Of a stretch of 61,205 nucleotides of DNA, positions 1-61,205 are shown one piece after another (the first letter of the stretch is position 1; every line of letters begins with the position of its first letter). Source of the DNA: Deltaproteobacteria bacterium (GTDB lineage Bacteria; Myxococcota_A; UBA796; GCA-2862545); contig REDI01000060.1 of NCBI GenBank assembly GCA_007693595.1, positions 1 to 61,205 on the forward strand, read 5' to 3'. The notes below the pieces were generated by a model. It was not told where the DNA came from, ran no database searches, and saw only the letters and a program-made list of their open reading frames with translations. The position numbers and the translations under genes were made by a program.

Positions 1-779
1 AGGGCGAGCCGCTCGACGATGAGCTGATCTGCAACGGCGAGGATGGTCGGGCAGCGTTCGTCGACATCGTCGACATCGACCTGGGTAATCTGACTTGCCC
101 CTACGGAGGCCTCCGCTTCATCTACGGCTACGCCGATGACGATCCCGACGACCTCGAGACCGTCGATCTCTGCTATGACTGCGATCCTCTCGTCTCGGGC
201 GCGACGCTGACCTTTCCCAAGGCCTTGGCGCCCTTCGCCGTGCAACCGCAGGGGCTGGACCAGCTCTTCAGCGCCATTCGCTACGTCGAGGTCGGAGACG
301 ATTGGAGTCAGCGGGGCTTGAACATTATGTTCGGTCAGCTCGTGGAGTGGCGCTGGGAGATGAGCATCGACAACATGTTCGGTGGAGAGGGTGAGCTATT
401 CTTCAAGCCGGAGCTGTTGGGGCGTTGGCTCGATGAGGAAGAAGACGAAGTGCTCTACCTCACGTGCGACGAGCCGCTGCACGGCTGCCTCAACATCAGG
501 GTTGAGGATCGGGCCTTCCAGTGGAGCATGAGCTTCCGCGACTTTGGCCCGATGCGGACTTGGCGGTCGTCGATCGACCTCGAGACCGAGTCGGACATCA
601 CGGTCGATCTCTTGCGCATTGATGGAGTGGACGGCTGGTTCTACGCCGGGACCACCTCGGGTGTCGAGGGCCTTCAGCTGCTCGGAGGCTCGCTGCCTGG
701 AGCCGACGGCCCCGTCGACGTGATCACGACCCTCGGTGAGGGCCAGCTCTGGTTCGACCGAGACATGTGCCGGGACTGA
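1..779 (+). CDS. Cys-repeat secreted protein, C-terminal part (5' truncated by window edge)
   Basis: The reading frame is open from base 3, so the gene begins before the window; 258 residues are visible. The first ~60 residues hold the end of one repeat of the type found in the next gene: CNG-x-DG, then Cys-Pro-x-Gly-Gly, an aromatic-Gly-Tyr element, and an acidic stretch ending in a second Cys. After a short linker comes a ~190-residue domain rich in Trp, Asp and Glu (WRWEMSIDNMFGGEG, later WFYAGTTSG) that I do not recognise; it may be a beta-rich adhesion or binding domain. The TTG at 225 is not the start, because coding sequence continues upstream. It is followed 124 bp later by a paralog on the same strand. 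Probably a surface lipoprotein by analogy with that neighbour; the N-terminus is unseen. Function unknown. Confidence 0.75.
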   Translation, partial: GEPLDDELICNGEDGRAAFVDIVDIDLGNLTCPYGGLRFIYGYADDDPDDLETVDLCYDCDPLVSGATLTFPKALAPFAVQPQGLDQLFSAIRYVEVGDDWSQRGLNIMFGQLVEWRWEMSIDNMFGGEGELFFKPELLGRWLDEEEDEVLYLTCDEPLHGCLNIRVEDRAFQWSMSFRDFGPMRTWRSSIDLETESDITVDLLRIDGVDGWFYAGTTSGVEGLQLLGGSLPGADGPVDVITTLGEGQLWFDRDMCRD

Positions 780-843
780 GCCCGCGTTGTTTGATGGAGA
801 GGGCTTGGCGCAGATCCATCGTGAATCCTATTCATTCCTACGG

Positions 844-872
844 TTGACGTCCAACGACATTCTAGCTACGGT
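844..872 (+). promoter_or_regulatory. Possible sigma70-type promoter for the repeat lipoprotein
   Basis: TTGACG at 844-849 is followed after exactly 17 bp by TACGGT at 867-872, 32 bp before the ATG at 904. The -35 is good (5 of 6) and the -10 is weak. The 124-bp gap between paralogs, somewhat richer in A+T than its surroundings, suggests separate transcription. This is pattern matching only. Confidence 0.3.
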
Positions 873-903
873 TCGCCAGCCCACACTTGGAACGGGAGTC
901 TTC

Positions 904-2742
904 ATGTCTAGCTTTCACACCTCCTCCGCCGCCGTCGTGGCGCTCCTCGCGCTCTCGGCTTGCATCGAGACCCCGGTGCCCTGTACGGTGACCGGCAACG
1001 CCGACGGCTCCGTCACGATCTCTTGCCCCGACGGCACCGCCGAGACCCTGTTCAACGGCCGAGACGGGATCGACGGCGAAGACGGAGACGACGGTGAAGC
1101 CGGCAGCGATGGCCAGTCTGCCTTCGTCTCGATCGTTGAGCTCGACGAAGGCGACGAGAACTGCGCCAACGGTGGCATCGCCATCACCTACGGTCTCGAA
1201 GGCGACGATAGCGACGATCTCACCACCGTCTACGTCTGCAACGGCGACGAAGGTCGGGGCGCAGTGATCGACGTCGCGATCCTCGAAGAAGGCCACGAAG
1301 AGTGTGCGAACGGCGGCGTAGCCGTCACCTACGGCTACGACGACGAAGACCCCTCCGAGCACGAGACGGTCTATGTGTGCAACGGGATCGACGGGATCGA
1401 TGGTCTCGACATGATCTTCACGGTCACCGACGCCGACGAAGGCGACTGCCCCGGTGGTGGGATCACCCTGTCCTTTGGCTACGACGAAGACGACCTCGAC
1501 AGCGTCACCGTCTGCGATGGGGAGTCCGGCCTCAGCGCGACCTTCGAGACCGAGCCCGTCGACGCCGACGACGATCGCTGCCCGGCGGGCAACGGCGGCG
1601 TCGAGGTCTTCGTGGGCCTCGAGGGCGACGAGCGCGTCGACATGGATAGCTTCGTGCTCTGCAACGCGGCGGACGGTGTCGATGGCGAGTCGGTGTTCCT
1701 CGAGGTCATCGAGCTCGAAGAAGGGGATTCCGACTGCCCGGCGGGGGGGGTCGAGATCCGCTACGGTCTCGACGAAGACTCCGCCACGAGCATGTTCGTC
1801 TGCAACGGCGAAGACTCCACCACCGACCTACTCATCGAGACCCACGACGAGTGGCCCGGCGAAAACTGCCCGGTCGGTGGTTACGAGATCGCGATCGGCT
1901 TCGACACGAGCGACGACGGCCTCATCGACGAGGTGGTCGACCGGGCCTTCCTCTGCTTTGATGGGCCTGTCGACGTCGAGCCTGAGCTCGAGCCCCTGGT
2001 CGGCTCCTCGGTCGTGTACTGGGCCGGGCCCACCTACCTCCAAGACCAGGTGCGGAGCGGCCTTCGCCAGCTCGCGTCAGAGCGTATCATCTACCTGTAC
2101 GAGGCCGAGACCGCCGTCGACGCCCTGGATCAGCTCAGCCGTGATCCCGACGCGCTCGTCTTCTTCAACCAAGATGGCCGCATGGGCCACGAGGTCCAGC
2201 CCCTCGAAGCCGAGCTGATCGAGCGTCTCCGCAACTGGGTCGAGTCGAACGGGGCGCTCTTCTTCTCGGATGAGGCGCGAACGGGCGAGCTCTACCCGGT
2301 GCTCAACACCTTCGTGAACGAAGATGCCGAGTTCTTCAACAACTATCCGCGCATGTTCTGGAATGACGGGTTCCCGATTGAGAACCGCTCCATGTGGACT
2401 CCGATGCGCGAGGACTACTTTGGGGCCTACACCCTCTTCGGTTGGGGTTTGAACGCCGATACGCGCGTAGGGGGAAGCAGCCTTTGCACCCCGAGCATCG
2501 AGTTCATGCCGGTCTCAGGCACCCGTGAGCCGTTGGAGGGCGAGCCCGAACGGGAGCCTTCCGTCGACGTCTCTTGCCTGGTCTATTCCTCTAGTGGCCG
2601 AACCCTCAACGCGGGCTTCGTGAGCGACATCACCGCCCACTACCCCGAAGACGCACGCTTCCTCTCGGCGATCTACCTCTACCTGATCATCGTGGGGATC
2701 GACGATGAGCTTGAGCCTCCGCCGCTCGATCCGGAGTTCTGA
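904..2742 (+). CDS. Acidic repeat lipoprotein with DUF7151-like Cys repeats and a ThuA-like C-terminal domain
   Basis: The start is ATG 904, preceded by GGGAG at a 5-bp spacing, giving 612 residues. A signal peptide ends in the lipobox LSAC (Cys20), so the protein is predicted to be lipid-anchored. Residues ~50-72 are collagen-like (DGxDG repeats). Residues 74-354 hold six ~40-residue repeats with the pattern acidic strand, Cys-x-x-Gly-Gly, [IV]xxxYG, acidic loop, VCNG; each carries two Cys, probably disulfide-bonded. These resemble the DUF7151 repeats I know from secreted Myxococcota proteins. Residues ~365-605 look like an alpha/beta flavodoxin-like (ThuA or glutamine-amidotransferase-like) domain with VVYWAG, ALVFFNQDG and GALFFSDEA strands. 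No catalytic residues are evident. A calcium-binding or adhesive surface role is inferred only from the acidic, Cys-paired repeats. Confidence 0.8.
   Translation: MSSFHTSSAAVVALLALSACIETPVPCTVTGNADGSVTISCPDGTAETLFNGRDGIDGEDGDDGEAGSDGQSAFVSIVELDEGDENCANGGIAITYGLEGDDSDDLTTVYVCNGDEGRGAVIDVAILEEGHEECANGGVAVTYGYDDEDPSEHETVYVCNGIDGIDGLDMIFTVTDADEGDCPGGGITLSFGYDEDDLDSVTVCDGESGLSATFETEPVDADDDRCPAGNGGVEVFVGLEGDERVDMDSFVLCNAADGVDGESVFLEVIELEEGDSDCPAGGVEIRYGLDEDSATSMFVCNGEDSTTDLLIETHDEWPGENCPVGGYEIAIGFDTSDDGLIDEVVDRAFLCFDGPVDVEPELEPLVGSSVVYWAGPTYLQDQVRSGLRQLASERIIYLYEAETAVDALDQLSRDPDALVFFNQDGRMGHEVQPLEAELIERLRNWVESNGALFFSDEARTGELYPVLNTFVNEDAEFFNNYPRMFWNDGFPIENRSMWTPMREDYFGAYTLFGWGLNADTRVGGSSLCTPSIEFMPVSGTREPLEGEPEREPSVDVSCLVYSSSGRTLNAGFVSDITAHYPEDARFLSAIYLYLIIVGIDDELEPPPLDPEF
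1123..1965 (+). repeat. Six tandem ~40-residue Cys-pair repeats within the lipoprotein gene
   Basis: The repeats cover residues 74-114, 121-161, 170-206, 213-254, 263-302 and 308-354 of the lipoprotein starting at 904. Each holds Cys-x(1-2)-Gly-Gly near its start and a second Cys about 22-29 residues later, usually in VCNG or LCN. They have diverged at the DNA level, so they are protein repeats rather than recent tandem duplications. The fifth contains a run of eight G at 1743-1750. Confidence 0.8.
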
Positions 2743-2856
2743 CTCAACCCTCGATGCGGGGGTTCCGGCCTTGTGGGTCGAGCCCCTTGTGTCACCCTTG
2801 GACCCCCGAGGGCCCGTGTGCCTTAGTCCACGCCTCACTATTGATAAGGAAGTAAT

Positions 2857-4623
2857 ATGCTGACTCTTCTAGCGCTCCTGGCGGGCCAGCCGGCCGTCGC
2901 GCAAGATCGGATGCCCGGTGGCGTCGAAGCGCATGGCTTCAAGCTCGCGCCGGGCGACGGTGAGATCACCGACTACCTCGCCACGTGGAACGCGCGTACT
3001 CTACCGAAGGGTCAGTTCGCTGCGCTGGGGCTGATCGAGTACAGCCACGCCCCCTTCTTGACCGAGGACCGCGTGCTTGACCCAGGCTACGCGAACTTTC
3101 ACCTCGGCGCGGCCTACGGCATCATCGATCGGGTGGGGGTCGCGGTGCACTTGCCGACCCACTGGGTCGACACCAACGACTCCGCGGCGTTGGTCCTTGG
3201 CGACCTCCGCTTCGCGGTCCCGGTGTCCATCCTGGGTGAGGGCGCCGAGGGCTTCGCGCTCTCGGCCGTGCCGTTCGCGACGATGCCGACGGGTCCGACC
3301 CACCGTTTCCTCGGGAACAAGACCGTGACGGGCGGCGCGATGGTGGCGGCGGGCTACGGGCTCGAGAAGTTCCGCTTCGATGGCAACCTCGGCGTTCAGA
3401 CGGCGCCCACCATCGACGATCCCGATCTGCGGGGGGGGGGGCGCATGCTCGCAGCGGTGGGCGGTGCCTACTCCTTCTCCGAGACCTTCGCCTTGCGACT
3501 CGAGTATATGCAGACGGTTGGGCTCGCTGCGGGTACGGGGCCCGAGAATCCCGGAGAGCTGCTGGTCTCGGGCCGGGGTCGCTATGACAACGGCCTCGGG
3601 TGGACGGCTGGGGCCGCCGCAGGGGTCGTGCCCGGCATGAGCCGCGCCCAGTTCCGCCTCTTCGCAGGCCTGGGATGGAACATGCGCCCGCCCGAGCCGC
3701 CTCCGGTCATCGAGCCGCCCGCGCCGCCGCCGCCGCCTGCCGAGCTCCAGCTAGGGTTGGGTGCCGTGGATTCCTTCGGCAACCCCGTCTCTGGCGTCCC
3801 CGTTTTCCTCGAGGACCGACAGGTCGGCTCCACCGACGCCACAGGCAAGATCGTGCTCGACGACATCCCGGGCGGAACCACGGGTGAGCTCGAGCTTCGT
3901 CCCGAGCGCGCCACGGGGCTCGGGCCGATGTCGGTGCCCTTCACCATGCCGGACGATGGCACCCTTGATCTTCAGGCCGAGCTCGAGTGGCTGCCTGGTG
4001 CCGTCAAGGTCCGTGCCCGCGACGAAGAGGGCAACCCGGTGAGCACGGCTAAGGTCAGTTTCCTGGGCCCCGAAGAAGAGATCGAGAACCTGCCTATCGG
4101 CGCCGATGGCGAGAAGCTCTTTGTCGTCGACCCCGGCATCTGGACGCTGCTGGTCATGGCGCCGACCTTCGGATCCGAGCGCTTCGACCTCGATATCTCT
4201 CCCGACGAGAAGGTCCTTGTCGTCATCGAGGTCGTGCTCGAGCCCGCCGAGGTCGAGATCACCCAGGAAGAGGTCAAGATCCTCAAGAAGATCTTCTTCG
4301 ACTTCGACAGCGACAAGATCAAGGACGAGTCCATGGAGCTGGTCTCGGAGGTGGCGGCGACCATGCTCGAGCACAAGGAGCTGCTCAAGGTCGAGGTCCA
4401 AGGCCATACCGACAACCGAGGCAAGGCCGCCTACAATAAGGACCTCTCGCAGCGCCGGGTCAACGCGGTCGTCGAGGCTCTGGTCCGCATGGGCGTCGCG
4501 CGCGATCGCCTAGTTCCCAAGGGGTACGGTCCCGATAAGCCTATCGACACGAACGAGACCGACGCGGGCCGGGCGAAGAACCGCCGCGTGCAGTTCATCA
4601 TCCTGGAGCGGGCCGAGCCGTAG
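2857..4623 (+). CDS. OmpA-family outer membrane protein (barrel, regulatory-like domains, peptidoglycan-binding domain)
   Basis: The start is ATG 2857 with AAGGAAG upstream; 588 residues. The signal peptide ends near AVAQD (~residue 16). Residues ~25-275 alternate in the way of an outer-membrane beta-barrel. A proline-rich linker follows (PPEPPPVIEPP), then two CarboxypepD_reg-like beta domains (~295-375 and ~380-465). The C-terminal ~115 residues are a standard OmpA domain: FFDFDSDKI, GHTDNRG, LSQRRVNAV, PIDTNETDAGRAKNRRV, with the Asp and Arg that bind diaminopimelate in the family. It should tether the outer membrane to peptidoglycan. It is a paralog of the protein at 10442-12337 (both begin with an AHGF motif after the signal). 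The barrel-coding part contains an uninterrupted 11-G tract, a possible slippage site. Confidence 0.88.
   Translation: MLTLLALLAGQPAVAQDRMPGGVEAHGFKLAPGDGEITDYLATWNARTLPKGQFAALGLIEYSHAPFLTEDRVLDPGYANFHLGAAYGIIDRVGVAVHLPTHWVDTNDSAALVLGDLRFAVPVSILGEGAEGFALSAVPFATMPTGPTHRFLGNKTVTGGAMVAAGYGLEKFRFDGNLGVQTAPTIDDPDLRGGGRMLAAVGGAYSFSETFALRLEYMQTVGLAAGTGPENPGELLVSGRGRYDNGLGWTAGAAAGVVPGMSRAQFRLFAGLGWNMRPPEPPPVIEPPAPPPPPAELQLGLGAVDSFGNPVSGVPVFLEDRQVGSTDATGKIVLDDIPGGTTGELELRPERATGLGPMSVPFTMPDDGTLDLQAELEWLPGAVKVRARDEEGNPVSTAKVSFLGPEEEIENLPIGADGEKLFVVDPGIWTLLVMAPTFGSERFDLDISPDEKVLVVIEVVLEPAEVEITQEEVKILKKIFFDFDSDKIKDESMELVSEVAATMLEHKELLKVEVQGHTDNRGKAAYNKDLSQRRVNAVVEALVRMGVARDRLVPKGYGPDKPIDTNETDAGRAKNRRVQFIILERAEP
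3431..3441 (+). repeat. 11-base poly-G tract inside an outer-membrane protein gene
   Basis: Eleven consecutive G encode part of Arg-Gly-Gly-Gly-Arg at about residue 192-196 of the barrel region. In the sequence given the frame is intact through this tract. It is the longest homopolymer I noticed in the window; other G runs are 6-8. Confidence 0.95.
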
Positions 4624-4687
4624 CGGTCGTCGTTCAGGGGGTGTGCCGCCGCTCGTCCGGGGTGGCGGGACGCAGGGCGCCCGGGCT

Positions 4688-5395
4688 CTAGGGCTCGGCG
4701 CGCCGCGTCTGCACGAGTCGAGTCGGGCAGGGGAGGGGTCCGAAGGTCATGAGCATGGCCCAGTCGACGGCCCTTCGAATGTTGTCTCGTCCGTCCGCAC
4801 CTTCGGCGCGCACGTCGATCTCGTCTCGGCGGAAGGGCGGGTCGTTGGGGCGGGACAGCACGAGCTCGTCATCGACCCAGATGCTGATGTGCCCGTCGGG
4901 AGCGGATTCCATATGGGCGATGAGCTCGGTCCTGGCGCTCGCGGTCAAGCGCAGCAGAACCAGAGGATTCCCGAGCTCCTTGAGCGAGAACTCCGCGCTC
5001 TGCAGGGCGCGATGATCGAGCAGGATCGGGTCTTCGCGCGCAGGGCCCGTGCGTAGGGTGAAGCCCCCTGGCCGGGCGAGGGTCGGAGGGATGTGCTCTG
5101 CGATCTCGGTCCCTGGGAGGGTGGCGGTGAGGCTCAAGCGGCTCGACCGCTCGGTCCACTCAGGATCGCCCAGGCCCATGTGGTCGACACGCGCCGACAG
5201 CAGGGGTTGGGCCTCGGGACAGGTCTCGAAGGTGATGGTGACCCGCTCGCCGTCGGCGCTCGCCCCGAGCATGCCCGCGCCGAAGAGCACGCCGTACGCT
5301 GCGGCGATGAGTAAGGCGAAGGCCAGCGGTGCGCTGAAGAAGAAGCAGCCCCAGCCAGGGCGAGGGATCGGGTTGTCGGCGGTAGGTTGCGTCAT
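4688..5395 (-). CDS. Single-pass membrane protein with a SecDF-head-like domain
   Basis: The start is placed at ATG 5395 (MTQPTADNP), because the upstream extension is low-complexity and reaches into the divergent promoter; 235 residues. One membrane helix lies near residues 18-42 (FFFSAPLAFALLIAAAYGVLF). The remaining ~190 residues are predicted to be exported. The segment RTELIAHMESAPDGHISIW, then VDDELVLSRP and a final Asn-x-x-Arg-Ala-x-x-x-Ala, resembles the P1-head subdomain of SecD/SecDF (strand, IVLDGKV, EARDLALLL pattern). There is no SecD transmembrane bundle, so it is not a translocase subunit. It is divergent from selO with 103 bp between and convergent with the OmpA gene. The domain call is a remote-similarity inference. 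Confidence 0.65.
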   Translation of the reverse strand: MTQPTADNPIPRPGWGCFFFSAPLAFALLIAAAYGVLFGAGMLGASADGERVTITFETCPEAQPLLSARVDHMGLGDPEWTERSSRLSLTATLPGTEIAEHIPPTLARPGGFTLRTGPAREDPILLDHRALQSAEFSLKELGNPLVLLRLTASARTELIAHMESAPDGHISIWVDDELVLSRPNDPPFRRDEIDVRAEGADGRDNIRRAVDWAMLMTFGPLPCPTRLVQTRRAEP

Positions 5396-5498
5396 GGGGG
5401 GTGGGTAACCGGGAGCTCGAGGGCTGACCTGTGCGCCGGATCGCTGCCCTGTAAGGAGGGCACCTCGCCGAGCTGCGCCGGCTGGACTAGGAAAGGTC

Positions 5499-7061
5499 AT
5501 GGATCCTACCTTCGACAACCGCTACCTCCGAGCCTTACCCGGAGCCGAATCGCCCGGTCCGGGCAGTCAGCAGCTCCAAGGAGTAGCCTGGGCTCGCGTC
5601 GCACCCACTCCGGTGGCGGCGCCTCGTTTGCTCGCCTTCTCGCCCGAGGTCGCCGATCAGCTGGGCTTGACCGTCGCCGAGATCACCTCGGCGCCGTGGA
5701 TCGAGGCCCTCGCAGGCAACCGCTTGCTCCCAGGCATGGAGCCTTGGGCCGATGGCTACGGGGGCCATCAGTTTGGTCACTGGGCGGGTCAGCTCGGGGA
5801 CGGTCGCGCGCTCTCGCTCGGTCAACTCCAGACGCCCGGCGGCGGGCTCCTCCAGCTTCAGCTCAAGGGGGCTGGCCCGACCCCTTACTCGCGCCGCGCC
5901 GACGGCCGGGCTGTGTTGCGATCATCTATCCGAGAGTTCCTCTGTAGCGAAGCCATGCATCACCTGGGGATCCCCACCACCCGGGCGCTCTCTCTCGTCG
6001 CGACAGGGGACTTGGTGCTGCGCGACATGTTCTACGATGGCCACGCCGCCTATGAACCAGGCGCGATCGTGTGTAGGGTCGCGCCCTCCTTCCTTCGGTT
6101 CGGGACCTTCGAGCTTCCGGCCTCCCGCGGCGAGGATGGCCTCCTCGCGCAGCTCCTCGATTACCTGATCTCTGAGCACTTCCCTGAGATCGCGCGGCTG
6201 CCCACCCCCAACGAGCGGCGTATCGCCTGGTTCGTCGAGATCTGCGAGCGAACGGCGCGGCTCGTCGCGCACTGGATGCGGGTGGGCTTCGTACACGGGG
6301 TGATGAACACCGACAACCTCTCGGCCCTCGGCCTGACCATCGACTACGGTCCCTACGGCTGGCTCGATCACTTCGATCCTGACTTCACGCCCAACACCAC
6401 CGATGCGGAGCGGCGCCGCTATCGATTCCGGGCCCAACCCGACGTGGCCCTGTGGAACCTTGGCTGCCTTGGGGGCGCCGTCTCGCGGCTGCTGCCCGAT
6501 GCCGCGCCTCTCCGCGAGGCCCTCGATCGCTACACCGAGGTCTTTGCGCGGGAGCACTCAGAACATACCGCTTCAAAACTGGGCCTCGACCCTTCGTCCT
6601 TCCAAGGCGAGCCCGAAGAGATCGCCGTCGAGCTCTTCACCCTCATGCGTCGGGCCGAGCTCGACTTCACGCTGACCTTTCGAGCCCTCATGGCGCTGGA
6701 TCCAAGGGCGCCCGATCCCTCCATCTTCGATGTCTGCGCCTACGATCCGAACACGTTGCGGGCGGAGCAGCCAGCTCTCGTGCGGTGGCTGGCGCGCTAT
6801 GCCGGACGAGCCCGCCGCGAGGATCCCGAGGCCCGTCTAGCTCGAATGCGAGCGGCGAATCCAAAGTATATTCTTCGAAACTATCTGGTTCAGCAGGTGA
6901 TCGATCGCGCCGAGGCAGGGGATCCCAGCGGCATCGAGGACTTGCTCGACCTGGCCCGTCGTCCCTACGACGACCAGCCAGAGCGGGAGCACTTGGCGGC
7001 CCGTCGGCCGGAGTGGGCGCGGCACGCCCCGGGCTGTTCCATGCTCTCGTGCAGCTCATGA
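5499..7061 (+). CDS. selO: Protein adenylyltransferase SelO (YdiU/UPF0061 family)
   Basis: 520 residues; ATG 5499 follows AGGAAAGG. Family motifs are all present: YGGHQFGHWAGQLGDGRA, the Lys-bearing LQLKGAGPTPYSR, DGRAVLRSSIREFL, the catalytic HGVMNTDN and the metal-binding DYGPYGWLD. The C-terminus ends in LSCSS, where the family keeps a Cys (or selenocysteine); here it is Cys, as in E. coli. SelO is a pseudokinase-fold enzyme that transfers AMP from ATP to Ser/Thr/Tyr of target proteins and is linked to redox stress. It is somewhat longer than E. coli SelO (478). A small lipoprotein follows 28 bp downstream, probably co-transcribed. An A/T-rich patch encodes the conserved KYILRNYL segment near 6865. 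Confidence 0.95.
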   Translation: MDPTFDNRYLRALPGAESPGPGSQQLQGVAWARVAPTPVAAPRLLAFSPEVADQLGLTVAEITSAPWIEALAGNRLLPGMEPWADGYGGHQFGHWAGQLGDGRALSLGQLQTPGGGLLQLQLKGAGPTPYSRRADGRAVLRSSIREFLCSEAMHHLGIPTTRALSLVATGDLVLRDMFYDGHAAYEPGAIVCRVAPSFLRFGTFELPASRGEDGLLAQLLDYLISEHFPEIARLPTPNERRIAWFVEICERTARLVAHWMRVGFVHGVMNTDNLSALGLTIDYGPYGWLDHFDPDFTPNTTDAERRRYRFRAQPDVALWNLGCLGGAVSRLLPDAAPLREALDRYTEVFAREHSEHTASKLGLDPSSFQGEPEEIAVELFTLMRRAELDFTLTFRALMALDPRAPDPSIFDVCAYDPNTLRAEQPALVRWLARYAGRARREDPEARLARMRAANPKYILRNYLVQQVIDRAEAGDPSGIEDLLDLARRPYDDQPEREHLAARRPEWARHAPGCSMLSCSS

Positions 7062-7089
7062 TCTCCGCTCGCGTGACCCCGGAGGACCG

Positions 7090-7548
7090 ATGACTAAACG
7101 CCCCCTACTTGGCCTGTGCGTGTTCGGGCTGATCTCCTGTGGTGGTGCCGACTCCATCCTCCCCGAGGGCTGGGAGGACGCGGCCCGCCTCGCGGACTTT
7201 TCGCAGTCGGCCTGTATGGACGACGGAGACTCCGCCTCCGACGAGGAGCCGGTCGAAGTGATCCACGTTCGCGCCCAGCCTGGGGTGGCGATCGTCCACT
7301 GGGCCGACGTCACCTTCCGGTGCGATCAGCCCCTCGAAGCGTATGTACGTCGCGGTCAACGGGTCGACGTCCTCGTCCAACCCATCGACCTGCTCCCCGA
7401 GGGGGCGGCGCGCTGCGACTGTCGCTACGAGCTCGACTTCGCCATCAACATCGACGAGGGCGATCGGAGCTTCGGCTTCTACGTTCGACGCGATGAGCTC
7501 GCAGGGCCGTCGAGCCCCAGCTTGGTGGGGACGGTCACGGTCCCCTGA
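7090..7548 (+). CDS. Small lipoprotein of unknown function
   Basis: 152 residues from ATG 7090, preceded by GGAGG. The signal peptide ends in the lipobox LISC (Cys17), so export and lipidation are predicted. The mature part is acidic, with four further Cys (ACMDD, FRCDQ, CDCRYELDF) and a predicted all-beta fold. The pairs of Cys suggest disulfides in the periplasm. It lies 28 bp after selO on the same strand. Its last 14 bases overlap the 3' end of the convergent TPR gene. No family recognised. Confidence 0.75.
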   Translation: MTKRPLLGLCVFGLISCGGADSILPEGWEDAARLADFSQSACMDDGDSASDEEPVEVIHVRAQPGVAIVHWADVTFRCDQPLEAYVRRGQRVDVLVQPIDLLPEGAARCDCRYELDFAINIDEGDRSFGFYVRRDELAGPSSPSLVGTVTVP

Positions 7549-10405
7549 GCAGGGGGTCGCTCAGGCTTGGGCGCGAGCCGGGGCGGAGCGTGGCGGCGTA
7601 GCTCAGCAGGGCGGTGATACGAAAGGCCTCGGCCGCCGAGAGGGAGCTCTCGGGATCTTGAAGGAGGTTCGTCAGCCCTTCGGAGCGCGCCCGCGCCGCG
7701 AGGGGGGCCGACTTGGAAGAGGTCTTGAGGATCGCACCGACCGAAGCATGCAGATCGCCGGTGAGAAGCAGCGCGCCCCGCTCGGCCTGGATGCGCATCC
7801 GCAGCGCGACTTCGGTGAGACGTTCCCGGCTTATACCCGTTGGATCCGCGGTCCGCTCTTGGCTCAGCCAGCTCACGACGGGCTCCGCCAGCCGGGCAGC
7901 CTTCCCGACGTGACTCCGAGTCGCGAGCACGGCGCGGGTGATCCGCACGAGGCTTCCGACTTTACGGGCTTGATCCAGGCCCGGTAGGAGCGTGAGCAGG
8001 TCGAAGACCACCTCGGCCGCCCCGGCCCACCCGCTCGCCTGCTCGAAGAGACTTCGGCTTGTTCCAAGGAGGCTCTGCTCGAAGCGCAGCACCGGGTGCT
8101 CGCAGCGGAGGTGGAGCAGCTCGGTGGCGACCGCGAAGCGCAGCTCAGCGGGCGAGAGGTGCCGGGAGTGTCCTTGGGTGAGGTGATCGATGCCCAGGAG
8201 CAGAACGGGAGGATGGCAGGGCCAGGCCGACAGGCCCCAGGCCCCCTGGCCTCGAAAGACGAAGCCGATGGGCGGGGCGTCGAGCCCGAGCACCCCAGAG
8301 AGCTGCGCGATGAGCCGGGCCTCCTCGTGGAATCCAGCGCGCTCCAGCCGGTCCAGCCCGCGGCTGAGGGTGATGAAGTCGGGGCCGCTCGGAGTGTCGA
8401 GGCGCTGTCCCAGCGTATCGAACCAGCGCGCGCCGCCGGGATGGAGGGACTCGAGCTGTTCATCGGTGAGCGCATGGGTGGGGGCGAGCGCTTCGCCGTC
8501 TCGCTCGCCGGTGAGCAGGCCGTGAAGGTGGGCCCACCAGCCTCGGGTCGTGCTGGGTACATAGAGATCGGGACAGGTGAGCGCGGCTTCGAAGGCATCG
8601 GGCTCCAGGAAGCTCTGCTCGACCGCTCGGTGCAGGATCGCGAGGGCGCCGTCGGGGTCGCCTCCACGGGCGCGGAGCCTGGCCGCCTCGCGGTAGTGCG
8701 ACCAGAGAGGAAGCGTGGGGTCGCTCAGCCGTCCCGCGAGCAGGTCGCGGGCCAGGGCGATCCGTAGATCGGCCGCCGCGAGAGGCCGCTTGACCGTGGT
8801 CTCGAGCAGCTCCGAGAGTCTCAGCCGGGTCTGCTCGCACCCAGGGTCTTGGGCGACGGCCGCCTCGAGCACCTTGATCGCGGCCGCGTGGCGGCCCAGG
8901 GAGGCGCAGAGCTCGGCGAGGAGGCGCTGGGCCGGGGCGGGTAGGGGCTCCTCGAGCGCGCCTTGGCCTTGGTCTAGGGCGATCGCGCGGCGCCAGGCTG
9001 CGCGGGCCTCTTCGGGCTGGGCCTCGGCGTAGGCCCAGGCCCCCCATCGCCAGCGCAGCGCGGCGGTCTCGTCGAGGGCTGCGGCGTGCGCGAGCGCGAA
9101 CCACGGTGACGCGCCTTCGGCGTGGGCGGCGTCGGCGGTCCGCCTCCAGGCTTCGGCCGCATCCGCGCTACCGGCGGCGGTGGCGAGGACGGCGTGGGCG
9201 AGGTGGCCTCGTTGGGAGGAGGGGGCAGGCCAGAGGACTCGGGCTTCGGGAAAACGCTGGAGGCAGCATAAGGCGCTGGCCCACACTTCGGGCGCGGACC
9301 GGGCGGGGCGGGGCAGGGCCTCGGGGGGGAGAGGCACGGTGGCCAAGGCATCGAGCATGTCGCCGGCGAGCTCCCGCACAGTGCGCCAGGATAGCCCGCG
9401 GAGACTGCGCTCCAGGGGGATGCGCTCGCGCTCCCAGAGGCGTGCGACCGCCGCCGGTTCGAGGTCCGGCTCCTCTTGGAGGGCTCGACAGGCGGCGGCG
9501 GTGGCGAGGACCCCCTGATCGAGGCTCAGGCAGATCTGCGCGAGGTGGGGCCAGCAGTTGGAGGAGACGCCAAGCGCGTGAGCTTGACCCATGAGCTGGA
9601 GCGCTAGCTCGGGCTCCCCCGAGATGATGCGATGTCGGGCGGCGATTGCCCAGCGCTCCGCCGGTGTTGCGCTCGCCGCGAGGGCTTCGGCCAGAGCGAT
9701 CCTTCCTCGACTCCCGCGGGGTTGAAGGGCCCGCCCCTCGACCACGAGGCTCTTGCCTTTCAAGGGGAGCGGCCCTGGAGGTAGCGACAGCACCCAGGGC
9801 GGGGCGCCGTCGGCGGCTCGGCAGCACAAGGCGGTGCGGTGCGTGGAGATCCAAAGCCAGACTTCATGCTCGGCGGGCCCCTCGAAGCCCGGGCTGGTCC
9901 GCTTATGGTCCAGCTCCAGAAGCACGAGCAAGCGCTCGGTAGGGTCGATCTGCGGAACGGGAGGCGACTGGATGGCCAGCTCTACCCCGGGGGCGGCGGT
10001 GGTGGTCGGCTCCGGCAAGGGGCACTCGACGGGCCAGGGGTCGCCGTCGGGTCGCTTGCGCGTGAAGCTCGCCAAGAGGTCTTCGAGCTCTCTTCGACCT
10101 CCTCGCCGGACCGGGACAGTCCACGGGCCGACGTGCAGGGTGTCTCGCTGCCAGCCGGGCTCGATGCGGATCTGCTCGGCCCGACCCACCGCGACGGCCC
10201 AGGTCCTCTCGGTCTCGGGCTCGTGAGCCACCAGCCACCAGCGCCGATGGGTCGCGACCGCCCAGACAGCGGCCGTAACGGGAGGATCGCCAAGCCTCGC
10301 GCCCTCGAAGGTGTGGACGGCCGCCGTGAGCGCGTGGCCGACCAAGCGCTCTTCGGCCCAGCGGTTGAGGTGAGGCAGCAGTGCTGGGGGTGGGAGCGCG
10401 TGCAT
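7535..10405 (-). CDS. Large TPR protein with degenerate M48-peptidase-like C-terminal domain
   Basis: ATG 10405 gives 956 residues; a TTG two codons upstream is an alternative and neither has a strong ribosome site. No signal peptide or membrane helix is evident. Residues ~230-680 are Ala/Leu/Arg-rich helical repeats of TPR type (for example AEAQPEEARAAWRRAIAL and AIKVLEAAVAQDPGCEQ). The C-terminal ~270 residues resemble the M48-like module often fused to TPRs: PPVLLLGIDHL, LSPAELRFAVATELLHLRC, then ERGALLLTGDLHASVGAI. The zinc motif HExxH reads TELLH (residues 761-765; codons at 8111-8125), so the first zinc-binding His is missing and proteolysis is unlikely. It is encoded 36 bp after the OmpA paralog and probably co-transcribed. 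Role unknown; possibly a scaffold. Confidence 0.75.
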   Translation of the reverse strand: MHALPPPALLPHLNRWAEERLVGHALTAAVHTFEGARLGDPPVTAAVWAVATHRRWWLVAHEPETERTWAVAVGRAEQIRIEPGWQRDTLHVGPWTVPVRRGGRRELEDLLASFTRKRPDGDPWPVECPLPEPTTTAAPGVELAIQSPPVPQIDPTERLLVLLELDHKRTSPGFEGPAEHEVWLWISTHRTALCCRAADGAPPWVLSLPPGPLPLKGKSLVVEGRALQPRGSRGRIALAEALAASATPAERWAIAARHRIISGEPELALQLMGQAHALGVSSNCWPHLAQICLSLDQGVLATAAACRALQEEPDLEPAAVARLWERERIPLERSLRGLSWRTVRELAGDMLDALATVPLPPEALPRPARSAPEVWASALCCLQRFPEARVLWPAPSSQRGHLAHAVLATAAGSADAAEAWRRTADAAHAEGASPWFALAHAAALDETAALRWRWGAWAYAEAQPEEARAAWRRAIALDQGQGALEEPLPAPAQRLLAELCASLGRHAAAIKVLEAAVAQDPGCEQTRLRLSELLETTVKRPLAAADLRIALARDLLAGRLSDPTLPLWSHYREAARLRARGGDPDGALAILHRAVEQSFLEPDAFEAALTCPDLYVPSTTRGWWAHLHGLLTGERDGEALAPTHALTDEQLESLHPGGARWFDTLGQRLDTPSGPDFITLSRGLDRLERAGFHEEARLIAQLSGVLGLDAPPIGFVFRGQGAWGLSAWPCHPPVLLLGIDHLTQGHSRHLSPAELRFAVATELLHLRCEHPVLRFEQSLLGTSRSLFEQASGWAGAAEVVFDLLTLLPGLDQARKVGSLVRITRAVLATRSHVGKAARLAEPVVSWLSQERTADPTGISRERLTEVALRMRIQAERGALLLTGDLHASVGAILKTSSKSAPLAARARSEGLTNLLQDPESSLSAAEAFRITALLSYAATLRPGSRPSLSDPLLRGP

Positions 10406-10441
10406 GGGCAAGGTCTATCCGCCTACGCAGCCGCCTGCTGC

Positions 10442-12337
10442 TCACTCCTCGGTGGCGTCCTCTTCGATCTCGTCGTCGTCCTGATCGATGAGCGCGAAGA
10501 CGACGCGCCGATTGCGCGCGCGGCCCGCCGGGGTTCGGTTGGTGTCGATCGGACGGTCCATCCCGAAGCCCTTGGCGATGAGGCGCTCGGGCTCTACGCC
10601 CTGCTCGATGAGATACTGGCGGACAGACTCGGCCCGCCGCTGAGAGAGGTCGAGGTTATAGTTTGCGCCTCCCACGTTGTCGGTGTGGCCTTCGACCTGG
10701 ACCCGGCCCGCCTTCGGGTTGCGCTGGATGACCTCGGCGATCTCGTTGAGCAGCTCGAAGCTCTCGGGCCGGATCTTGGCCTTGGCTGTGTCGAACTTAA
10801 TCTTGTCGAGGATCACAATGCGCTTCTTCTCTACCTTGAGCTTGGTGGGCTGAAGCGCGACTTCGAGCGTCTTGTCTTCGCCTGCGGAGACCCGGAAGGG
10901 CACGTCGACCGTCCGGTGGCCCGGCGCAGAGATGACCGCGGTGTGACCGCTGGTGCCTACGCCGAGGTCAGCCCGCGCGATCCCGTTGACGAAGGAGGGT
11001 GGCTCGGGCAGGCACTCGGGCTCCTCGGAGGCCCAGTCGAGGGTCGCGCCCTCGAGCGGGTTGCCCTTGGCGTCCAGGACCTTCACCCGGACCGTGGCGC
11101 GCGGCACGAGCTGAAGCTCCAGGGTCGCCGTCGCTTTCTCGGTGCCCACCAGCTTCTTGACCTCGCCCTCGAGGCAGGTCCCCCGCTTGCCGCGGATCTG
11201 CCATAAGGTCTCGGGAATGACCTCGGTGGACCAGGGGCCATCGCTCAGGGTCGCGGTGACCTCTTCGCGGGTGGGGCCGGTGAGCTGCAACGCGACGTCG
11301 GAGACCGGCTCGCCCCGGTGGGTCGCGACGACCTCGAGCACCGCGAGCTCATCGGGGCAGCCGTCGTCGTCGATGTAGTCGTTGAAGGTCTCGGGCTCGT
11401 CCGGGCAGGCGTCGTACTTGTCGGGGATGCCGTCGCCGTCGCGGTCACGGGGAGTGATCCGCCCCAGCCGGCCGAAGCCGCCGCCCAAGAAGGCACGCCA
11501 CACCGCGGCGCCCGCACCCGAGGAGAGCGGAGCGGCCAAGCCGACGATGACGTGAGGCCCTTCGGGTTCTCGGTGTCGGAAGGTGAGCACGGCTTCGGCG
11601 GGGGAGCCGGTCCACGCGCGGTCATTGCTGGTCAGTCCGGCGCGCAGGAGGGCCTCGAGGCCCAAGCTGGAGGACTCCGAGAGAGAGTAGCGAGCCCCTC
11701 CGCCCACGAGCATCAGGTTGTTGGACTTATAGCCATCGATATCGACCGCGGGGTTGAACTGGATGCCCAAGTTGCTGGTGAAGGTCCAGACCTCGGTCTC
11801 GTAGGTTCCGATCCCGGCGAAGCCACCGCCCAGTCCGCCGCGACCCAGGAAGCGATCCGCGTTGCCCGTGGGCAGATCAACCCAGCCAGACACGCCGAGC
11901 CCGATCCCATCTTCTTGGGGCATGGAGGCGAGAAACATGGTGTCGACGCGGATGTCACCGAAGTTGGCCCCCTGGGGGCCATCGAATCCACTCGACGTGA
12001 AGATCACGGGGATGGATGCCCCAAAACGGAGCCGCTCGTGGGCCGAGACGCTCCCCGTGAGGTGGAGGGCGGCGATGTGGTTGAGCGCGACCGTTCGGGT
12101 GGTCTCGCCATCGCTAGTCTCCGTGACCAGCATGAGCGGGCGGTTCGCGTACTCGAGAAGTCCGCTCGCCGACCACTCGCCTTGGTAGAGTGCTCCGGGT
12201 CGGTACAATAGCAGGCCGTCGCGGATGTCACCATCTTGAGGCGTCGCGACGAAGCCGTGGGCGTTGAACCCACCCGTGTCTTGGGCGGCAGCGATGCCAG
12301 GCCAGAGCAGAATGAGCGCGAGGGCGCAGGTGCGCAT
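10442..12337 (-). CDS. OmpA-family outer membrane protein with thrombospondin-type-3 repeat
   Basis: ATG 12337 gives 631 residues; the upstream extension is not signal-like. The signal peptide ends at AAAQD (~residue 19). The first ~290 residues form a predicted beta-barrel homologous to that of the protein at 2857. Next comes a calcium-binding TSP3-like segment (DRDGDGIPDKYDACPDEPE, then DDDGCPDE), two beta domains (~345-505) and an OmpA peptidoglycan-binding domain with FDTAKAKI, GHTDNVGG, LSQRRAESV and GRARNRRV. It ends in an acidic tail. Expected to anchor the outer membrane to the wall. The 188-bp region upstream probably holds its promoter; the TPR/M48-like gene follows. Confidence 0.9.
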   Translation of the reverse strand: MRTCALALILLWPGIAAAQDTGGFNAHGFVATPQDGDIRDGLLLYRPGALYQGEWSASGLLEYANRPLMLVTETSDGETTRTVALNHIAALHLTGSVSAHERLRFGASIPVIFTSSGFDGPQGANFGDIRVDTMFLASMPQEDGIGLGVSGWVDLPTGNADRFLGRGGLGGGFAGIGTYETEVWTFTSNLGIQFNPAVDIDGYKSNNLMLVGGGARYSLSESSSLGLEALLRAGLTSNDRAWTGSPAEAVLTFRHREPEGPHVIVGLAAPLSSGAGAAVWRAFLGGGFGRLGRITPRDRDGDGIPDKYDACPDEPETFNDYIDDDGCPDELAVLEVVATHRGEPVSDVALQLTGPTREEVTATLSDGPWSTEVIPETLWQIRGKRGTCLEGEVKKLVGTEKATATLELQLVPRATVRVKVLDAKGNPLEGATLDWASEEPECLPEPPSFVNGIARADLGVGTSGHTAVISAPGHRTVDVPFRVSAGEDKTLEVALQPTKLKVEKKRIVILDKIKFDTAKAKIRPESFELLNEIAEVIQRNPKAGRVQVEGHTDNVGGANYNLDLSQRRAESVRQYLIEQGVEPERLIAKGFGMDRPIDTNRTPAGRARNRRVVFALIDQDDDEIEEDATEE

Positions 12338-12525
12338 GAGGGCCTCTGAAAAGTGACGAGACGGGTCGTTAGCAGTCTGTTGGGGACACGCCCATCTTCT
12401 GGCTTGCATTGCGATTCACGGTCTCCGCCGGTTCGTTGGATACGCACTTCCGCATGTTTCCTCCAAGGCTCTCGCCCAGAAACAGCAGTTGAGCGTTGTG
12501 CTCGGTCCCGATCCCTGGCGGCCTG

Positions 12526-13308
12526 CTAGCTCATCTTGTCAGAACGCGTGCCTACGAGCAAGAGCCGCATCGCGTTGCGGTGGGTGAGTCGGAGGATCTC
12601 TGGGGCTGTCAGCCCTCTTGCATCTGCGACAACCGCAGCCAGGCGCCACAGACCTGCCGGGCCGTCGGGCAGGGCGGGGTGAGGGGTGGAGCTCTCGAGG
12701 AGGATGTGTTCGGGGGAGACCACCTCAGCCGAAGCCTGGACCTTGCGCCCCGAGCGCGTCAGGAGAAGCGGCCCAAAGCTGAGGGAGAAGCCGAGCTGCA
12801 CCGCTTCGTGGGCCTGCGAGGGATCACCGGACCAACCATGCCAGATCCCCCCCGCCGCCGGGAGCCCCTCGCGACGCACGAGATGAAGGACTTCGGGGGT
12901 CGATCGGACGGCGTGAACCAGGACTGGTCGGCCCTGCGAGCGTGCCCAGGCGAGCTGGGCGCGGAACGCGGCTCGTTGGGCACGGCGCTCCTGAGCGTTC
13001 GTAGCGTACCTGGCATCGAGGCCGATCTCGCCGACGACGCGGGGGGCACGGGCGTAGAGTCGGGCGAGGGCCTCATCGAGGGTCTTCGAGTCCATGGTCG
13101 CCGCCCACCTGGGATGCAGGCCCAAGGCGACGTGACCGCCGGTCGCCGCTCCGGCGCGCTCGACCTCGGACCAGCGCTCCGGGTCCGCGCCGGCGAGGAG
13201 CCACTCCGTAATCCCCGCGGCGCGCGCCCGCTCGAGCAGGGCTGGCAGGCGAGCTGCGAGTCTCGGGTCGTCGAGATGGGCGAGGGTGTCGAATCCATGG
13301 CTCGGCAT
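12526..13308 (-). CDS. TatD-family hydrolase homolog with missing metal ligands
   Basis: 260 residues from ATG 13308. Family features run the whole length: N-terminal FDTLAHLD, GLHPRW, VVGEIGLD (Glu94), PVLVHAVRS (His132), IWHGWSGD (His157), LLESSTPHP, and a C-terminal NAMRLL. Normal TatD proteins are metal-dependent nucleases with D-x-H-x-H at the start and E-T-D-x-P near the end. Here the first His is Leu9 and the final metal-binding Asp is Ser207, while His11, Glu94, His132 and His157 remain. Activity is therefore doubtful or altered. It is divergent from the PP2C-like gene with 138 bp between. Confidence 0.85.
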   Translation of the reverse strand: MPSHGFDTLAHLDDPRLAARLPALLERARAAGITEWLLAGADPERWSEVERAGAATGGHVALGLHPRWAATMDSKTLDEALARLYARAPRVVGEIGLDARYATNAQERRAQRAAFRAQLAWARSQGRPVLVHAVRSTPEVLHLVRREGLPAAGGIWHGWSGDPSQAHEAVQLGFSLSFGPLLLTRSGRKVQASAEVVSPEHILLESSTPHPALPDGPAGLWRLAAVVADARGLTAPEILRLTHRNAMRLLLVGTRSDKMS

Positions 13309-13446
13309 GTCATGGATCTACAGCCATCTATCCGGTGTAGCCAGTCGGGTCTGCCGAACGAGTCGGCGCGCGCTCCTTCTGCGAGCCGTGCGCTTCGGGT
13401 GAACTCTGCTACCCTGTCCGGCGTCACTCAGGCTGGAGGCGATGGG

Positions 13447-14433
13447 GTGCAGGTTGCTATCGGCTGTGCAGAGGTCTCGTCCTCGGGCGAGCCTTCCCCT
13501 AGGTTTTCTGGATATTTCGAGCGTGGTGCGCTTCGCCTCGCCCTCCTCTGCGATGGGGGTGGCCCTCAAGGGGGCGGCTTGCGGGCCGCGCGTCTGGTCG
13601 CGAGGACCTTCGGCGATGCGAAGGTCGACGCCGATCAGGAGTTGAGCGCGTGGCTCGTCGCCGCAGCGCAGCTCGCCAATCGGCTGGTCTACGACTCGGG
13701 TCAGGCGAGCCCAGCGGGCGGGCAAGCCGCGAGTCTGGTTGCAGCCGCCTTTCTGGGCAAGAAGGTCGCGCTGGTTCATGTCGGGGGTGCGCAAGCCTAC
13801 TTCTGCCGTGGCGGTGAGGTCGAGAAGCTCACCCGGGACCATACGCTGGTGGGGATGCTGGTCGAGCACCAAGGGTTGAGCCCGGAGCAGGCTGCAGCTC
13901 AGGTGGAGCCCGGCATTTTGTCCCGTGCGCTCGGCCTTGACCATGAGGTCAGGGTCGATCTCATCGGCCCGTTCGAGCTAGAGCCTGGTGATCGCTTCGT
14001 CCTCTGCTCGGCTGGTGCGGCGGAGCATCTGCGGCTCACGGACCTAAGGGGCAAGGTCAAGCGCACGGCGCAGGCCGAGGCCGATGCCCTGGGCGAGGTG
14101 GTGATGGGGCGCTCCGCGGGCCAGGGTGGCGGTGTCATCACGGTTCGCGCCGGACCTCACGCGGGGCCCTGCATGGAGCCTACGCCGGTTCCCGAGGTCG
14201 AGCGGATCGCGGACATGCTGACCCCCTCCACGGCGGATCTACAGCTCGTCGCTGGCTTGACCGAGAAGGAGCTCGGGGTCCCTTCCGCGACCTCGACCGC
14301 GATGGGTAAGGCGCGTGAGGTCGGCCCGGAGCCGGTCGCGCTGAAGCGGAGCCAGGATCGGCTCCTGATCCTCGCGGTCGTCGGCATGTTGGTGATCTGC
14401 GTCCTGTTGGCGTCGGCGCTAATCCTGCTCTGA
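13447..14433 (+). CDS. PP2C-like (pseudo)phosphatase with C-terminal membrane anchor
   Basis: GTG 13447 has GGAGG upstream with 7-bp spacing; 328 residues. The order of PP2C motifs is kept: ALLCDGGGPQGGG (Asp36), GGQAASLVAA, HVGGAQAY, LTRDHTLV, RFVLCSAGAAEHL and GGGVITV. The family's metal-coordinating Asp in CSDG is Ala189, the Asp-Asn of the final DN-[IV]-T-V is Gly229-Val230, and HVGDSRAY reads HVGGAQAY. Most catalytic metal ligands are thus gone. Residues ~306-328 form a hydrophobic tail anchor, placing the domain in the cytoplasm. As a pseudophosphatase it might bind phosphoproteins or a kinase; that is inference. Two Ser/Thr kinases occur 20 kb away. It converges on the Sel1 lipoprotein gene. 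Confidence 0.8.
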   Translation: MQVAIGCAEVSSSGEPSPRFSGYFERGALRLALLCDGGGPQGGGLRAARLVARTFGDAKVDADQELSAWLVAAAQLANRLVYDSGQASPAGGQAASLVAAAFLGKKVALVHVGGAQAYFCRGGEVEKLTRDHTLVGMLVEHQGLSPEQAAAQVEPGILSRALGLDHEVRVDLIGPFELEPGDRFVLCSAGAAEHLRLTDLRGKVKRTAQAEADALGEVVMGRSAGQGGGVITVRAGPHAGPCMEPTPVPEVERIADMLTPSTADLQLVAGLTEKELGVPSATSTAMGKAREVGPEPVALKRSQDRLLILAVVGMLVICVLLASALILL

Positions 14434-14449
14434 CGGAGCGTCGGGCGGC

Positions 14450-14998
14450 TCAGTCTTCCGTCGAGGAGGGGGCGACGCCGTCGATGACGTTGCAGGCGTG
14501 GTCGTCGCCCAGCCGACAGGCCCGCGTCCAGGCCTCACGGGCGGCGTCGTGGTCGCCGCTGGCGTGCTGGGTCTCGGCGAGCCCCTTGCAGGCCTCGCGG
14601 TCGTCCTTGTTGCAGGCCCGTCGCAGCGCCCGCAGCACGTGCTTGTCGTTGCCAAGCTCGGTCGCGAGCTCGGCCAAGGCTGCGCACGAGCTCGCAGAGG
14701 TTCCATCGCAGCCGATCTGTAAGATCCGCTTGGCTTGCAAGAGGTCGGGCTCGCCTACCTCGCCGGATTTGTAGGCGGCCGCGAGGGCAACACAGGACTC
14801 CCCGTTGCCCAGGCGACAGCCCTGCTCCCAGAGCTCGGCAGCCCGCTTGGGGTCCTTGCGGCGGCTGATCCCCTCCATGGCTGCGCGACCTGCTCGTAGG
14901 CAGGCGTCGCCAGCCCCGGCCTTCTTGCTCAGACAGTGGCGGTCGGCCTGGGAGGTGCCGAAGCATCCGACGAGCAGTAGCAGAGCGAACCAGCGCAT
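14450..14998 (-). CDS. Sel1-like repeat lipoprotein
   Basis: 182 residues. The signal peptide ends with a lipobox-like LLVGC (Cys12). The mature protein contains about four helical Sel1-like units with a regular Cys pattern (AAELWEQGCRLGNGESCVALA, ILQIGCDGTSASSCAALA, ALRRACNKDDREACKGLA, AWTRACRLGDDHACNVI). Cys-bearing Sel1 repeats form disulfide-stabilised solenoids in secreted proteins and usually mediate protein-protein contacts. It converges on the PP2C-like gene, leaving 16 bp between the stops. The ATG lies beside the 266-bp divergent region shared with the next lipoprotein. Specific partner unknown. Confidence 0.8.
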   Translation of the reverse strand: MRWFALLLLVGCFGTSQADRHCLSKKAGAGDACLRAGRAAMEGISRRKDPKRAAELWEQGCRLGNGESCVALAAAYKSGEVGEPDLLQAKRILQIGCDGTSASSCAALAELATELGNDKHVLRALRRACNKDDREACKGLAETQHASGDHDAAREAWTRACRLGDDHACNVIDGVAPSSTED

Positions 14999-15264
14999 TC
15001 AGCCTCCATTGTAACCATTCGTGGCGAGCGTATTTTGCGGGAGCTGTCGCGTGAGATCGGAGCTTGCTCGGTAGGGTGAGCCACGTGACAGGGGGCCAGA
15101 GGTCGGTGCGAGCACTCGCTTGCGCCGAATCGTGCCCCTACCCACCGACGTAGCGGGCCCAGCGAGGCCTGACAACGGGCGATCCTCGCGGTGGCGGTGT
15201 GAGCGTCGGTGAAGTCGGGGTAGCGGGTCAGGGCTGTACGGGTGAAAAGAAGGGTGGAGGTTTC
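14999..15264. other. Divergent intergenic region (266 bp)
   Basis: This gap separates the minus-strand Sel1 lipoprotein from the plus-strand lipoprotein and should contain promoters for both. I see no convincing -35/-10 pair, no palindrome that stands out, and no RNA structure. Confidence 0.5.
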
Positions 15265-15816
15265 GTGATCCGTTCGGTCCTCATCGTTGCAGGGGCGCTA
15301 CTCGCCACCACTGGGTGCGAGGCTGGCTTCACGGGTACCGATGGCTTCACCGTGGGCCGTGCGCAGCTCATTCCTTGCCGCGATCCTGCGGGAGAGCCCG
15401 GTGCGTTGCTGGTCATCGAGTCGCGTACCGAGTGCTGGAACTCTTTTCCAGGGGAGCGACCCGGCTGCGCGGATCGGCGAAGGATCCTGGGCGAAAATCC
15501 TGGCTACTGCTCGCCGAACCTGGTCATCGACTCCCCGAGCCGCTCGAACCTCACCACCTTTTTGGGTCCGCCGATCGACGTGAACGACTACCGCGGGGCG
15601 GGCTCGGTCACCGTGCTCAACTTGCCGTGTAACCCCGGCGGCCCTTTCGCCGAGGGGTATCCTGACTTTCAGCAATATATCCAGACGTTTCAGGGCGAGG
15701 TCCTAGTCACCGATGACAACGGCGACTTCGGTCGTGTCGAGCTCGATCTCCACCGCGTGGGTTCCGACGAGCCCGCGATCGTGGGCAGCAGCAGGATCGC
15801 CATCTGCCGCCCCTGA
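15265..15816 (+). CDS. Lipoprotein of unknown function
   Basis: The start is placed at GTG 15265, which has GGTGGAGG four bases upstream; an earlier in-frame start would put the signal peptide deep inside the protein. The product has 183 residues, a signal peptide and lipobox ATTGC (Cys18). The first mature residues, CEAGFTGTDG, resemble those of the FG-GAP lipoprotein at 55166 (CSEYGFTGAD), so the two may share an export or sorting context. The mature part has several Cys and is predicted beta-rich. No domain recognised. It converges with the TPR membrane protein gene (31 bp between stops). Confidence 0.75.
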   Translation: MIRSVLIVAGALLATTGCEAGFTGTDGFTVGRAQLIPCRDPAGEPGALLVIESRTECWNSFPGERPGCADRRRILGENPGYCSPNLVIDSPSRSNLTTFLGPPIDVNDYRGAGSVTVLNLPCNPGGPFAEGYPDFQQYIQTFQGEVLVTDDNGDFGRVELDLHRVGSDEPAIVGSSRIAICRP

Positions 15817-15847
15817 GCTCTGGGCCCCGCTGGCCTCCGCCCTCGAG

Positions 15848-17926
15848 TCATCGAGAGATCCGGTCAAAGCGATAGTCGACGCCTCCGTCTTTACCGTAGG
15901 TCAGCACGACTTCGCCGAAGATCGTACGGATGCCGAGCTCTAGATCGCCGGTGTCTTCCTTGCTGAAGTCTTCGACCGCGGTGAACTTGAGGGTGATGTG
16001 GTCCTCGTCGATGCGGTTCTCGGCGGCGTGGTAGGTCTTGCCCCCGTAGGTGAGCCGGAAGGCCGGCCGAAGGATCGCGACCTCCCGCGGGAGCTGAAAG
16101 ACGACGGCGTCGCGGCCGAAGGTCGAGGGCTGGATCTCCATGACGGTCTGTCCGGGGAGCTGGCCGCTGACATCGTCGAACTTGGTCGAGAGCTCCTGGT
16201 ACCAGGCGGTGCGACCTTGGGAGGAGGTCCGCTGCTTTCGGATGTCGCGCTCGGCCCGCTCGAGCTCCGACATACGGAACTCGTCGGTGTCGACCCAGAC
16301 GACGGCCTCGTCGCTGATCAGGATGGCGCGGTGCCGGACCACGTCGTCGATGCCACGCGGTTGCCCGAGGACCTCGCCCTCGACCCGGACGGTCCCGAAG
16401 CTCGTGACGGTGTGTGGTCGGATCGCTGGCTGGGTACGGGCGTTGAAAGTCATGTAGTCGCCGGGGTGCATGTCGGTGAACTGGACGAGCAAGACCAGTG
16501 AAGCGTTGCGGAGGGTCTCGCCGGTGCGGTTTCGCACGGCTACGTTGAGTCCGCTGGTGAGCATCGGCCGGGAGATCTGCAGATCGAGCCAGGCACCCTC
16601 GGGGAAGATGCGGTGCGCATCGGCGCCGAGCAGGTCTTGTGCGAAGGCCAGATCCGAGAGGACGAAGTCCCACTGTTGTTGGGCGCGACGCCGAGCGAAG
16701 TGGTCGAGGACCCGTCGCTTTCCGGCCTCGAAGTCGTCGCGCTCGAAGTGGACTGCGGCGAGCTGCAGCTCCGGGCTGAAGTAGCCTGCGCCGAGCATGG
16801 TGTCCTTGTAGGCCTCGATGATTAGGGTCCCGTCCCGGCTCTTGCGTAGCCAGGAGCGCATGCGGTAAGGATCCAGCATGTCGGTGAGCAGTGCCGCTTG
16901 CTTGGGGTAATAGGCGGCGGCCTGCTGGAAGTTCAGCCGGGCGGCCTCGTGGTTGCCCCGCTCGCGCTCGAGCGCGCCGAGCAACAACAGCGCCGGCGCG
17001 GATCGGCCCGGATGCTCGTCGAGGTAGTCCGCCAAGATCTCTTCGGCCTCGCTGTACCGCTCCGGGTTGCCTTGCTCGAGGATCGCCATCGCGGCCAGCA
17101 GGTGGGCCTCGCGCTCCTTGGGGGCGAGCTCGATCGCGGCGCGCGCGTTCTGCTCGACCGTCGGCCAGTCGCGCTCGACCAGAGCGAGGTAGGCTCGGTC
17201 TCGGAGCACGCTGATCCGGTCCCACTCCTCGACGTAGCTGTAGTAGACGTCGGAGTATTGGATCATGGCCTCGAACAAGCCATCGCGGGCCTTGCCCAGG
17301 TCTCGGATCTGGCGGGCGCGGGCGCTCTGCTGCTGGCGGAACTCCGCAAGCACCTCGCGCGCGTGCTCTTTGTCGAGGGAGAAGCTGCCGGTCGGCCCCA
17401 GAACGCCCCACTCGCCTTCGGCCTCGACCACCGAGAGGACCTCGAGCATCATGCCCTTGGTGAAGTCCCAGAGCGCCTCTTGCTCGTTGGCCTGGGTCTG
17501 GAGGGCGTAGAGTTCACGCACTCGGTCGAGCAGCTCGCGCCGGGCCTCGAGGACCTCCGGGGCGACGTTTCGGTAGTCTTGGTGCCCGAGGTGCTGGAGG
17601 TAGCTCTCGAAGCCGTCATAGTTCTGCAGCGCGAGATCGATCTCGTGAATGACGCGGATCGTCTTGTCGATGTCGACGAAGTCGGGCTCGGGGGGAGGCG
17701 TGAGCTTCTCGAGGGCGGGCTGGAACGACTCGTCGGCGCGCTCGGCTTGCTCTTGACGGGCCTGTTCCTGCCGCTCGGCGACGGCTTGGCCCCTCCACCA
17801 GATCAGGCCTCCGAGCAGAAGGGCGAGGACGAGGGGAATGCTGATGCAGCCGAGCATCGTACGCCGCACCCACGGCCGGGACCGGACGGCCGGGTGCAGG
17901 GTTGGGTCATCGGATTCGGTCATCAT
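15848..17926 (-). CDS. Membrane-anchored TPR protein
   Basis: Two adjacent ATGs lie at 17926 and 17923; 17926 has GAGGAG upstream, giving 692 residues. One membrane helix at ~25-45 (ISIPLVLALLLGGLIWW) follows a basic cytoplasmic end. Then comes a Glu/Gln-rich coiled region (~50-85), a helical domain, and TPR-like repeats around 260-380 (WPTVEQNARAAIELAPKEREA, EEILADYLDEHPGRSAPALLLLGALE). The C-terminal ~250 residues are beta-rich and include PMLTSGLNVAVRNRTG and LPREVAILRPAFRLTYGGK. It probably sits in the inner membrane with the bulk in the periplasm. It is divergent from the ECF sigma gene with 141 bp between, so it may belong to that regulon; that is inference. No named family recognised. 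Confidence 0.8.
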   Translation of the reverse strand: MMTESDDPTLHPAVRSRPWVRRTMLGCISIPLVLALLLGGLIWWRGQAVAERQEQARQEQAERADESFQPALEKLTPPPEPDFVDIDKTIRVIHEIDLALQNYDGFESYLQHLGHQDYRNVAPEVLEARRELLDRVRELYALQTQANEQEALWDFTKGMMLEVLSVVEAEGEWGVLGPTGSFSLDKEHAREVLAEFRQQQSARARQIRDLGKARDGLFEAMIQYSDVYYSYVEEWDRISVLRDRAYLALVERDWPTVEQNARAAIELAPKEREAHLLAAMAILEQGNPERYSEAEEILADYLDEHPGRSAPALLLLGALERERGNHEAARLNFQQAAAYYPKQAALLTDMLDPYRMRSWLRKSRDGTLIIEAYKDTMLGAGYFSPELQLAAVHFERDDFEAGKRRVLDHFARRRAQQQWDFVLSDLAFAQDLLGADAHRIFPEGAWLDLQISRPMLTSGLNVAVRNRTGETLRNASLVLLVQFTDMHPGDYMTFNARTQPAIRPHTVTSFGTVRVEGEVLGQPRGIDDVVRHRAILISDEAVVWVDTDEFRMSELERAERDIRKQRTSSQGRTAWYQELSTKFDDVSGQLPGQTVMEIQPSTFGRDAVVFQLPREVAILRPAFRLTYGGKTYHAAENRIDEDHITLKFTAVEDFSKEDTGDLELGIRTIFGEVVLTYGKDGGVDYRFDRISR

Positions 17927-18067
17927 CTGGCTCCTCTGGGCGCTGCGCGCCTGTTGAGCATAGCCTGCGGAATCGCGCAGTGAGGGTGGGGGGTAGCCGG
18001 ATCTTTGGTTGAAGGGGGGGCGACCCGCGTGACACGTTGGGGGTGTGCCCGACGAAGCGGAGCCTGC

Positions 18068-18664
18068 GTGACCGACGAACACGACATTGACATCGCCGCC
18101 CTAAAGCGGGGAGAGCGCGGCAGTCAAGATACCTTCTACCGGGCCTATGCGCGGGTGGTGCTCGACCGCGTCCGACGGCTCGGTGGGCCCTCGATCGACG
18201 CCGAGGATGTGGCGCACGAGGTCTTCATCGTCGCCTTCCGTCGGCTGGACTCTTTCCGAGAGGAGGGTTCGCTCGGGGGTTGGCTGTACGGGATCACACG
18301 ACGAGTGGTGGCCAATGCCCGACGGCGCGCCGCGGTCCGTCGCATGGTGGGGCTCGACCAGATCGCGGAGCCCCCCGCGCCCGGCTTGAGCTGCGAGCAA
18401 GAGGTGGGGCGCCGGTGGCGCCGCCAGATGGTGCTCCGGGCCCTCGAGCGCGTGTCGAGTAGTCATCGCGAGGTCCTGGTCTTGGTAGACTTCGAAGAAC
18501 GCACGACGGCCGAGGCGGCGGAGCTGCTGCGGGTCTCGGTGGGTACGGTCTACAGCCGGCTGCACTATGGCCGAAGAGCCTTCGCGGCCGCGCTTCGCAA
18601 AGAGGTCGCGGCGCGGACGGGCGTGGTGCCCGAGGGGCCGCTCAGGTGGGGGGAGGACCTATGA
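18068..18664 (+). CDS. ECF-type RNA polymerase sigma factor
   Basis: GTG 18068 with GGAG five bases upstream gives 198 residues. Region 2 is visible as DAEDVAHEVFIVAFRRLDSFR followed by WLYGITRRVVANARRR. Region 4 is LRALERVSSSHREVLVLVDF, then TTAEAAELLRVSVGTVYSRLHYGRR, a helix-turn-helix that reads the -35. Region 3 is missing, as expected for ECF factors. The stop overlaps the start of the FecR-TPR gene (ATGA), so the two proteins are translationally coupled, as is usual for a sigma factor and its membrane regulator. The upstream gap contains a 7-G run and no clear promoter. Confidence 0.9.
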   Translation: MTDEHDIDIAALKRGERGSQDTFYRAYARVVLDRVRRLGGPSIDAEDVAHEVFIVAFRRLDSFREEGSLGGWLYGITRRVVANARRRAAVRRMVGLDQIAEPPAPGLSCEQEVGRRWRRQMVLRALERVSSSHREVLVLVDFEERTTAEAAELLRVSVGTVYSRLHYGRRAFAAALRKEVAARTGVVPEGPLRWGEDL

Positions 18665-20076
18665 AGCACTGGATCCGGGAGTCTAGCGGCTCGACCGACG
18701 AAGAGGTCGCGCAGATCACGCCGCGCTTGCCTGACGCGATCCTGGAAGGGATCCGACACGACACCGCCTCATCCGACGAGGAGGTCGAGGTCTTGCTGCG
18801 CCGGCTGCGGCGTCAGCCTTCGGGGATCACGGCCTTAGGGTGGCGTGCTCCGGCCTTCGTCCTCGCGGGGTTCCTCGTGGCTGCGCCCCTCGGGGCCTGG
18901 GTGCTCGGGGCCTCTCTCGCTCCCGATCGCTTGTCCCACGACTCGGCGCCCGCGGTCGAGCAGCTCTCCGACGGCTGGGTGCTGCTCGATGGCCTGCACC
19001 GCGTCGCTCTTGGCCCCTCGATCCAGCTCTTTGGGCATGCTTCCCTCGACGTGAGCCGCGAGGGCCCGAGCGGGGCCCAGGTCGCGCTGGCGTCCGGGGT
19101 CGTGACCTTCGAGGTCGATCCCCGAGGTTCGCGTCGAGATCTGCGGGTCCTTGCCGCCGACGTCCAGGTCGAGGTGCGCGGAACCGTCTTCACGGTGGCC
19201 CGAAGCGACCACCGCGTGGGAGTGCGGGTGGAGCGCGGGTCGGTCGAGGTGACCCATCAGGGCGTGGTGCACCGCGTCGAGGCCGGAGGCAGCTGGACCT
19301 CGACCGACGCGGTAGCGCTCGACGCCTCCGACGGAGCCGCTCAAGGCCGAGACGCTCTTGTCGGCGACGGCTCGGGAGGCGAGCCCGAGCCCTCCGAGCC
19401 CCCCGAGCCCCCCAGGCCCGACTCTGCCGACAAGGTCCAGGCCCCCGCGTCCGCGCCGGCGGCGGTGGCGCTCCGGGACGAGCCGGAGCCCGCGTGCGAG
19501 CCGGGAGCGCTTGACGATGCCTGCGCGCCACCGCGCCTGCCCGTCCCTCCCACCGGGGACAAGGAGCGCTTCGAGGCCCTCGCCCGGATCATGGATCGCG
19601 TCGGTCGGGACCCCGTGGCCGATCGCGCGACGGTCGAGGCTTGTGATCGCTTCCTCTCGCTCCACCCCGACTCGAGCTATGCCGATGATGTGCGGGCCTT
19701 TCGAGTTCAGGCGGCTTTCACCGGCGAGCGCGCCAGCCAGGTGGTGAGGTGGGCCGACGCCTACCTCGCGCGTGCGGCGGCGGATCACCCTCGACGCGGT
19801 GAGGTCGAGCGCTGGCGCTCGGTGGCCAAGCTGCGCATCGACGCCATCGACAGCGCACAGAAGGGCGGGTGTGATGATGCGCTCCCGCTGCTCCGCGAGC
19901 TCGTCCCGCTCGAAGACGGCACCCGGCACCACGAGGCCTTGGCGTGGCTCGGTCTGTGCTCTCACGCGACAGGGAACCTCGACGAGGCTCGGCGCGCCCT
20001 ACGGCAGGTGCGCGAAGAGACCCTCGCTGCTGGGCTCCGGGCGCGAGTGCGCGAGATCGCGTTCGAGATCCGCTGA
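18661..20076 (+). CDS. FecR-domain membrane regulator with TPR-like C-terminus (putative sigma regulator)
   Basis: 471 residues; ATG 18661 overlaps the sigma factor's TGA. Residues 1-55 are cytoplasmic and would be the sigma-binding part. One helix spans ~57-77 (APAFVLAGFLVAAPLGAWVLG). A FecR domain follows (~90-205) with GPSIQLFGHASLDV, VTFEVDPRG, VEVRGTVFTVARSD and GVRVERGSVEVTH. A Pro/Glu-rich linker (~240-300) leads to a helical TPR-like region (~315-471). In known pairs FecR passes a periplasmic or outer-membrane signal to its sigma factor. No TonB receptor lies nearby, so the signal source is unclear; the TPR part may sense it. Confidence 0.85.
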   Translation: MKHWIRESSGSTDEEVAQITPRLPDAILEGIRHDTASSDEEVEVLLRRLRRQPSGITALGWRAPAFVLAGFLVAAPLGAWVLGASLAPDRLSHDSAPAVEQLSDGWVLLDGLHRVALGPSIQLFGHASLDVSREGPSGAQVALASGVVTFEVDPRGSRRDLRVLAADVQVEVRGTVFTVARSDHRVGVRVERGSVEVTHQGVVHRVEAGGSWTSTDAVALDASDGAAQGRDALVGDGSGGEPEPSEPPEPPRPDSADKVQAPASAPAAVALRDEPEPACEPGALDDACAPPRLPVPPTGDKERFEALARIMDRVGRDPVADRATVEACDRFLSLHPDSSYADDVRAFRVQAAFTGERASQVVRWADAYLARAAADHPRRGEVERWRSVAKLRIDAIDSAQKGGCDDALPLLRELVPLEDGTRHHEALAWLGLCSHATGNLDEARRALRQVREETLAAGLRARVREIAFEIR

Positions 20077-20144
20077 TCCTCGAAGGAGCCATGGGCTGCC
20101 TCCGGGGCATGGGCTATGCGATCGGGCGGCGAGGAGGTGTGTCG

Positions 20145-20429
20145 ATGGTCAGGGTTCTTCTACCGCTCACGGTGCTGGGTCTCGTGGGCTGCCTCAACGT
20201 GAGCCGCGCCTACTCGACAGGCTGTGCTCTGGGGGATGGGATCGGATTTGACAACGGCAACTACGACGCCAACCTGTGCATGCCCATGGAGCAGTGGCAC
20301 CTGCCCTATTACTTGCCCCTCGCGGCCAATCGTCACGAGCGGGCGGTCCTCGCCGGGTTCGAGGACTGCTATTATGACGGCTACGTCGAAGGATACCTCG
20401 ACGCGGCGCGCGTGGTGGACTGCTCATGA
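20145..20429 (+). CDS. Small lipoprotein
   Basis: 94 residues from ATG 20145, which has GAGGAGG with 7-bp spacing. An upstream in-frame ATG at 20091 has its ribosome site only two bases away and would spoil the signal peptide. The lipobox is GLVGC (Cys16). The mature part is rich in Tyr and Asn with Cys27, Cys45 and two near the C-terminus (EDCYYDGYVEGYLDA). It sits between the FecR regulator and the dehydrogenase-like gene and overlaps the latter by 4 bp (ATGA), so it belongs to the sigma operon. Function unknown. Confidence 0.7.
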   Translation: MVRVLLPLTVLGLVGCLNVSRAYSTGCALGDGIGFDNGNYDANLCMPMEQWHLPYYLPLAANRHERAVLAGFEDCYYDGYVEGYLDAARVVDCS

Positions 20430-21670
20430 CAAACACCCTCCCCACAGCTTCCGACCGGCCCTTCGACGTGATTGTCTATGGTGCGACCGGCTTCACCGGG
20501 CGTCAGGCGGCGAGCTACTTGGCGGCTCATGCCCCTGCCGCGCTTCGCTGGACCCTCGCGGGTCGGCGGATCGACGCGCTCCGACAGCTCGCCGAAGAGC
20601 TTGGCCTGAGCGCCGACCCGTTGGTCGCCGATAGCACGGAGCCAGCCTCCCTCGACGCCCTGGCCCAGCAGACCCGCGTCCTGCTCAGCACCGCGGGGCC
20701 CTACGCCAAGTACGGCGGCCCGGTGGTTCAGGCCTGCGTCGATCACCGCACCCACTACGTCGACATCACCGGCGAGTCGCCCTGGGTGGCGGGGTTGATC
20801 GCCCGACACCACGAACGCGCCTTGGCCGACGGCACCCGCATCGTCCCGTTCTGTGGCTTCGACAGTATCCCGAGCGATCTTGGGGCCCGGCTCATGGTCC
20901 GCGCGCTGCGCGACACCTTCAACGAGCCGACCGCGCGAATCGTCGCAGCGTTCTCGTTGAGAGGGGGCGGTCTGAACGGGGGGACCTTGGCGAGCGCGCT
21001 CAACCTCGCGGAGCAGTTCTCGCCCCGAGAGCTCGCCGATCCCTTCTTGCTCTGCCCGGGCGAGACCACCCGCGCCCAATGGCAGGCCCATCGCGATCCT
21101 CAGGGGCCGGTCTTCGATCCTGCCCGGGAGCGGTGGATGGCCCCCTTCGTCATGGGGCCGGTCAACACCCGAGTTGTTCGCCGTAGCGCCCACCTCTTCG
21201 CGGAGCGGGGCGAGCCCTACGGGCCGCGCTTCGCGTATCAGGAATACATGGATGTCTCGCGCGGTCGCAGGCGTCGTGCGCTCACGCTCACGGCTGGCCT
21301 CGGGATTTTCGTCGGAGCGATGCGCAGCGGCGTGGGGCGAGCCCTCTTTCGTCGCTTCGGGCCCAAGCCTGGTGATGGGCCCTCCGAAGCGGCGATGGAG
21401 CGGGGGTCCTTCCGGGTCTGGTACCGCGCCGAGTCCGACGGAGGCCGCTGCCTTCAGGGGAGCATGGTCAGCCCTGGCGATGCTGGCAATGTCAGCACGG
21501 TCCGGTTCTGCTGCGAGAGCGCCCTGGCCCTCGCGACCCAAGCCGAGGCGTTAGGGATCGCGCCGGGTCGCGGCGGGGTCCTCACCCCCGCCGTCGCGGT
21601 CGGCGACGTGCTGCTCGAGCGGTTGCAGGCTCGTGGGGTGGAGTGGTCCGTCGCCGATCCGGCGGTCTGA
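20426..21670 (+). CDS. Saccharopine dehydrogenase-like / trans-acting enoyl reductase family protein
   Basis: 414 residues. A Rossmann NAD(P)-binding motif, VYGATGFTGRQ, lies near residues 17-27, followed by a LAGRR element, and the substrate-side motif STAGPYAKYGGPVVQACVDHRTHYVDITGE is typical of the saccharopine dehydrogenase-like family that includes mycobacterial trans-acting enoyl reductases. PFCGFDSIPSDLG is also a family signature. The family reduces lipid or polyketide intermediates, but the substrate cannot be told here, and no polyketide synthase lies in the window. ATG 20426 overlaps the preceding lipoprotein stop, so it is cotranscribed with the sigma/FecR genes. Confidence 0.85.
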   Translation: MTNTLPTASDRPFDVIVYGATGFTGRQAASYLAAHAPAALRWTLAGRRIDALRQLAEELGLSADPLVADSTEPASLDALAQQTRVLLSTAGPYAKYGGPVVQACVDHRTHYVDITGESPWVAGLIARHHERALADGTRIVPFCGFDSIPSDLGARLMVRALRDTFNEPTARIVAAFSLRGGGLNGGTLASALNLAEQFSPRELADPFLLCPGETTRAQWQAHRDPQGPVFDPARERWMAPFVMGPVNTRVVRRSAHLFAERGEPYGPRFAYQEYMDVSRGRRRRALTLTAGLGIFVGAMRSGVGRALFRRFGPKPGDGPSEAAMERGSFRVWYRAESDGGRCLQGSMVSPGDAGNVSTVRFCCESALALATQAEALGIAPGRGGVLTPAVAVGDVLLERLQARGVEWSVADPAV

Positions 21671-21705
21671 GCTCTCCTGGGCTACACTGCGGTCCCGGAG
21701 GTTTC

Positions 21706-22011
21706 ATGCGTTGGCTTCTTGTCATGCTGCCCGCGATCTCGCTCGGAGAGCTCTGTGCGGTCGAAGAGTTTGGCCTGGGCGATGGTGAGATCACCGTGCA
21801 CAACGGCGACGGCCAGCGCTGGCCGCTCACCGTCTCCGACACCCCGACCTGCTTTGCCGGAATGAAGACCGATCTCAACGGCAACTCCACCCGCACCTTC
21901 CCCATCGCCGAAGAGGGGGCCTACCTCTGTGTGGGGCAGGGGGGCGGGGTGCGCGTCGAGGACGGCAGGCGCTACACCATCCGCGGCGGGGCCGTGGCGC
22001 TAGACCCCTAG
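21706..22011 (+). CDS. Small secreted protein
   Basis: 101 residues from ATG 21706, with CGGAGG four bases upstream. A short signal sequence (MRWLLVMLPAISLGEL) is followed by a predicted all-beta domain with Cys18 and two later Cys (TPTCFAG, YLCVGQGG). It follows the dehydrogenase-like gene by 35 bp and ends the + strand run. It converges with the M14 gene after 14 bp. No family recognised. Confidence 0.65.
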   Translation: MRWLLVMLPAISLGELCAVEEFGLGDGEITVHNGDGQRWPLTVSDTPTCFAGMKTDLNGNSTRTFPIAEEGAYLCVGQGGGVRVEDGRRYTIRGGAVALDP

Positions 22012-22025
22012 ACCTCGGTTGGGGC

Positions 22026-23000
22026 TTACTCGCCCCAGAGCTCCGTGGGGTGCTGCGCGAGCGGGGCGACGATGCGGACGATCTCGCCGGGGCGGGGCTC
22101 GATCGCCGTGCCGTCGGGATGGTAGTCGCCGTACTTGGGAAAGAGGAGCATACCGCTGGCCGGGGCGCGGATCAGGGGGCTGCCCTCGGCCGAGATCCGC
22201 TCCCCCAGCTCGACCGGGGTGAAGTTCGCGAGGCCGGGTCGCAGCATGAGGGTGTTCGGCTGAAAGGGCTGACGCCAGCGGGTCTCGACGAAGTGCAGGT
22301 CCGGGTGGTGCGTCGCGGCACCAGGTAGGGTCTCGGTTCCGCCCCCCAGTCGATCGGCGAGGGTGAGGAGGCGGTTGAGGGCCAGCGCAGCGCGCTGATG
22401 CGCGTCGTGGGAGAAGCCCTTCTGCGAGAGCTCCAGGGTCAGGCCTGGCCGGCCGCGCAGTCGTACGAACTCGTCGGCGCAGCAGGTTCCTGGCGAGAAG
22501 GACTGCGCTGGCGCGCGGGTGACCCACGTGGAGGCTGCCCCGATGGCGCGCGCCCACTGCCAGCCCGCGACGCTCCAGGGGAAGATGTAGAAGGGTCGGT
22601 CGGTCTCGAGGATGGTCTGGTGCAGGTCCAGGAAGATCGAGGCGGCGTTCAGGATGGGCATGAGCGCGCGAGCCCGCCGGCCCTCGTGGTTGTCCGGGGG
22701 CTCTTCGACGAAGACACGGTTCAGGTCTGCCTCGAGGAAGCGTCGCCCTGCGAGGCCGGCCTCGGGGTTCCCCACAAAGAGCGTGAGCTGTCCGCTGAAG
22801 CGCCGTTCTTCTCGACAGAGCGACTCGATGAGCTCCACCACGGCAGGCAGGGAGCCGACCTCATCCCCGTGGATCATGCAGCCTACGACGACGTGGAGGT
22901 CGTGGTCGCCGCCGTCGTGGTGGTGATGGTGGTCGTAGTCGAAGGGGCCGTGGCGTCGTACGGCATCGAAGCGATCAAGCCAGTGACGGAGATCGGACAT
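22026..23000 (-). CDS. M14-family succinylglutamate desuccinylase/aspartoacylase-like zinc hydrolase
   Basis: 324 residues. The zinc ligands of the AstE/AspA family are present: HGDE (His44, Glu47) and DLHQT (His127). The family's substrate motif NPEA...RRFLEADLNR and the catalytic Glu region LTLELSQKG are also there. A histidine-rich N-terminal stretch (DYDHHHHHDGGDHD, residues ~21-34) is unusual and may buffer or load metal. A beta-rich C-terminal domain (~225-324) is typical of the family. It removes an acyl group from an N-acyl amino acid or similar compound; the substrate is not evident. The membrane-protein gene is next downstream on the same strand, 79 bp away. Confidence 0.85.
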   Translation of the reverse strand: MSDLRHWLDRFDAVRRHGPFDYDHHHHHDGGDHDLHVVVGCMIHGDEVGSLPAVVELIESLCREERRFSGQLTLFVGNPEAGLAGRRFLEADLNRVFVEEPPDNHEGRRARALMPILNAASIFLDLHQTILETDRPFYIFPWSVAGWQWARAIGAASTWVTRAPAQSFSPGTCCADEFVRLRGRPGLTLELSQKGFSHDAHQRAALALNRLLTLADRLGGGTETLPGAATHHPDLHFVETRWRQPFQPNTLMLRPGLANFTPVELGERISAEGSPLIRAPASGMLLFPKYGDYHPDGTAIEPRPGEIVRIVAPLAQHPTELWGE

Positions 23001-23056
23001 GGAGGCTCCAGCGTAGGGGAGGGGGAGCAGGGCCTATCCGCTCTCCACCCCTCGTG

Positions 23057-23072
23057 CGCGCCGAGCGGCGCG
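23057..23072 (-). terminator. GC hairpin after the polytopic membrane protein gene
   Basis: CGCGCC (23057-23062) pairs with GGCGCG (23067-23072) around a GAGC loop, 8 bp beyond the stop codon of the minus-strand membrane protein. There is no U-tract, so intrinsic termination is uncertain. Confidence 0.3.
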
Positions 23073-23079
23073 TCGCGAC

Positions 23080-23940
23080 TCAGTCCTCCAGGACGATGGC
23101 GAGGCCTCGGTCGGCTGCTTCGAAGCTGCTCACGAGGCTTCCCCAGAGGGTCATGGACACAAAGCCGATCGGGATCCCGACCAGCTCGGTGAGGAGCACC
23201 CTGATGAGGCTAACCGAGGCGTTCAACGTGAAGGGATAGCCCAGCATGGCGCCCGCAGCGGCCGTGATGACGGCCAGAACGAAGTTGAGGATCCCCACCA
23301 CGATGATCAGGGTGAAAAGGAGGAAGATGACGGTGAGGATCGCCACGATGACTACGACCGCGTTCTTCATGCTCAACGTGATGCTTCGTGAGAAGCTCTT
23401 CTCGAAGGGGGTGTCGGTCGCGGCGATGAGGAAGGGAAAGGCGGCGAATAAGAAGGCGAAGACGACTCCGGGAAAGAAGCCGCAACTGGTGGTGATGGCG
23501 AGGCCGAAGGCGAAGATCACCATGGCGGCCATCGAGATCCAGTAGCGCTCCAGCGCGACCTTCAAGACGCCGCGCTCGCGTACCGCGGCGGGCCCTTCGA
23601 TCATCGATCGGAAGAAGGGTCGATACAGACAGATCTGTAGGGTACCGAGCGCCACACCTGCCAATACCATGATGATATCGACGGGGATCGCTGCGAATCC
23701 GAGGATCGTGGAGGTCCCTCCTAACCCGAGATCGAAGGTTAGAGCCGCGCAGAAGTGCAAGACGCCGCCCACGATGGTCAGCGCCATCGCGCAGAGCCCG
23801 ATGGCTGCATAGCGCAGGGCGATGACCCTGAAGCTCACGACGAAGCCCCGCTTCACGGTCGGGATGAGCTCGCTGAGGTCCGGGGTCGGGGATAGGGTGA
23901 GCGTGGTCGGGCGAGTCGAAGGATCGCTCAGGGTGTCCAT
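23080..23940 (-). CDS. Polytopic inner-membrane protein
   Basis: 286 residues from ATG 23940. After a ~40-residue cytoplasmic start there are about six hydrophobic segments, among them AAIGLCAMALTIVGGVLHFCAAL, ILGFAAIPVDIIMVLAGVALG, WISMAAMVIFAFGLAITTS, VVFAFLFAAFPFLIAA, VVVIVAILTVIFLLFTLIIVVG and a final LLTELVGIPIGFVSM. The pattern of paired helices with a Phe/Pro-containing middle resembles DUF975-like or glycerophosphodiester-phosphodiesterase membrane-domain proteins, but no signature is decisive. It is divergent from the pirin gene (142 bp between). Function unknown. Confidence 0.75.
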   Translation of the reverse strand: MDTLSDPSTRPTTLTLSPTPDLSELIPTVKRGFVVSFRVIALRYAAIGLCAMALTIVGGVLHFCAALTFDLGLGGTSTILGFAAIPVDIIMVLAGVALGTLQICLYRPFFRSMIEGPAAVRERGVLKVALERYWISMAAMVIFAFGLAITTSCGFFPGVVFAFLFAAFPFLIAATDTPFEKSFSRSITLSMKNAVVVIVAILTVIFLLFTLIIVVGILNFVLAVITAAAGAMLGYPFTLNASVSLIRVLLTELVGIPIGFVSMTLWGSLVSSFEAADRGLAIVLED

Positions 23941-24082
23941 GAAAGCTCCGAGGTTGTGGCCGTCACTTTAGCGCAGGGGAGTCGTGGCGGAAGGGGTCCA
24001 TCCATCGTCGCTCCCTCGAAACGAACTGTTGACCTCCACCCAGAACCTCAGAGATGTTTAGCTTGTGCCCAAGGAGGTGAGT

Positions 24083-25105
24083 TTGACCCACCCTGTTCTC
24101 ACGACCATCGACCTCGGGCCGCCCCCGTGGCCCACCCTCGACCCCTTCCTCTTCTGCGTCCATCACCTCGACCATTACCCAGCGGGCGATGAGCGAATGG
24201 CGCCCAAGGCCGCGCTAGACGGCCGTAATCTCGGTATGGACTTCGCGGGCAAGGATGGCTGGCGCATGTACCATGGCCGCGAGGTACCTGGCTTTCCAAA
24301 GCACCCACACCGTGGCTTCGAGACGATCACGCTCGCTCGGCGCGGGTTCATCGATCACTCCGACTCGATGGGCGCGACGGCGCGCTTCGGGCAAGGTGAT
24401 GTGCAGTGGATGACCGCTGGCAAGGGGGTCGAGCACTGCGAGATGTTTCCTCTGGTACGCCAAGATCAGTCGAACACGGGCGAGCTCTTTCAGCTCTGGC
24501 TCAACCTTCCGCGTGCCTCAAAGATGGTTCGGCCGTACTTCACCATGTTCTGGGCGCCCCAGGTGCCCCGGCTGCGCATGACCGACGCCCAGGACCGCAC
24601 CGTCGAGGTGGTTGCGGTGGCCGGCGCCCTCGAGGGCGCGCGCGAGGCACCGAAGCCCCCACCGGACTCCTGGGCGTCTGACCCCAAGAACCATGTCGCG
24701 ATCTGGACGATCTCCCTCAGCGCGGGAGCCCGCTGGACGCTGCCGGGCTCAGCTCCCGGGCTCAACCGAGTCCTGTATGCCTTTGAAGGGGGAGAGGTCG
24801 AGGTCGCGGGGAAGGCTCTGCGCGCTCCCCAGGCGGCCCAGCTCCGCTCGGAGGCCGAGATCGGGCTGGTCGCGGGCGATGCCGAGGTGCAGCTCCTCAT
24901 GCTGCAGGGGCGCCCGATCAACGAGCCGGTGGTGCAGCATGGGCCCTTCGTCATGAACACCCGAGGCGAGATCCGACAAGCGATCTTAGACTACCAAGCG
25001 GGTCACTTTGGCGATTGGCCGTGGGGCAAGGCCGATCCCGTCCACCCTCGGACCAGCGGACGGTTCGCCATCCACGCCGATGGTCGCCGCGAGGAGCCGG
25101 GCTGA
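24083..25105 (+). CDS. Pirin-family protein
   Basis: The start is placed at TTG 24083, because a near-perfect ribosome site AAGGAGGTG (24071-24079) ends 3-5 bases before it; the earlier GTG 24065 would lie upstream of that site. The product has 340 residues. The pirin bicupin signature is clear: FPKHPHRGFETITL, FIDHSDSMG, GQGDVQWMTAGKGVEHCEMF, then a second cupin around residues 190-270. The first-cupin His residues and Glu bind iron in pirins; known roles include quercetinase activity and redox sensing. The substrate is not evident. It converges with the acidic unknown gene, with three bases between stops. Confidence 0.9.
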   Translation: MTHPVLTTIDLGPPPWPTLDPFLFCVHHLDHYPAGDERMAPKAALDGRNLGMDFAGKDGWRMYHGREVPGFPKHPHRGFETITLARRGFIDHSDSMGATARFGQGDVQWMTAGKGVEHCEMFPLVRQDQSNTGELFQLWLNLPRASKMVRPYFTMFWAPQVPRLRMTDAQDRTVEVVAVAGALEGAREAPKPPPDSWASDPKNHVAIWTISLSAGARWTLPGSAPGLNRVLYAFEGGEVEVAGKALRAPQAAQLRSEAEIGLVAGDAEVQLLMLQGRPINEPVVQHGPFVMNTRGEIRQAILDYQAGHFGDWPWGKADPVHPRTSGRFAIHADGRREEPG

Positions 25106-25108
25106 CGC

Positions 25109-25765
25109 TCAGTTGGCGACGTCGCCGAGATCGGCGCCCTCGTTCTCGCCGTCGGGGACGTCGTCGTCGTCGGTCCACGCCCCTCCGAGGGGCTCGTCCT
25201 CTTCGCCGAGCAGCTCCTTGAGGAAGTCGCGGTCCTCGTCGGAGAGTCCGTAGGAGTCCGCGATGTCTCGGGCGAGGTCCTCGGGCTGCTCCTCGATGAT
25301 GCGGCTCGCCTGGTCTTCGGGGTCGTCGGGGCGACAGTATCGGGCCATCCAAGGAAAGGCACGATACATGCGCTCGCGCTCGTCGTCGGTCAGGTCGTGG
25401 GGGCCTCGGCTCGGGTTGGGGAGTCCGAGGGGGATCCCCGCGCCGTAGGCGTAGGCCTCGAGGCTTGTGCCGGGATCGGTGGGGCAGGTGGCGTCGAGCT
25501 GGCCGAGGTCCCACCAGACTGTGCCGTGCACGCGGGCCCCGAGGGGGAGGTCGGCCCGAGCCCGGATCTCGGTGCGCAGGGCGAGGGGGCCGGGGAGCGG
25601 ACCGCTGACGGGGAGCATGAGCCGAGCCGAGAGGGGCTCTCCGGTGCGGGATCGGAGCTCGACCGCGACGCCGTGAACCGAGGCTTCGTCGGTCTCGGGG
25701 CTCAGGCAGACCGTGACGTAGACGCGGTCGTCGTGTCGCTCATCGAGATGAAGCTGTAGATTCAC
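25109..25765 (-). CDS. Acidic protein of unknown function
   Basis: The start is uncertain. GTG 25765 has GCGAGG upstream and gives 218 residues (VNLQLHLDERHDD...); ATG 25798 would add 11 residues but has no ribosome site. The first ~110 residues look like a beta-sandwich (DDRVYVTVCLSP, GVAVELRSRTG, SARLMLPVSGPLPG, GTVWWDLG). The C-terminal ~100 residues are helical and strongly acidic, ending in DDDDVPDGENEGAD. No signal peptide is seen, so it is probably cytoplasmic. It is divergent from the Omp85-like gene. No family recognised. Confidence 0.6.
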   Translation of the reverse strand: MNLQLHLDERHDDRVYVTVCLSPETDEASVHGVAVELRSRTGEPLSARLMLPVSGPLPGPLALRTEIRARADLPLGARVHGTVWWDLGQLDATCPTDPGTSLEAYAYGAGIPLGLPNPSRGPHDLTDDERERMYRAFPWMARYCRPDDPEDQASRIIEEQPEDLARDIADSYGLSDEDRDFLKELLGEEDEPLGGAWTDDDDVPDGENEGADLGDVAN

Positions 25766-25883
25766 AAGGGGCCTCGCGCTGCTGCATAGGGGAGGCATAG
25801 GAACCGAAGTGCGTTGTGGCAAGGGGGCGAGGTGCGCGCCCTTCCCCCCGTGAGGTAGGCTAGGAGCGCCGCGGAGGACCCGC

Positions 25884-27215
25884 ATGCCCGTCTTCATCCT
25901 CACGATGCTCGCATTGGCGTGGGCTGAGCCCGATCCGACAGCACCCGACATGAGCCCAGGCGAGCGGGTTCCCCCGGTCGAGCAGACGGAAGAATCTGGG
26001 ACGAAGAGCGCGGAGTCGGAGACTCCCGATTCCGACAAGCAGGCGTGGGAGAGGGTCGGCTTCGGCTTTGGCGGGGTCCCGGCCGTCAACTACAACTCTG
26101 ACGAGGGGCTCGGGCTAGGAGCGATCGGCAACCTCTTCCGCTACGATGGGCAGACAGATCCTTATAAGTGGTCTTTAGACCTCCAGTTCTTCATGACGAC
26201 CATGAACGTCCACCACCACCGCCTGATCTATGACTTTCTCAACGTCGGTGGACTCCCCTTGCGGATCTTTGGTCGAGTCAAGCTCGAGGCGAGCCGGGCC
26301 GACAACTTCTGTGGGCTGGGGGATCGCATCACCTGCGATCCCGGCGTGCCGCAAGGGCTGGCTGACGCGCGGGGTCTGACGGGTGAAGAACGGGAGACCT
26401 TCGAGCGAAGGTATTACAAGAAGCGATACGTCATGCCCTACGGCATGATCAACGCGCGGTGGATGTTCAGTGACAAGCCCCACCGTTTCGAGATCTTCGG
26501 CGGATGGCGCGGCAACTGGATGCTGCCCGGCGATCTCGCGGTCGCCGAGCCCTTCCCCAACACCCTGTACTCCGACCTCTTTCCGACGGGTGAAGAGGGC
26601 TTCGTGAGCGTGATCCAGGCAGGGGTCATGCTGGATAATCGCCGCAACGAGCCTGCGCCCTACGACGGGTATTGGATCGAAGCCTCGATCCGGGGATCCT
26701 CGAACCTTTGGGGCAGTAATCCGGACTGGGAATATGTAGGGTTCAACACCACGCTACGGGGGTATCTGCCCCTGACGCCGAACGACGGAGAGCTCGTGCT
26801 CGCGGCGCGGGTCTTGCTCGATGGCATCGTCGGCGACACCAACATGCAGGACCTGACCTGGGTGGGTGGGAGCCAGCTCCTCTGGATGGGCGGGGGCGAG
26901 GACAGCCTGCGCGGGATCCGCCTGCGGCGCTTTCGGGGCCGGGTCAAGGGTCTGAACCAGGTGGAGCTGCGGTGGCGCTTCGCCCGGACCCGCATCTTCA
27001 AGATCCCCTTCGACTTTGGAGTGCTGAGCTTCCACGACACCGGCATGACGGCGGAGAACTGGGCGGATCTGGGCAGGATGAGGCCGTATTGGGGCACGGG
27101 AGGCGGGCTGAGGATCACGATGGATCAGAGCTTCGTGATACGGGCCGATGTGGGGGTGAGTCCCGTCGAGCGATGGTCGCCCGGGGTCTACATCTCGCTC
27201 GGAAACCTCTTCTAG
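25884..27215 (+). CDS. Omp85-superfamily outer-membrane barrel protein lacking POTRA domains
   Basis: 443 residues from ATG 25884, with GGAGG six bases upstream. After a short signal sequence (ending near residue 15) and an acidic, Ser/Thr-rich linker to ~55, the rest is barrel-like. It carries the BamA/TamA-type motif GGGEDSLRGIRLRRFRGR (compare [VI]RG[FY] in strand 16 loops) and ends in a beta-signal with terminal Phe (VYISLGNLF). No POTRA domain is visible. Such short Omp85 proteins are known in several phyla; some are fused or paired with enzymes. The metallopeptidase gene follows after 85 bp, so a joint role is possible but unproved. Confidence 0.8.
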   Translation: MPVFILTMLALAWAEPDPTAPDMSPGERVPPVEQTEESGTKSAESETPDSDKQAWERVGFGFGGVPAVNYNSDEGLGLGAIGNLFRYDGQTDPYKWSLDLQFFMTTMNVHHHRLIYDFLNVGGLPLRIFGRVKLEASRADNFCGLGDRITCDPGVPQGLADARGLTGEERETFERRYYKKRYVMPYGMINARWMFSDKPHRFEIFGGWRGNWMLPGDLAVAEPFPNTLYSDLFPTGEEGFVSVIQAGVMLDNRRNEPAPYDGYWIEASIRGSSNLWGSNPDWEYVGFNTTLRGYLPLTPNDGELVLAARVLLDGIVGDTNMQDLTWVGGSQLLWMGGGEDSLRGIRLRRFRGRVKGLNQVELRWRFARTRIFKIPFDFGVLSFHDTGMTAENWADLGRMRPYWGTGGGLRITMDQSFVIRADVGVSPVERWSPGVYISLGNLF

Positions 27216-27300
27216 ACGGGGTGCGTTTCAGGCACGTCGGGGCCCTACGTCGCAGGGGCGTGCCCTTGCCGATCGCCCCCGTGGGTCCCAGACTGAGGAC

Positions 27301-28404
27301 ATGGTCGGTCTGATTCGAAGCCTTCGCTCCGGTTGGTCGGCGGGGCTCCTCGGACTCCTGCTCTTCGCGAGCCCCTCGCTCGCCCAGGAGGGGCCCTCCG
27401 CCTCGGCGCCACCGCCTACAGAGTTGCGGGCGCACCGGGGGGCGGAAGTGCCGGCGGGCTGGCACACGCTCCAGGGCGAACACCTCCGCATGCACACCTC
27501 GGAGCGCCACCTCCGGCTGGGTCAGGCCTTGCTCGATCACGCCGATCCTCGGGTGCCTGAGCTCAGTGAGCGCCTGGGCTGGCCCGGTGGGCCGCCGATC
27601 GACGTATTCCTCGCGACCAGCGACGCTGAGTTTCGAAGGATCCAGCCAGGAACCCCGCCGGGCTGGGCCGACGCGACCGCCTACCCGGGCTTGGGTGCGG
27701 TCTACCTGCGCGCGCCGCAGGCCCGAGGAGGCGACCGGGATCCGCTCACGAGGGTGCTGGACCACGAGCTGGTGCACATCGTCGTCGGTCGTGCCTTCGC
27801 GCCGGACCGCGCCCCGACCTGGCTCCAGGAGGGCCTCGCCCAGCTCCATGCTGGCCAGCACGATCTGCACGCCATCCGCAAGCTGGCCGGAGCGGCCGTC
27901 TCGGGGCCGATCCCCCTCGACCAGCTCGAGCGAGCCTTCCCCAAGAACCCGCACGCAGCGTCGCTCGCCTACGCGCAGTCTGTCGACTTCTTGGTCTGGC
28001 TTGAACGAGAGTACGGCGACGAGGCGGTCCCGGAGCTCGTCGAGCGCCTGCGCCGAGGTGAGTCGCTCCCGGATGCCATCCTCGCGGTCACGGGCGAGCC
28101 TCTCCACGAGGTCGATCGCCGCTGGACCAGGCGCTTTACCGGGGTGAGCGGCGCGGTCTGGTCTGTCCTTGGTTCGCCGGATTTCATGTGGTTGCTCGCG
28201 GCCCTGATCGGGGTCGCCGCCATGTTTGTTGTTCGCTTCCGCCAGCGTCAGCGCCGGGCGGTCATCCGAAGCCGGGAGCGCAAGGAGCGTGAGCTGCTCG
28301 GGGAGCTCTGGACCCACCTGGGGCAGCCGGGCTCGCCCGAGGAGGATCGGAGGAGGCTGTTTTCATCGCTCGACCACCCCTCTGCGCGGGAGTCCTCCGA
28401 CTGA
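27301..28404 (+). CDS. MA-clan metallopeptidase with C-terminal membrane anchor
   Basis: 367 residues. The signal peptide ends at SLAQE (~29). The zinc motif is HELVH (155-159), and the third ligand is the Glu in WLQEGLAQ (Glu177), a gluzincin arrangement of the peptidase_MA-like family. A helix at ~299-317 (WLLAALIGVAAMFVV) follows the catalytic domain, leaving ~50 charged residues in the cytoplasm. The protease domain should therefore face the periplasm. It lies between the Omp85-like barrel and a GspC/PilP-like lipoprotein on the same strand. Substrate unknown; envelope protein turnover is plausible. Confidence 0.87.
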   Translation: MVGLIRSLRSGWSAGLLGLLLFASPSLAQEGPSASAPPPTELRAHRGAEVPAGWHTLQGEHLRMHTSERHLRLGQALLDHADPRVPELSERLGWPGGPPIDVFLATSDAEFRRIQPGTPPGWADATAYPGLGAVYLRAPQARGGDRDPLTRVLDHELVHIVVGRAFAPDRAPTWLQEGLAQLHAGQHDLHAIRKLAGAAVSGPIPLDQLERAFPKNPHAASLAYAQSVDFLVWLEREYGDEAVPELVERLRRGESLPDAILAVTGEPLHEVDRRWTRRFTGVSGAVWSVLGSPDFMWLLAALIGVAAMFVVRFRQRQRRAVIRSRERKERELLGELWTHLGQPGSPEEDRRRLFSSLDHPSARESSD

Positions 28405-28459
28405 ACCTCGTCGGGCCGATCCGCAGGTGGTACGTTAGGGCCGTTCCCGAGGAGGCGGT

Positions 28460-29095
28460 ATGGTTCGCATCGCTTGGCTGTCGTTGGTGTTGATCGCGGG
28501 CTGCGAGGTGGTGGAGCCTCGCGGCTCGGTGCTCGAGCCGGTGCGCGACGCCGCCGCGGCCCGATCGAGTGGTTCGGCTGCATCCGATGGCTCCGCCGAT
28601 GGCTTTGACTTTGACGCCTACAAGAAAGAGCAGGCCGAGGCCGATGGCGAGGCCGCGCCCGAAGAGCCCGACGCCCTCCTTGAGCAGCTCGGGGCCGAAG
28701 ATATGGAGGTCCCTGACGATCTTGACCAACGAACGTCGGAGCCGGAGCCGGAGCCGGCCCCGGCCGCCTCGCCCCCGACACCGGCCCAAGCCTCTCCCGC
28801 GCCGCCTTCCGCTGTCCCGCAAGAGCGTCCCTTCACCGTCGTCGACACCGCCATGGGGGTGCGCCTGGTGTCCACCCTCAACGGCACCTCACCGCCTCGT
28901 GCCGTGATCGGGCTGAACGCCGGCGAGGAGCGTGTCGTCAAGGCCGGCGACATGATCCCCGAGGCGGGCGTGGTGGTGCTCTCGATCGGCCGTGATCTGG
29001 TGCAGTTGGCGGAGGTCCGTAGTCAAGGGGACCACGCCACGATCCAGTCCGTCTTTCTGCAGAGCATGCTGCCGGGGCAAGGGTCGCGAGACTAG
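28460..29095 (+). CDS. Lipoprotein with GspC/PilP-like domain
   Basis: 211 residues; ATG 28460 is preceded by GAGGAGG. The lipobox is LIAGC (Cys15). The middle is a disordered acidic and then Pro-rich region, including a hexamer repeat encoding Glu-Pro pairs near 28738-28762. The last ~75 residues (TAMGVRLVSTLNGTSPP, RAVIGLNAGEERVVKAGDMI, then VVVLSIGRDLVQLAEV) fit the homology-region fold of type II secretion GspC and pilus PilP: strand, bound residue, 'G-D-x-I', 'V-x-x-I-x-x-D-x-V-x-L'. No other secretion-system gene is close, so it looks like an orphan linker between membranes. The domain match is my pattern recognition. Confidence 0.7.
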   Translation: MVRIAWLSLVLIAGCEVVEPRGSVLEPVRDAAAARSSGSAASDGSADGFDFDAYKKEQAEADGEAAPEEPDALLEQLGAEDMEVPDDLDQRTSEPEPEPAPAASPPTPAQASPAPPSAVPQERPFTVVDTAMGVRLVSTLNGTSPPRAVIGLNAGEERVVKAGDMIPEAGVVVLSIGRDLVQLAEVRSQGDHATIQSVFLQSMLPGQGSRD

Positions 29096-29257
29096 CACCG
29101 AAACCCCATCGTCGAACCTGGTACGGACCCGGATCGATTGGACGCAGCTGTTCGGGGGGTGGTTGTAGGCAGTCTGTCAGGACCTCGGACCTGGCGGTCC
29201 GACTCGTGGCGAGGGGCGGAGCTTCGCTCTATGCTGTCGGGGCTTCAGGAGGTCCCT

Positions 29258-30547
29258 ATGCTCGCCCTATTCTTGTCTACCTTCGCCCTTGCCTCACCCG
29301 ACCTCACCATGTCTGGCGATGAACAAGGTGAACGTGGTTGGAGCGAAGACGAGTGGAGCGGTGAGCTCCCCTGGGACGACGACGCCTACGCCCCCTCCGT
29401 GGTCGGTGGCGAGCCCGTCCAGCATGGCGTGGACCGCTGGGACTCCACGGTCGGAATCGTGGTACGCAACAGCTACGTCAGCTGCACGGGCACCCTGATC
29501 GCGCCTCGGGTCGTGCTCACGGCGGCCCACTGCCTGAACGGGGTCACGGGCGTCATCGTCGGGGCGAAGGACTGGGCCCGCGACTCCAGCGAGCCCGAGA
29601 CCGAGATCATTCGCGCCGAGGGGGTCTTTCCTCACCCGAGCTACAACCGCGGCGCGGGCCCCGACATCGCGGTCCTCCTCCTCGAAGAGCCATCGAGCTA
29701 CCCGCCAACGCCCATCGGCACCGACTGCGTCCGCGATGAAGACCTCGTCGATGGGGTTGAAGCGGCGGTCGTTGGCTTCGGCAACACACGCTATGACGGT
29801 CGAGGCGGCACGAGCCAGCTCCACGCGGGGATGACGGCCATTCAAGACAGGGACTGTGTCAACGATCGGATCGATGGGATCTGGACGGGCTGCTTGCCCT
29901 CGCTTCGTCCCGGGGGCGAGCTCGCCGCGGGCGGCAACGGCGTCGATGCGTGCTTCGGTGACTCGGGGGGCCCGCTGTATCTCCCCACGCAACGGGGTGA
30001 CTTTGTGGTTGGGGTTGTCTCGCGAGCCTTCGCGGGCGTGCCCCAGAACGAGCCGTGCCTACATGGGGGCATCTACGTTCGTCCTGACGCCTTCATCGAC
30101 TGGATGGAGGAGGTCACGGGCGAGCTCGTGGAGCATCCCCAGTGCAACGAGCCCCCGGTGGCCTCCGCCGATGGCATCCGGGCGCGCCCCGGGCGAAGCG
30201 GCACCACCCAGATCACGGCGGTCGATCCCGACGGCGATGACGATCTGATCACCTACGAGGTCCTGGTTCGACCCGAGCATGGTCTGGCCTCGGTCAGCCC
30301 CGATGGCGAGGTGACCTATGTCGCCAACGAGGACTATCGGGGCGAAGACTCTTTCGTCATCGGGGTGGTCGACAGCGGCTCCGACGTCTACGAGCGCAGC
30401 GGGCCGGCCACGACCCCGGTCGAGATCCCGGTCACGGTGGGGCGCTCCTTCTTGGGGTGCTCGGCGACCGCCGCAGCGCCGACGGGGCTAGCAGCTCTCT
30501 TCGGTGGCTTCTTCCTGCTGCTTCGTCGGCGCCGCGCCCAGGGCTGA
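29258..30547 (+). CDS. Secreted trypsin-like serine protease with MYXO-CTERM-like tail
   Basis: ATG 29258 has AGGAGG five bases upstream; 429 residues. A signal sequence (MLALFLSTFALA) and an acidic propeptide precede VVGGEPV, the usual activation site. The triad is His91 (LTAAHC), Asp136 (GPDIAVLLLEE) and Ser236 (GDSGGPL), so it should be active. After the ~270-residue protease domain comes a cadherin-like or tandem-95-type beta domain (~310-385, with VDPDGDDDLITYEV and YVANEDYRGEDSF). The end is Gly-Cys-Ser, a 20-residue hydrophobic helix and RRRRAQG, a variant of the MYXO-CTERM sorting tail. Likely displayed on or released from the outer surface. Confidence 0.9.
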   Translation: MLALFLSTFALASPDLTMSGDEQGERGWSEDEWSGELPWDDDAYAPSVVGGEPVQHGVDRWDSTVGIVVRNSYVSCTGTLIAPRVVLTAAHCLNGVTGVIVGAKDWARDSSEPETEIIRAEGVFPHPSYNRGAGPDIAVLLLEEPSSYPPTPIGTDCVRDEDLVDGVEAAVVGFGNTRYDGRGGTSQLHAGMTAIQDRDCVNDRIDGIWTGCLPSLRPGGELAAGGNGVDACFGDSGGPLYLPTQRGDFVVGVVSRAFAGVPQNEPCLHGGIYVRPDAFIDWMEEVTGELVEHPQCNEPPVASADGIRARPGRSGTTQITAVDPDGDDDLITYEVLVRPEHGLASVSPDGEVTYVANEDYRGEDSFVIGVVDSGSDVYERSGPATTPVEIPVTVGRSFLGCSATAAAPTGLAALFGGFFLLLRRRRAQG

Positions 30548-30604
30548 GTCGCCGGACTTGGCGGGATCCCCCGTCGGCGGGCTAGGCGTTCCTCAGCAGC
30601 GGCC

Positions 30605-30757
30605 GTGCGTGTCGTGTGTCTGACCACGGCGCTCCTGTTCGTCGTGGCCAGCGTGATTGGGCCTGTGGCCCGCCTCGTCGATCCTCGGCAGCGCGTCTGG
30701 CACCGGCGGATCGGCAGGTGGGCCGTCCTTCACCTTTCCCCGAACGTCGAGCCGAGG
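30605..30757 (+). pseudogene. Possible N-terminal remnant of a PlsC-type acyltransferase
   Basis: Between two convergent genes, GTG 30605 opens a frame whose first ~50 codons have strong G/C third positions and read like the start of an LPLAT/PlsC protein: a hydrophobic helix (LTTALLFVVASVIGPVARL) followed by VDPRQRVWHRRIGRW and a Leu-Ser-Pro. In intact acyltransferases the 'D-x-x-x-x-x-H-x-x-x-R-x-W' element precedes the catalytic HxxxxD. Here the frame runs into the 3' end of the convergent FecR gene with no such motif. No ribosome site is obvious. It may be a deletion remnant; chance similarity is possible. Confidence 0.35.
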
Positions 30758-31615
30758 TCAGTCGGGGTCCGCTCGTACGCCTCGGGGAAAGTTGAGGGCT
30801 CGACCCTCGCTGGGGATCCCGTCGAAGCCCAATCGGTCGAAGCTGGTCACGCGCCAGTAGAGCTTGTCGAGCCGATAAGGCAGAAAGAGCTGCGTGGGCT
30901 CCCAGCGAAGCCTGCCGACCTCGGTGCGGCGGAGAAGCTTGGTGAACGCAGCGTCTGACGCGATCTCCACGCGGTAGCCCAGGGCGCGCTCGACGGGCGT
31001 CCAGGTGAAGTCTGGGGTGTGAAGCACCCCCTCCGGCTCCGGTGAGACCGGGCTACCGGGAGGGAGCAAGGCGATGGGCTGCCCGGGGCGCTGACCTGTG
31101 GGGGTGCGTACACCTAGCCCGGCTTCGAGGGCGATCTGCGCTCCTGCGCCTCGAACCGAAACGGCCCGGGACACCGCCTCGGATCGCATGGCTGCCTCTT
31201 CGACCGCGACCCGGAAGCCACCCTGCGTTCCGCTGGTCGAGCCCGAGGGGGTGTGGATGGTGAGCTCGGTGCCCAGATCTCGCTCTCGGACCGAGAGCGC
31301 GCCGGTCCGCACGTTGATGACACGTCGAGAGGGGCCGGTCCGGGAGTCCGAGGAGCGCAGGGTCAGGCAGGTGCCTGGTAGCAGGGTCAGGTCGTCCGCT
31401 GGCTCGCACCCGGGCTCCCCGCCCAGGCGGAGCGTGGCGAAGCTGTCCTGGTCGGTGCAGACCTCGGTCCCGTGGGGAAGAAAGAGCTGCTCTTCGAGCC
31501 GGACCGGATCGCCGTCGAGGCGTGCGTATCCAGAGCCGTTGAGGGCGGTGAGCTGCGCGGGGCGCTCGTCGGGGACCTCAGCGAGCGAGAGGGAGGCGAG
31601 GAGCAACCATGGCAT
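30758..31615 (-). CDS. Secreted FecR-domain protein
   Basis: 285 residues; the ATG at 31615 shares one base with the preceding stop (TGATG). A short signal peptide (MPWLLLASLSLAEVP) is followed by a FecR-like domain (~20-165) with GTEVCTDQDSFATLRL, TLLPGTCLTL, VINVRTGALSV and TIHTPSGSTSGTQGGFRVAV. The C-terminal ~90 residues resemble a fibronectin-like beta domain (FTWTPVERALGYRVEI, then KLYWRVTSFD). It lacks the cytoplasmic and membrane parts of classic FecR, so it is probably a periplasmic partner, not a sigma regulator. Last gene of the kinase cassette and tightly coupled to the OmpA-like protein. Confidence 0.85.
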   Translation of the reverse strand: MPWLLLASLSLAEVPDERPAQLTALNGSGYARLDGDPVRLEEQLFLPHGTEVCTDQDSFATLRLGGEPGCEPADDLTLLPGTCLTLRSSDSRTGPSRRVINVRTGALSVRERDLGTELTIHTPSGSTSGTQGGFRVAVEEAAMRSEAVSRAVSVRGAGAQIALEAGLGVRTPTGQRPGQPIALLPPGSPVSPEPEGVLHTPDFTWTPVERALGYRVEIASDAAFTKLLRRTEVGRLRWEPTQLFLPYRLDKLYWRVTSFDRLGFDGIPSEGRALNFPRGVRADPD

Positions 31616-32790
31616 CAGGGCACCTCGGGTAGGACGGGCTGGACGAAGACCGCGCGCTGCTGCGCCGCGGACTGGGAGGGATCCGGCGGTCTGGGTGGCA
31701 CGAGGTCGTAGTCCGACTCACGAAGGCCCGCGGTACGCAGGAGCTCTGCGATCGCCTCGGCCCGCTCCGCCGCGAGTTGGAGGTTGAGCTCCATTCCACC
31801 ATCGGGCGAGTAGGAGCCGGCGATACGGAGGCGATAGCTGCCGCGGTTGCGGGCGAGCTCCTGAACCAGGATCCGATCCTCTGGACGGACTTGGGACGAG
31901 CCGCCTTCAAAGAGCACACGAACCTCGGGCGGCGGGGAGGCACGGAGCCAGAGGGCGTAGCCATCCATGATCTGCACCTCGAAGCGCTGGCGCTGCCCAC
32001 CACCCTTCACCTCGACCACCAAAGGGCCCTCGGCGGCCCTGAGTCGAGCGACCCCGTCCTCACCGATGTCGTGGACTTGCTCCCCCACGACCACGCGGTG
32101 CGCGGGGCTCCCCGCCACGATCACCCAGCCCTGCCCTCGGCGCGAAGACGAGGGGACGCCCTGATGGACCGCGCGGGGGGCGCTGCCCCCGGGCAGGCTG
32201 ATGCCTTGCTCGGGATGCCAGCCCTCCTTGGGTGCTTCGTCGGTCCAGGTGCAGGTCTCGGGATCCCACCAAGGTTTCCCGGAGGTGGCGGTCGGGGACG
32301 GAGGGGGCTCGGTGGATGGCGGGACCATCGGCTCGTGCCGGCTCCGCCCCGGTCGTCCCACAAGGCCGACCCGCAGCCCGATCGTCCAGCCGCCGGTCAG
32401 ATCGGTCCATGTCGCGGCGCCGAAGCGCATGTGGTGTGGCCATCCCGTCGGCGCGTCGACGTCGACGCCGAAGAGGACGACCGGGTTCAGCTCCTCGCCG
32501 AGGGACCCGCCTCCGCCCACCATGAGAGAGGGGCGCCAGGCCTCACGCCGGGTCTCGGGGTCGAGGAGGTGCAGGCGCAGCGCGGGCATGGCCTGGAGGT
32601 GTCCGCCGCCGCCCGAGATCAGCTTGGCATCGATCCTCCCCTCGAGGCCGAGGTGGGTCCAGGCACGCACCCCGAGTCCCGCGCTCATCAGAGGCCCACT
32701 CCCTAAATCCTGCGCGACGGTGACAGAGCGGCCCACCATGACATCGACGGTGGGGTCCGCCCAGGCGGTGAGGGCGAGCCAGAGGATCAT
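31615..32790 (-). CDS. OmpA-like envelope protein with degenerate peptidoglycan-binding site
   Basis: 391 residues; ATG 32790 overlaps the kinase stop by 4 bp. A short signal sequence (MILWLALTAWA) leads to a barrel-like region to ~135 (for example GGWTIGLRVGLVG), a Pro/Ser linker, a PEGA-like beta segment (~205-275) and a C-terminal OmpA fold (~285-385: VRVLFEGGSSQVRPEDR, AAERAEAIAELLRTAGL, QQRAVFV). The usual GHTD is GSYS and the NRRV motif is changed, so binding to diaminopimelate may be lost or altered. Coupled on both sides in the kinase cassette, it could be the envelope sensor that reports to the kinases; that is inference. Confidence 0.82.
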   Translation of the reverse strand: MILWLALTAWADPTVDVMVGRSVTVAQDLGSGPLMSAGLGVRAWTHLGLEGRIDAKLISGGGGHLQAMPALRLHLLDPETRREAWRPSLMVGGGGSLGEELNPVVLFGVDVDAPTGWPHHMRFGAATWTDLTGGWTIGLRVGLVGRPGRSRHEPMVPPSTEPPPSPTATSGKPWWDPETCTWTDEAPKEGWHPEQGISLPGGSAPRAVHQGVPSSSRRGQGWVIVAGSPAHRVVVGEQVHDIGEDGVARLRAAEGPLVVEVKGGGQRQRFEVQIMDGYALWLRASPPPEVRVLFEGGSSQVRPEDRILVQELARNRGSYRLRIAGSYSPDGGMELNLQLAAERAEAIAELLRTAGLRESDYDLVPPRPPDPSQSAAQQRAVFVQPVLPEVP

Positions 32791-34229
32791 GGTGCGCTTG
32801 GCTCCAGCTTCAGAGGAATGGGTGTGTCCCGGTGGGACGGGGTGAAGGTGCCGTGCAGGTCTCCGCCTCGCCATCGTAGTCGATAGCTCCCGGCATCGGG
32901 AGCTTGGACCGTATCCACGAGGTGAAGCTCGCCGTTCGCAGGGCTCCAAGATCCACGTATAGGCGTGTCTATTCGGTTGCCATCGAAGTCCACGGCCATG
33001 GTCCCTCGTACCTGGTCGCCCTGGGTCTGCAGCGTCATCGTGCAGGAGCGCCCGCCGAAGTCTCCACGCCAAAGGGGCGTGAGCTCTCGGGGTGGGGGCA
33101 TCGGAGCGGGCCGGCCGGGTCGCACGATCGGGGCGAGCAGTCCGGGGTCCTCGCGGTCGAACGACTCGTCCTCGTCCGGGGGAGCTTCTGCTGAGATCCT
33201 TGTGAGGATCTCCGGCTCGAGAGGGGCCCGCCGCGTGCTCCAGCGCCAGACGAAGGGCGAGAGGCTGATCGAGAGGACGACTGCGACCAAGAGGAGCCGT
33301 CCGGCTCGGCGGTTGGTGGGGAAGGAAGAGGGGGGAGGGGGCTCTGGTGTGAGCGCCAGCGTCTCGTAGGGGCTCTCGGGGCCAAGGAAGTTGGCGGGGT
33401 CCAGCTCGGGTCGGCTCGCCCATGCGGAGGGTAGGTGGGGGTGGAGCAGCGCGGCCACCGCGTCTGCACGCTGGGGGCGCTCTTCGGGCTTGGCCTTCGT
33501 CGCCCAGCGAATCGCGCGGACCAGGTCCGGCTGGAGGCCGTCGAACCGATCGGACGTCGCGTCCGTGGCGAAGAGATCGACTGGGTTCTTCGCCGTCAAC
33601 ATCCAGTAGAGGCTCGCTCCCACCGCGTAGAGATCTGCGGGTGGGCCCACCGATCGTGCGTCTAGCCGTTGCTCGGGCGGCATGAAGGCGAAGGAGCCCA
33701 TCGACACGCCCTCGCGCGTGCGACGATCACCCTCGGTCACGAGCGCGATCCCGAAGTCGGCGAGGACGGTGCGGTCGTCTGCGGCGATGAGGAGGTTCTG
33801 TGGCTTGATGTCACGATGGATGATCCCTCTGGCGTGCACGGCCGACAGGCCTGCGAGCACCTCGAGGATCCGACGAACCGCCTCATCGGGAGGGAGTGGC
33901 CCCTTCTGGGTGATGCGGTCGGCGACGCTCCCCGCCTCCAGGAGCTCCGTCACGAGATAGGTTCGCTCCTCGCAGGTCCCGAAGTCGAGGACCCTGAGCA
34001 CCGAGGGGTGGTCTATGCTCGCCATGGCCCGTGCCTCGGCGAGCAGACGCCGACGGTAGGTGGGGCTCGACGCGGTACGATCCCCCAGCACCTTGAGCGC
34101 GCGATCGACCCCGAGCCGCGTGTCGGTGACGCGCCAGACCTCGGCGGCCCCTCCAGCGCCCAAGGGGAGGACGATCCGGTAGCGTCCGGCGACGGTCTGC
34201 CCGACCCTCACGGCACGGCGTCCATCCAT
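32787..34229 (-). CDS. Transmembrane Ser/Thr protein kinase (kinase 1)
   Basis: ATG 34229 is chosen (480 residues); the in-frame extension upstream is unlikely coding, and GTG 34211 is an alternative. All kinase motifs are intact: GAGGAAEV (24-31), Lys46, Glu65, HRDIKPQN (138-145), DFG (158-160), and PPE (184-186). A helix at ~311-329 crosses the membrane. The periplasmic C-terminal domain (~385-480) is a small beta fold beginning W-x-G and containing GSWSPANGELHL, SYRLRWRGGDLHGTF and IPLKL, similar in plan to that of the other kinase. Such Hanks-type kinases phosphorylate Ser/Thr of cytoplasmic partners; the FHA regulator encoded just upstream is a likely target. Confidence 0.92.
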   Translation of the reverse strand: MDGRRAVRVGQTVAGRYRIVLPLGAGGAAEVWRVTDTRLGVDRALKVLGDRTASSPTYRRRLLAEARAMASIDHPSVLRVLDFGTCEERTYLVTELLEAGSVADRITQKGPLPPDEAVRRILEVLAGLSAVHARGIIHRDIKPQNLLIAADDRTVLADFGIALVTEGDRRTREGVSMGSFAFMPPEQRLDARSVGPPADLYAVGASLYWMLTAKNPVDLFATDATSDRFDGLQPDLVRAIRWATKAKPEERPQRADAVAALLHPHLPSAWASRPELDPANFLGPESPYETLALTPEPPPPSSFPTNRRAGRLLLVAVVLSISLSPFVWRWSTRRAPLEPEILTRISAEAPPDEDESFDREDPGLLAPIVRPGRPAPMPPPRELTPLWRGDFGGRSCTMTLQTQGDQVRGTMAVDFDGNRIDTPIRGSWSPANGELHLVDTVQAPDAGSYRLRWRGGDLHGTFTPSHRDTPIPLKLEPSAP

Positions 34230-34321
34230 GAGCCGACGTGGCCTCTCGGGCCTGACGTGCGCACGGGCGATGGCAGGTTCATGGGCATCGGTGCGCAGTA
34301 TACGCCGATGCCCTGAGACGG

Positions 34322-35281
34322 CTAGGCCACCTCGACGGACTTGACGCGGACGCGCAGGGCTCTGCGGCGCTTCTCGATGAACCACGGGTCGAACCCGGCC
34401 TTCTTAAGCTCCCGGCGCAGGCGGTGGGTCAAGACGTGCAGGGCGTTGGCGTCGGCTGTGCCGCGCTTTCCCCAGATCCCGACCGAGACGTCTGCGTCGG
34501 AGCACCACCCGCGCTCGGGCCGCGGCAGACCCGTGTCGCGGTCCTCGAGCCACTGCTTGCCGAGGACGTAGAGCAGAATGGCCCGGTTCTCGGCGTCGAC
34601 CCGGTGGGCGATGTCGCGGGTGTCGTCGTATATCATGGCCTCGGGGCCCGCGACTCCGTCGAGGGTGACCTTGAGGGTGTAGGGGTAACGCGCCGGCTCG
34701 GCCTCGATGGTGGCGGTATAGGTCGGGGCGAGGGCGAGGAGCTTGAGCACCCGACCGGCGACGGTAAAGGTCTGTCCAGGCTGAATAGGCCGCTCCTCAC
34801 CGTCTTCGTCGCCGATGTAGACCTCGCCGTCGGCGAAGGCGAGCAAGGTCGCCGCCTGCACCGGCGCGTGGGGGATGCGCAGGCTGTCGTGCTCGCCACC
34901 CCCGATCGTGAAGCGGTCGGACCGGAGCGGAAAGCGGACCCCAGAGGACGTGTCTTCGACGAGGAGGCCGAGAGGGGGCCCCGCGGAGGCGCCGTCACCG
35001 TGGACGCGGAGCTCCATGTCGGGGCCGAGACGGATGCTGTCGCCGTAGTTGATCGGAGTGGGGTTTTGGATCCGAACATCGTTGACGAAGGTGCCGTTTC
35101 GGCTTCCGAGGTCCTTAATCCAGGCCTGTCCCCCCTCGACCCAAGCTGAGGCGTGGTTCGAAGAGACGGTCTGTTCGGTAATGACGACGTCGTTCTCGGG
35201 GCCGCGACCGAGGTAAAGCGGCTGCTCCGATAGGGGTATTGCGTGAAGAATCACGCCGTCTCTGACCACTTGCAGGTCCAT
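34322..35281 (-). CDS. FHA-domain protein with winged-helix-like C-terminus
   Basis: ATG 35281 with AAGGGAGAG upstream gives 319 residues. The first FHA (~20-95) has all phosphothreonine-binding marks: LGRGPENDVVI, SSNHAS and DLGSRNGTFVN. A second, degenerate FHA-like domain follows (~108-190; FTIGGGEHDSLRI, LAFADGEVYIGDEDG) without the Ser-x-x-His/Asn set. The last ~90 residues (AILLYVLGKQW, VGIWGKRG, ALHVLTHRLRRELKKAGFDPWFIEKRRR) match the plan of an OmpR-type winged helix, suggesting DNA binding. No signal peptide. A cytoplasmic regulator turned on or off by kinase phosphorylation is the simplest reading. Confidence 0.88.
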   Translation of the reverse strand: MDLQVVRDGVILHAIPLSEQPLYLGRGPENDVVITEQTVSSNHASAWVEGGQAWIKDLGSRNGTFVNDVRIQNPTPINYGDSIRLGPDMELRVHGDGASAGPPLGLLVEDTSSGVRFPLRSDRFTIGGGEHDSLRIPHAPVQAATLLAFADGEVYIGDEDGEERPIQPGQTFTVAGRVLKLLALAPTYTATIEAEPARYPYTLKVTLDGVAGPEAMIYDDTRDIAHRVDAENRAILLYVLGKQWLEDRDTGLPRPERGWCSDADVSVGIWGKRGTADANALHVLTHRLRRELKKAGFDPWFIEKRRRALRVRVKSVEVA

Positions 35282-35307
35282 CACTCTCCCTTCTGGGGCA
35301 GCGTATC

Positions 35308-36801
35308 TTAGTGCGGTTCGGTGTGGTTGTCGGGTAAAGAGGGTCGCAAGGCTACGGGGACCACCTCGGCTCCCTGCGCTCGGCTCACCGTGCCGTCGAG
35401 ACGGTCTTCGGTGAGCGTGAGCCGCCAAGTCTCGGGTCGCCCCTTCGATGCCGTGGTGTTGAAAGTAATGAGATTGGGTTGAGAAAGGGCGCCAGTTAGC
35501 CGAGTCGGCCGCTCTCTGTTGGCATGCTCCACGGTCCCTCCTAGCACTGAGAGCGTGCCATTGAAGGTTACCATGACAGGAGATCCGTCGCATGAACCAT
35601 GCCAGGTCGTAGGAAATGGCAATACTCCTGACAGGTCCTCAGCCTCGCTGGCAGGGGGTGGCGATGGACTGTCTTGTGTCTTACGTCGCTCTGTCGTGAC
35701 GGGATCGGATGGGACAGACGATGGCGTGGAGGTCGGAGATCCGGGCTCCGTGGACCTCTCGATCTTAGGTTCGGATATGATCTTGGTGGGGGACGATGGG
35801 ACTTGGTGAGGAGGAGCGGTCCCCTCTTGGCTCCGCCCCAGCGACCAACCTGCGAAGCCCAGGCACAAGAGCAGGAGGATCGAGGCTCCGAGAAGGTAGA
35901 CGAACCCGCGAAGGCGAACGGCGCCCTGCGGGGCGGCGGTGGGCTCTCGAAGCGTGGACTCAGGAGCGAGAGCCTGGGGGCTCAGGCTCGGGATGTCCGC
36001 TGAGAGTGCGGAAACCACCTGGGACAGACGGTCCTCGAGCTCGGCGGCGGTCGAGGGCCGGAGGGTAGGGTCTTGCTGGCAGGCGTCGCGGAGGATCTCT
36101 CGCAGCGGCGCAGGCACGGGCTCCCAGCGATGGGATTCGGGTCCACAGAGGAAGAGGTCGACGGGTGAGCTGCCCGTGACCGCCCAATACAGGGTGGCGG
36201 CGGCGGCGTAGACGTCGGCGGCGGGGGTCACGGCGTGGGCGTCGAGCCGTTGCTCAGGTGCCATCGTAGCCCACGAGCCGAGCGCGACTCCCGTCAGCGT
36301 GAGCTGCTTGGTCCGGTCGGCGAGCCAGGCCACCCCGAAATCGGTCAGCAGAGGGCGCCCGGCCTCATCCAGCAAGATGTTCGCAGGTTTGAGATCGCGA
36401 TGGATGATGCCGTGGTCGTGCGCGCACTGGAGGCCCCTGAGGATCTGGATCATGGTCTGCGTGGCGGCACGGGGGCTCAAGGGACCCTGTTGGGTCAAGC
36501 GCTCAGCGAGGCTCTCGCTGAGCAGTGGCATGACGACGTAGTGAAGACCACGTTCCTCACCAACATCCAGGACCGGCACCAAGGCCGGGTGACGCAGCGA
36601 GGCCATCACCCGTGCCTCATCTCGAAAGCGCTGGACGGAGTTTGCGTCTCGGTCAGCGATCCGCGCGATCTTGATCGCTCGGTCCGCCTCGAGCACGTGA
36701 TCCCGGCATCGGTAGACGACCGCCATCCCACCGGCACCCAGGGGCTCGAACACGTCATATCGGCCATCAGCGAAGCGGTAGAGTGGGTCGCGCTTGGTCA
36801 A
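35308..36801 (-). CDS. Transmembrane Ser/Thr protein kinase (kinase 2)
   Basis: 497 residues from ATG 36801. Motifs: LGAGGMAVVY (21-30), Lys44, HRDLKPAN (134-141), DFG (154-156), APE (181-183); the kinase domain ends near 265. A helix spans ~300-320 (VYLLGASILLLLCLGFAGWS). A Ser/Pro/Thr linker follows, then a beta-rich domain (~395-490) with TTWHGSCDGSPVMVTF, RLTGALSQPNLITF, TWRLTLTEDRLDGTV and VVPVAL, similar in layout to that of kinase 1. It is the first gene of the cassette, divergent from the DUF481 gene, with 26 bp before the FHA regulator. Expected to be active. Confidence 0.92.
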   Translation of the reverse strand: MTKRDPLYRFADGRYDVFEPLGAGGMAVVYRCRDHVLEADRAIKIARIADRDANSVQRFRDEARVMASLRHPALVPVLDVGEERGLHYVVMPLLSESLAERLTQQGPLSPRAATQTMIQILRGLQCAHDHGIIHRDLKPANILLDEAGRPLLTDFGVAWLADRTKQLTLTGVALGSWATMAPEQRLDAHAVTPAADVYAAAATLYWAVTGSSPVDLFLCGPESHRWEPVPAPLREILRDACQQDPTLRPSTAAELEDRLSQVVSALSADIPSLSPQALAPESTLREPTAAPQGAVRLRGFVYLLGASILLLLCLGFAGWSLGRSQEGTAPPHQVPSSPTKIISEPKIERSTEPGSPTSTPSSVPSDPVTTERRKTQDSPSPPPASEAEDLSGVLPFPTTWHGSCDGSPVMVTFNGTLSVLGGTVEHANRERPTRLTGALSQPNLITFNTTASKGRPETWRLTLTEDRLDGTVSRAQGAEVVPVALRPSLPDNHTEPH

Positions 36802-36951
36802 GTTGGACTTTTCTCAGAGTGGGGCTAGAGGCGGATGCGCTGGGCGAGATCTCAGAGGGCGAAGTCCCCGTCATTGTAGCTGCCCAACGGTCGATACGCC
36901 TTTGTTGTGAAGCGTTCCTTATGTGGTGAGCGCCCGCCATGGAGAGTTCCG

Positions 36952-37749
36952 ATGTTGATTTTGTTGATTACGCTCCTGGGTCACGCCAAGAGCCCAGGAC
37001 TGCAGACCACCGTCAAAGATGCGGAAGAAGTCGAGAAGCCCAAGAGCGAGCTCGCGGCGGAGTTCGGCGGCGCCCTCGCGGCGGGCAACTCGGCGGCCTA
37101 CAGTCTGAACGCGGGGTTCAACGGCGCCCACCGCTGGAAACAGAACCGGCTTACGGCCTCGTTCTCGGGCCTCTTCGGCCAATCGGTCGTCGATGGCGAC
37201 GGCGATGGCATCCTCTCTCCCGAAGACCGGGCGCGGGGCTACATCACCAATCAGCAGCAGCTCTTTGGTGTCGCGCGCTACGATCGGTTCTTTGGAAAAA
37301 AGAACAGCCTCTACGCGCTGTCGGCGATCCTCGTCGATCCCTTCGCGGGGTTCACGTCTCGTACCCAGCAGCAGATCGGCTACTCGCGCAAGTTCGTCGC
37401 CGAAGAGAGCACCTCGGTCGTCGGGGAAGTCGGGTTCGACTGGGCGCAAGAGTACTACGTGCCGGGGGTCGATCCCCGCTATCAAGACATCTTCGCCCTT
37501 CGCTTCATGGTAGGGGTCGAGCACACCTTCAATGAACAGGTCAAGCTCATCTCCGGCCTCGAGGCTTACCCCAACGTCATCGATATCGGGCAGGTGCGCG
37601 TGATCAACACCACCTCCCTCGCGGCGAAGCTTACAGACAAGATCGGCTTCAAGACTGCTTATAACCTTCGATTCGACAATGATCCCGTCCCCGGCTTTCG
37701 TCGGGCGGACCACGCGCTCACCGCCAGCCTCGTCGTGACCTTCCTCTAG
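36952..37749 (+). CDS. DUF481 family outer-membrane protein (YdiY-like)
   Basis: 265 residues from ATG 36952, with GGAGAG upstream. The signal part is MLILLITLLGHA. The rest has the DUF481 pattern: KSELAAEFGGALAAGNSAAYSLNAG, RLTASFSGLFGQSV, QQLFGVARYDRFFGKKNSLYA, then barrel strands to a terminal Phe-Leu. An Asp-rich loop (DGDGDGILSPED, ~82-93) looks calcium-binding. The family includes E. coli YdiY, called salt-induced; its function is not settled. It is separated from the divergent kinase gene by 150 bp and followed by a GC hairpin. Confidence 0.85.
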   Translation: MLILLITLLGHAKSPGLQTTVKDAEEVEKPKSELAAEFGGALAAGNSAAYSLNAGFNGAHRWKQNRLTASFSGLFGQSVVDGDGDGILSPEDRARGYITNQQQLFGVARYDRFFGKKNSLYALSAILVDPFAGFTSRTQQQIGYSRKFVAEESTSVVGEVGFDWAQEYYVPGVDPRYQDIFALRFMVGVEHTFNEQVKLISGLEAYPNVIDIGQVRVINTTSLAAKLTDKIGFKTAYNLRFDNDPVPGFRRADHALTASLVVTFL

Positions 37750-37774
37750 CAGGCTCTTGGGCCAGAGGAACGAT

Positions 37775-37794
37775 CCGCGCGCGCTCTCGCGCGG
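37775..37794 (+). terminator. GC-rich hairpin downstream of the DUF481 gene
   Basis: CCGCGCG (37775-37781) pairs perfectly with CGCGCGG (37788-37794) around a 6-base loop, 26 bp after the stop codon. There is no U-tract, so its terminator role is uncertain. Confidence 0.35.
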
Positions 37795-37889
37795 CGACGG
37801 GACCACTCGCTGCAGCACACACGCATCCCTACATCCGCTCGCGCTGGACTCCTTGGCTGGGGTCGCCGCGCCACGCCCTGGAGGCTCCC

Positions 37890-38723
37890 ATGGATACCGA
37901 AGAACTGACCAAATATGCCGATGAGGCCGTAAAGATCGGCATGGAGACTGGCTCGAGCATGATCTGGAGCATCCTCGCGGGTGGTGCCATCTGCGTCGTC
38001 GGCTGGATGGTGTCCAAGTGGATCGCCAAGCTCGTCGTCGCCTCGACGGAGCGTGCCAAGCTCGATCTCGCGCTGGGCCGGTTCTTGTCTCAGATCGCGC
38101 GCTACGCCGTGCTGGTTGGTACGGGCGTGTCCGCCCTAGCGACCATGGGCTTCGAGGTCACGACCTTCGTGGCGGTGCTCGGTGCCGCGGGTTTCGCGGT
38201 CGGCCTGGCGCTGCAGGGCACCCTCGGGCACTTCGCGAGTGGGGTCATGATCCTCATCTTTCGGCCCATTGGGCTCGGCGACTTTGTCGTCGCTGGGGGG
38301 TCCACCGGCACGGTTAAAGAGATCGGGCTCTTCCAGACCGTGCTGCTGAGCCCCGACAATCAGACCATCTTTGTCCCAAACGGGAGCGTCACGGGTGGCA
38401 CGATCATCAACTTCACCCGCCAAGGCACCCGCCGCGCCGAGATCGACGTGGGCGTCGCGTATGGCGCCGATCTCAAAGAGGTAGAACAAGCATGCCTTCA
38501 GGCGATCGAGGGTGTCCAAGAGATCCTCCCCGAGCCCCCTCCGGCCTTCGCCTTCGTCGAGATGGCCGACAGCAGCTTGAACTTCAAGCTGCGCGCCTGG
38601 TGCAACGCGCCCGACTATCTGCTCGTCATGCACAAGATGCGCAGCGCGGTCTACGATGAGCTCAACGCGCGCCACATCGAGATCCCCTTCCCGCAGGTCG
38701 TGGTCCACAAGGCCGAAGACTGA
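37890..38723 (+). CDS. mscS: MscS-family mechanosensitive channel
   Basis: 277 residues, close to E. coli MscS (286). Three membrane segments: ~25-46 (WSILAGGAICVVGWMVSKWI), ~68-90 and the pore helix ~93-125, which reads VLGAAGFAVGLALQGTLGHFASGVMILIFRPIGLGDFV, the classic Ala/Gly-packed TM3 with a Gln and a beta-domain entry (short quote: GLALQGTLGHFASG). The cytoplasmic beta domain holds VFVPNGSVTGGTIINFT-type residues, and an alpha/beta end follows. It opens under membrane tension to release osmolytes. It starts a + strand run of six genes. Confidence 0.95.
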   Translation: MDTEELTKYADEAVKIGMETGSSMIWSILAGGAICVVGWMVSKWIAKLVVASTERAKLDLALGRFLSQIARYAVLVGTGVSALATMGFEVTTFVAVLGAAGFAVGLALQGTLGHFASGVMILIFRPIGLGDFVVAGGSTGTVKEIGLFQTVLLSPDNQTIFVPNGSVTGGTIINFTRQGTRRAEIDVGVAYGADLKEVEQACLQAIEGVQEILPEPPPAFAFVEMADSSLNFKLRAWCNAPDYLLVMHKMRSAVYDELNARHIEIPFPQVVVHKAED

Positions 38724-38731
38724 GCCGGCGT

Positions 38732-38749
38732 GGGCGGGGAGCTCCGCCC
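38732..38749. terminator. Small GC inverted repeat after mscS
   Basis: GGGCGG (38732-38737) and CCGCCC (38744-38749) form a 6-bp stem with a 6-base loop, 8 bp past the mscS stop. No U-tract follows, and it lies just upstream of the Rieske gene start, so it could also act in the leader. Confidence 0.25.
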
Positions 38750-38798
38750 GTACGCTCACGCGATGACGAGGCGTGCCTTTGGCGATACGGGGCGAGGC

Positions 38799-39872
38799 AT
38801 GAACGAGCCCCGCCCATCGCCTCCCCCTCCGGTGCTCCCCGCGCAGCCGCGGATCGAGGCGGCTTGGTATGTCTTGTGCCCCTCAACCGAGCTTCGGCAG
38901 CGGCCGATCCGTCGGATGGTCCTCGGGATCCCGCTGGTGGCATGGAGGGGTGAAGGGGGGGCTCCATCCTGCCTGCTCGATCGCTGCCCTCACCGAAGCG
39001 TGCCGCTGTCGATGGGGAGGGTGCGCGGGGGCGAGCTGCAGTGCGCCTACCACGGCTGGCGATTCGACGGCCAGGGGAGCTGCACGCTGGTGCCGGGGCT
39101 GGCCGACGCCAGCAAACGCCCAGGTCGGTGCGTGGCCTCCTATCCTCTCCGGGAGCAGCAAGGATTTATCTGGGTCTGGATGAACCCTGAGTCGCCTCCG
39201 TCGGAGGAGCCCTTTCGCTTTCGCCTGGCCGACGACCCGTCCTACACCACCGTTCGTCGGGAGCTCCATGCGCCGGGAAGCCTGTACCAGGTCATCGAGA
39301 ACGCGCTCGATGTGCCCCACACCGCCTTCTTGCACGGGGGCCTCTTTCGGCAGGATCGGGCCCGGAGCCCGGTCGAGGTCAGGGTGCACCGCTGGCACGA
39401 TCGGTGTCAGGCCGAGTTTATCGGCGAGGCACGCCCCGAGGGCATCGCGGGGCGCCTGCTCTCGCCCTCGGGGGGAACCGTCACTCACTTCGACCGCTTC
39501 TACTTGCCCTCGATCATCGAGGTCGAGTACCGAATCGGCACCGAGAACCACATCCTGCTCAACGGGGCGGTGACCCCCGTGAGCGACTTCGACTCCCGCC
39601 TCTTTGCGGTGGTCAGTGTACGGAGCCGCTTTCCGGGGTGGCTGGTCAAGCTCGCGGTTCAGCCCATCGCGCTGCGGATCTTCGGCCAGGATGTCGTGAT
39701 GCTGCGGCGCCAGGTCGAGTCGGTCGGCCAGGCGGGTGAAGAGCGTTACCTCTCGACCGAGATCGACATCCTCGGTCCCCACATTCTGGGCATCATGCGG
39801 CGGGCGAGTCGGGGCAAGCTGGGCGACCCGAACAGAGAGCCTACCGAGCGAAGCCTCACGATCATGCTCTGA
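38799..39872 (+). CDS. Rieske non-heme iron oxygenase
   Basis: 357 residues from ATG 38799; ATG 38763 would add 12 and neither has a well-spaced ribosome site. The Rieske [2Fe-2S] ligands are Cys63, His65 (CPHRSVPLSMG) and Cys82, His85 (CAYHGW). The mononuclear iron site is N-x-x-D-x-x-H-x-x-x-x-H: Asn168, Asp171, His174, His179 (NALDVPHTAFLHG). This layout is that of single-component-type oxygenase alpha subunits such as PaO/Tic55-like, VanA-like or sterol-oxidising enzymes. A separate reductase would be needed and is not in the window. The gene lies 29 bp before the UDP-sugar dehydrogenase. Substrate unknown. Confidence 0.9.
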   Translation: MNEPRPSPPPPVLPAQPRIEAAWYVLCPSTELRQRPIRRMVLGIPLVAWRGEGGAPSCLLDRCPHRSVPLSMGRVRGGELQCAYHGWRFDGQGSCTLVPGLADASKRPGRCVASYPLREQQGFIWVWMNPESPPSEEPFRFRLADDPSYTTVRRELHAPGSLYQVIENALDVPHTAFLHGGLFRQDRARSPVEVRVHRWHDRCQAEFIGEARPEGIAGRLLSPSGGTVTHFDRFYLPSIIEVEYRIGTENHILLNGAVTPVSDFDSRLFAVVSVRSRFPGWLVKLAVQPIALRIFGQDVVMLRRQVESVGQAGEERYLSTEIDILGPHILGIMRRASRGKLGDPNREPTERSLTIML

Positions 39873-39901
39873 GCAGTCCTGTTCATGACCGAGGGGTCGT
39901 C

Positions 39902-41260
39902 TTGAATGTCGTGGTGGTCGGTACCGGGTACGTCGGGCTGGTGACGGCCGCGGGCCTGGCGGAGATGGGGGCGTCGGTGGTCGCCATCGACGTCGACGCG
40001 GCGCGGATCACCTCGCTGCGAGCGGGCCGACTGCCCATGCACGAGCCGGGTCTGGCCGAGCTCGTGAGCCGGGGGTGTTCCCAAACGACGCTCTCGTTCT
40101 CGACGGATCTCGCCGGGGCGGTCGCGGAGGCCGAGGTGGTCTTCGTGGCGGTGGGCACACCGTCCCAAGAGGATGGCGCGGTCGACCTGGGGGCCGTCGA
40201 AGAGGTCTCGGAGGGGGTGGCCCAAGTGGCGCGCCGCGAGCTGGTGCTGGTGCTCAAGTCGACGGTTCCTGTGGGGACGAACCAGCGGATCCGGGCGCGG
40301 GTAGCCCAGGCGCGCGTGCCTATCCATGTGGTCTCGAACCCGGAGTTTCTCCGCGAAGGGGCTGCGGTTCAGGACGTCTTGACGCCCGATCGAATCGTCG
40401 TAGGGTGCGAACCCACCGATACGTTCGCGCGTCGGGTCATGGAGCGGCTGTACCAACCTTTTATGCTTCAAAATAGACGCATTTTATGGATGGATCCGAA
40501 GAGCGCGGAGCTCACCAAGTACGCGGCCAACACGATGCTGGCGCTGCGTATCAGCTTCATGAACGAGGTCGCGTCGCTCTGCGAGGAGCTGGGGGCAGAC
40601 ATCCATCAGGTCCGGGCTGGGATCGGTAGCGACCCCAGGATCGGGGAGCGGTATCTCCATGCGGGACCTGGCTTTGGCGGCTCCTGTCTGCCCAAGGACG
40701 TCGCGGCGCTCGCTCGGATGGCTCGGGAGCTTGGCGTGGGGGGCGAGCTCGCGTCCGCCGCGCAGCGGGTCAATCGTCGACAACGCGGACTCCTCGTGCA
40801 GAAGCTGCGCCGACGCTTCCCCGAAGGGCTCGGCGGACGTGTCGTGGCGATCTGGGGCCTTGCCTTCAAGCCGAACACCGACGATATTCGGGAAGCTCCA
40901 GCCTTGGACTTGCTGGACGCCCTCGTGGATGCAGGGGCCCAGGTCGTCGCCCACGATCCGGCAGCGATGCCCAGAGTCCGCCAACGGGTTGGGCGCGCGG
41001 TTCGGCTTGTGGATCGACCGATGGACGCGGTGATCGGGGCCCACGCCCTGGTCCTGGTCACCGAGTGGCGGTGCTACCGAAGCCCCGACTTCAGGACGAT
41101 GCGCGAGGCGATGGCGAGACCTTATCTGCTCGATGGTCGAAACCTGTGGTCCTCCTTGGGGCTTTCGAGGTTAGGGTTCGAGTATGAAGGCATCGGGAGC
41201 GCGTCGGATGGGTGGATCCAGGACGGGCCAGGACCGGCCTCGCGGGCTACGAGAGGGTAG
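39902..41260 (+). CDS. UDP-glucose/GDP-mannose dehydrogenase family enzyme
   Basis: The start is TTG 39902 with GAGGGG five bases upstream; 452 residues. The N-terminal Rossmann motif is VVVVGTGYVGLVTA. The active-site Cys262 sits in GPGFGGSCLPKDV, and SAELTKYAANTMLALRISFMNE is the central helix of the family. WGLAFKPNTDDIREAPAL marks the C-terminal UDP-binding domain. It oxidises a nucleotide sugar twice to the uronic acid, most likely UDP-glucose to UDP-glucuronate, for polysaccharide synthesis. A 45-bp A/T-rich patch encodes residues ~184-199. Only 8 bp separate it from the next gene. Confidence 0.93.
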   Translation: MNVVVVGTGYVGLVTAAGLAEMGASVVAIDVDAARITSLRAGRLPMHEPGLAELVSRGCSQTTLSFSTDLAGAVAEAEVVFVAVGTPSQEDGAVDLGAVEEVSEGVAQVARRELVLVLKSTVPVGTNQRIRARVAQARVPIHVVSNPEFLREGAAVQDVLTPDRIVVGCEPTDTFARRVMERLYQPFMLQNRRILWMDPKSAELTKYAANTMLALRISFMNEVASLCEELGADIHQVRAGIGSDPRIGERYLHAGPGFGGSCLPKDVAALARMARELGVGGELASAAQRVNRRQRGLLVQKLRRRFPEGLGGRVVAIWGLAFKPNTDDIREAPALDLLDALVDAGAQVVAHDPAAMPRVRQRVGRAVRLVDRPMDAVIGAHALVLVTEWRCYRSPDFRTMREAMARPYLLDGRNLWSSLGLSRLGFEYEGIGSASDGWIQDGPGPASRATRG

Positions 41261-41268
41261 GAGGATCC

Positions 41269-42228
41269 ATGACGGTGTTTGATGAAGTTCAAGCAGCCCT
41301 CGACGACGCCCTCGTCGTCACGGCCCACGCGCGACCGATCGACGAGTCCTCTGCGATCGAGCCAGGGGATGACTTCGTCGCCACCTTCTCGGTCGAGAAC
41401 ATCGGGATCTCCGATCGGCAGTCGTCCCAGGCTCGGACCGCCTTCGTTGGGGTGACCCTACGCATCGAAGCGACCCCCTTCGCCGCCCCCTTGGTCGACG
41501 GGGAGCCGGTGAACGACGTCACGCTCGAGGTCGGCGAGCTCATCGTTGGCGAGGTGTGGTCTCATGAGTGCACCCTCCGGGCGCTAGCGGCCCTCGATGG
41601 GCCGGAGCCCTTCGCGCGTGCCGTCGTCCAGGGTCGGCTCGATCTGGAGCGGTTCTTCGCGGCCCAGGGCATCCATCGCTTCACCACCGAGATCCGTCGA
41701 GCCCCCGCCATCGATCCCGCGATCGAGTCCTTTCGGGTCGCGCTGCTCGAGAAGGTTCTGCCCGACGGCTTTCGCCTCGATGCCTGGACCTTCGACTTCG
41801 ACGGGGCGGACGACTTTGAAGACGTGGCGGACGACTCGGATCGCTTTCGCAACTTCATTCGCGAGCGCGTCGCCGAGGTCGCTGAGTCCAGGGGGCTCGC
41901 CGACGAGGCGATCAGCGCCGCGACCTTGCCTCTCGCCAACGCTTGGTATGACATGTACGAGTCCGGCTACCAGGCCTCGCTGGCGCTGGGGCTGTGGTTC
42001 ATCGGCTTCGACCAGGGGGAGTCGATCTCCTTCGACGGAGTCAAGGCGCTGGCGCGGGGCTACTTCGAGTCCTTCGACACCTACGAAGGGCGTCGCGAGC
42101 TTCGGCTGATCAAGGGCTTCGAGAACGACGGGGTGCTCGCCGGGCCTATCACCGTGGTCGATCTGCCGGTGGTGGTGGACTACGGCTCGCGGACCATCAC
42201 CCTGTGGGCGGGCAGTCTTAGGGTCTGA
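41269..42228 (+). CDS. Protein of unknown function
   Basis: 319 residues from ATG 41269, with AGGAGG four bases upstream. No signal peptide or membrane helix. The first ~150 residues look like a beta-sandwich (DDFVATFSVENIGISD, ARTAFVGVTLRIEATPFA, VTLEVGELIVGEVW). The middle (~160-235) is helical and acidic (DFDGADDFEDVADDSDRFRNFI). The end is mixed, with ISFDGVKALARGYFESFDTYEGR and a last strand SRTITLWAG. It lies 8 bp after the sugar dehydrogenase and 32 bp before the asparaginase-like gene, so it is in their operon. No family recognised. Confidence 0.7.
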   Translation: MTVFDEVQAALDDALVVTAHARPIDESSAIEPGDDFVATFSVENIGISDRQSSQARTAFVGVTLRIEATPFAAPLVDGEPVNDVTLEVGELIVGEVWSHECTLRALAALDGPEPFARAVVQGRLDLERFFAAQGIHRFTTEIRRAPAIDPAIESFRVALLEKVLPDGFRLDAWTFDFDGADDFEDVADDSDRFRNFIRERVAEVAESRGLADEAISAATLPLANAWYDMYESGYQASLALGLWFIGFDQGESISFDGVKALARGYFESFDTYEGRRELRLIKGFENDGVLAGPITVVDLPVVVDYGSRTITLWAGSLRV

Positions 42229-42260
42229 ACAGAGCCAAGGTTCAGATTAAGGGAGCCTCC

Positions 42261-43355
42261 ATGAGCGATCTGCACAAGCCGTTCTATCCCGGCAGTCCCC
42301 TGGGCGAGAAGGTCGAGGGGCTCCCCACGGGCCGCGAGGTCGCTTGGGAGCCGCTGGTCGACTTTCGTCGGAACGGGGTGAGCGAGAACACGGTTCACGG
42401 CGCGGTGGCTTGGTTCAGCGGGGACCGCCCGCTGCACAGCTTCGGTGGGAACGTCCTGTGCTACGGCCGATCGATGATGAAGCCGCTCTACATCAAGCCC
42501 TTCGCCCGCGAGCTGGAGCCCGTCCTCTCTGGGCCCCAGAAGGCGATCAGCGTGGCGAGTCACAACGGGACAGCCGAGCACGTCGCAGCCGCCCAAGGGG
42601 TGCTTCCCGAGGGATCCTGGGGCCTGATGCAGACCCCCCTCGACACCCCGCTGGTCCAGTTCGGTCGGCAGGTTCGGCGTCCTCGGCGGTGGTTCAACAA
42701 CAGCTCAGGGCACCACGCCGCGATCCTGCGAGGCTGCATGCTCAAGGGCTGGCCCGTGGTCGGATACACCCTGCCCAGCCACCCGGTGTTTCAGGCCCAT
42801 CTCGAGGTCTTGCGCGCGTGCCTGGGCCAGGACTGGGAGCCCCGCCGCGTGGCTCGCGACGGCGACGGCCTGCCGACGGTGGCGATCACCGTCAACGAGC
42901 TGGCGCGGTGCTACGCGTGGATGGCCGCGAACCGCGATCAGGACTGGATCTGGTCCTCGATGGTTGATCACCCCGATCTGGTGGGGGGGTTCAACCGCCT
43001 CGACACCACCGTGATCAAGTCCTGCGAAGGCAGGGTCATCGCCAAGGAAGGCGCTGACGGCTTGCTAGGTCTGGCGATCGAGCATTCGGATTACCCCGAG
43101 GGACTGGGGATCGTCATTAAGATCGCGCACGGCTGGAACCCACAGGCGACCTGGTATGTCGCGCGAGGGATCCTAGGTGTCTTAGGCTTCGAGCTCCGAA
43201 ACCCATACCCCTTGTACCGACAGAAGGCCTTCTTGGTGCCGGGGGTGGTGCCTGGTGACCGGCTCGCCGATCTGGCGGCGATCCAGACGTGGGACCCCTG
43301 GGATCCCGATCATGATCGCTGGTACTACCCCTTTGACAAGGAGTCGGGTCGATGA
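42261..43355 (+). CDS. Asparaginase (L-asparaginase II-type, PF06089-like)
   Basis: 364 residues. The fold of the Rhizobium-type asparaginase II family is recognisable: [64 protein letters not shown] (compare NNCSGKHAG), [51 protein letters not shown] and [12 protein letters not shown]. Catalytic Ser residues and the zinc or Lys/Thr positions fall within these segments. It is expected to hydrolyse L-asparagine (or a relative) to aspartate and ammonia in the cytoplasm. Its stop overlaps the yidD start (ATGA). The substrate is not certain, because some family motifs are changed (NNCSGKH reads NNSSGHH). Confidence 0.82.
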
Positions 43356-43564
43356 TCTCTCGCCTGCTGATCTTGCCGATCCGCTTCTATCAGCGCTTCA
43401 TCTCTCGGTATACGCCACCGAGCTGTCTCTTCACGCCGACCTGCTCGGCCTACACGGTCACGGCCCTCGAGCGACACGGCTTGTGGGGACTCTGGCTGGG
43501 GGCCTTTCGGATCTGTCGCTGCAATCCGATCACGGGCGGGGGGCACGATCCGGTGCCGGACTAG
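43352..43564 (+). CDS. yidD: Membrane protein insertion efficiency factor YidD
   Basis: 70 residues, the usual length. The amphipathic start ([14 protein letters not shown]) and the core [19 protein letters not shown], followed by [18 protein letters not shown], are diagnostic, with the three conserved Cys. YidD sits at the inner face of the membrane and helps YidC insert proteins. In most bacteria it lies between rnpA and yidC; here it overlaps the asparaginase-like gene (ATGA) instead. Confidence 0.95.
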
Positions 43565-43583
43565 CAGGGCTACGGACTGCTAG
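43561..43583 (+). terminator. Hairpin at the yidD stop codon
   Basis: CTAGCAG (43561-43567, including the stop) pairs perfectly with CTGCTAG (43577-43583) around a 9-base loop between the convergent yidD and universal-stress genes. A T-rich stretch follows only about 20 bp later (43602-43626), so the terminator call is tentative. Confidence 0.35.
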
Positions 43584-43626
43584 CACTCGGGCATGCGCGG
43601 GTGTTTCACGGTTGAATCGTTTTGTT

Positions 43627-44436
43627 TCAGTCGTGAACAGGGATCGAGAGCAGGGGGCAGGGGATGGTGTGTAGGGTCTGCTCCGTCCGGCTGCCGGCGA
43701 GCATGTCCCACACGCTGTCGTGGCCCCGTGTCGGCATGGCGACGAGCTTGGCGTTGAGGTCTCGGGTGACCTTGGCGATGACCTCGACCAGGGGGCCTTG
43801 GCGGTGGAGGATACGCACCGGGGTTTCGCTGGCGGCGGGTAGGAGGTTCAGCTCGTCGGGGAGCGTCTCGCCCACGGTCAACAGCACGAAGTCGAGCCCG
43901 GACCAGCCGGCACGTCGCGCGAGGCCGCCGAGCACGTGGAGCGCTGCGTGGGCCTCGGCGGCGTTGCTGGCTGGGATCACGACGCTGCCGAGCGCGACCG
44001 CGCCGCGCTCTTCATCCACGAAGCGTCCGCCTTGAAAGGGGATGAAGAGCGTAGGGGTGTCGATGTTGCGGGCCACGGCCTCGGAGACGCTGTCGTGGAG
44101 TAGGCGGCGGATCCCTCCGATCTGTCGGGTTGAGATCACCAGGAGGTCGACCTGGGCTCCGCGGAGGAAGTCGAGGGTGGTGTCGACAGGATCGTCACAG
44201 CAGGTGTGTCGAATCGCCCGATGCTCCACCGTGGACTCGTCTCCCCAGCGCTCGAGGGTGGTCGCGGCCTGGGGCATGGGGCGAGTCGCCTGGCCGTCGA
44301 CCGAGGCATGGAAGGTCGAGAGGACAGCACCCGTGTCCCGTGCGATCGCGAGCGCGTGCTCAAAGGCGGATCCCCCACCGGGCCGAAGGTCGGTGGCATG
44401 GACGATGTGATAGGGGGCGAGGTCGGTTGTGGGCAT
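43627..44436 (-). CDS. Tandem universal stress protein (UspA family)
   Basis: ATG 44436 has CGGAGG five bases upstream; 269 residues. It contains two Usp domains: the first begins IVHATDLRPGGGSAFEHALAIA and carries VDLLVISTRQIGGIRRLLHDSVSEAVARN; the second begins SVVIPASNAAEAHAALHVL and carries AKLVAMPTRGHDSVWDMLAGSRTEQTL. The G-x2-G-x9-G-[ST] ATP-binding pattern is partly changed (Arg-Gly-His-Asp). Such proteins respond to starvation and oxidants, and bind ATP or ligands. It is 102 bp downstream of the thioredoxin gene on the same strand. Confidence 0.88.
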   Translation of the reverse strand: MPTTDLAPYHIVHATDLRPGGGSAFEHALAIARDTGAVLSTFHASVDGQATRPMPQAATTLERWGDESTVEHRAIRHTCCDDPVDTTLDFLRGAQVDLLVISTRQIGGIRRLLHDSVSEAVARNIDTPTLFIPFQGGRFVDEERGAVALGSVVIPASNAAEAHAALHVLGGLARRAGWSGLDFVLLTVGETLPDELNLLPAASETPVRILHRQGPLVEVIAKVTRDLNAKLVAMPTRGHDSVWDMLAGSRTEQTLHTIPCPLLSIPVHD

Positions 44437-44538
44437 GGGCGCCTCCGAAGGTGAGCTGGGACCAAAGCTCCTGCAATGCGCGTGCCGAACAGGCCCGATG
44501 GCTGGTGAGGCGCCCAATGCCCTCTGGGGACGAAGGGT

Positions 44539-44907
44539 TCAGGCCTGGGGCTGCTGCTCGGCGATCTGCTTCTTCACTTCGTCCATGTCGAGCCCGTTGA
44601 CCTGCGAGATCAGGTCGTCGAGCGCCTCGGGGGGGAGCATGCCGGGCTGGCGGAAGAGCAGGACCCGATCCCGAAAGACCATCACGGTGGGGATAGACTG
44701 GATCTGAAGCTGCATGGCGAGCTCTTGCTGATCTTGAGTATCGACCTTGCCGTGAACGACCTCGGGATGGCGGGTCGCGCTCTCTTCGAAGATGGGAGCG
44801 AAGCGCTTACATGGCCCGCACCACTCGGCCCAGAAGTCCAAGATGACGACGCCATCGGTGTCTACGATCGACTCGATGTTGTCTTTGGTGACGGTGACGG
44901 TGGACAT
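44539..44907 (-). CDS. Thioredoxin
   Basis: 122 residues, slightly longer than E. coli TrxA because of a C-terminal tail. The active site WCGPCK has Cys30 and Cys33, and the cis-Pro segment is SIPTVMVF. The Asp of DFWAEW is kept. It should reduce protein disulfides in the cytoplasm. The tail past ~105 (MDEVKKQIAEQQPQA) is helical and unlike TrxA. It lies between the CBS and universal-stress genes on the same strand, suggesting a stress or redox group. Confidence 0.93.
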   Translation of the reverse strand: MSTVTVTKDNIESIVDTDGVVILDFWAEWCGPCKRFAPIFEESATRHPEVVHGKVDTQDQQELAMQLQIQSIPTVMVFRDRVLLFRQPGMLPPEALDDLISQVNGLDMDEVKKQIAEQQPQA

Positions 44908-44997
44908 AGGAACTCCAGGGCAAGGGTGGGTCCACTCACCAGACGCGGCGAGGGCTCCCCAAGGCTTATAGGATCGAAGCCAGCGGGCGTACAGGGT

Positions 44998-45474
44998 TCA
45001 GGCGTCGGAGGGGGTGCCTCCGCCTAGGCGGGCTCGTAACGTGTCGAGCAAGGAGGGCTCGGACTCGGCCAAGAGCTCGATCGTGACCCGCGCCAGATAG
45101 AGAAAGTCGGCGTCGGTCACGATGCCCGTGAGCCTGCCCTCGTCGTCGACGACCGGCAGGCAGCCCCACTTGTGGTCGCGCAGGAGCTCAGCTGCCACGG
45201 TGAGCTCCGTGTCTTCGCTCACCGTGGCGACGTCGGTGTGCATGAGCTCGCGGACACGGGTGCGGCTGGCATGCATCTTCTGCTCGAGCGGAGATCCGCT
45301 CGGCAGGTAAGCGCGCAGGAGCTCTCGGTGGGTGATGAGTCCGACGAACTTCTTGTCTTCGACGCAGGGCAGGTGTCGGACCCTGCGGAGTCCCATGACC
45401 TCTTGGGCTGAGATCAGGGGAGAGTTCGCGTGTAGCACCACGACGTCGCGCGTCATCAAGTCCTTGACCTTCAT
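44998..45474 (-). CDS. CBS-domain pair protein
   Basis: 158 residues. Two CBS motifs cover most of the protein: KVKDLMTRDVVVLHANSPLISAQEVM with HLPCVEDKKFVGLITHREL, and RVRELMHTDVATVSEDTELTVAAELL with CLPVVDDEGRLTGIVTDADF. A ~30-residue helical C-terminus follows. CBS pairs bind adenine nucleotides and sense energy status. There is no fused enzyme, so it acts as a stand-alone regulator. It comes 90 bp before the thioredoxin gene. Confidence 0.92.
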   Translation of the reverse strand: MKVKDLMTRDVVVLHANSPLISAQEVMGLRRVRHLPCVEDKKFVGLITHRELLRAYLPSGSPLEQKMHASRTRVRELMHTDVATVSEDTELTVAAELLRDHKWGCLPVVDDEGRLTGIVTDADFLYLARVTIELLAESEPSLLDTLRARLGGGTPSDA

Positions 45475-45564
45475 CGAACCTCCATGAGCGCTCCGAGGCG
45501 CCGCAGACGTGCGACGGCTAACGCAAGAAAGCGCGCGCAGGAGACCCTAGAGCGCAAGAAGGGT

Positions 45565-47061
45565 TCAACGGCGGCGGCGCAGCCCGATCAGTCCGAGCGC
45601 GAAGGTCAGAAAGCTCAGCCCAACGGGCGCCGCCACAGCGCTGCAGCCCCCGGCGCCCCCGCGTCGGATGTTGACGTTGAGGTCGGCCGCGCCGGTTCCT
45701 GCGACCCCGCCTACGTTCAGAACGATCTCGTAGTTGCCGGCCGACGGGAAGTCGACGAGCGGCTCCCAGGACTCGATGGATTGCACGAGATCGCCGTTGC
45801 TGTCGAAGATGTCCCACTGAATGCTGCTGATGCAGCCGAACGTAGAGACGTCGGTGGTGTTGACCAGCTGCCACTGCAGGCCGTCGACCTGTTCGATGCT
45901 GAACTGGGGCTCAGGAACGTCGCAGGCGCGGACGTAGCCGTTGCGGCTGACACAGTGGCGCCAGCTTCCGTCGTCCCGGCTACCCTCGGCGCACATGCGC
46001 ACGTTGAAGTTGCCCGACGCATCGTAGGTGTGCACGACCCGCTCCCCCTCGGAGGTCTGTCCGTCGCCCCACTGCCAAGACACGTTCGTGATCTCTTCAA
46101 TGGCGTGGTAGTTCAGCTCGCACCGCAGGTCGAAGGGTACGACGCCTAGCGCGACCGTGTCGGGGTTGTCGGGCTCAAGCTCGCGGGAGCACACGAAGCC
46201 AGGAGGCGCTCCCGGACGGGTGGTCACCGCCACGTCGCGGGCGCGGATCCAGTTGAGGAAGAAGTCGACGCGCATGTGGCCCGTGTTGCCCGCGCCACAG
46301 GGGGTGACCCCGTAAGAGGTCACGGAGATCTGCACGTAGCCTTCGCCGGAGAAGACCACGCCCGGGCCACCGGAGTCGCCTTGGCAGGTGGACTGGTTCC
46401 CGTTGAAGGCGATGACCCGGTCGCGGGAGTAGTCGACGAGCTCGACGGCCGCCGCGCGCTTGGTGCCGCTGTCGCCAGCGCCGGTGCGGGTGATCCCGAA
46501 GCCGATGAACGTGATGGGCGTGTCGAGCCAGTCGTCGGTGACGGGCTGGTCGTTGACCGCCATGGGGAAGACGTCGGTGACGGGCTCAGCGAGCCGGATC
46601 AGGGCGATGTCGTTGTTGAAGTTGCTGTTCACGTTCGACGAACGCCACCCGCTGTGCAGGATCCACTCTGCAGCGTCGACCTTGCGCGAGGCCGCGGCGG
46701 TGGTGCCGAAGGTGACCTGAACGCCGGTCGTGTCGTCGGAGAAGCAGTGGGCTGCGGTGAGCACCCACTCGGGGTGGATCAGCGAGCCGGTGCAGCTGCC
46801 TCCGCCGCTGGTGGAGCTGGACGCGAGGTGCACGACTTCTTGGTATTGGCCTTCGGGGACGAGCTGACCGTTGACGATGGCGGGGCGGTAGCGCTCGTTC
46901 TCGCGAGGGAGGGCGTCTGGATGGGTGAGTCGGTCCGAGACTCCGGGGAGATCGAGGTCGAAGACGCTGTCATCGCCGTACTCATCGTCGAAGACGAGAG
47001 GGTCGCCAGCCACGGCGGTGCTCGAGAGTCCGAGGGCGAGAGGGATCAACATGCGGAACAT
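45565..47061 (-). CDS. Secreted trypsin-like serine protease with PKD domain and MYXO-CTERM-like tail
   Basis: 498 residues. The signal peptide ends near AVAGD (~19); an acidic propeptide runs to IVNGQLV (~62). The triad is His105 (LTAAHC), Asp151 (NNDIALIRL) and Ser230 (CQGDSGGP). A PKD domain (WQWGDGQTSEGERVVHTYDASGNF) and a second beta domain follow. The end is Gly-Gly-Cys-Ser-Ala, a hydrophobic helix and Arg-Arg-Arg-Arg, as in the protease at 29258. It should be active and surface-sorted. A 12-bp palindrome lies in its upstream region. Confidence 0.92.
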   Translation of the reverse strand: MFRMLIPLALGLSSTAVAGDPLVFDDEYGDDSVFDLDLPGVSDRLTHPDALPRENERYRPAIVNGQLVPEGQYQEVVHLASSSTSGGGSCTGSLIHPEWVLTAAHCFSDDTTGVQVTFGTTAAASRKVDAAEWILHSGWRSSNVNSNFNNDIALIRLAEPVTDVFPMAVNDQPVTDDWLDTPITFIGFGITRTGAGDSGTKRAAAVELVDYSRDRVIAFNGNQSTCQGDSGGPGVVFSGEGYVQISVTSYGVTPCGAGNTGHMRVDFFLNWIRARDVAVTTRPGAPPGFVCSRELEPDNPDTVALGVVPFDLRCELNYHAIEEITNVSWQWGDGQTSEGERVVHTYDASGNFNVRMCAEGSRDDGSWRHCVSRNGYVRACDVPEPQFSIEQVDGLQWQLVNTTDVSTFGCISSIQWDIFDSNGDLVQSIESWEPLVDFPSAGNYEIVLNVGGVAGTGAADLNVNIRRGGAGGCSAVAAPVGLSFLTFALGLIGLRRRR

Positions 47062-47118
47062 CGACGTCTCCTAGGAGGGGGCCTACCTCTGGGATGCAGG
47101 GGTGGCTGGACAGCGGCG

Positions 47119-47130
47119 GAGGTTAACCTC
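47119..47130. promoter_or_regulatory. 12-bp perfect palindrome upstream of the protease gene
   Basis: GAGGTTAACCTC is a perfect palindrome 58 bp upstream of the protease ATG (47061, minus strand). On the minus strand a weak TTGAAC, 17-bp, TAACCT promoter-like pair overlaps it, so it could be an operator. No repressor is identified. Confidence 0.35.
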
Positions 47131-47257
47131 AGCGGGGTCAGGGTTCAACCGGGCGGGGTGAAGGGCTGACTGCGAGGCCCTATCTGTCGGGAGTATGACG
47201 CAAGGCCTAGCGCTTGTCACCGGGGCATGTCTTCGGGGCTTTGTGGGGTGGTAGAGC

Positions 47258-47707
47258 TTACGGCTCCTCGGCTCCATCCTCAGAGAGCGCGTCGAGCAGT
47301 CCACGGAGCTGCTCGCGGGTCATGGACCAGTCGGACGCTTCTCGCCCGGCGGGGGTGGTGCGCTGACGCTGGACCTCGGCGGCGCGGTCCCGGACCTCGA
47401 CCTCCATGAAGGTGTCGTCCACGCGGTCCTCGGGGTCAGATCGTAGCGTGGCGCCCCCCAGCCGGGGCTCGATCTCGACAGGCTTGAGTCGGTCGGGTAG
47501 CTGCCGCACGGTCTTTGGCCAGCGATCCCCGAGGGCCTCAACGTCGTAGGCGCGATCTCGCTCTACTCGGATCCGGCGGACCTTGACGCCCAATCGGTCC
47601 GACTCGACCACCTCGATCTCGGTCTGCGTCCCCGCGCCCTCGATCTGCGCGGTGCCTCCCGCGCGAACCCCGTCGAGGGCGAGGTCGATGGCGTCGCGAG
47701 GAGTCAT
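47258..47707 (-). CDS. Fourth gene of the prkA-yeaH-spoVR operon, unknown function
   Basis: 149 residues; ATG 47707 overlaps the spoVR stop by 4 bp, so translation is coupled. The N-terminus [23 protein letters not shown] is followed by a predicted strand-rich part with alternating charges (TEIEVVESDRLGVKVRRIRVERD) and a helical end (SMTREQLRGLLDALSED). No signal peptide. No family recognised. Its position implies a role in the same stationary-phase or developmental process as the three conserved genes. Confidence 0.75.
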   Translation of the reverse strand: MTPRDAIDLALDGVRAGGTAQIEGAGTQTEIEVVESDRLGVKVRRIRVERDRAYDVEALGDRWPKTVRQLPDRLKPVEIEPRLGGATLRSDPEDRVDDTFMEVEVRDRAAEVQRQRTTPAGREASDWSMTREQLRGLLDALSEDGAEEP

Positions 47708-49248
47708 GAGGCCTCCTCGCGGGGACTCTTGGTCAGCTCCGAGCCGTCGTGGACCAGCGCGATGGGCTTGCCCTCGAGCTGGGTGTGAAGGTGGACAGGT
47801 CGCTGCCAGAGGGCAGAGAGGTTGCCGAGCACCTGGCTGGCCCACTCGAGCTGAAGGTCCAGCCCCTCGTAGGCGTGCTCCAGCAGGAGCTCACCGCGGT
47901 TCATCGCGTTGCCATCTGTGACGTAGACCCTCGGGGTGCCCTTGGTGGCGAGCATGTCGAGGAGCTGCTTCTTGATGGCGCCGAACTCCGTGCTGTCCAT
48001 GACCCAGCGGCCGGATCGCTCGTCGAAGGTCGTGGTGAAGAAGCCTTGGGCCTCGCAGAAGTCCTGCGTGAGGAACTCATCGATGAAGGAGACGTCGTTG
48101 TGGGTGCGCCGTACCTGGAAGATACGCTCATTGCCCAGGCCGGCGTCGGTGTTCCATGCGGCGCGGGCACGGGGGTCGTCGCAGTCGAGCCACGCTTTAC
48201 CGAACTGACCCTTATTCCAACGGTCCTCGATGTGGCGCCAGAGCTCGACGCCCAGCTTGTAGGGGTTGAGTCGTCCTGGCTGCATCGCCATGGTGCCCGC
48301 GTTGTGATCGGCGAAGTCGATCACCTCGGCGTCAGTGAGGATGTGGCGGGTCATCAGGCGGGTATGCCAGAAGCTCGCCCAGCCCTCGTTCATGATTTTG
48401 GTCTGGCCCTGAGGCGCGAAGTAATACGCCTCGTCGCGCAGGATCTCGAGCACGGTTCGCTGCCAGCGCTGGAGTGGGGCGTGATCGATGAGAAAGGCGA
48501 GCACGTCGCGGGTCGGCTCGTTGGGAAAGTTCTGCTGCTTCTGGACCTCGTCGGCTTTCTTTTGGCGCTGGGACTCCAGGAACTCGGGGGGGTTGATGAA
48601 CTTGTCCATGTAGCGGCGATCGGAGCGTAGCTTAGGGATCGAGCCATCGAGCTGGGCCGCCTCGAGATCCTCCTCGGCCAAGGGATCGCGGGTCCGCTTG
48701 ATGTGGGGCGCGTGAGGATCGATGAGGTTGTCGATGGAGAGGCAGAGATCGATGAAGCGCTCGACCTCGGTCTCGCCGTGACGCTCTTGGATGCGGCGGA
48801 TCACGGTGGCGTGGTTGGCCATCTGGTCGAGCATGCGGCGGTTGGTGTGCTGGAACCAGAGGTTGTTCTTGAAGAAGTCTACGTGCCCGTAGACGTGGGC
48901 CATCACGAGCTTCTGGTCGACCGGCAGGTTGCAGTCCATCAGGTAGGCGTAGGAAGGGTCGGTGTTGATCACCATCTCGTAGATCTTCGACAGCCCGTAC
49001 TCATAGGACTTCTGCATCTGGAGGTACTCCATGCCGAAGCGCCAGTGGGGATAGCGGGTAGGAAATCCGCCGTAGGCGGCGATCATATTGATCTCTTCGT
49101 AGGTACACATCTGAAAGATCGTGTCGAAGAAGTCCAGCCCGTACGATCGAGCGAGGGCCTCGATCCCCACGCGCGCCTCTTCGAGGGCCGATGGAAGCTC
49201 TCGCCCATCGCGTAGAAAGCGGCTTGAGACGAAGTTGGCCACGCTCAC
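47704..49248 (-). CDS. spoVR: SpoVR family protein (YcgB-like)
   Basis: 514 residues, about the usual length. The start is GTG 49248, which overlaps the yeaH-like stop (GTGA). Family segments include [59 protein letters not shown] (short quote [12 protein letters not shown]), [16 protein letters not shown] and the C-terminal [11 protein letters not shown]. SpoVR is involved in spore cortex formation in Bacillus; in other bacteria its genes accompany prkA and yeaH and respond to starvation. The biochemical role is not known. Confidence 0.94.
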
Positions 49249-50321
49249 CTCCCCGCCGCGAGCAGCGTCTTGATCGAGTCCATGATCGCGTCGCGCGAGG
49301 GGACGCGGCTGGTCACCACCTTGTCTTCTTCGACGAAGGTGCCTTCGAGATCCTTGATGAACTGCCCCGAGCCGTACTGCGAGTCGACCTGAGCGTAGGA
49401 GAACTGGTTACTCCAAGGTATGAGCTTGTCACGAAGGAGCTGGATGCAGAGCTGAGTGTCGGACTTCGACCAGTTGTCGCCGTCCGAGAAGTGGAAGGGG
49501 TAGATGTTCCACGCCTCGCGGGGGTACTCCTTCTCGAGGATCTCGATCGCGAGCTTGTAGGCGCTCGAGATCAGCGTGCCGCCCGACTCTCGGGTGCGGA
49601 AGAAGGTGTCGCGGTCGACCTCTCGGGCGGCCGCGTCGTGGATGATGAAGCGGGTCTCGACATCTTCGTAGTGAAGCCGGATCCAGGCGTCGAGCCAGAA
49701 GGCCTGCGCGCGCACGATCTCTTTCTGCTCCTGGCCCATGCTGCCACTGACGTCCATCATGTAGAGGATCACCGCGGCGGATCGAGGCCGGGTCTCGGGG
49801 ACGAAGGTGCGGTAGCGCTTGTCTTCCTTGATGGGTACGATCACCGGGCGCTCGGGGTTGAAGGTGCCCGAGGCGATGGTCCGTCGGAGGGCCTGGCGGT
49901 AGGTGCGCTTGAAGTGCCGGAGCGACTCCGGCCCGGTCTTCGCGATGCCCTTGTAGATGTTCTTGGTCGTCTGCGCCTGGGACTCCCCCTTGGGCTCGAT
50001 GCGTGGAAGCTCGAGCTCTTCGCCCATGATCTCGGCGAGCTCCTGGACGGTGAACTCGACCTCGAGCAGGTGCTCTCCGGGCGCATCGCCCGCTTCTTGG
50101 CCCTGGCCGGGCCCCTCGCCTTGCCCATCTCCTTGGCCTACCCCCTTCTTGTTGTCGCCGTAGCGCAGCCGGGGGATACCGATCTGGGGCAAGGGGATCG
50201 AGACGAGCTTTTTACCCTGCTTTCCGACAAGCTCGTTCGACGACATATGCTTGCGCAGGTCTCTGCGGACCTTTCCGCGCACGATGTCGCGGAACCGTCC
50301 CAGATCGCGGTCGATACGCAT
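49245..50321 (-). CDS. yeaH: DUF444 (YeaH/YhbH) protein with vWA fold
   Basis: 358 residues; the ATG at 50321 shares a base with the prkA stop (TGATG). A basic N-terminus ([15 protein letters not shown]) is followed by a Gly/Gln-rich disordered part (~62-80) and a vWA-like domain with the MIDAS motif DVSGSMG, a Thr in [11 protein letters not shown] and an Asp in [10 protein letters not shown]. This is the standard partner of PrkA kinase; in E. coli, YeaG and YeaH act together in nitrogen starvation. Confidence 0.94.
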
Positions 50322-52360
50322 CAGGAGCCTTCCTTGGCGTCGCCGCGCGCAAAGATGCTCGCGACGTACTGGAGCACGTCTTGAGCGGACCGCTCGTCGT
50401 AGCCGTAGTTGTCGATGAGTCGCTGCTTGACGACCTCGATCTTCGCTTGTTGGTCGGCGTCGGCGGTGTCCGAGACGAGGCTGGTGAGCTTGATGCTGTC
50501 TTTGCTGTCTTCGAAGAGCTTCAGCTCCAGGGCGCGGTGCAGGCGCTCGCTCATGGTGTAGTCGAAGGTCTTGCCGTCCAGCGCGAGGCCTGCGATGTAG
50601 TTCATCAGCTCGCGGCGGAAGTCGTCCTTACGGGCCTCGCTGATGTCGATCTTGGTCTCGATGTCCCGCATGAGCCTCTCGTTGTGCTGTTCGTATTGGC
50701 CCGTGAACGGGTTCTTGACCTTCTCCTTGAGGATGTAGGCGCGCAGGTTCTCGATGTAGTTGTCGCACAGGCGCTTGAGGGCTCCTTCATCGGCCGCGAT
50801 CGCTTTCTGCACCTCGTTCTTGACGATATCGGTGTACTCGTCCTTGACGACCGCGAGCAGCTCGCGGTAGCGCTCTCGCTCCTCGTCGCTCTCGAAGTGG
50901 TGGTTCTTCAGCCCGCTTTCGAGCTCGTTGAGCACCATGAAGGGGTTGAGGCTGCGCGCGTCGGGATCTCGAACCAAGGCGTTGCTGAGCTTGTCTTGGA
51001 CGTAGCGGGGGCTGATGCCGCTCAGGCCCTCACGCTTGGCGGACTTGCGCAGCTCCTTGACGTGGTCCTCGGTGAAGCCGGGCACACTCTTGCCGTCGTA
51101 GAGCCGGGCCTTCTGAAGGACCGAGAGCTTGTGGTGCGTCGGGTCTTCGAGCCGGGTCAGCACCGCCCAGAGCGCGGCCATCTCGAGGGTGTGTGGTGCG
51201 ATGTGGGCGGCCACGGAGCGCTTGTGGAAGTCGCGCGTGTAGATGCGCGCCTCTTGGGAGGGCCGGGTGATGTAGGGGACGTCGATCTTGATCGTGCGGT
51301 CGCGCAGGGCCTCCATGTACTCATTATTCTGCAACCGACGGAACTCCGGCTCGTTGGTGTGGCCGATGATGACCTCATCGATCGAGGTCTGGGCGAACTT
51401 TTTGGGCTTGATCTTCTTCTCCTGCGAGGCGCTCAGCAGGTCGTAGAGGAAGGCCACGTCGAGCTTGAGCATCTCGATGAACTCGATGACGCCTCGGTTG
51501 GCGACGCAGAACTCCCCGTCGAAGTTGAAGGCCCGCGGGTCGCTGTCCGATCCGTATTCAGCGATGAGCCGGTAGTTGATGTCTCCGGTGAGCTCGGTGC
51601 TGTCCTGGTTCTTCTCGTCCTTTGGCTGGAAGGTGCCGATGCCGACGCGATCCTTCTCGGAGAGCAGCAGGCGTCGGATGCGCACGTGGTCGAGCACCTT
51701 GAGCACGTCGCCGTCGTAGCGCTTGAGCAGCTTGCGATACATGAAGCGGCACACCGGGTTGATGTCGGCGTCGAGCTTGATGGGGTAGCGGGCGTTGCGG
51801 TTGATCCGCTCCAGCACAGGGCCGCGCACCTCGTCGGGCAGAAGGTGAAGCGGGTCCTCGTTCATCGGCGAGGGGGTCTCTTCGCCGTCCACGACCCAGG
51901 TGTAGCTGTACAGGGCGCCTTCCTCTTGGCGGCTGTACCACTCGAGTCCCTTCTTGAAGAGGCGTGCCACGGTGGACTTTGCGGATCCGACCGGCCCGTG
52001 AAGCAGGATCACCCGTCGCTCGGGGCCGTAGCCCAGCGCGGCCGCTCGCAGGACGCGCACGAGCTTCATGAGGTGGATGTCGATCCCAAAGACCGCGTCC
52101 TTGCCCTCACCGAACGGGTCGTCGAAAAAGTGATGGCGGATGATGGGCTTTTTGTACTCGGTGTAGGTCTCGCTGCCGAAGTGCTCGATCAGGTCGTAGA
52201 GGCGCTGATAGGCGTTGCGCGCCACGGCGGGCTGCTCCTGCACGATCTGCAGGTAGTCCGCGAAGGAGCCTTCCCACAGCAGGGTCTTGAACCGATCGGC
52301 GTTCTGATGCGCAGCGACGAGGTCAAGCAAGCTCTGGGTTGGGTTGGGATCTGCGGTCAT
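50321..52360 (-). CDS. prkA: PrkA-type serine kinase/AAA protein (YeaG)
   Basis: ATG 52360 with GGAGG four bases upstream gives 679 residues. The P-loop is GPVGSAKST (122-130), in an AAA-type domain. The family's N-terminal stretch [21 protein letters not shown] and [31 protein letters not shown] are present. The C-terminal PrkA kinase-like domain holds [29 protein letters not shown]. It has reported serine kinase and, in Bacillus, protease activity under starvation. First gene of the four-gene operon. Confidence 0.95.
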
Positions 52361-52650
52361 GGCTCCTCCATGGAGGCGGTGACCGCGAGGGACGCTCTCG
52401 TTCACCGCCGGGCTCTATGAGCCTTACGTTAGGTGCGGGAAGGAAGAGCGATGGGGTGGGGCGAGGTAGTCGGGCGTCGGATGGGGGTGGGCGCGGCTGC
52501 CCCGCTGCGCCCCCGTGTCTATTCTAGTGCTCCCGATGAAGCGGTGTGCTGTCAAGCGGTCGCGAGCCCTGTGGGTGCAGTGCTCACCCTATGAGACCCG
52601 CCGATGGCTCCCTGGGGTCCCGCTCGTGACAAGCGGTGATGACAGGAGAC
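52361..52650. other. Intergenic region upstream of prkA
   Basis: With the possible micro-ORF region it makes the only gap over 300 bp (52361-52807). It must carry the prkA operon promoter on the minus strand and perhaps one for the zinc-ribbon gene. I found no sigma54-type GG-N10-GC site, no clear -35/-10 pair and no RNA structure. Confidence 0.5.
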
Positions 52651-52770
52651 ATGGCGTGGTGGCTCGGACGATGGTTCATGAGCCTGATGGCGGGGCTTTG
52701 GGAGGGGGGAGGCCGTGCGGTGAGGCGGCGGCGCACACCGGCCGTGCACGAGGGGGACCACTTGCGCTAG
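52651..52770 (+). CDS. Possible 39-residue membrane micro-protein
   Basis: ATG 52651 follows AGGAG two bases away (short spacing) and the frame ends at TAG 52770. The product starts with an amphipathic, Trp-rich helix (MAWWLGRWFMSLMAGLWEGG) and continues with a basic patch (RAVRRRR) and an acidic-His end. Many small stress-linked membrane proteins look like this, but so can chance frames in GC-rich DNA. It would be expressed toward the zinc-ribbon gene, 37 bp upstream of it. Confidence 0.3.
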   Translation: MAWWLGRWFMSLMAGLWEGGGRAVRRRRTPAVHEGDHLR

Positions 52771-52807
52771 ACTGACAGCGATCCTCTTCCCCAGAGTCGG
52801 GTACGCC

Positions 52808-53782
52808 GTGGCAGACACGTCCAAATGTAAGAAATGTGGCTCGTCCAACCTCCAGTGGCGTTCGCTGCGTCGCGACATTCCCGTCGACGTCCTGATGTGC
52901 CAGAGCTGTGGCACCCCGCAGTTCGAAGAAGCCTGGACCGCGCCGGTGCGGGTCCTGCGTGCGGCGCACTGCATCAACTGCGGTGAGCCCAGGGCCGACG
53001 ATGTATGCCTGGGTTGTGGCTTGTCGCGCTCCGAAGACTACCAGGTGCACGAAGAGCTCAAGGAGCTGATCGACTCCTCCCAGTCGCTCCTCGGAGCGGC
53101 GCGGGTCGCGAGCGGCCAAGGGCGGCGAGTGCTCGGGCTCAAGCTCGCCACGGCCGCCGCCGTACTGGACCGTGGCGAGGAGTCCTACACCGCGCGGGCG
53201 CTGCGGATCTGGTTGCTCGCTGCGATCGGTGAGCCCAAGGCAGCGCTCGAAGATGCGCAGCACTGGGTCGAGCACGTCCCTGATCCCCCCTCGGTCGCCT
53301 TCGCCAGCCTCGCGCAGCAGCTCGAGCACCAAGACCATAAGGCCGCTGCGGCCGACGCCTACACCCGTGCCATCGAGCTCGACCCCGGTAACCCCGGGCT
53401 TCGGGCGCGCCGGGCGCGGCTGCTCATCGACGTCGGCCGTGCCGGCACGGCGCTCAAAGAGATCCTCGCGATCTTCGGCGCGCAGGGGACCGATGCGGCA
53501 GCGCTCGCTGCGGCGGTCGAGGTCGCCGAGACCCTCTGTCAGATCTTCGAGACCAAGAGCCAGGAGTCCGAGATCGACCTCATCCTCAGCCATGGCTCGA
53601 AGGTGCTCGACCGATCCGCGGTGCTCATGGCCTTCAAGGCCAGGCAGTGCGCACTCGCAGGAAAGTCCGACGAGGCCCGTCGCTGGTTCAAGAGCGCGCG
53701 CACCCTCGAGCCCGAGCACGAGATCTACCCACGGATCCAGGCCTTGGTGCGCCCCTCGCGCTCGACCTGGTGGAAGTGGTAG
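52808..53782 (+). CDS. Zinc-ribbon and TPR protein
   Basis: GTG 52808 starts a 324-residue product. Four CxxC pairs lie in the first ~75 residues (CKKC, CQSC, CINC, CLGC), making two zinc ribbons. The remainder is helical with TPR-like repeats (AAADAYTRAIELDPGNPGLRARRARLL, SDEARRWFKSARTLEPEHEIY). No signal peptide or membrane helix. Such proteins often bridge complexes or bind nucleic acid; no specific role can be given. Its 3' end overlaps the likely start of the rRNA methyltransferase gene, so the two are probably coupled. Confidence 0.82.
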   Translation: MADTSKCKKCGSSNLQWRSLRRDIPVDVLMCQSCGTPQFEEAWTAPVRVLRAAHCINCGEPRADDVCLGCGLSRSEDYQVHEELKELIDSSQSLLGAARVASGQGRRVLGLKLATAAAVLDRGEESYTARALRIWLLAAIGEPKAALEDAQHWVEHVPDPPSVAFASLAQQLEHQDHKAAAADAYTRAIELDPGNPGLRARRARLLIDVGRAGTALKEILAIFGAQGTDAAALAAAVEVAETLCQIFETKSQESEIDLILSHGSKVLDRSAVLMAFKARQCALAGKSDEARRWFKSARTLEPEHEIYPRIQALVRPSRSTWWKW

Positions 53783-55101
53783 AGCCCGACCCGCACCACC
53801 AGGCCCTCCTGTTGCGTGCGGCGCGCCCGGGCCGGGTCCGCGCTGCCGCCACGGAGCTCATCGAGGCCCTCTGGGCCCACCCCCGAGAGCCGGGCGCCGT
53901 TCTCTCGGGCGGGCTTCGGCAGGCGCGGCATCTGCACAGCGCCGAGCGACGGCTCGTGGGCGATGGGATCCGGGGAGTGATCCGAGATCATGCGATCCTC
54001 GATCGTGCGCTCGGCCGGTCTTCACCCGAGGTGCGGTGGCTCGGGTGGCTGGTCGGGCAGGGGCTGCCACCGGCCGAGGCCGACGCGCAGAGTCTCGAGC
54101 CGGGCCTCCCCTACGAGCGGGTGGTCGATCGGAGCCTCGCGGCGCAAGCGCTGTGTCGAAGCCTCACACGGGTCGAGGCCCTGGCGATCCACGGCGGGCT
54201 GTCGTCGGCGCTCGCCGCAGCGCTCGACGCCAGCCTGGGCGAGCGAGCTCTCGACTTCCTGTGCGCCTCGGCCGAGAGGGCGCCGATCGACCTGCGGGTG
54301 AACCTCCTGCGTACCACGGTGAAGCGAGCGAGGGCGATCTTGGAGGGGGAGGGGATCCACGTCGAGCCCACCCCCCTCTCCAAGATCGGCCTACGGGTCC
54401 GAGGACGCGCCAACATCGTCGGCAGCCGCGCGTATCGTGACGGGCTCATCGAGATCCAAGACGAGGGAAGTCAGCTCGTGGCGCAGGCGGTCCGTCCTGA
54501 GGCGGGGCTGGTCGTGGATCTCTGCGCGGGTGCCGGCGGCAAGACCTTGGCCCTGGCCGCCCAGGCGCCTGAGGCGAGCCTCCTCGCCGCGGATGTGCGC
54601 GGAGGGGCCCTCGGGCAGCTCGAGCGTCGGGCGCGGCGCGCGGGAGTGCGCCAGCTCCGCACCCTCCGTCTGGCTGCGGACGGTGGCTGGCCCTCCGAGA
54701 TCGTGTCGCCGGTCGGCAGGGCGTCCAGGGTGCTGGTCGATGCCCCGTGCACCGGCACCGGCACCCTTCGCCGCCACCCCGAGCACCGGCTGCGGCTCGA
54801 CGGACCGGCCATCGCGGCGATGCCTGCGCTGCAAGCCTCGATCCTCCAACGCGCGGCTCCGCTGGTCGCGCCGGGGGGGCGCTTGGTGTACGCGACGTGC
54901 TCCGTTCTCGACCTCGAGAACCATCAGGTCGTCGATGACTTCCTGTCTGCACATCAAGAGTTTACGCCGACCCCTGCCCTTGACCTCCCCGCCGCCTTGC
55001 GCCCGCTCTGCGACGAGCGAGGACGCCTGGAGCTCCGACCTGAGATCCATGGAACCGACGGTTTCTTCGTCGCGTCGCTGACCCGCGCGCGCGAAGGGTG
55101 A
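53776..55101 (+). CDS. RsmB/NOL1/Sun-type rRNA (cytosine-C5)-methyltransferase
   Basis: The start is uncertain: GTG 53776 overlaps the previous stop, and GTG 53770 is nearby. The product has ~441 residues. An N-terminal NusB-like helical domain precedes an RNA-binding part (PIDLRVNLLRTT, VEPTPLSKIGLRV). The SAM motif is VVDLCAGAGGKTLALA. The two catalytic Cys lie in VDAPCTGTGTLRRHPE and YATCSVLDLENHQVV. The best-known member methylates C967 of 16S rRNA. The PCSG motif reads PCTG, a mild change. No fmt or sun operon partners are nearby. Confidence 0.9.
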   Translation: MVEPDPHHQALLLRAARPGRVRAAATELIEALWAHPREPGAVLSGGLRQARHLHSAERRLVGDGIRGVIRDHAILDRALGRSSPEVRWLGWLVGQGLPPAEADAQSLEPGLPYERVVDRSLAAQALCRSLTRVEALAIHGGLSSALAAALDASLGERALDFLCASAERAPIDLRVNLLRTTVKRARAILEGEGIHVEPTPLSKIGLRVRGRANIVGSRAYRDGLIEIQDEGSQLVAQAVRPEAGLVVDLCAGAGGKTLALAAQAPEASLLAADVRGGALGQLERRARRAGVRQLRTLRLAADGGWPSEIVSPVGRASRVLVDAPCTGTGTLRRHPEHRLRLDGPAIAAMPALQASILQRAAPLVAPGGRLVYATCSVLDLENHQVVDDFLSAHQEFTPTPALDLPAALRPLCDERGRLELRPEIHGTDGFFVASLTRAREG

Positions 55102-55130
55102 AATACAGTGGCGGGAGGCCTGAGGAGTCG

Positions 55131-55136
55131 TATAAA
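55131..55136 (+). promoter_or_regulatory. Possible -10 element upstream of the FG-GAP lipoprotein gene
   Basis: TATAAA lies 29 bp before the TTG start in a stretch (55128-55152) much richer in A+T than its surroundings. No matching -35 is seen at 16-18 bp, so it may be an extended -10 or be used by another sigma factor. Confidence 0.35.
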
Positions 55137-55165
55137 GTATTGCATCTATTTCGAGGGAGGTCGTT

Positions 55166-57037
55166 TTGCGCTATTTTTGCCTCTTTTCCTTAGTTCTCGC
55201 CGTCGGAGCCTGCAGCGAGTATGGCTTCACCGGGGCCGACGTTGGGGGCGATCCCGACGGGCGCGACCCTTGGGGCGGTGACGGGGACCGTGACCCGCTG
55301 ACCGACTCCTGCGAGGAGCGGAACTTCAACGGGTTCGACGCCTCGATCAACGAAGACTGCTACAACGAGCCCTCCATCGGAACCTTCAACCCGCAGGTCC
55401 GGTGGTCGAAGCGGAACTGGTCGGTTCAGTCGGGCTCAAACTGGATCATGTCCTCGCCCATCGTCGTTCAGCTCACCGACGACAACGGTGATGGCGTCAT
55501 CGACAACAACGACATCCCCGATATCGTCGTCGTCACCTTCTCGGGCGGGGCCGTGGTGCGGGCGCTCAGCGGCGATACGGGCGAAGAGCTTTGGTCTACC
55601 CCAACGAACTTCCAGATCACCACCAGCCCTGCCGCCGCGGATCTCGATGGCGATGGGCTCATCGACATCGTGGGCGTGACCTCGAACGGCGTCGAAGCCT
55701 TCAACCACGATGGCACCCTGAAGTGGACCCGCTCGGGGGTCCTGGCGGGCGCCATCAACGGCACCTCCGACGCGGCGTCCATCACCGATATGGACGGCGA
55801 TGGTGTCCCCGAGATTATCGTCGGAAGCGGCATCCTCGACAATCACGGGAACCTGATCGCGCGGGGCGCCCACGGTCGGGCAGGAGTGAACGGCAACGTG
55901 GGCACCGCCTCCTTCGCGGTGGACCTCGATGGCGACGGTGTGCAGGAGGTCGTGGTCGGCAACGCCCTGTACCGTAAGGATGGAACCGCCATCTGGTTCA
56001 ACAACGAGTCCGACGGCTACCCGGCGGTCGGAGACCTCACCGGCGATGGGGAGCCCGAGATCGTCGTGGTTGGCGATCGGTCCATCCGGCTGCAGGACCG
56101 GCATGGCACGGTGCTGTGGAGCGGCAGCGTTCCGGGTACAACCTCGGGGCAAGGCGGGCCGCCCACCATCGCCGACTTCAGTGGCGACGGTCTAGCCGAG
56201 ATCGGGGTCGCGGGCGGCTCCCGCTATACGGTTTTTCGGGCCGATGGAACCGTGCTCTGGTCGATGCCGACCAACGACACGTCCTCGGGGAACACGGGCT
56301 CGACGGTCTTCGACTTCGAGGGGGATGGCGCGGCTGAGGTGGTCTACGCCGATCAGACCGATCTCTGGGTCTTCAACGGCGCCGATGGATCGGTCAAGCT
56401 TCGGTTCGCCGATCACAGCAACGGCACGTGGCTGGAGTATCCCGTGGTCGTCGACGTCGACAACGATGGTCATGCCGAGATCGTGGTGGTCCACACTCCG
56501 CAGTACGGCACCAACACGGGCCTGACCGTGCTCGGAGACCGCGACAACTCCTGGCGGCGTGGGCACCCCATCTGGAACCAGCACGCCTTTCACATCACCA
56601 ACATCAACTCCGACGGCTCGGTCCCGGCCTCGTCGGAGCGCAACTGGCTGCGGTACAACAACTTCCGCTCGTCCTACCTCTCCACCACCGACGGGCTCGC
56701 CGCGCCGGACCTCACCATGGCCTACGCCGACATCTGCCAGCTCGACTGCAATGAAGGGCGCCTGATCGTCTGGACTCACGCTGGGAACGAGGGCATGGCG
56801 ACCGCGTCGAGTCCTCAGATCGAGGTCGTCGCCCACACCGACTGGGGCGAGATCTTTCTCGAGCGCCGCAGCTTGCCCGACATTCCCATGGGGTCTTTCC
56901 TTCCGTCCGAAGAGTGGGTGATTGAAGGCCTCGACTGGCAAGCGGTGCGGTCGATCTCCTTCACCGTCGATGGCACGGCGCAGGACTGCGACCCGAACAA
57001 TGATGTGCTCATCGTCGACGGGCCCTTCTGTCAATGA
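55166..57037 (+). CDS. FG-GAP/VCBS-repeat lipoprotein
   Basis: The start is TTG 55166 with GGGAGG five bases upstream; 623 residues. The lipobox is AVGAC (Cys16). After an Asp/Gly-rich linker come about seven blades typical of FG-GAP repeats: DNGDGVIDNNDIPDIVVV, DLDGDGLIDIVGV, DMDGDGVPEIIVG, DLDGDGVQEVVVG, DLTGDGEPEIVVVG, DFSGDGLAEIGVAG, DFEGDGAAEVVYAD and DVDNDGHAEIVVVH. The DxDGDG loops bind calcium. The C-terminal ~130 residues form another beta domain with paired Cys. Predicted as a surface beta-propeller, perhaps adhesive. It has no obvious operon partner. Confidence 0.9.
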   Translation: MRYFCLFSLVLAVGACSEYGFTGADVGGDPDGRDPWGGDGDRDPLTDSCEERNFNGFDASINEDCYNEPSIGTFNPQVRWSKRNWSVQSGSNWIMSSPIVVQLTDDNGDGVIDNNDIPDIVVVTFSGGAVVRALSGDTGEELWSTPTNFQITTSPAAADLDGDGLIDIVGVTSNGVEAFNHDGTLKWTRSGVLAGAINGTSDAASITDMDGDGVPEIIVGSGILDNHGNLIARGAHGRAGVNGNVGTASFAVDLDGDGVQEVVVGNALYRKDGTAIWFNNESDGYPAVGDLTGDGEPEIVVVGDRSIRLQDRHGTVLWSGSVPGTTSGQGGPPTIADFSGDGLAEIGVAGGSRYTVFRADGTVLWSMPTNDTSSGNTGSTVFDFEGDGAAEVVYADQTDLWVFNGADGSVKLRFADHSNGTWLEYPVVVDVDNDGHAEIVVVHTPQYGTNTGLTVLGDRDNSWRRGHPIWNQHAFHITNINSDGSVPASSERNWLRYNNFRSSYLSTTDGLAAPDLTMAYADICQLDCNEGRLIVWTHAGNEGMATASSPQIEVVAHTDWGEIFLERRSLPDIPMGSFLPSEEWVIEGLDWQAVRSISFTVDGTAQDCDPNNDVLIVDGPFCQ

Positions 57038-57059
57038 TGGAGCCGGTGAGGGGTTCCCT

Positions 57060-58031
57060 TCAGCGCAGGTAGAGCTCGATGCGGTTGTTCCGTGCGCGAC
57101 CCGTCTCGGTGCGGTTGGTGTCGATCGGGCGCTGATCGCCGTATCCAACGGCTTCGATGCGTGCGCGTGGCGCCCCCAGGCTCCGCAGCGCATCCGCCAC
57201 TGTGTCGGCGCGACGCTGAGAGGTGCTGAGCGCCGCCTCGGTATCGGACGAGACGTGCCCCTGGATTTCGAGGGTGGCGGAGGGGAGCGCGGCCAAGAGC
57301 TGCAGGATGGCGCGAAGACCCTCTTGGTTTTCCATGAGCTGCCCGGAGGGGTTGAGCTTCAGGGGTGGGTCCACGACGAGCTGTTCCCCGTCGAGGTGGA
57401 GGCCCGGCGGCGCCTTGTCGGCACACAGCGCGGGGTCGAGTAGGATCTCGGCCGTGAGGCTCGGGCCCTCGCAGGCGGGCGGGGGGCAACCGTCGAAGGC
57501 GGGATCACCGGGCTCATTGGGGCAGGCGTCGTCGACGTCGAGGATGCCATCGCCGTCGTTGTCGGGTTCAGGGCAACCATCCTCGTCTTCCCAGCCGTCG
57601 AAGTCTTCGGGGAGGTCCGGGCATCGGTCGCGGCTGTCTGGGATGCCATCGCCGTCCCGATCCCCGTCGGGGCAGCCCTGCTTGTCGAAGGGACCGTCGT
57701 AGCCTTCGGGGATCGCGCAGGCCTCGGCCACGGACGGCGCCTCGGAGGGCGGTGGCTGGCACGCGGCGAGATGGCTCTGGAGCTGTGCGAGCGCGCTGGA
57801 CGCGCTCGTGGCGTGGTCCGAGACGCGCCGCGGATCTCCGGCGCGCGAGATGTGGCGGGCCAAGGCAAGGTGGGCTTCGGCTCGGCCGAGGTCGGCGGGC
57901 GCGCAGCGCTTGGCGACCGCGAGGTCCAGGGCGGCGAGGCCCTGCTCGGTCGTCTTGAGGGACGCGGCCACTTCGCGGGTGTTCACACACCCTATCGTCA
58001 GGGCGATCAGCGCGACGAGGTCGACCCTCAT
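57060..58031 (-). CDS. OmpA-family lipoprotein with TSP3 repeats
   Basis: 323 residues; ATG 58031 overlaps the preceding stop by 4 bp. The lipobox is LTIGC (Cys15). A helical part (~20-95) resembles the DUF4398 protein encoded just upstream. Next are calcium-type TSP3 repeats (DGDRDGDGIPDSRDRCPDLPEDFD, DNDGDGILDVDDACPNEP). The OmpA domain (~215-323) contains LEIQGHVSSDTE in place of GHTD, LSTSQRRADTVADALRSLG and GRARNNRIEL. The conserved Arg is kept, but the Asp of GHTD is Ser, so wall binding may be weaker. Probably an outer-membrane to wall linker. Confidence 0.88.
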   Translation of the reverse strand: MRVDLVALIALTIGCVNTREVAASLKTTEQGLAALDLAVAKRCAPADLGRAEAHLALARHISRAGDPRRVSDHATSASSALAQLQSHLAACQPPPSEAPSVAEACAIPEGYDGPFDKQGCPDGDRDGDGIPDSRDRCPDLPEDFDGWEDEDGCPEPDNDGDGILDVDDACPNEPGDPAFDGCPPPACEGPSLTAEILLDPALCADKAPPGLHLDGEQLVVDPPLKLNPSGQLMENQEGLRAILQLLAALPSATLEIQGHVSSDTEAALSTSQRRADTVADALRSLGAPRARIEAVGYGDQRPIDTNRTETGRARNNRIELYLR

Positions 58032-58342
58032 GGCGCCCCCGCAGACTCGGAGGACGGTACGGCTTCGCTGGCCTTCGGGTCGGACACGCGTCGGATCGCA
58101 CGCTCGGCGTGCTCCCGCGCACGCTCGGCGAGGATCACGCTGCTCTTGTAGCGCGAGTGGGCGGCTTCACGGCGGGCTTCGGCGAGCCAGAGCTCCGCCT
58201 GGGTGCGCTCGTAGAGGGCGCGATCCTCGGGATCGAGCGCCGTGGCCCGATCCACGGCGTCTTGGCTCTGGATGAGGTGGCTGGCCGCGTGAAGGGCGCA
58301 CCCCGAGAGCGCGAGTGTCAGCAGGAGCGCACGATGGAACAA
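58028..58342 (-). CDS. DUF4398-like lipoprotein
   Basis: 104 residues; lipobox ALSGC (Cys15). The mature part is one long helical domain with Ala/Glu/Arg heptads (YERTQAELWLAEARREAAHSRYKSSVILAERAREHAERAIRR), which fits DUF4398. The gene is coupled to the OmpA lipoprotein, and such pairs are common in envelope-linker operons. Probably a periplasmic coiled-coil partner. Confidence 0.8.
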   Translation of the reverse strand: MFHRALLLTLALSGCALHAASHLIQSQDAVDRATALDPEDRALYERTQAELWLAEARREAAHSRYKSSVILAERAREHAERAIRRVSDPKASEAVPSSESAGAP

Positions 58343-58395
58343 GGGCCGGATCCTCGGGGCAGGGTGGCTGCGTCGCTACTATGCCACGGTCGGGC

Positions 58396-58698
58396 TCAGG
58401 TTGGCAGCCCGACCCTGGCGCGCGCGGTGAGGCAGGCGGAGCTGCCGATCTCGAGCTCGCGGCAGGGGAGCGGTCGCGTGGCGTAGATCGCACAGGTGTA
58501 TTTTGACGCTTCGACTCGCAGGCACGCACAACACACGCCGTCACGTCGCAGGTTCAGGCGGCCGAAGGGCCCGCGGTGGAGGAGCTCTGGGTGGAGGCGG
58601 GTCGCAGGATCTTCCTCGTCGACTTCGACGGTGTCATAGCCTTCGCGGCAGCAGGCGCCGCAGCTCTGGCAGTCGTAGGTCGCCCGATCGTTGCCCAT
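58396..58698 (-). CDS. YkgJ-family cysteine cluster protein
   Basis: ATG 58698, with GGAG five bases upstream, gives 100 residues. The N-terminal CQSCGACC and later CCAC, YTCAIYATRPLPCRELE are the signature of the YkgJ family, which binds zinc or an iron-sulfur cluster. Function not established. It is divergent from the HExxH protein gene with 39 bp between. Confidence 0.88.
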   Translation of the reverse strand: MGNDRATYDCQSCGACCREGYDTVEVDEEDPATRLHPELLHRGPFGRLNLRRDGVCCACLRVEASKYTCAIYATRPLPCRELEIGSSACLTARARVGLPT

Positions 58699-58737
58699 AG
58701 CGTCTCCATGGATGGCCCGAGAGGTTATCCCGGCGAC

Positions 58738-59373
58738 ATGGATCCCGCGTACGTTCGACCCATCCTGACGCGCTACGTCGACCCTTATGAGCTGGTCTGG
58801 CTCAGCGCCGCGGCTCGGCTTGGGCTCACGGTGCGCAGGGATCCCAACGTCTACTCCATGACCGATGGCCAGGGCCTGCTCGCGCTGGCCAACCGCGAAG
58901 CGCTGGATCCCGACGATACCCTCAGTCAGCAGGTCCTCCACGAGATCTGCCACTGGCTGGTCGCAGGCCCCGAGAGCTTCGGGGCGCGAGACTGGGGGTA
59001 TGAGCTAGAGGTTCCGCTCGACGACCCTCGGGAGCACGCCTGTCTGCGCCTTCAGGCCAGCCTCGCCGATCGCTATGGTCTGCGCAAGCTCCTCGCGCCC
59101 ACCGGCCTCTATCGGCCGTATTACGATGCGCTTCCGGCGGCGCCGGAGCGGGTGGATCCAGCACAAGAGCCCGAGGTCGCGCAGCTCCTCCCGCCGGCCC
59201 TCGCGCGGACCCAGCAGGAACCTTGGTGGAGCGCGCTCGATCAGGCCCTTCGAGCGACGGCGGCGATCCGGTCCATCGTCGCCCCCTTCCTCGAAGACTT
59301 CCAGTCCGAGCACGAGGGCGATACCCTGCCCTGCCAGTGGGGCCTCGACGGCCCTCCGAAGGAGCTTCCATGA
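58738..59373 (+). CDS. HExxH-motif protein, EpmC-like
   Basis: The start at ATG 58738 gives 211 residues; ATG 58708 is an alternative. Near residue 65 is LHEICHWLVAGPESFGARDWGYEL, which resembles the elongation factor P hydroxylase EpmC/YfcM (HE-x-x-HW...AG...D-x-GY). A following EHACLRLQASLADRYGL may supply a further ligand. EpmC hydroxylates the modified lysine of EF-P in E. coli. No epmA/B or efp lies near, so the assignment is tentative; a small metallopeptidase is the alternative. Its stop overlaps the next gene (ATGA). Confidence 0.65.
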   Translation: MDPAYVRPILTRYVDPYELVWLSAAARLGLTVRRDPNVYSMTDGQGLLALANREALDPDDTLSQQVLHEICHWLVAGPESFGARDWGYELEVPLDDPREHACLRLQASLADRYGLRKLLAPTGLYRPYYDALPAAPERVDPAQEPEVAQLLPPALARTQQEPWWSALDQALRATAAIRSIVAPFLEDFQSEHEGDTLPCQWGLDGPPKELP

Positions 59374-61142
59374 TCGCGGCTTTGGCCTTGCTTTGGAGCG
59401 CTGTCGCCGCGGAGCCGGGCGGACCGCCCTTGATCGATGTCCTGGCCGTAGGCGAGGAGCTGGGCGATGGGCAGACGCCGATCACCGTTCACCTCCTGAC
59501 CCTCGATGCGCAAGGGGCGGGGCTCGACGATCTTCGAGCGCGCGTGCGGAGTCGCGACGCGGTGTCGATCTCCGAGGTTGAGTCCTTGGGGGAAGGCCTG
59601 TACCGGGTCCAAGTCGTGCCGAAGCAAGTCGACCGGCCCTCGTGGCTGGAGCTGCGGATCCGTGGCCGGGTAGGCGAGCAAGGCCACAAGGTGGATCTTC
59701 GCAGCTCCGTTCCGCTCCGAGCCCCTCCGCCGCCTCGATTGGAGCTCGCGACGAGCCCCGAGGTGCTCGACATCACCTCCGCGACCGAGGCGACCGTGCT
59801 CTCGTGGGCCGAGGGGCGCCCTATGCCTCGGCCGGAGCACCTCGTGCTGCGCGCCTCGACAGGGGAGCTGGGGGCAGGATCGCCCCTGCCCGATGGGCGC
59901 ATCGCCTCCAAGCTCTCGCACCCCGCGGAGCGCGCCGCGTCGTGGCTGCTCCTCACCGGACGGGATCTGCGGAGCCCCGAGACTCAGCCTGCCGCGCTGG
60001 TCGTGCCGGTCACCACGTCCGCCGATCTGCGGGTGCCGGCTCCCCAAGGCACCGATGTCATCCTGGAGCTGCCCGGTCGTCGCTACGGTCCGTTCGAGAG
60101 CCGCAGCGGCGTGGCGGTTGTGCGCCAGGTCATGCTGGAGCCCGGTGTCGCCGAGGCCAGGGTGCTACGGATCTCGGAGCGAGGGACCGAAGAGTCTGCC
60201 TTTCAGCTCCCAAGGCAAGGGGCGTCGGGTCCTCGGCTCGTCCCGCCTCCCGCCAGCATTCCGGCAGATCCCGAGCGGTCGATCCCGCTGCCGGTCCTCG
60301 TCGCAGGTCCCGATGGGGCGCCAGATCCTGCCGCTCAGCTCACGTGGAGCGTCGATCGGGGCGAGATCACGGGTCAGGTCACCCGAGGCGATCTAGCGGT
60401 CGGCGCCTACCGTCCGCCCCGCCTCCCCGACGGAGGTCTGGCCACGCTCGAGGTGCGCGATGCGCGGGGGGCGCGAGATCGGGTCCCCCTCCTGCTCACC
60501 GGCACCCCCACCAGGGATCTAGACCTCTCGATCTCAGAGGGTGCCCCAGGGGAAACGATCGAGGTGAGGGCGCGGGTGCTCGATGGAGCCGGCGAGGTGA
60601 TCGAGGGTCGGGAGGTCCTGTGGCACGCGGTGGGAGCGCGGCTGGAGGGTGCGACCGTTCCTCAGGCCGATGGCTCGATGGTTCAGAGGCTCCGGCGGGG
60701 GGAGGGCCCCTTCGAGGTCATGGCGACCGCGCTGACGCCGCCGTCATCCAATCCGGCGAGCTCGGTGGTGATCCTTCCTGAAAAGGGCGCGGTCTCGGCG
60801 GATGGTGTGAGCAGTGTTCGCATGATGATCCTTGCGCTCGACGCCTACGGGGTGCCGGTGGCCCACGCCCGCCTGGGCCTGACGCTCGAAGCGGGGGATG
60901 GCTCCTTGCCGGCTCAGGTCCAGACCGACGCACGCGGGGTGGGCGAAGTGACCTACACCGCCGGACGCAACCTGGGGCTCGTCAAGGTCCGTGCCCACCA
61001 GCCGGGCATGTCGGCGACCGCCAACCTGATCCAGCTCGGTCGGAGCCCCGTAGCGCGGACGCTGCCCCCCTCAGGCAGCGCTCAGACGATCGCGCGGAGC
61101 CTTCAGAGCGCCAAGCTCACCCGCAGCCTGCGTGTCGACTGA
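59370..61142 (+). CDS. Secreted protein with repeated Ig-like domains
   Basis: ATG 59370 overlaps the previous stop; 590 residues. The signal sequence is MIAALALLWSAVAAE. The rest is predicted all-beta, with Ig/invasin-like units: LLTLDAQGAGLDDLRARV, LTWSVDRGEITGQV, VRARVLDGAGEVIEGREVLW and MILALDAYGVPVAHARLGLTLEAGDGSLPAQVQTDARGVGEVTYTA (short quote LDAYGVPVAHARLGLTL). The last is a clear bacterial Ig-like (Big_1-type) domain. No enzyme motifs. Probably a periplasmic or surface structural protein. Confidence 0.82.
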   Translation: MIAALALLWSAVAAEPGGPPLIDVLAVGEELGDGQTPITVHLLTLDAQGAGLDDLRARVRSRDAVSISEVESLGEGLYRVQVVPKQVDRPSWLELRIRGRVGEQGHKVDLRSSVPLRAPPPPRLELATSPEVLDITSATEATVLSWAEGRPMPRPEHLVLRASTGELGAGSPLPDGRIASKLSHPAERAASWLLLTGRDLRSPETQPAALVVPVTTSADLRVPAPQGTDVILELPGRRYGPFESRSGVAVVRQVMLEPGVAEARVLRISERGTEESAFQLPRQGASGPRLVPPPASIPADPERSIPLPVLVAGPDGAPDPAAQLTWSVDRGEITGQVTRGDLAVGAYRPPRLPDGGLATLEVRDARGARDRVPLLLTGTPTRDLDLSISEGAPGETIEVRARVLDGAGEVIEGREVLWHAVGARLEGATVPQADGSMVQRLRRGEGPFEVMATALTPPSSNPASSVVILPEKGAVSADGVSSVRMMILALDAYGVPVAHARLGLTLEAGDGSLPAQVQTDARGVGEVTYTAGRNLGLVKVRAHQPGMSATANLIQLGRSPVARTLPPSGSAQTIARSLQSAKLTRSLRVD

Positions 61143-61205
61143 GTCGAGCCCTGGGTGATCGGTCCTGAACGAGGGACCGTGTAGGAGCTCAGGTCAGAGG
61201 AACCG

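Follow-up and report, generated by a model that had tools for sequence, protein, structure and literature searches.

A conserved kinase, FHA–winged-helix, OmpA-like and FecR-like gene unit, probably a trans-envelope phospho-signalling operon, in an uncultured relative of myxobacteria

Do neighbouring genes for two transmembrane Ser/Thr kinases (K1 and K2), an FHA-domain regulator, an OmpA-like protein and a FecR-like protein form one phospho-signalling unit from the outer envelope to DNA, as the original prediction for this locus proposed? The genes lie on the minus strand of a 61,205-nucleotide stretch of DNA (the window) from an uncultured relative of myxobacteria. All five open reading frames are present where they were predicted (Table 1) and are exactly the frames picked by a codon-usage gene caller. 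The predicted overlaps of start and stop codons measure 4 nt between the K2 and OmpA-like frames and 1 nt between the OmpA-like and FecR-like frames. The remaining intergenic gaps are 26 and 92 nt, and tight gene overlaps are seen in the loci of relatives as well. A scan of the window returned 0 RNA families and 0 tRNA. The cassette is probably a trans-envelope phospho-signalling operon, similar to EmbR/PknH and driven by a peptidoglycan/outer-membrane sensor.

Table 1. Features of the cassette and of two candidate target genes (positions in the window)
Feature	Positions	Strand	Basis
Gene calls of the cassette	30758-31615, 31615-32790, 32787-34229, 34322-35281, 35308-36801	-	Codon-usage caller
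FecR-like secreted protein, 285 aa, without LysM-like stretch	30758-31615	-	Family conserved (32-46%)
OmpA-like secreted protein, 391 aa, start inside K2 stop	31615-32790	-	Pfam, profile A3
OmpA C-terminal peptidoglycan-binding-type domain	31714-31914	-	Pfam PF00691, E 4.9e-5
K2, transmembrane Ser/Thr kinase of the conserved unit, 480 aa	32787-34229	-	Pkinase, gene neighbourhood
K2 ectodomain, predicted eight-stranded up-and-down beta barrel, calycin/avidin-like	32799-33074	-	AF2, VIA-align
K2 single transmembrane segment, residues 309-327	33249-33305	-	Hydropathy
FHA / FHA-like / winged-helix regulator, 319 aa, ATG at 35281	34322-35281	-	Pfam, AF2, 55 relatives
OmpR/PhoB-type winged helix	34328-34681	-	AF2 topology, profile A6
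Second FHA-like beta sandwich	34730-34969	-	AF2 secondary structure, alignment
Canonical FHA domain	34997-35281	-	Pfam, alignment, structural matches
K1, second transmembrane Ser/Thr kinase, TTG start	35308-36801	-	Pkinase, E 3e-39
K1 ectodomain, divergent relative of the K2 barrel	35338-35631	-	Profile A5, E 1.7e-20
Divergent DUF481 outer-membrane protein gene, candidate target (true start may be 36952)	36907-37749	+	Pfam, E 3.4e-33
MscS-type mechanosensitive channel gene, candidate target	37890-38723	+	Pfam MS_channel_2nd, E 1.1e-15

Both kinases keep the catalytic Lys, HRDxKxxN and DFG of Hanks-type Ser/Thr kinases together with [A/P]PE, and each has one strong hydrophobic segment C-terminal to the kinase domain, as expected from the prediction of two transmembrane kinases with intact catalytic motifs. 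K2 matches Pkinase with an E value of about 4e-37 to 5e-37, its catalytic residues and activation-loop Thr169 are invariant in the 22 kinases aligned, and K2-type kinases adjoin FHA, OmpA and FecR genes in other families. Many PADLOC kinase models, including those for stand-alone PD-T4-6 anti-phage kinases, match, and do so via the kinase domain; the other cassette proteins matched no PADLOC model. The K2 ectodomain is modelled by AF2 (pLDDT 95.8) as an eight-stranded barrel that resembles avidins, Cap15 and GID4 in VIA-align (Z 11-14; best Foldseek E 1.4e-3), and its assignment to calycin/avidin-like barrels holds as a fold only. Beside a regulator or FecR gene lie 29 of the 30 strong barrel matches, a linkage that is partly circular because the barrel profile was built from such loci. 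Fairer evidence comes from the genome itself, where K1 and K2 alone among 76 Pkinase matches bear the barrel, the K1 ectodomain being one of the two profile-A5 copies.

The regulator is modelled by AF2 (pLDDT 90) as an FHA domain, an FHA-like sandwich and an OmpR/PhoB-type winged helix, in that order. Its FHA domain matches Pfam with E values of 3e-18 to 5e-18 and keeps the phosphothreonine-binding Arg, Ser, His and Asn of the family; Arg26, Ser40, His43, Asn62 and Gly63 are invariant in the alignment of 55 relatives, and structural matches include the FHA domains of EmbR (2ff4, Z 16.7) and FhaA (3oun, Z 16.9). The second sandwich lacks phosphothreonine-binding residues, in agreement with the degenerate second FHA that had been predicted. 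The winged-helix-like C terminus of the same prediction is of the OmpR/PhoB type. Trans_reg_C matches this regulator below the curated cut-off (E 0.001) and 43 of the 55 family members (best E 3.3e-8), profile A6 matches the DNA-binding domain of SaeR (E 2e-4), and the model has the topology of beta strands, three helices and a C-terminal hairpin. Structural comparison of the whole regulator by VIA-align gave a list filled by FHA chains, which is uninformative either way on the winged helix. Conservation along the protein is highest in its recognition helix and wing, NxLxVLVHRLRxEL...FDPWFIEKRR.

The two secreted proteins are identified mainly through their relatives. In the cassette OmpA-like protein, the PF00691 match falls below the cut-off, and all 11 of 11 relatives carry the domain (best 2e-8), which places the protein in the predicted OmpA C-terminal family. 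Profile A3 furthermore matches Pal (1.5e-10) and YfiB (7.5e-9). The Arg of LxxxRA is conserved in the family alignment. At the putative diaminopimelate-binding Asp position, the alignment has Ser in GSYSPDG; the usual Asp appears to be lost, which makes wall binding uncertain. Pfam FecR (PF04773) matches 5 of 14 relatives in the order (best 3e-4) and does not match the cassette protein itself, and a distant relative retrieved with the same profile, L163, matches FecR at 5.5e-18. A profile search of solved structures for this family gave chance-level matches only. FecR relatives usually begin with a LysM-like stretch, LysM being matched in several, and the cassette protein is a shortened member that has lost it. 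The predicted secreted FecR-domain protein consequently stands at the family level, the cassette copy having neither the Pfam FecR match nor the LysM-like stretch.

The conserved unit consists of four genes, encoding the FHA–winged-helix regulator, K2, the OmpA-like protein and the FecR-like protein. These genes lie within about 8 kb of one another in 16 loci from 12 genera, with every one of the six families sampled in the order represented, so that the linked unit is conserved outside this genome. K1 is a genus-level addition outside this core: it occurs at the cassette position only in the sole other genome of the genus (G001), and the five-gene composition originally put forward as the unit was rejected. 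A recent origin of K1 as a copy of K2 is not supported either, as K1 and its counterpart form their own clade in a poorly resolved tree. In 11 loci the regulator also has MopE-repeat proteins (cluster c4) nearby; they belong to an abundant repeat family, grouped by its repeats, and were not counted as partners. The proposal of one phospho-signalling unit from envelope to DNA is partly supported, by the conserved linkage of four genes and by the winged helix of the regulator; its inclusion of K1 is not supported.

Neighbourhood alone might account for such a composition. That the genes were assembled in one lineage by coincidence and share no function would fit the recurrence of K1 in only one other genome of the genus and the loss of LysM from FecR here, but the frames are open, the catalytic and phospho-binding residues are intact and four genes are retained across six families, all of which makes this very improbable. 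A two-module arrangement, in which a kinase and FHA–winged-helix regulator adjoin an OmpA-FecR wall-anchoring pair and adjacency is neutral or reflects co-regulation only, deserves more weight and is still rather unlikely. A barrel kinase and regulator occur with no OmpA-FecR nearby in nine cases (some at contig ends), and other parts of the phylum combine OmpA-FecR with very different genes: in distant members the pair is followed by a CHASE2 cyclase or a CHASE2 histidine kinase. Unfavourable to the signalling pathway itself, the regulator gene is apart from OmpA-FecR in several genomes (some cases again being contig ends), and some regulator genes have no kinase neighbour. Yet the CHASE2 partners are also membrane signalling enzymes, and from its position upstream of them the pair looks like an interchangeable envelope sensor, or is at least consistent with a sensor role. 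Against separate modules, moreover, stop/start overlaps connect the K2-type kinase, OmpA and FecR genes of several families, and FecR is found in the order only where the regulator is present (19/19 cases, versus a regulator in 14/30 without FecR; Fisher p 8e-5, descent uncorrected).

The output of the regulator is the other point of dispute. The DUF481 and MscS genes are candidate targets: one or both adjoin the regulator in four genera. DUF481 lies beside it in four genomes of three genera, or 4 of ~55 loci versus ~0.05 expected (with ~1 DUF481 copy per genome), and MscS is near it also in L075 and L084. The DUF481-MscS pair is likewise found distant from the regulator in 8 of the 20 genomes looked at, and the linkage could therefore be inherited gene order. 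Upstream of the regulator, FecR and DUF481 operons no shared DNA motif was found, the top words and dyads being hardly above shuffles. This negative search would suit a phospho-switch that is not mainly transcriptional, in which the FHA protein anchors itself to the kinase, the winged helix serves dimerisation or other protein contacts, and OmpA and FecR are co-expressed structural envelope proteins. Enzymes or secretion systems are frequent targets of FHA proteins, and the presence of a second FHA-like sandwich suggests contacts between proteins. Such a switch is nevertheless unlikely, given that the most conserved stretch of the regulator is a recognition helix and wing that matches an OmpR-type DNA-binding domain.

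The analysis shows which genes are present, how their domains fold, that the unit is conserved and that it is linked to DUF481/MscS; from these results we infer the contacts, signal, direction of control and targets of the favoured trans-envelope pathway. An OmpA-like protein tethered to the outer membrane/peptidoglycan, together with the periplasmic FecR-type protein, would convey wall or outer-membrane status by acting on the periplasmic calycin-like barrel of K2, altering its autophosphorylation. The regulator FHA would dock on a kinase phosphothreonine, most simply the invariant Thr169, and the docked regulator may then be phosphorylated or freed from self-inhibition. Its winged helix would in turn alter how envelope genes are transcribed, with the neighbouring DUF481-MscS pair and the operon itself as plausible targets. 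In this genus K1 may supply a second, accessory input.

A broader and more tentative idea, possible but short of an even chance, is that OmpA-like and LysM-FecR proteins form an interchangeable sensor pair, which separate lineages within one phylum have coupled to a CHASE2 cyclase, a CHASE2 histidine kinase or a barrel-sensor Ser/Thr kinase with its own FHA–winged-helix regulator. With the Ser/Thr kinase as output, this would make a Gram-negative route from outer envelope to DNA that relies wholly on phosphothreonine and controls DUF481/MscS envelope genes. The unit also suggests the rewiring of one envelope-sensor pair to cyclic-nucleotide, two-component and phosphothreonine outputs. Myxobacteria-like genomes encode dozens of Ser/Thr kinases with few known inputs or outputs. 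Here a kinase with a predicted sensor barrel is accompanied by possible partners in the envelope, by a DNA-binding reader encoded alongside and by candidate targets, which makes the whole path testable together.

As the original prediction supposed, the literature searched describes no system of this composition, and the known systems resemble it in parts. The likeness to FecR/FecI/FecA signalling is a FecR-type domain at the family level; the cassette protein is secreted, without a transmembrane anti-sigma region, and the Pfam-annotated window genes on either side of the cassette include neither a sigma factor nor a TonB receptor. YfiB-YfiR-YfiN of Pseudomonas aeruginosa, with an outer-membrane OmpA/Pal-like sensor, a periplasmic partner and an inner-membrane enzyme (PMC4655355), shares the OmpA-like sensor layout, as the profile match to YfiB indicates, but its partner is YfiR and its output c-di-GMP from the diguanylate cyclase YfiN, whereas the cassette has a FecR-like protein, a Ser/Thr kinase and a transcription factor. 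The OmpA-FecR-CHASE2 clusters found here in the same phylum have a related pair followed by a membrane signalling enzyme; their OmpA proteins are larger, and they signal through a nucleotide cyclase or a histidine kinase. EspM, a mycobacterial ESX-1 regulator, also has an N-terminal FHA and a C-terminal DNA-binding half, and the parts of its description consulted include no cognate kinase or envelope sensor genes (PMC7002343). Its weak NCBIfam match (4e-4) is via the FHA and stops short of the C-terminal half of the regulator. The description of PknH-EmbR of M. tuberculosis (PMC4601284) has no counterpart of the outer-membrane OmpA-FecR part. EmbR, like the EmbR/SARP type, runs from an N-terminal winged helix through BTAD to a C-terminal FHA, whereas the cassette regulator has the reverse order, with an FHA-like sandwich and no BTAD match. 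Both systems nevertheless pair a transmembrane Ser/Thr kinase that has an extracytoplasmic domain with an FHA regulator of OmpR-type DNA binding that reads phosphothreonine in EmbR and is predicted to do so in the cassette, and the FHA folds of the two regulators match.

Gene content, protein folds and linkage were determined computationally for the window, which covers the initial 61 kb of contig C32 in the 4.9-Mb draft genome of a myxobacteria-like bacterium, with 76 Pkinase matches. All five open reading frames of the original prediction, a kinase/FHA/kinase/OmpA/FecR signaling cassette, are present at the coordinates given there and were picked in the same frames by a codon-usage gene caller. 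The proposed start/stop overlaps exist between the genes for kinase K2 and the OmpA-like protein (4 nt) and between the OmpA-like and FecR-like genes (1 nt); spacers separate K1 from the FHA regulator gene (26 nt) and the latter from K2 (92 nt).

Coordinates of the cassette, its neighbors and related genes at other loci
Feature	Location	Coordinates	Strand
FecR-like protein	window	30758-31615	minus
OmpA-like protein	window	31615-32790	minus
K2, transmembrane Ser/Thr kinase	window	32787-34229	minus
Regulator (FHA/FHA-like/winged helix)	window	34322-35281	minus
K1, transmembrane Ser/Thr kinase	window	35308-36801	minus
DUF481 outer-membrane gene, then MscS channel gene	window	36907-38723	
Kinase beside regulator, genus g11	L079	7390-9744	
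Kinase beside regulator, genus g11	L072	6934-9327	
Secreted protein, ~285 residues	L160	8764-9651	
Distant FHA-wHTH gene and very long kinase gene	L211 (G000:C44)	4614-10177	

Genes for the regulator, a kinase, the OmpA-like protein and the FecR-like protein are clustered in 16 loci (the window, L069, L070, L072, L073, L075, L079, L080, L082, L086, L101, L103, L104, L116, L122, and L153). Together with L067, counted for spread although its contig stops before FecR, they span 12 genera in families f1 to f6. Gene order varies, with the FHA gene first, divergent or last. Linkage beyond this genome holds for four genes, but K1 occupies this position elsewhere only in G001, a genome of the same genus. 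The far side of the regulator carries another kinase in genus g11 and a kinase-receiver fusion in L079. In the L079 kinase, the one scanned with Pfam, two receiver domains are joined to the Ser/Thr kinase; its L072 counterpart groups with it. In a phylum-wide sample, FecR-family genes within the taxonomic order are confined to members that have the regulator (19/19), versus a regulator in 14 of 30 order members lacking FecR (Fisher p 8e-5, uncorrected for descent). The OmpA-FecR pair is also found outside the order, elsewhere in the phylum, at lower similarity; it is followed by a CHASE2 cyclase in L162, L168, and L171 and by a CHASE2 histidine kinase in L163. Among these pairs and that of L169, FecR is clearly typed in some only, and the enzyme genes scanned are those of L162, L163, L168 and L171.

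The regulator aligns over nearly its full length with 55 relatives. Pfam FHA was matched in 55/55 family members and Trans_reg_C in 43/55 (best, 3.3e-8). In the AF2 model (pLDDT 90), residues 1 to 95 form an FHA sandwich, which matches the FHA domains of FhaA, EmbR and GarA (Z 16-17), and residues 105 to 184 a second sandwich without phospho-binding residues; strands, helices (231-249, 262-270, and 278-294) and a C-terminal hairpin follow. Used alone, the C-terminal profile retrieved the SaeR DNA-binding domain (E 2e-4). The winged helix of the original prediction therefore stands; structural models lacking it would have counted against that prediction. In the window's genome, a second, distant FHA-wHTH gene lies directly 5' of a very long kinase gene (L211), which suggests a broader family of such pairs.

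As predicted, both kinases retain their catalytic motifs, with one transmembrane segment each; 22 related kinases all share the catalytic residues and the activation-loop Thr169. K2 ends in an outer domain that is predicted to fold as an eight-stranded up-and-down barrel (pLDDT 95.8). A calycin-type fold is likely and homology possible, since VIA-align scored calycin-type barrels (avidins, Cap15, and GID4) and a quinohemoprotein amine dehydrogenase domain at Z 11-14, while the best Foldseek E value was just 1.4e-3. Only K1 and K2 carry this barrel in the window's genome, and the L080/L082 kinase matches it weakly.

A Pal/YfiB-like domain forms the C-terminal end of the OmpA-like protein; in it, Ser appears to occupy the position of the usual DAP-binding Asp. 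FecR relatives show 32-46% conservation, and 5/14 match Pfam FecR; a more distant relative from the same profile, in L163, matches at 5.5e-18. In most relatives within the order, the signal peptide is followed by a LysM-like stretch (Pfam LysM in 4/9 scanned, 9.8e-7 to 0.03), which is lost from the window protein. In many relatives, though not in the window, a gene for a secreted protein, probably a beta barrel, lies 3' of FecR; such genes occur in L160, where the protein scanned had no Pfam match, and in L075, L080, L082, L103, L116, and L157 to L159.

The DUF481 and MscS genes, divergent from the cassette, are candidate targets. DUF481, at ~1 copy per genome in the order, lies ≤2 genes from the regulator at four loci (the window, L075, L100 and L103; ~0.05 such neighbors expected by chance), and MscS adjoins or is near it in the window, L075 and L084. 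This reading is weakened because the DUF481-MscS pair, perhaps a separate operon, stands alone in 8 of 20 other genomes and because a search for a DNA motif shared upstream of the regulator, FecR and DUF481 operons brought up none.

The OmpA-like and FecR proteins would be sensors of the wall or outer membrane that act on K2 through its barrel; the kinase would autophosphorylate, the regulator's FHA domain would bind phosphothreonine, and its winged helix would alter transcription. This whole pathway is the most likely reading, at somewhat better than even odds, with contacts, signal and direction drawn by analogy from PknH-EmbR (PMC4601284) and YfiBNR (PMC4655355). The original prediction knew of no system of this exact composition, and no paper on the gene combination was found in the open-access literature. 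Kinase-to-FHA-regulator signaling is known from PknH-EmbR, a transcription factor with an N-terminal FHA domain from EspM (PMC7002343), and a relay across outer membrane, periplasm and inner membrane from YfiBNR.
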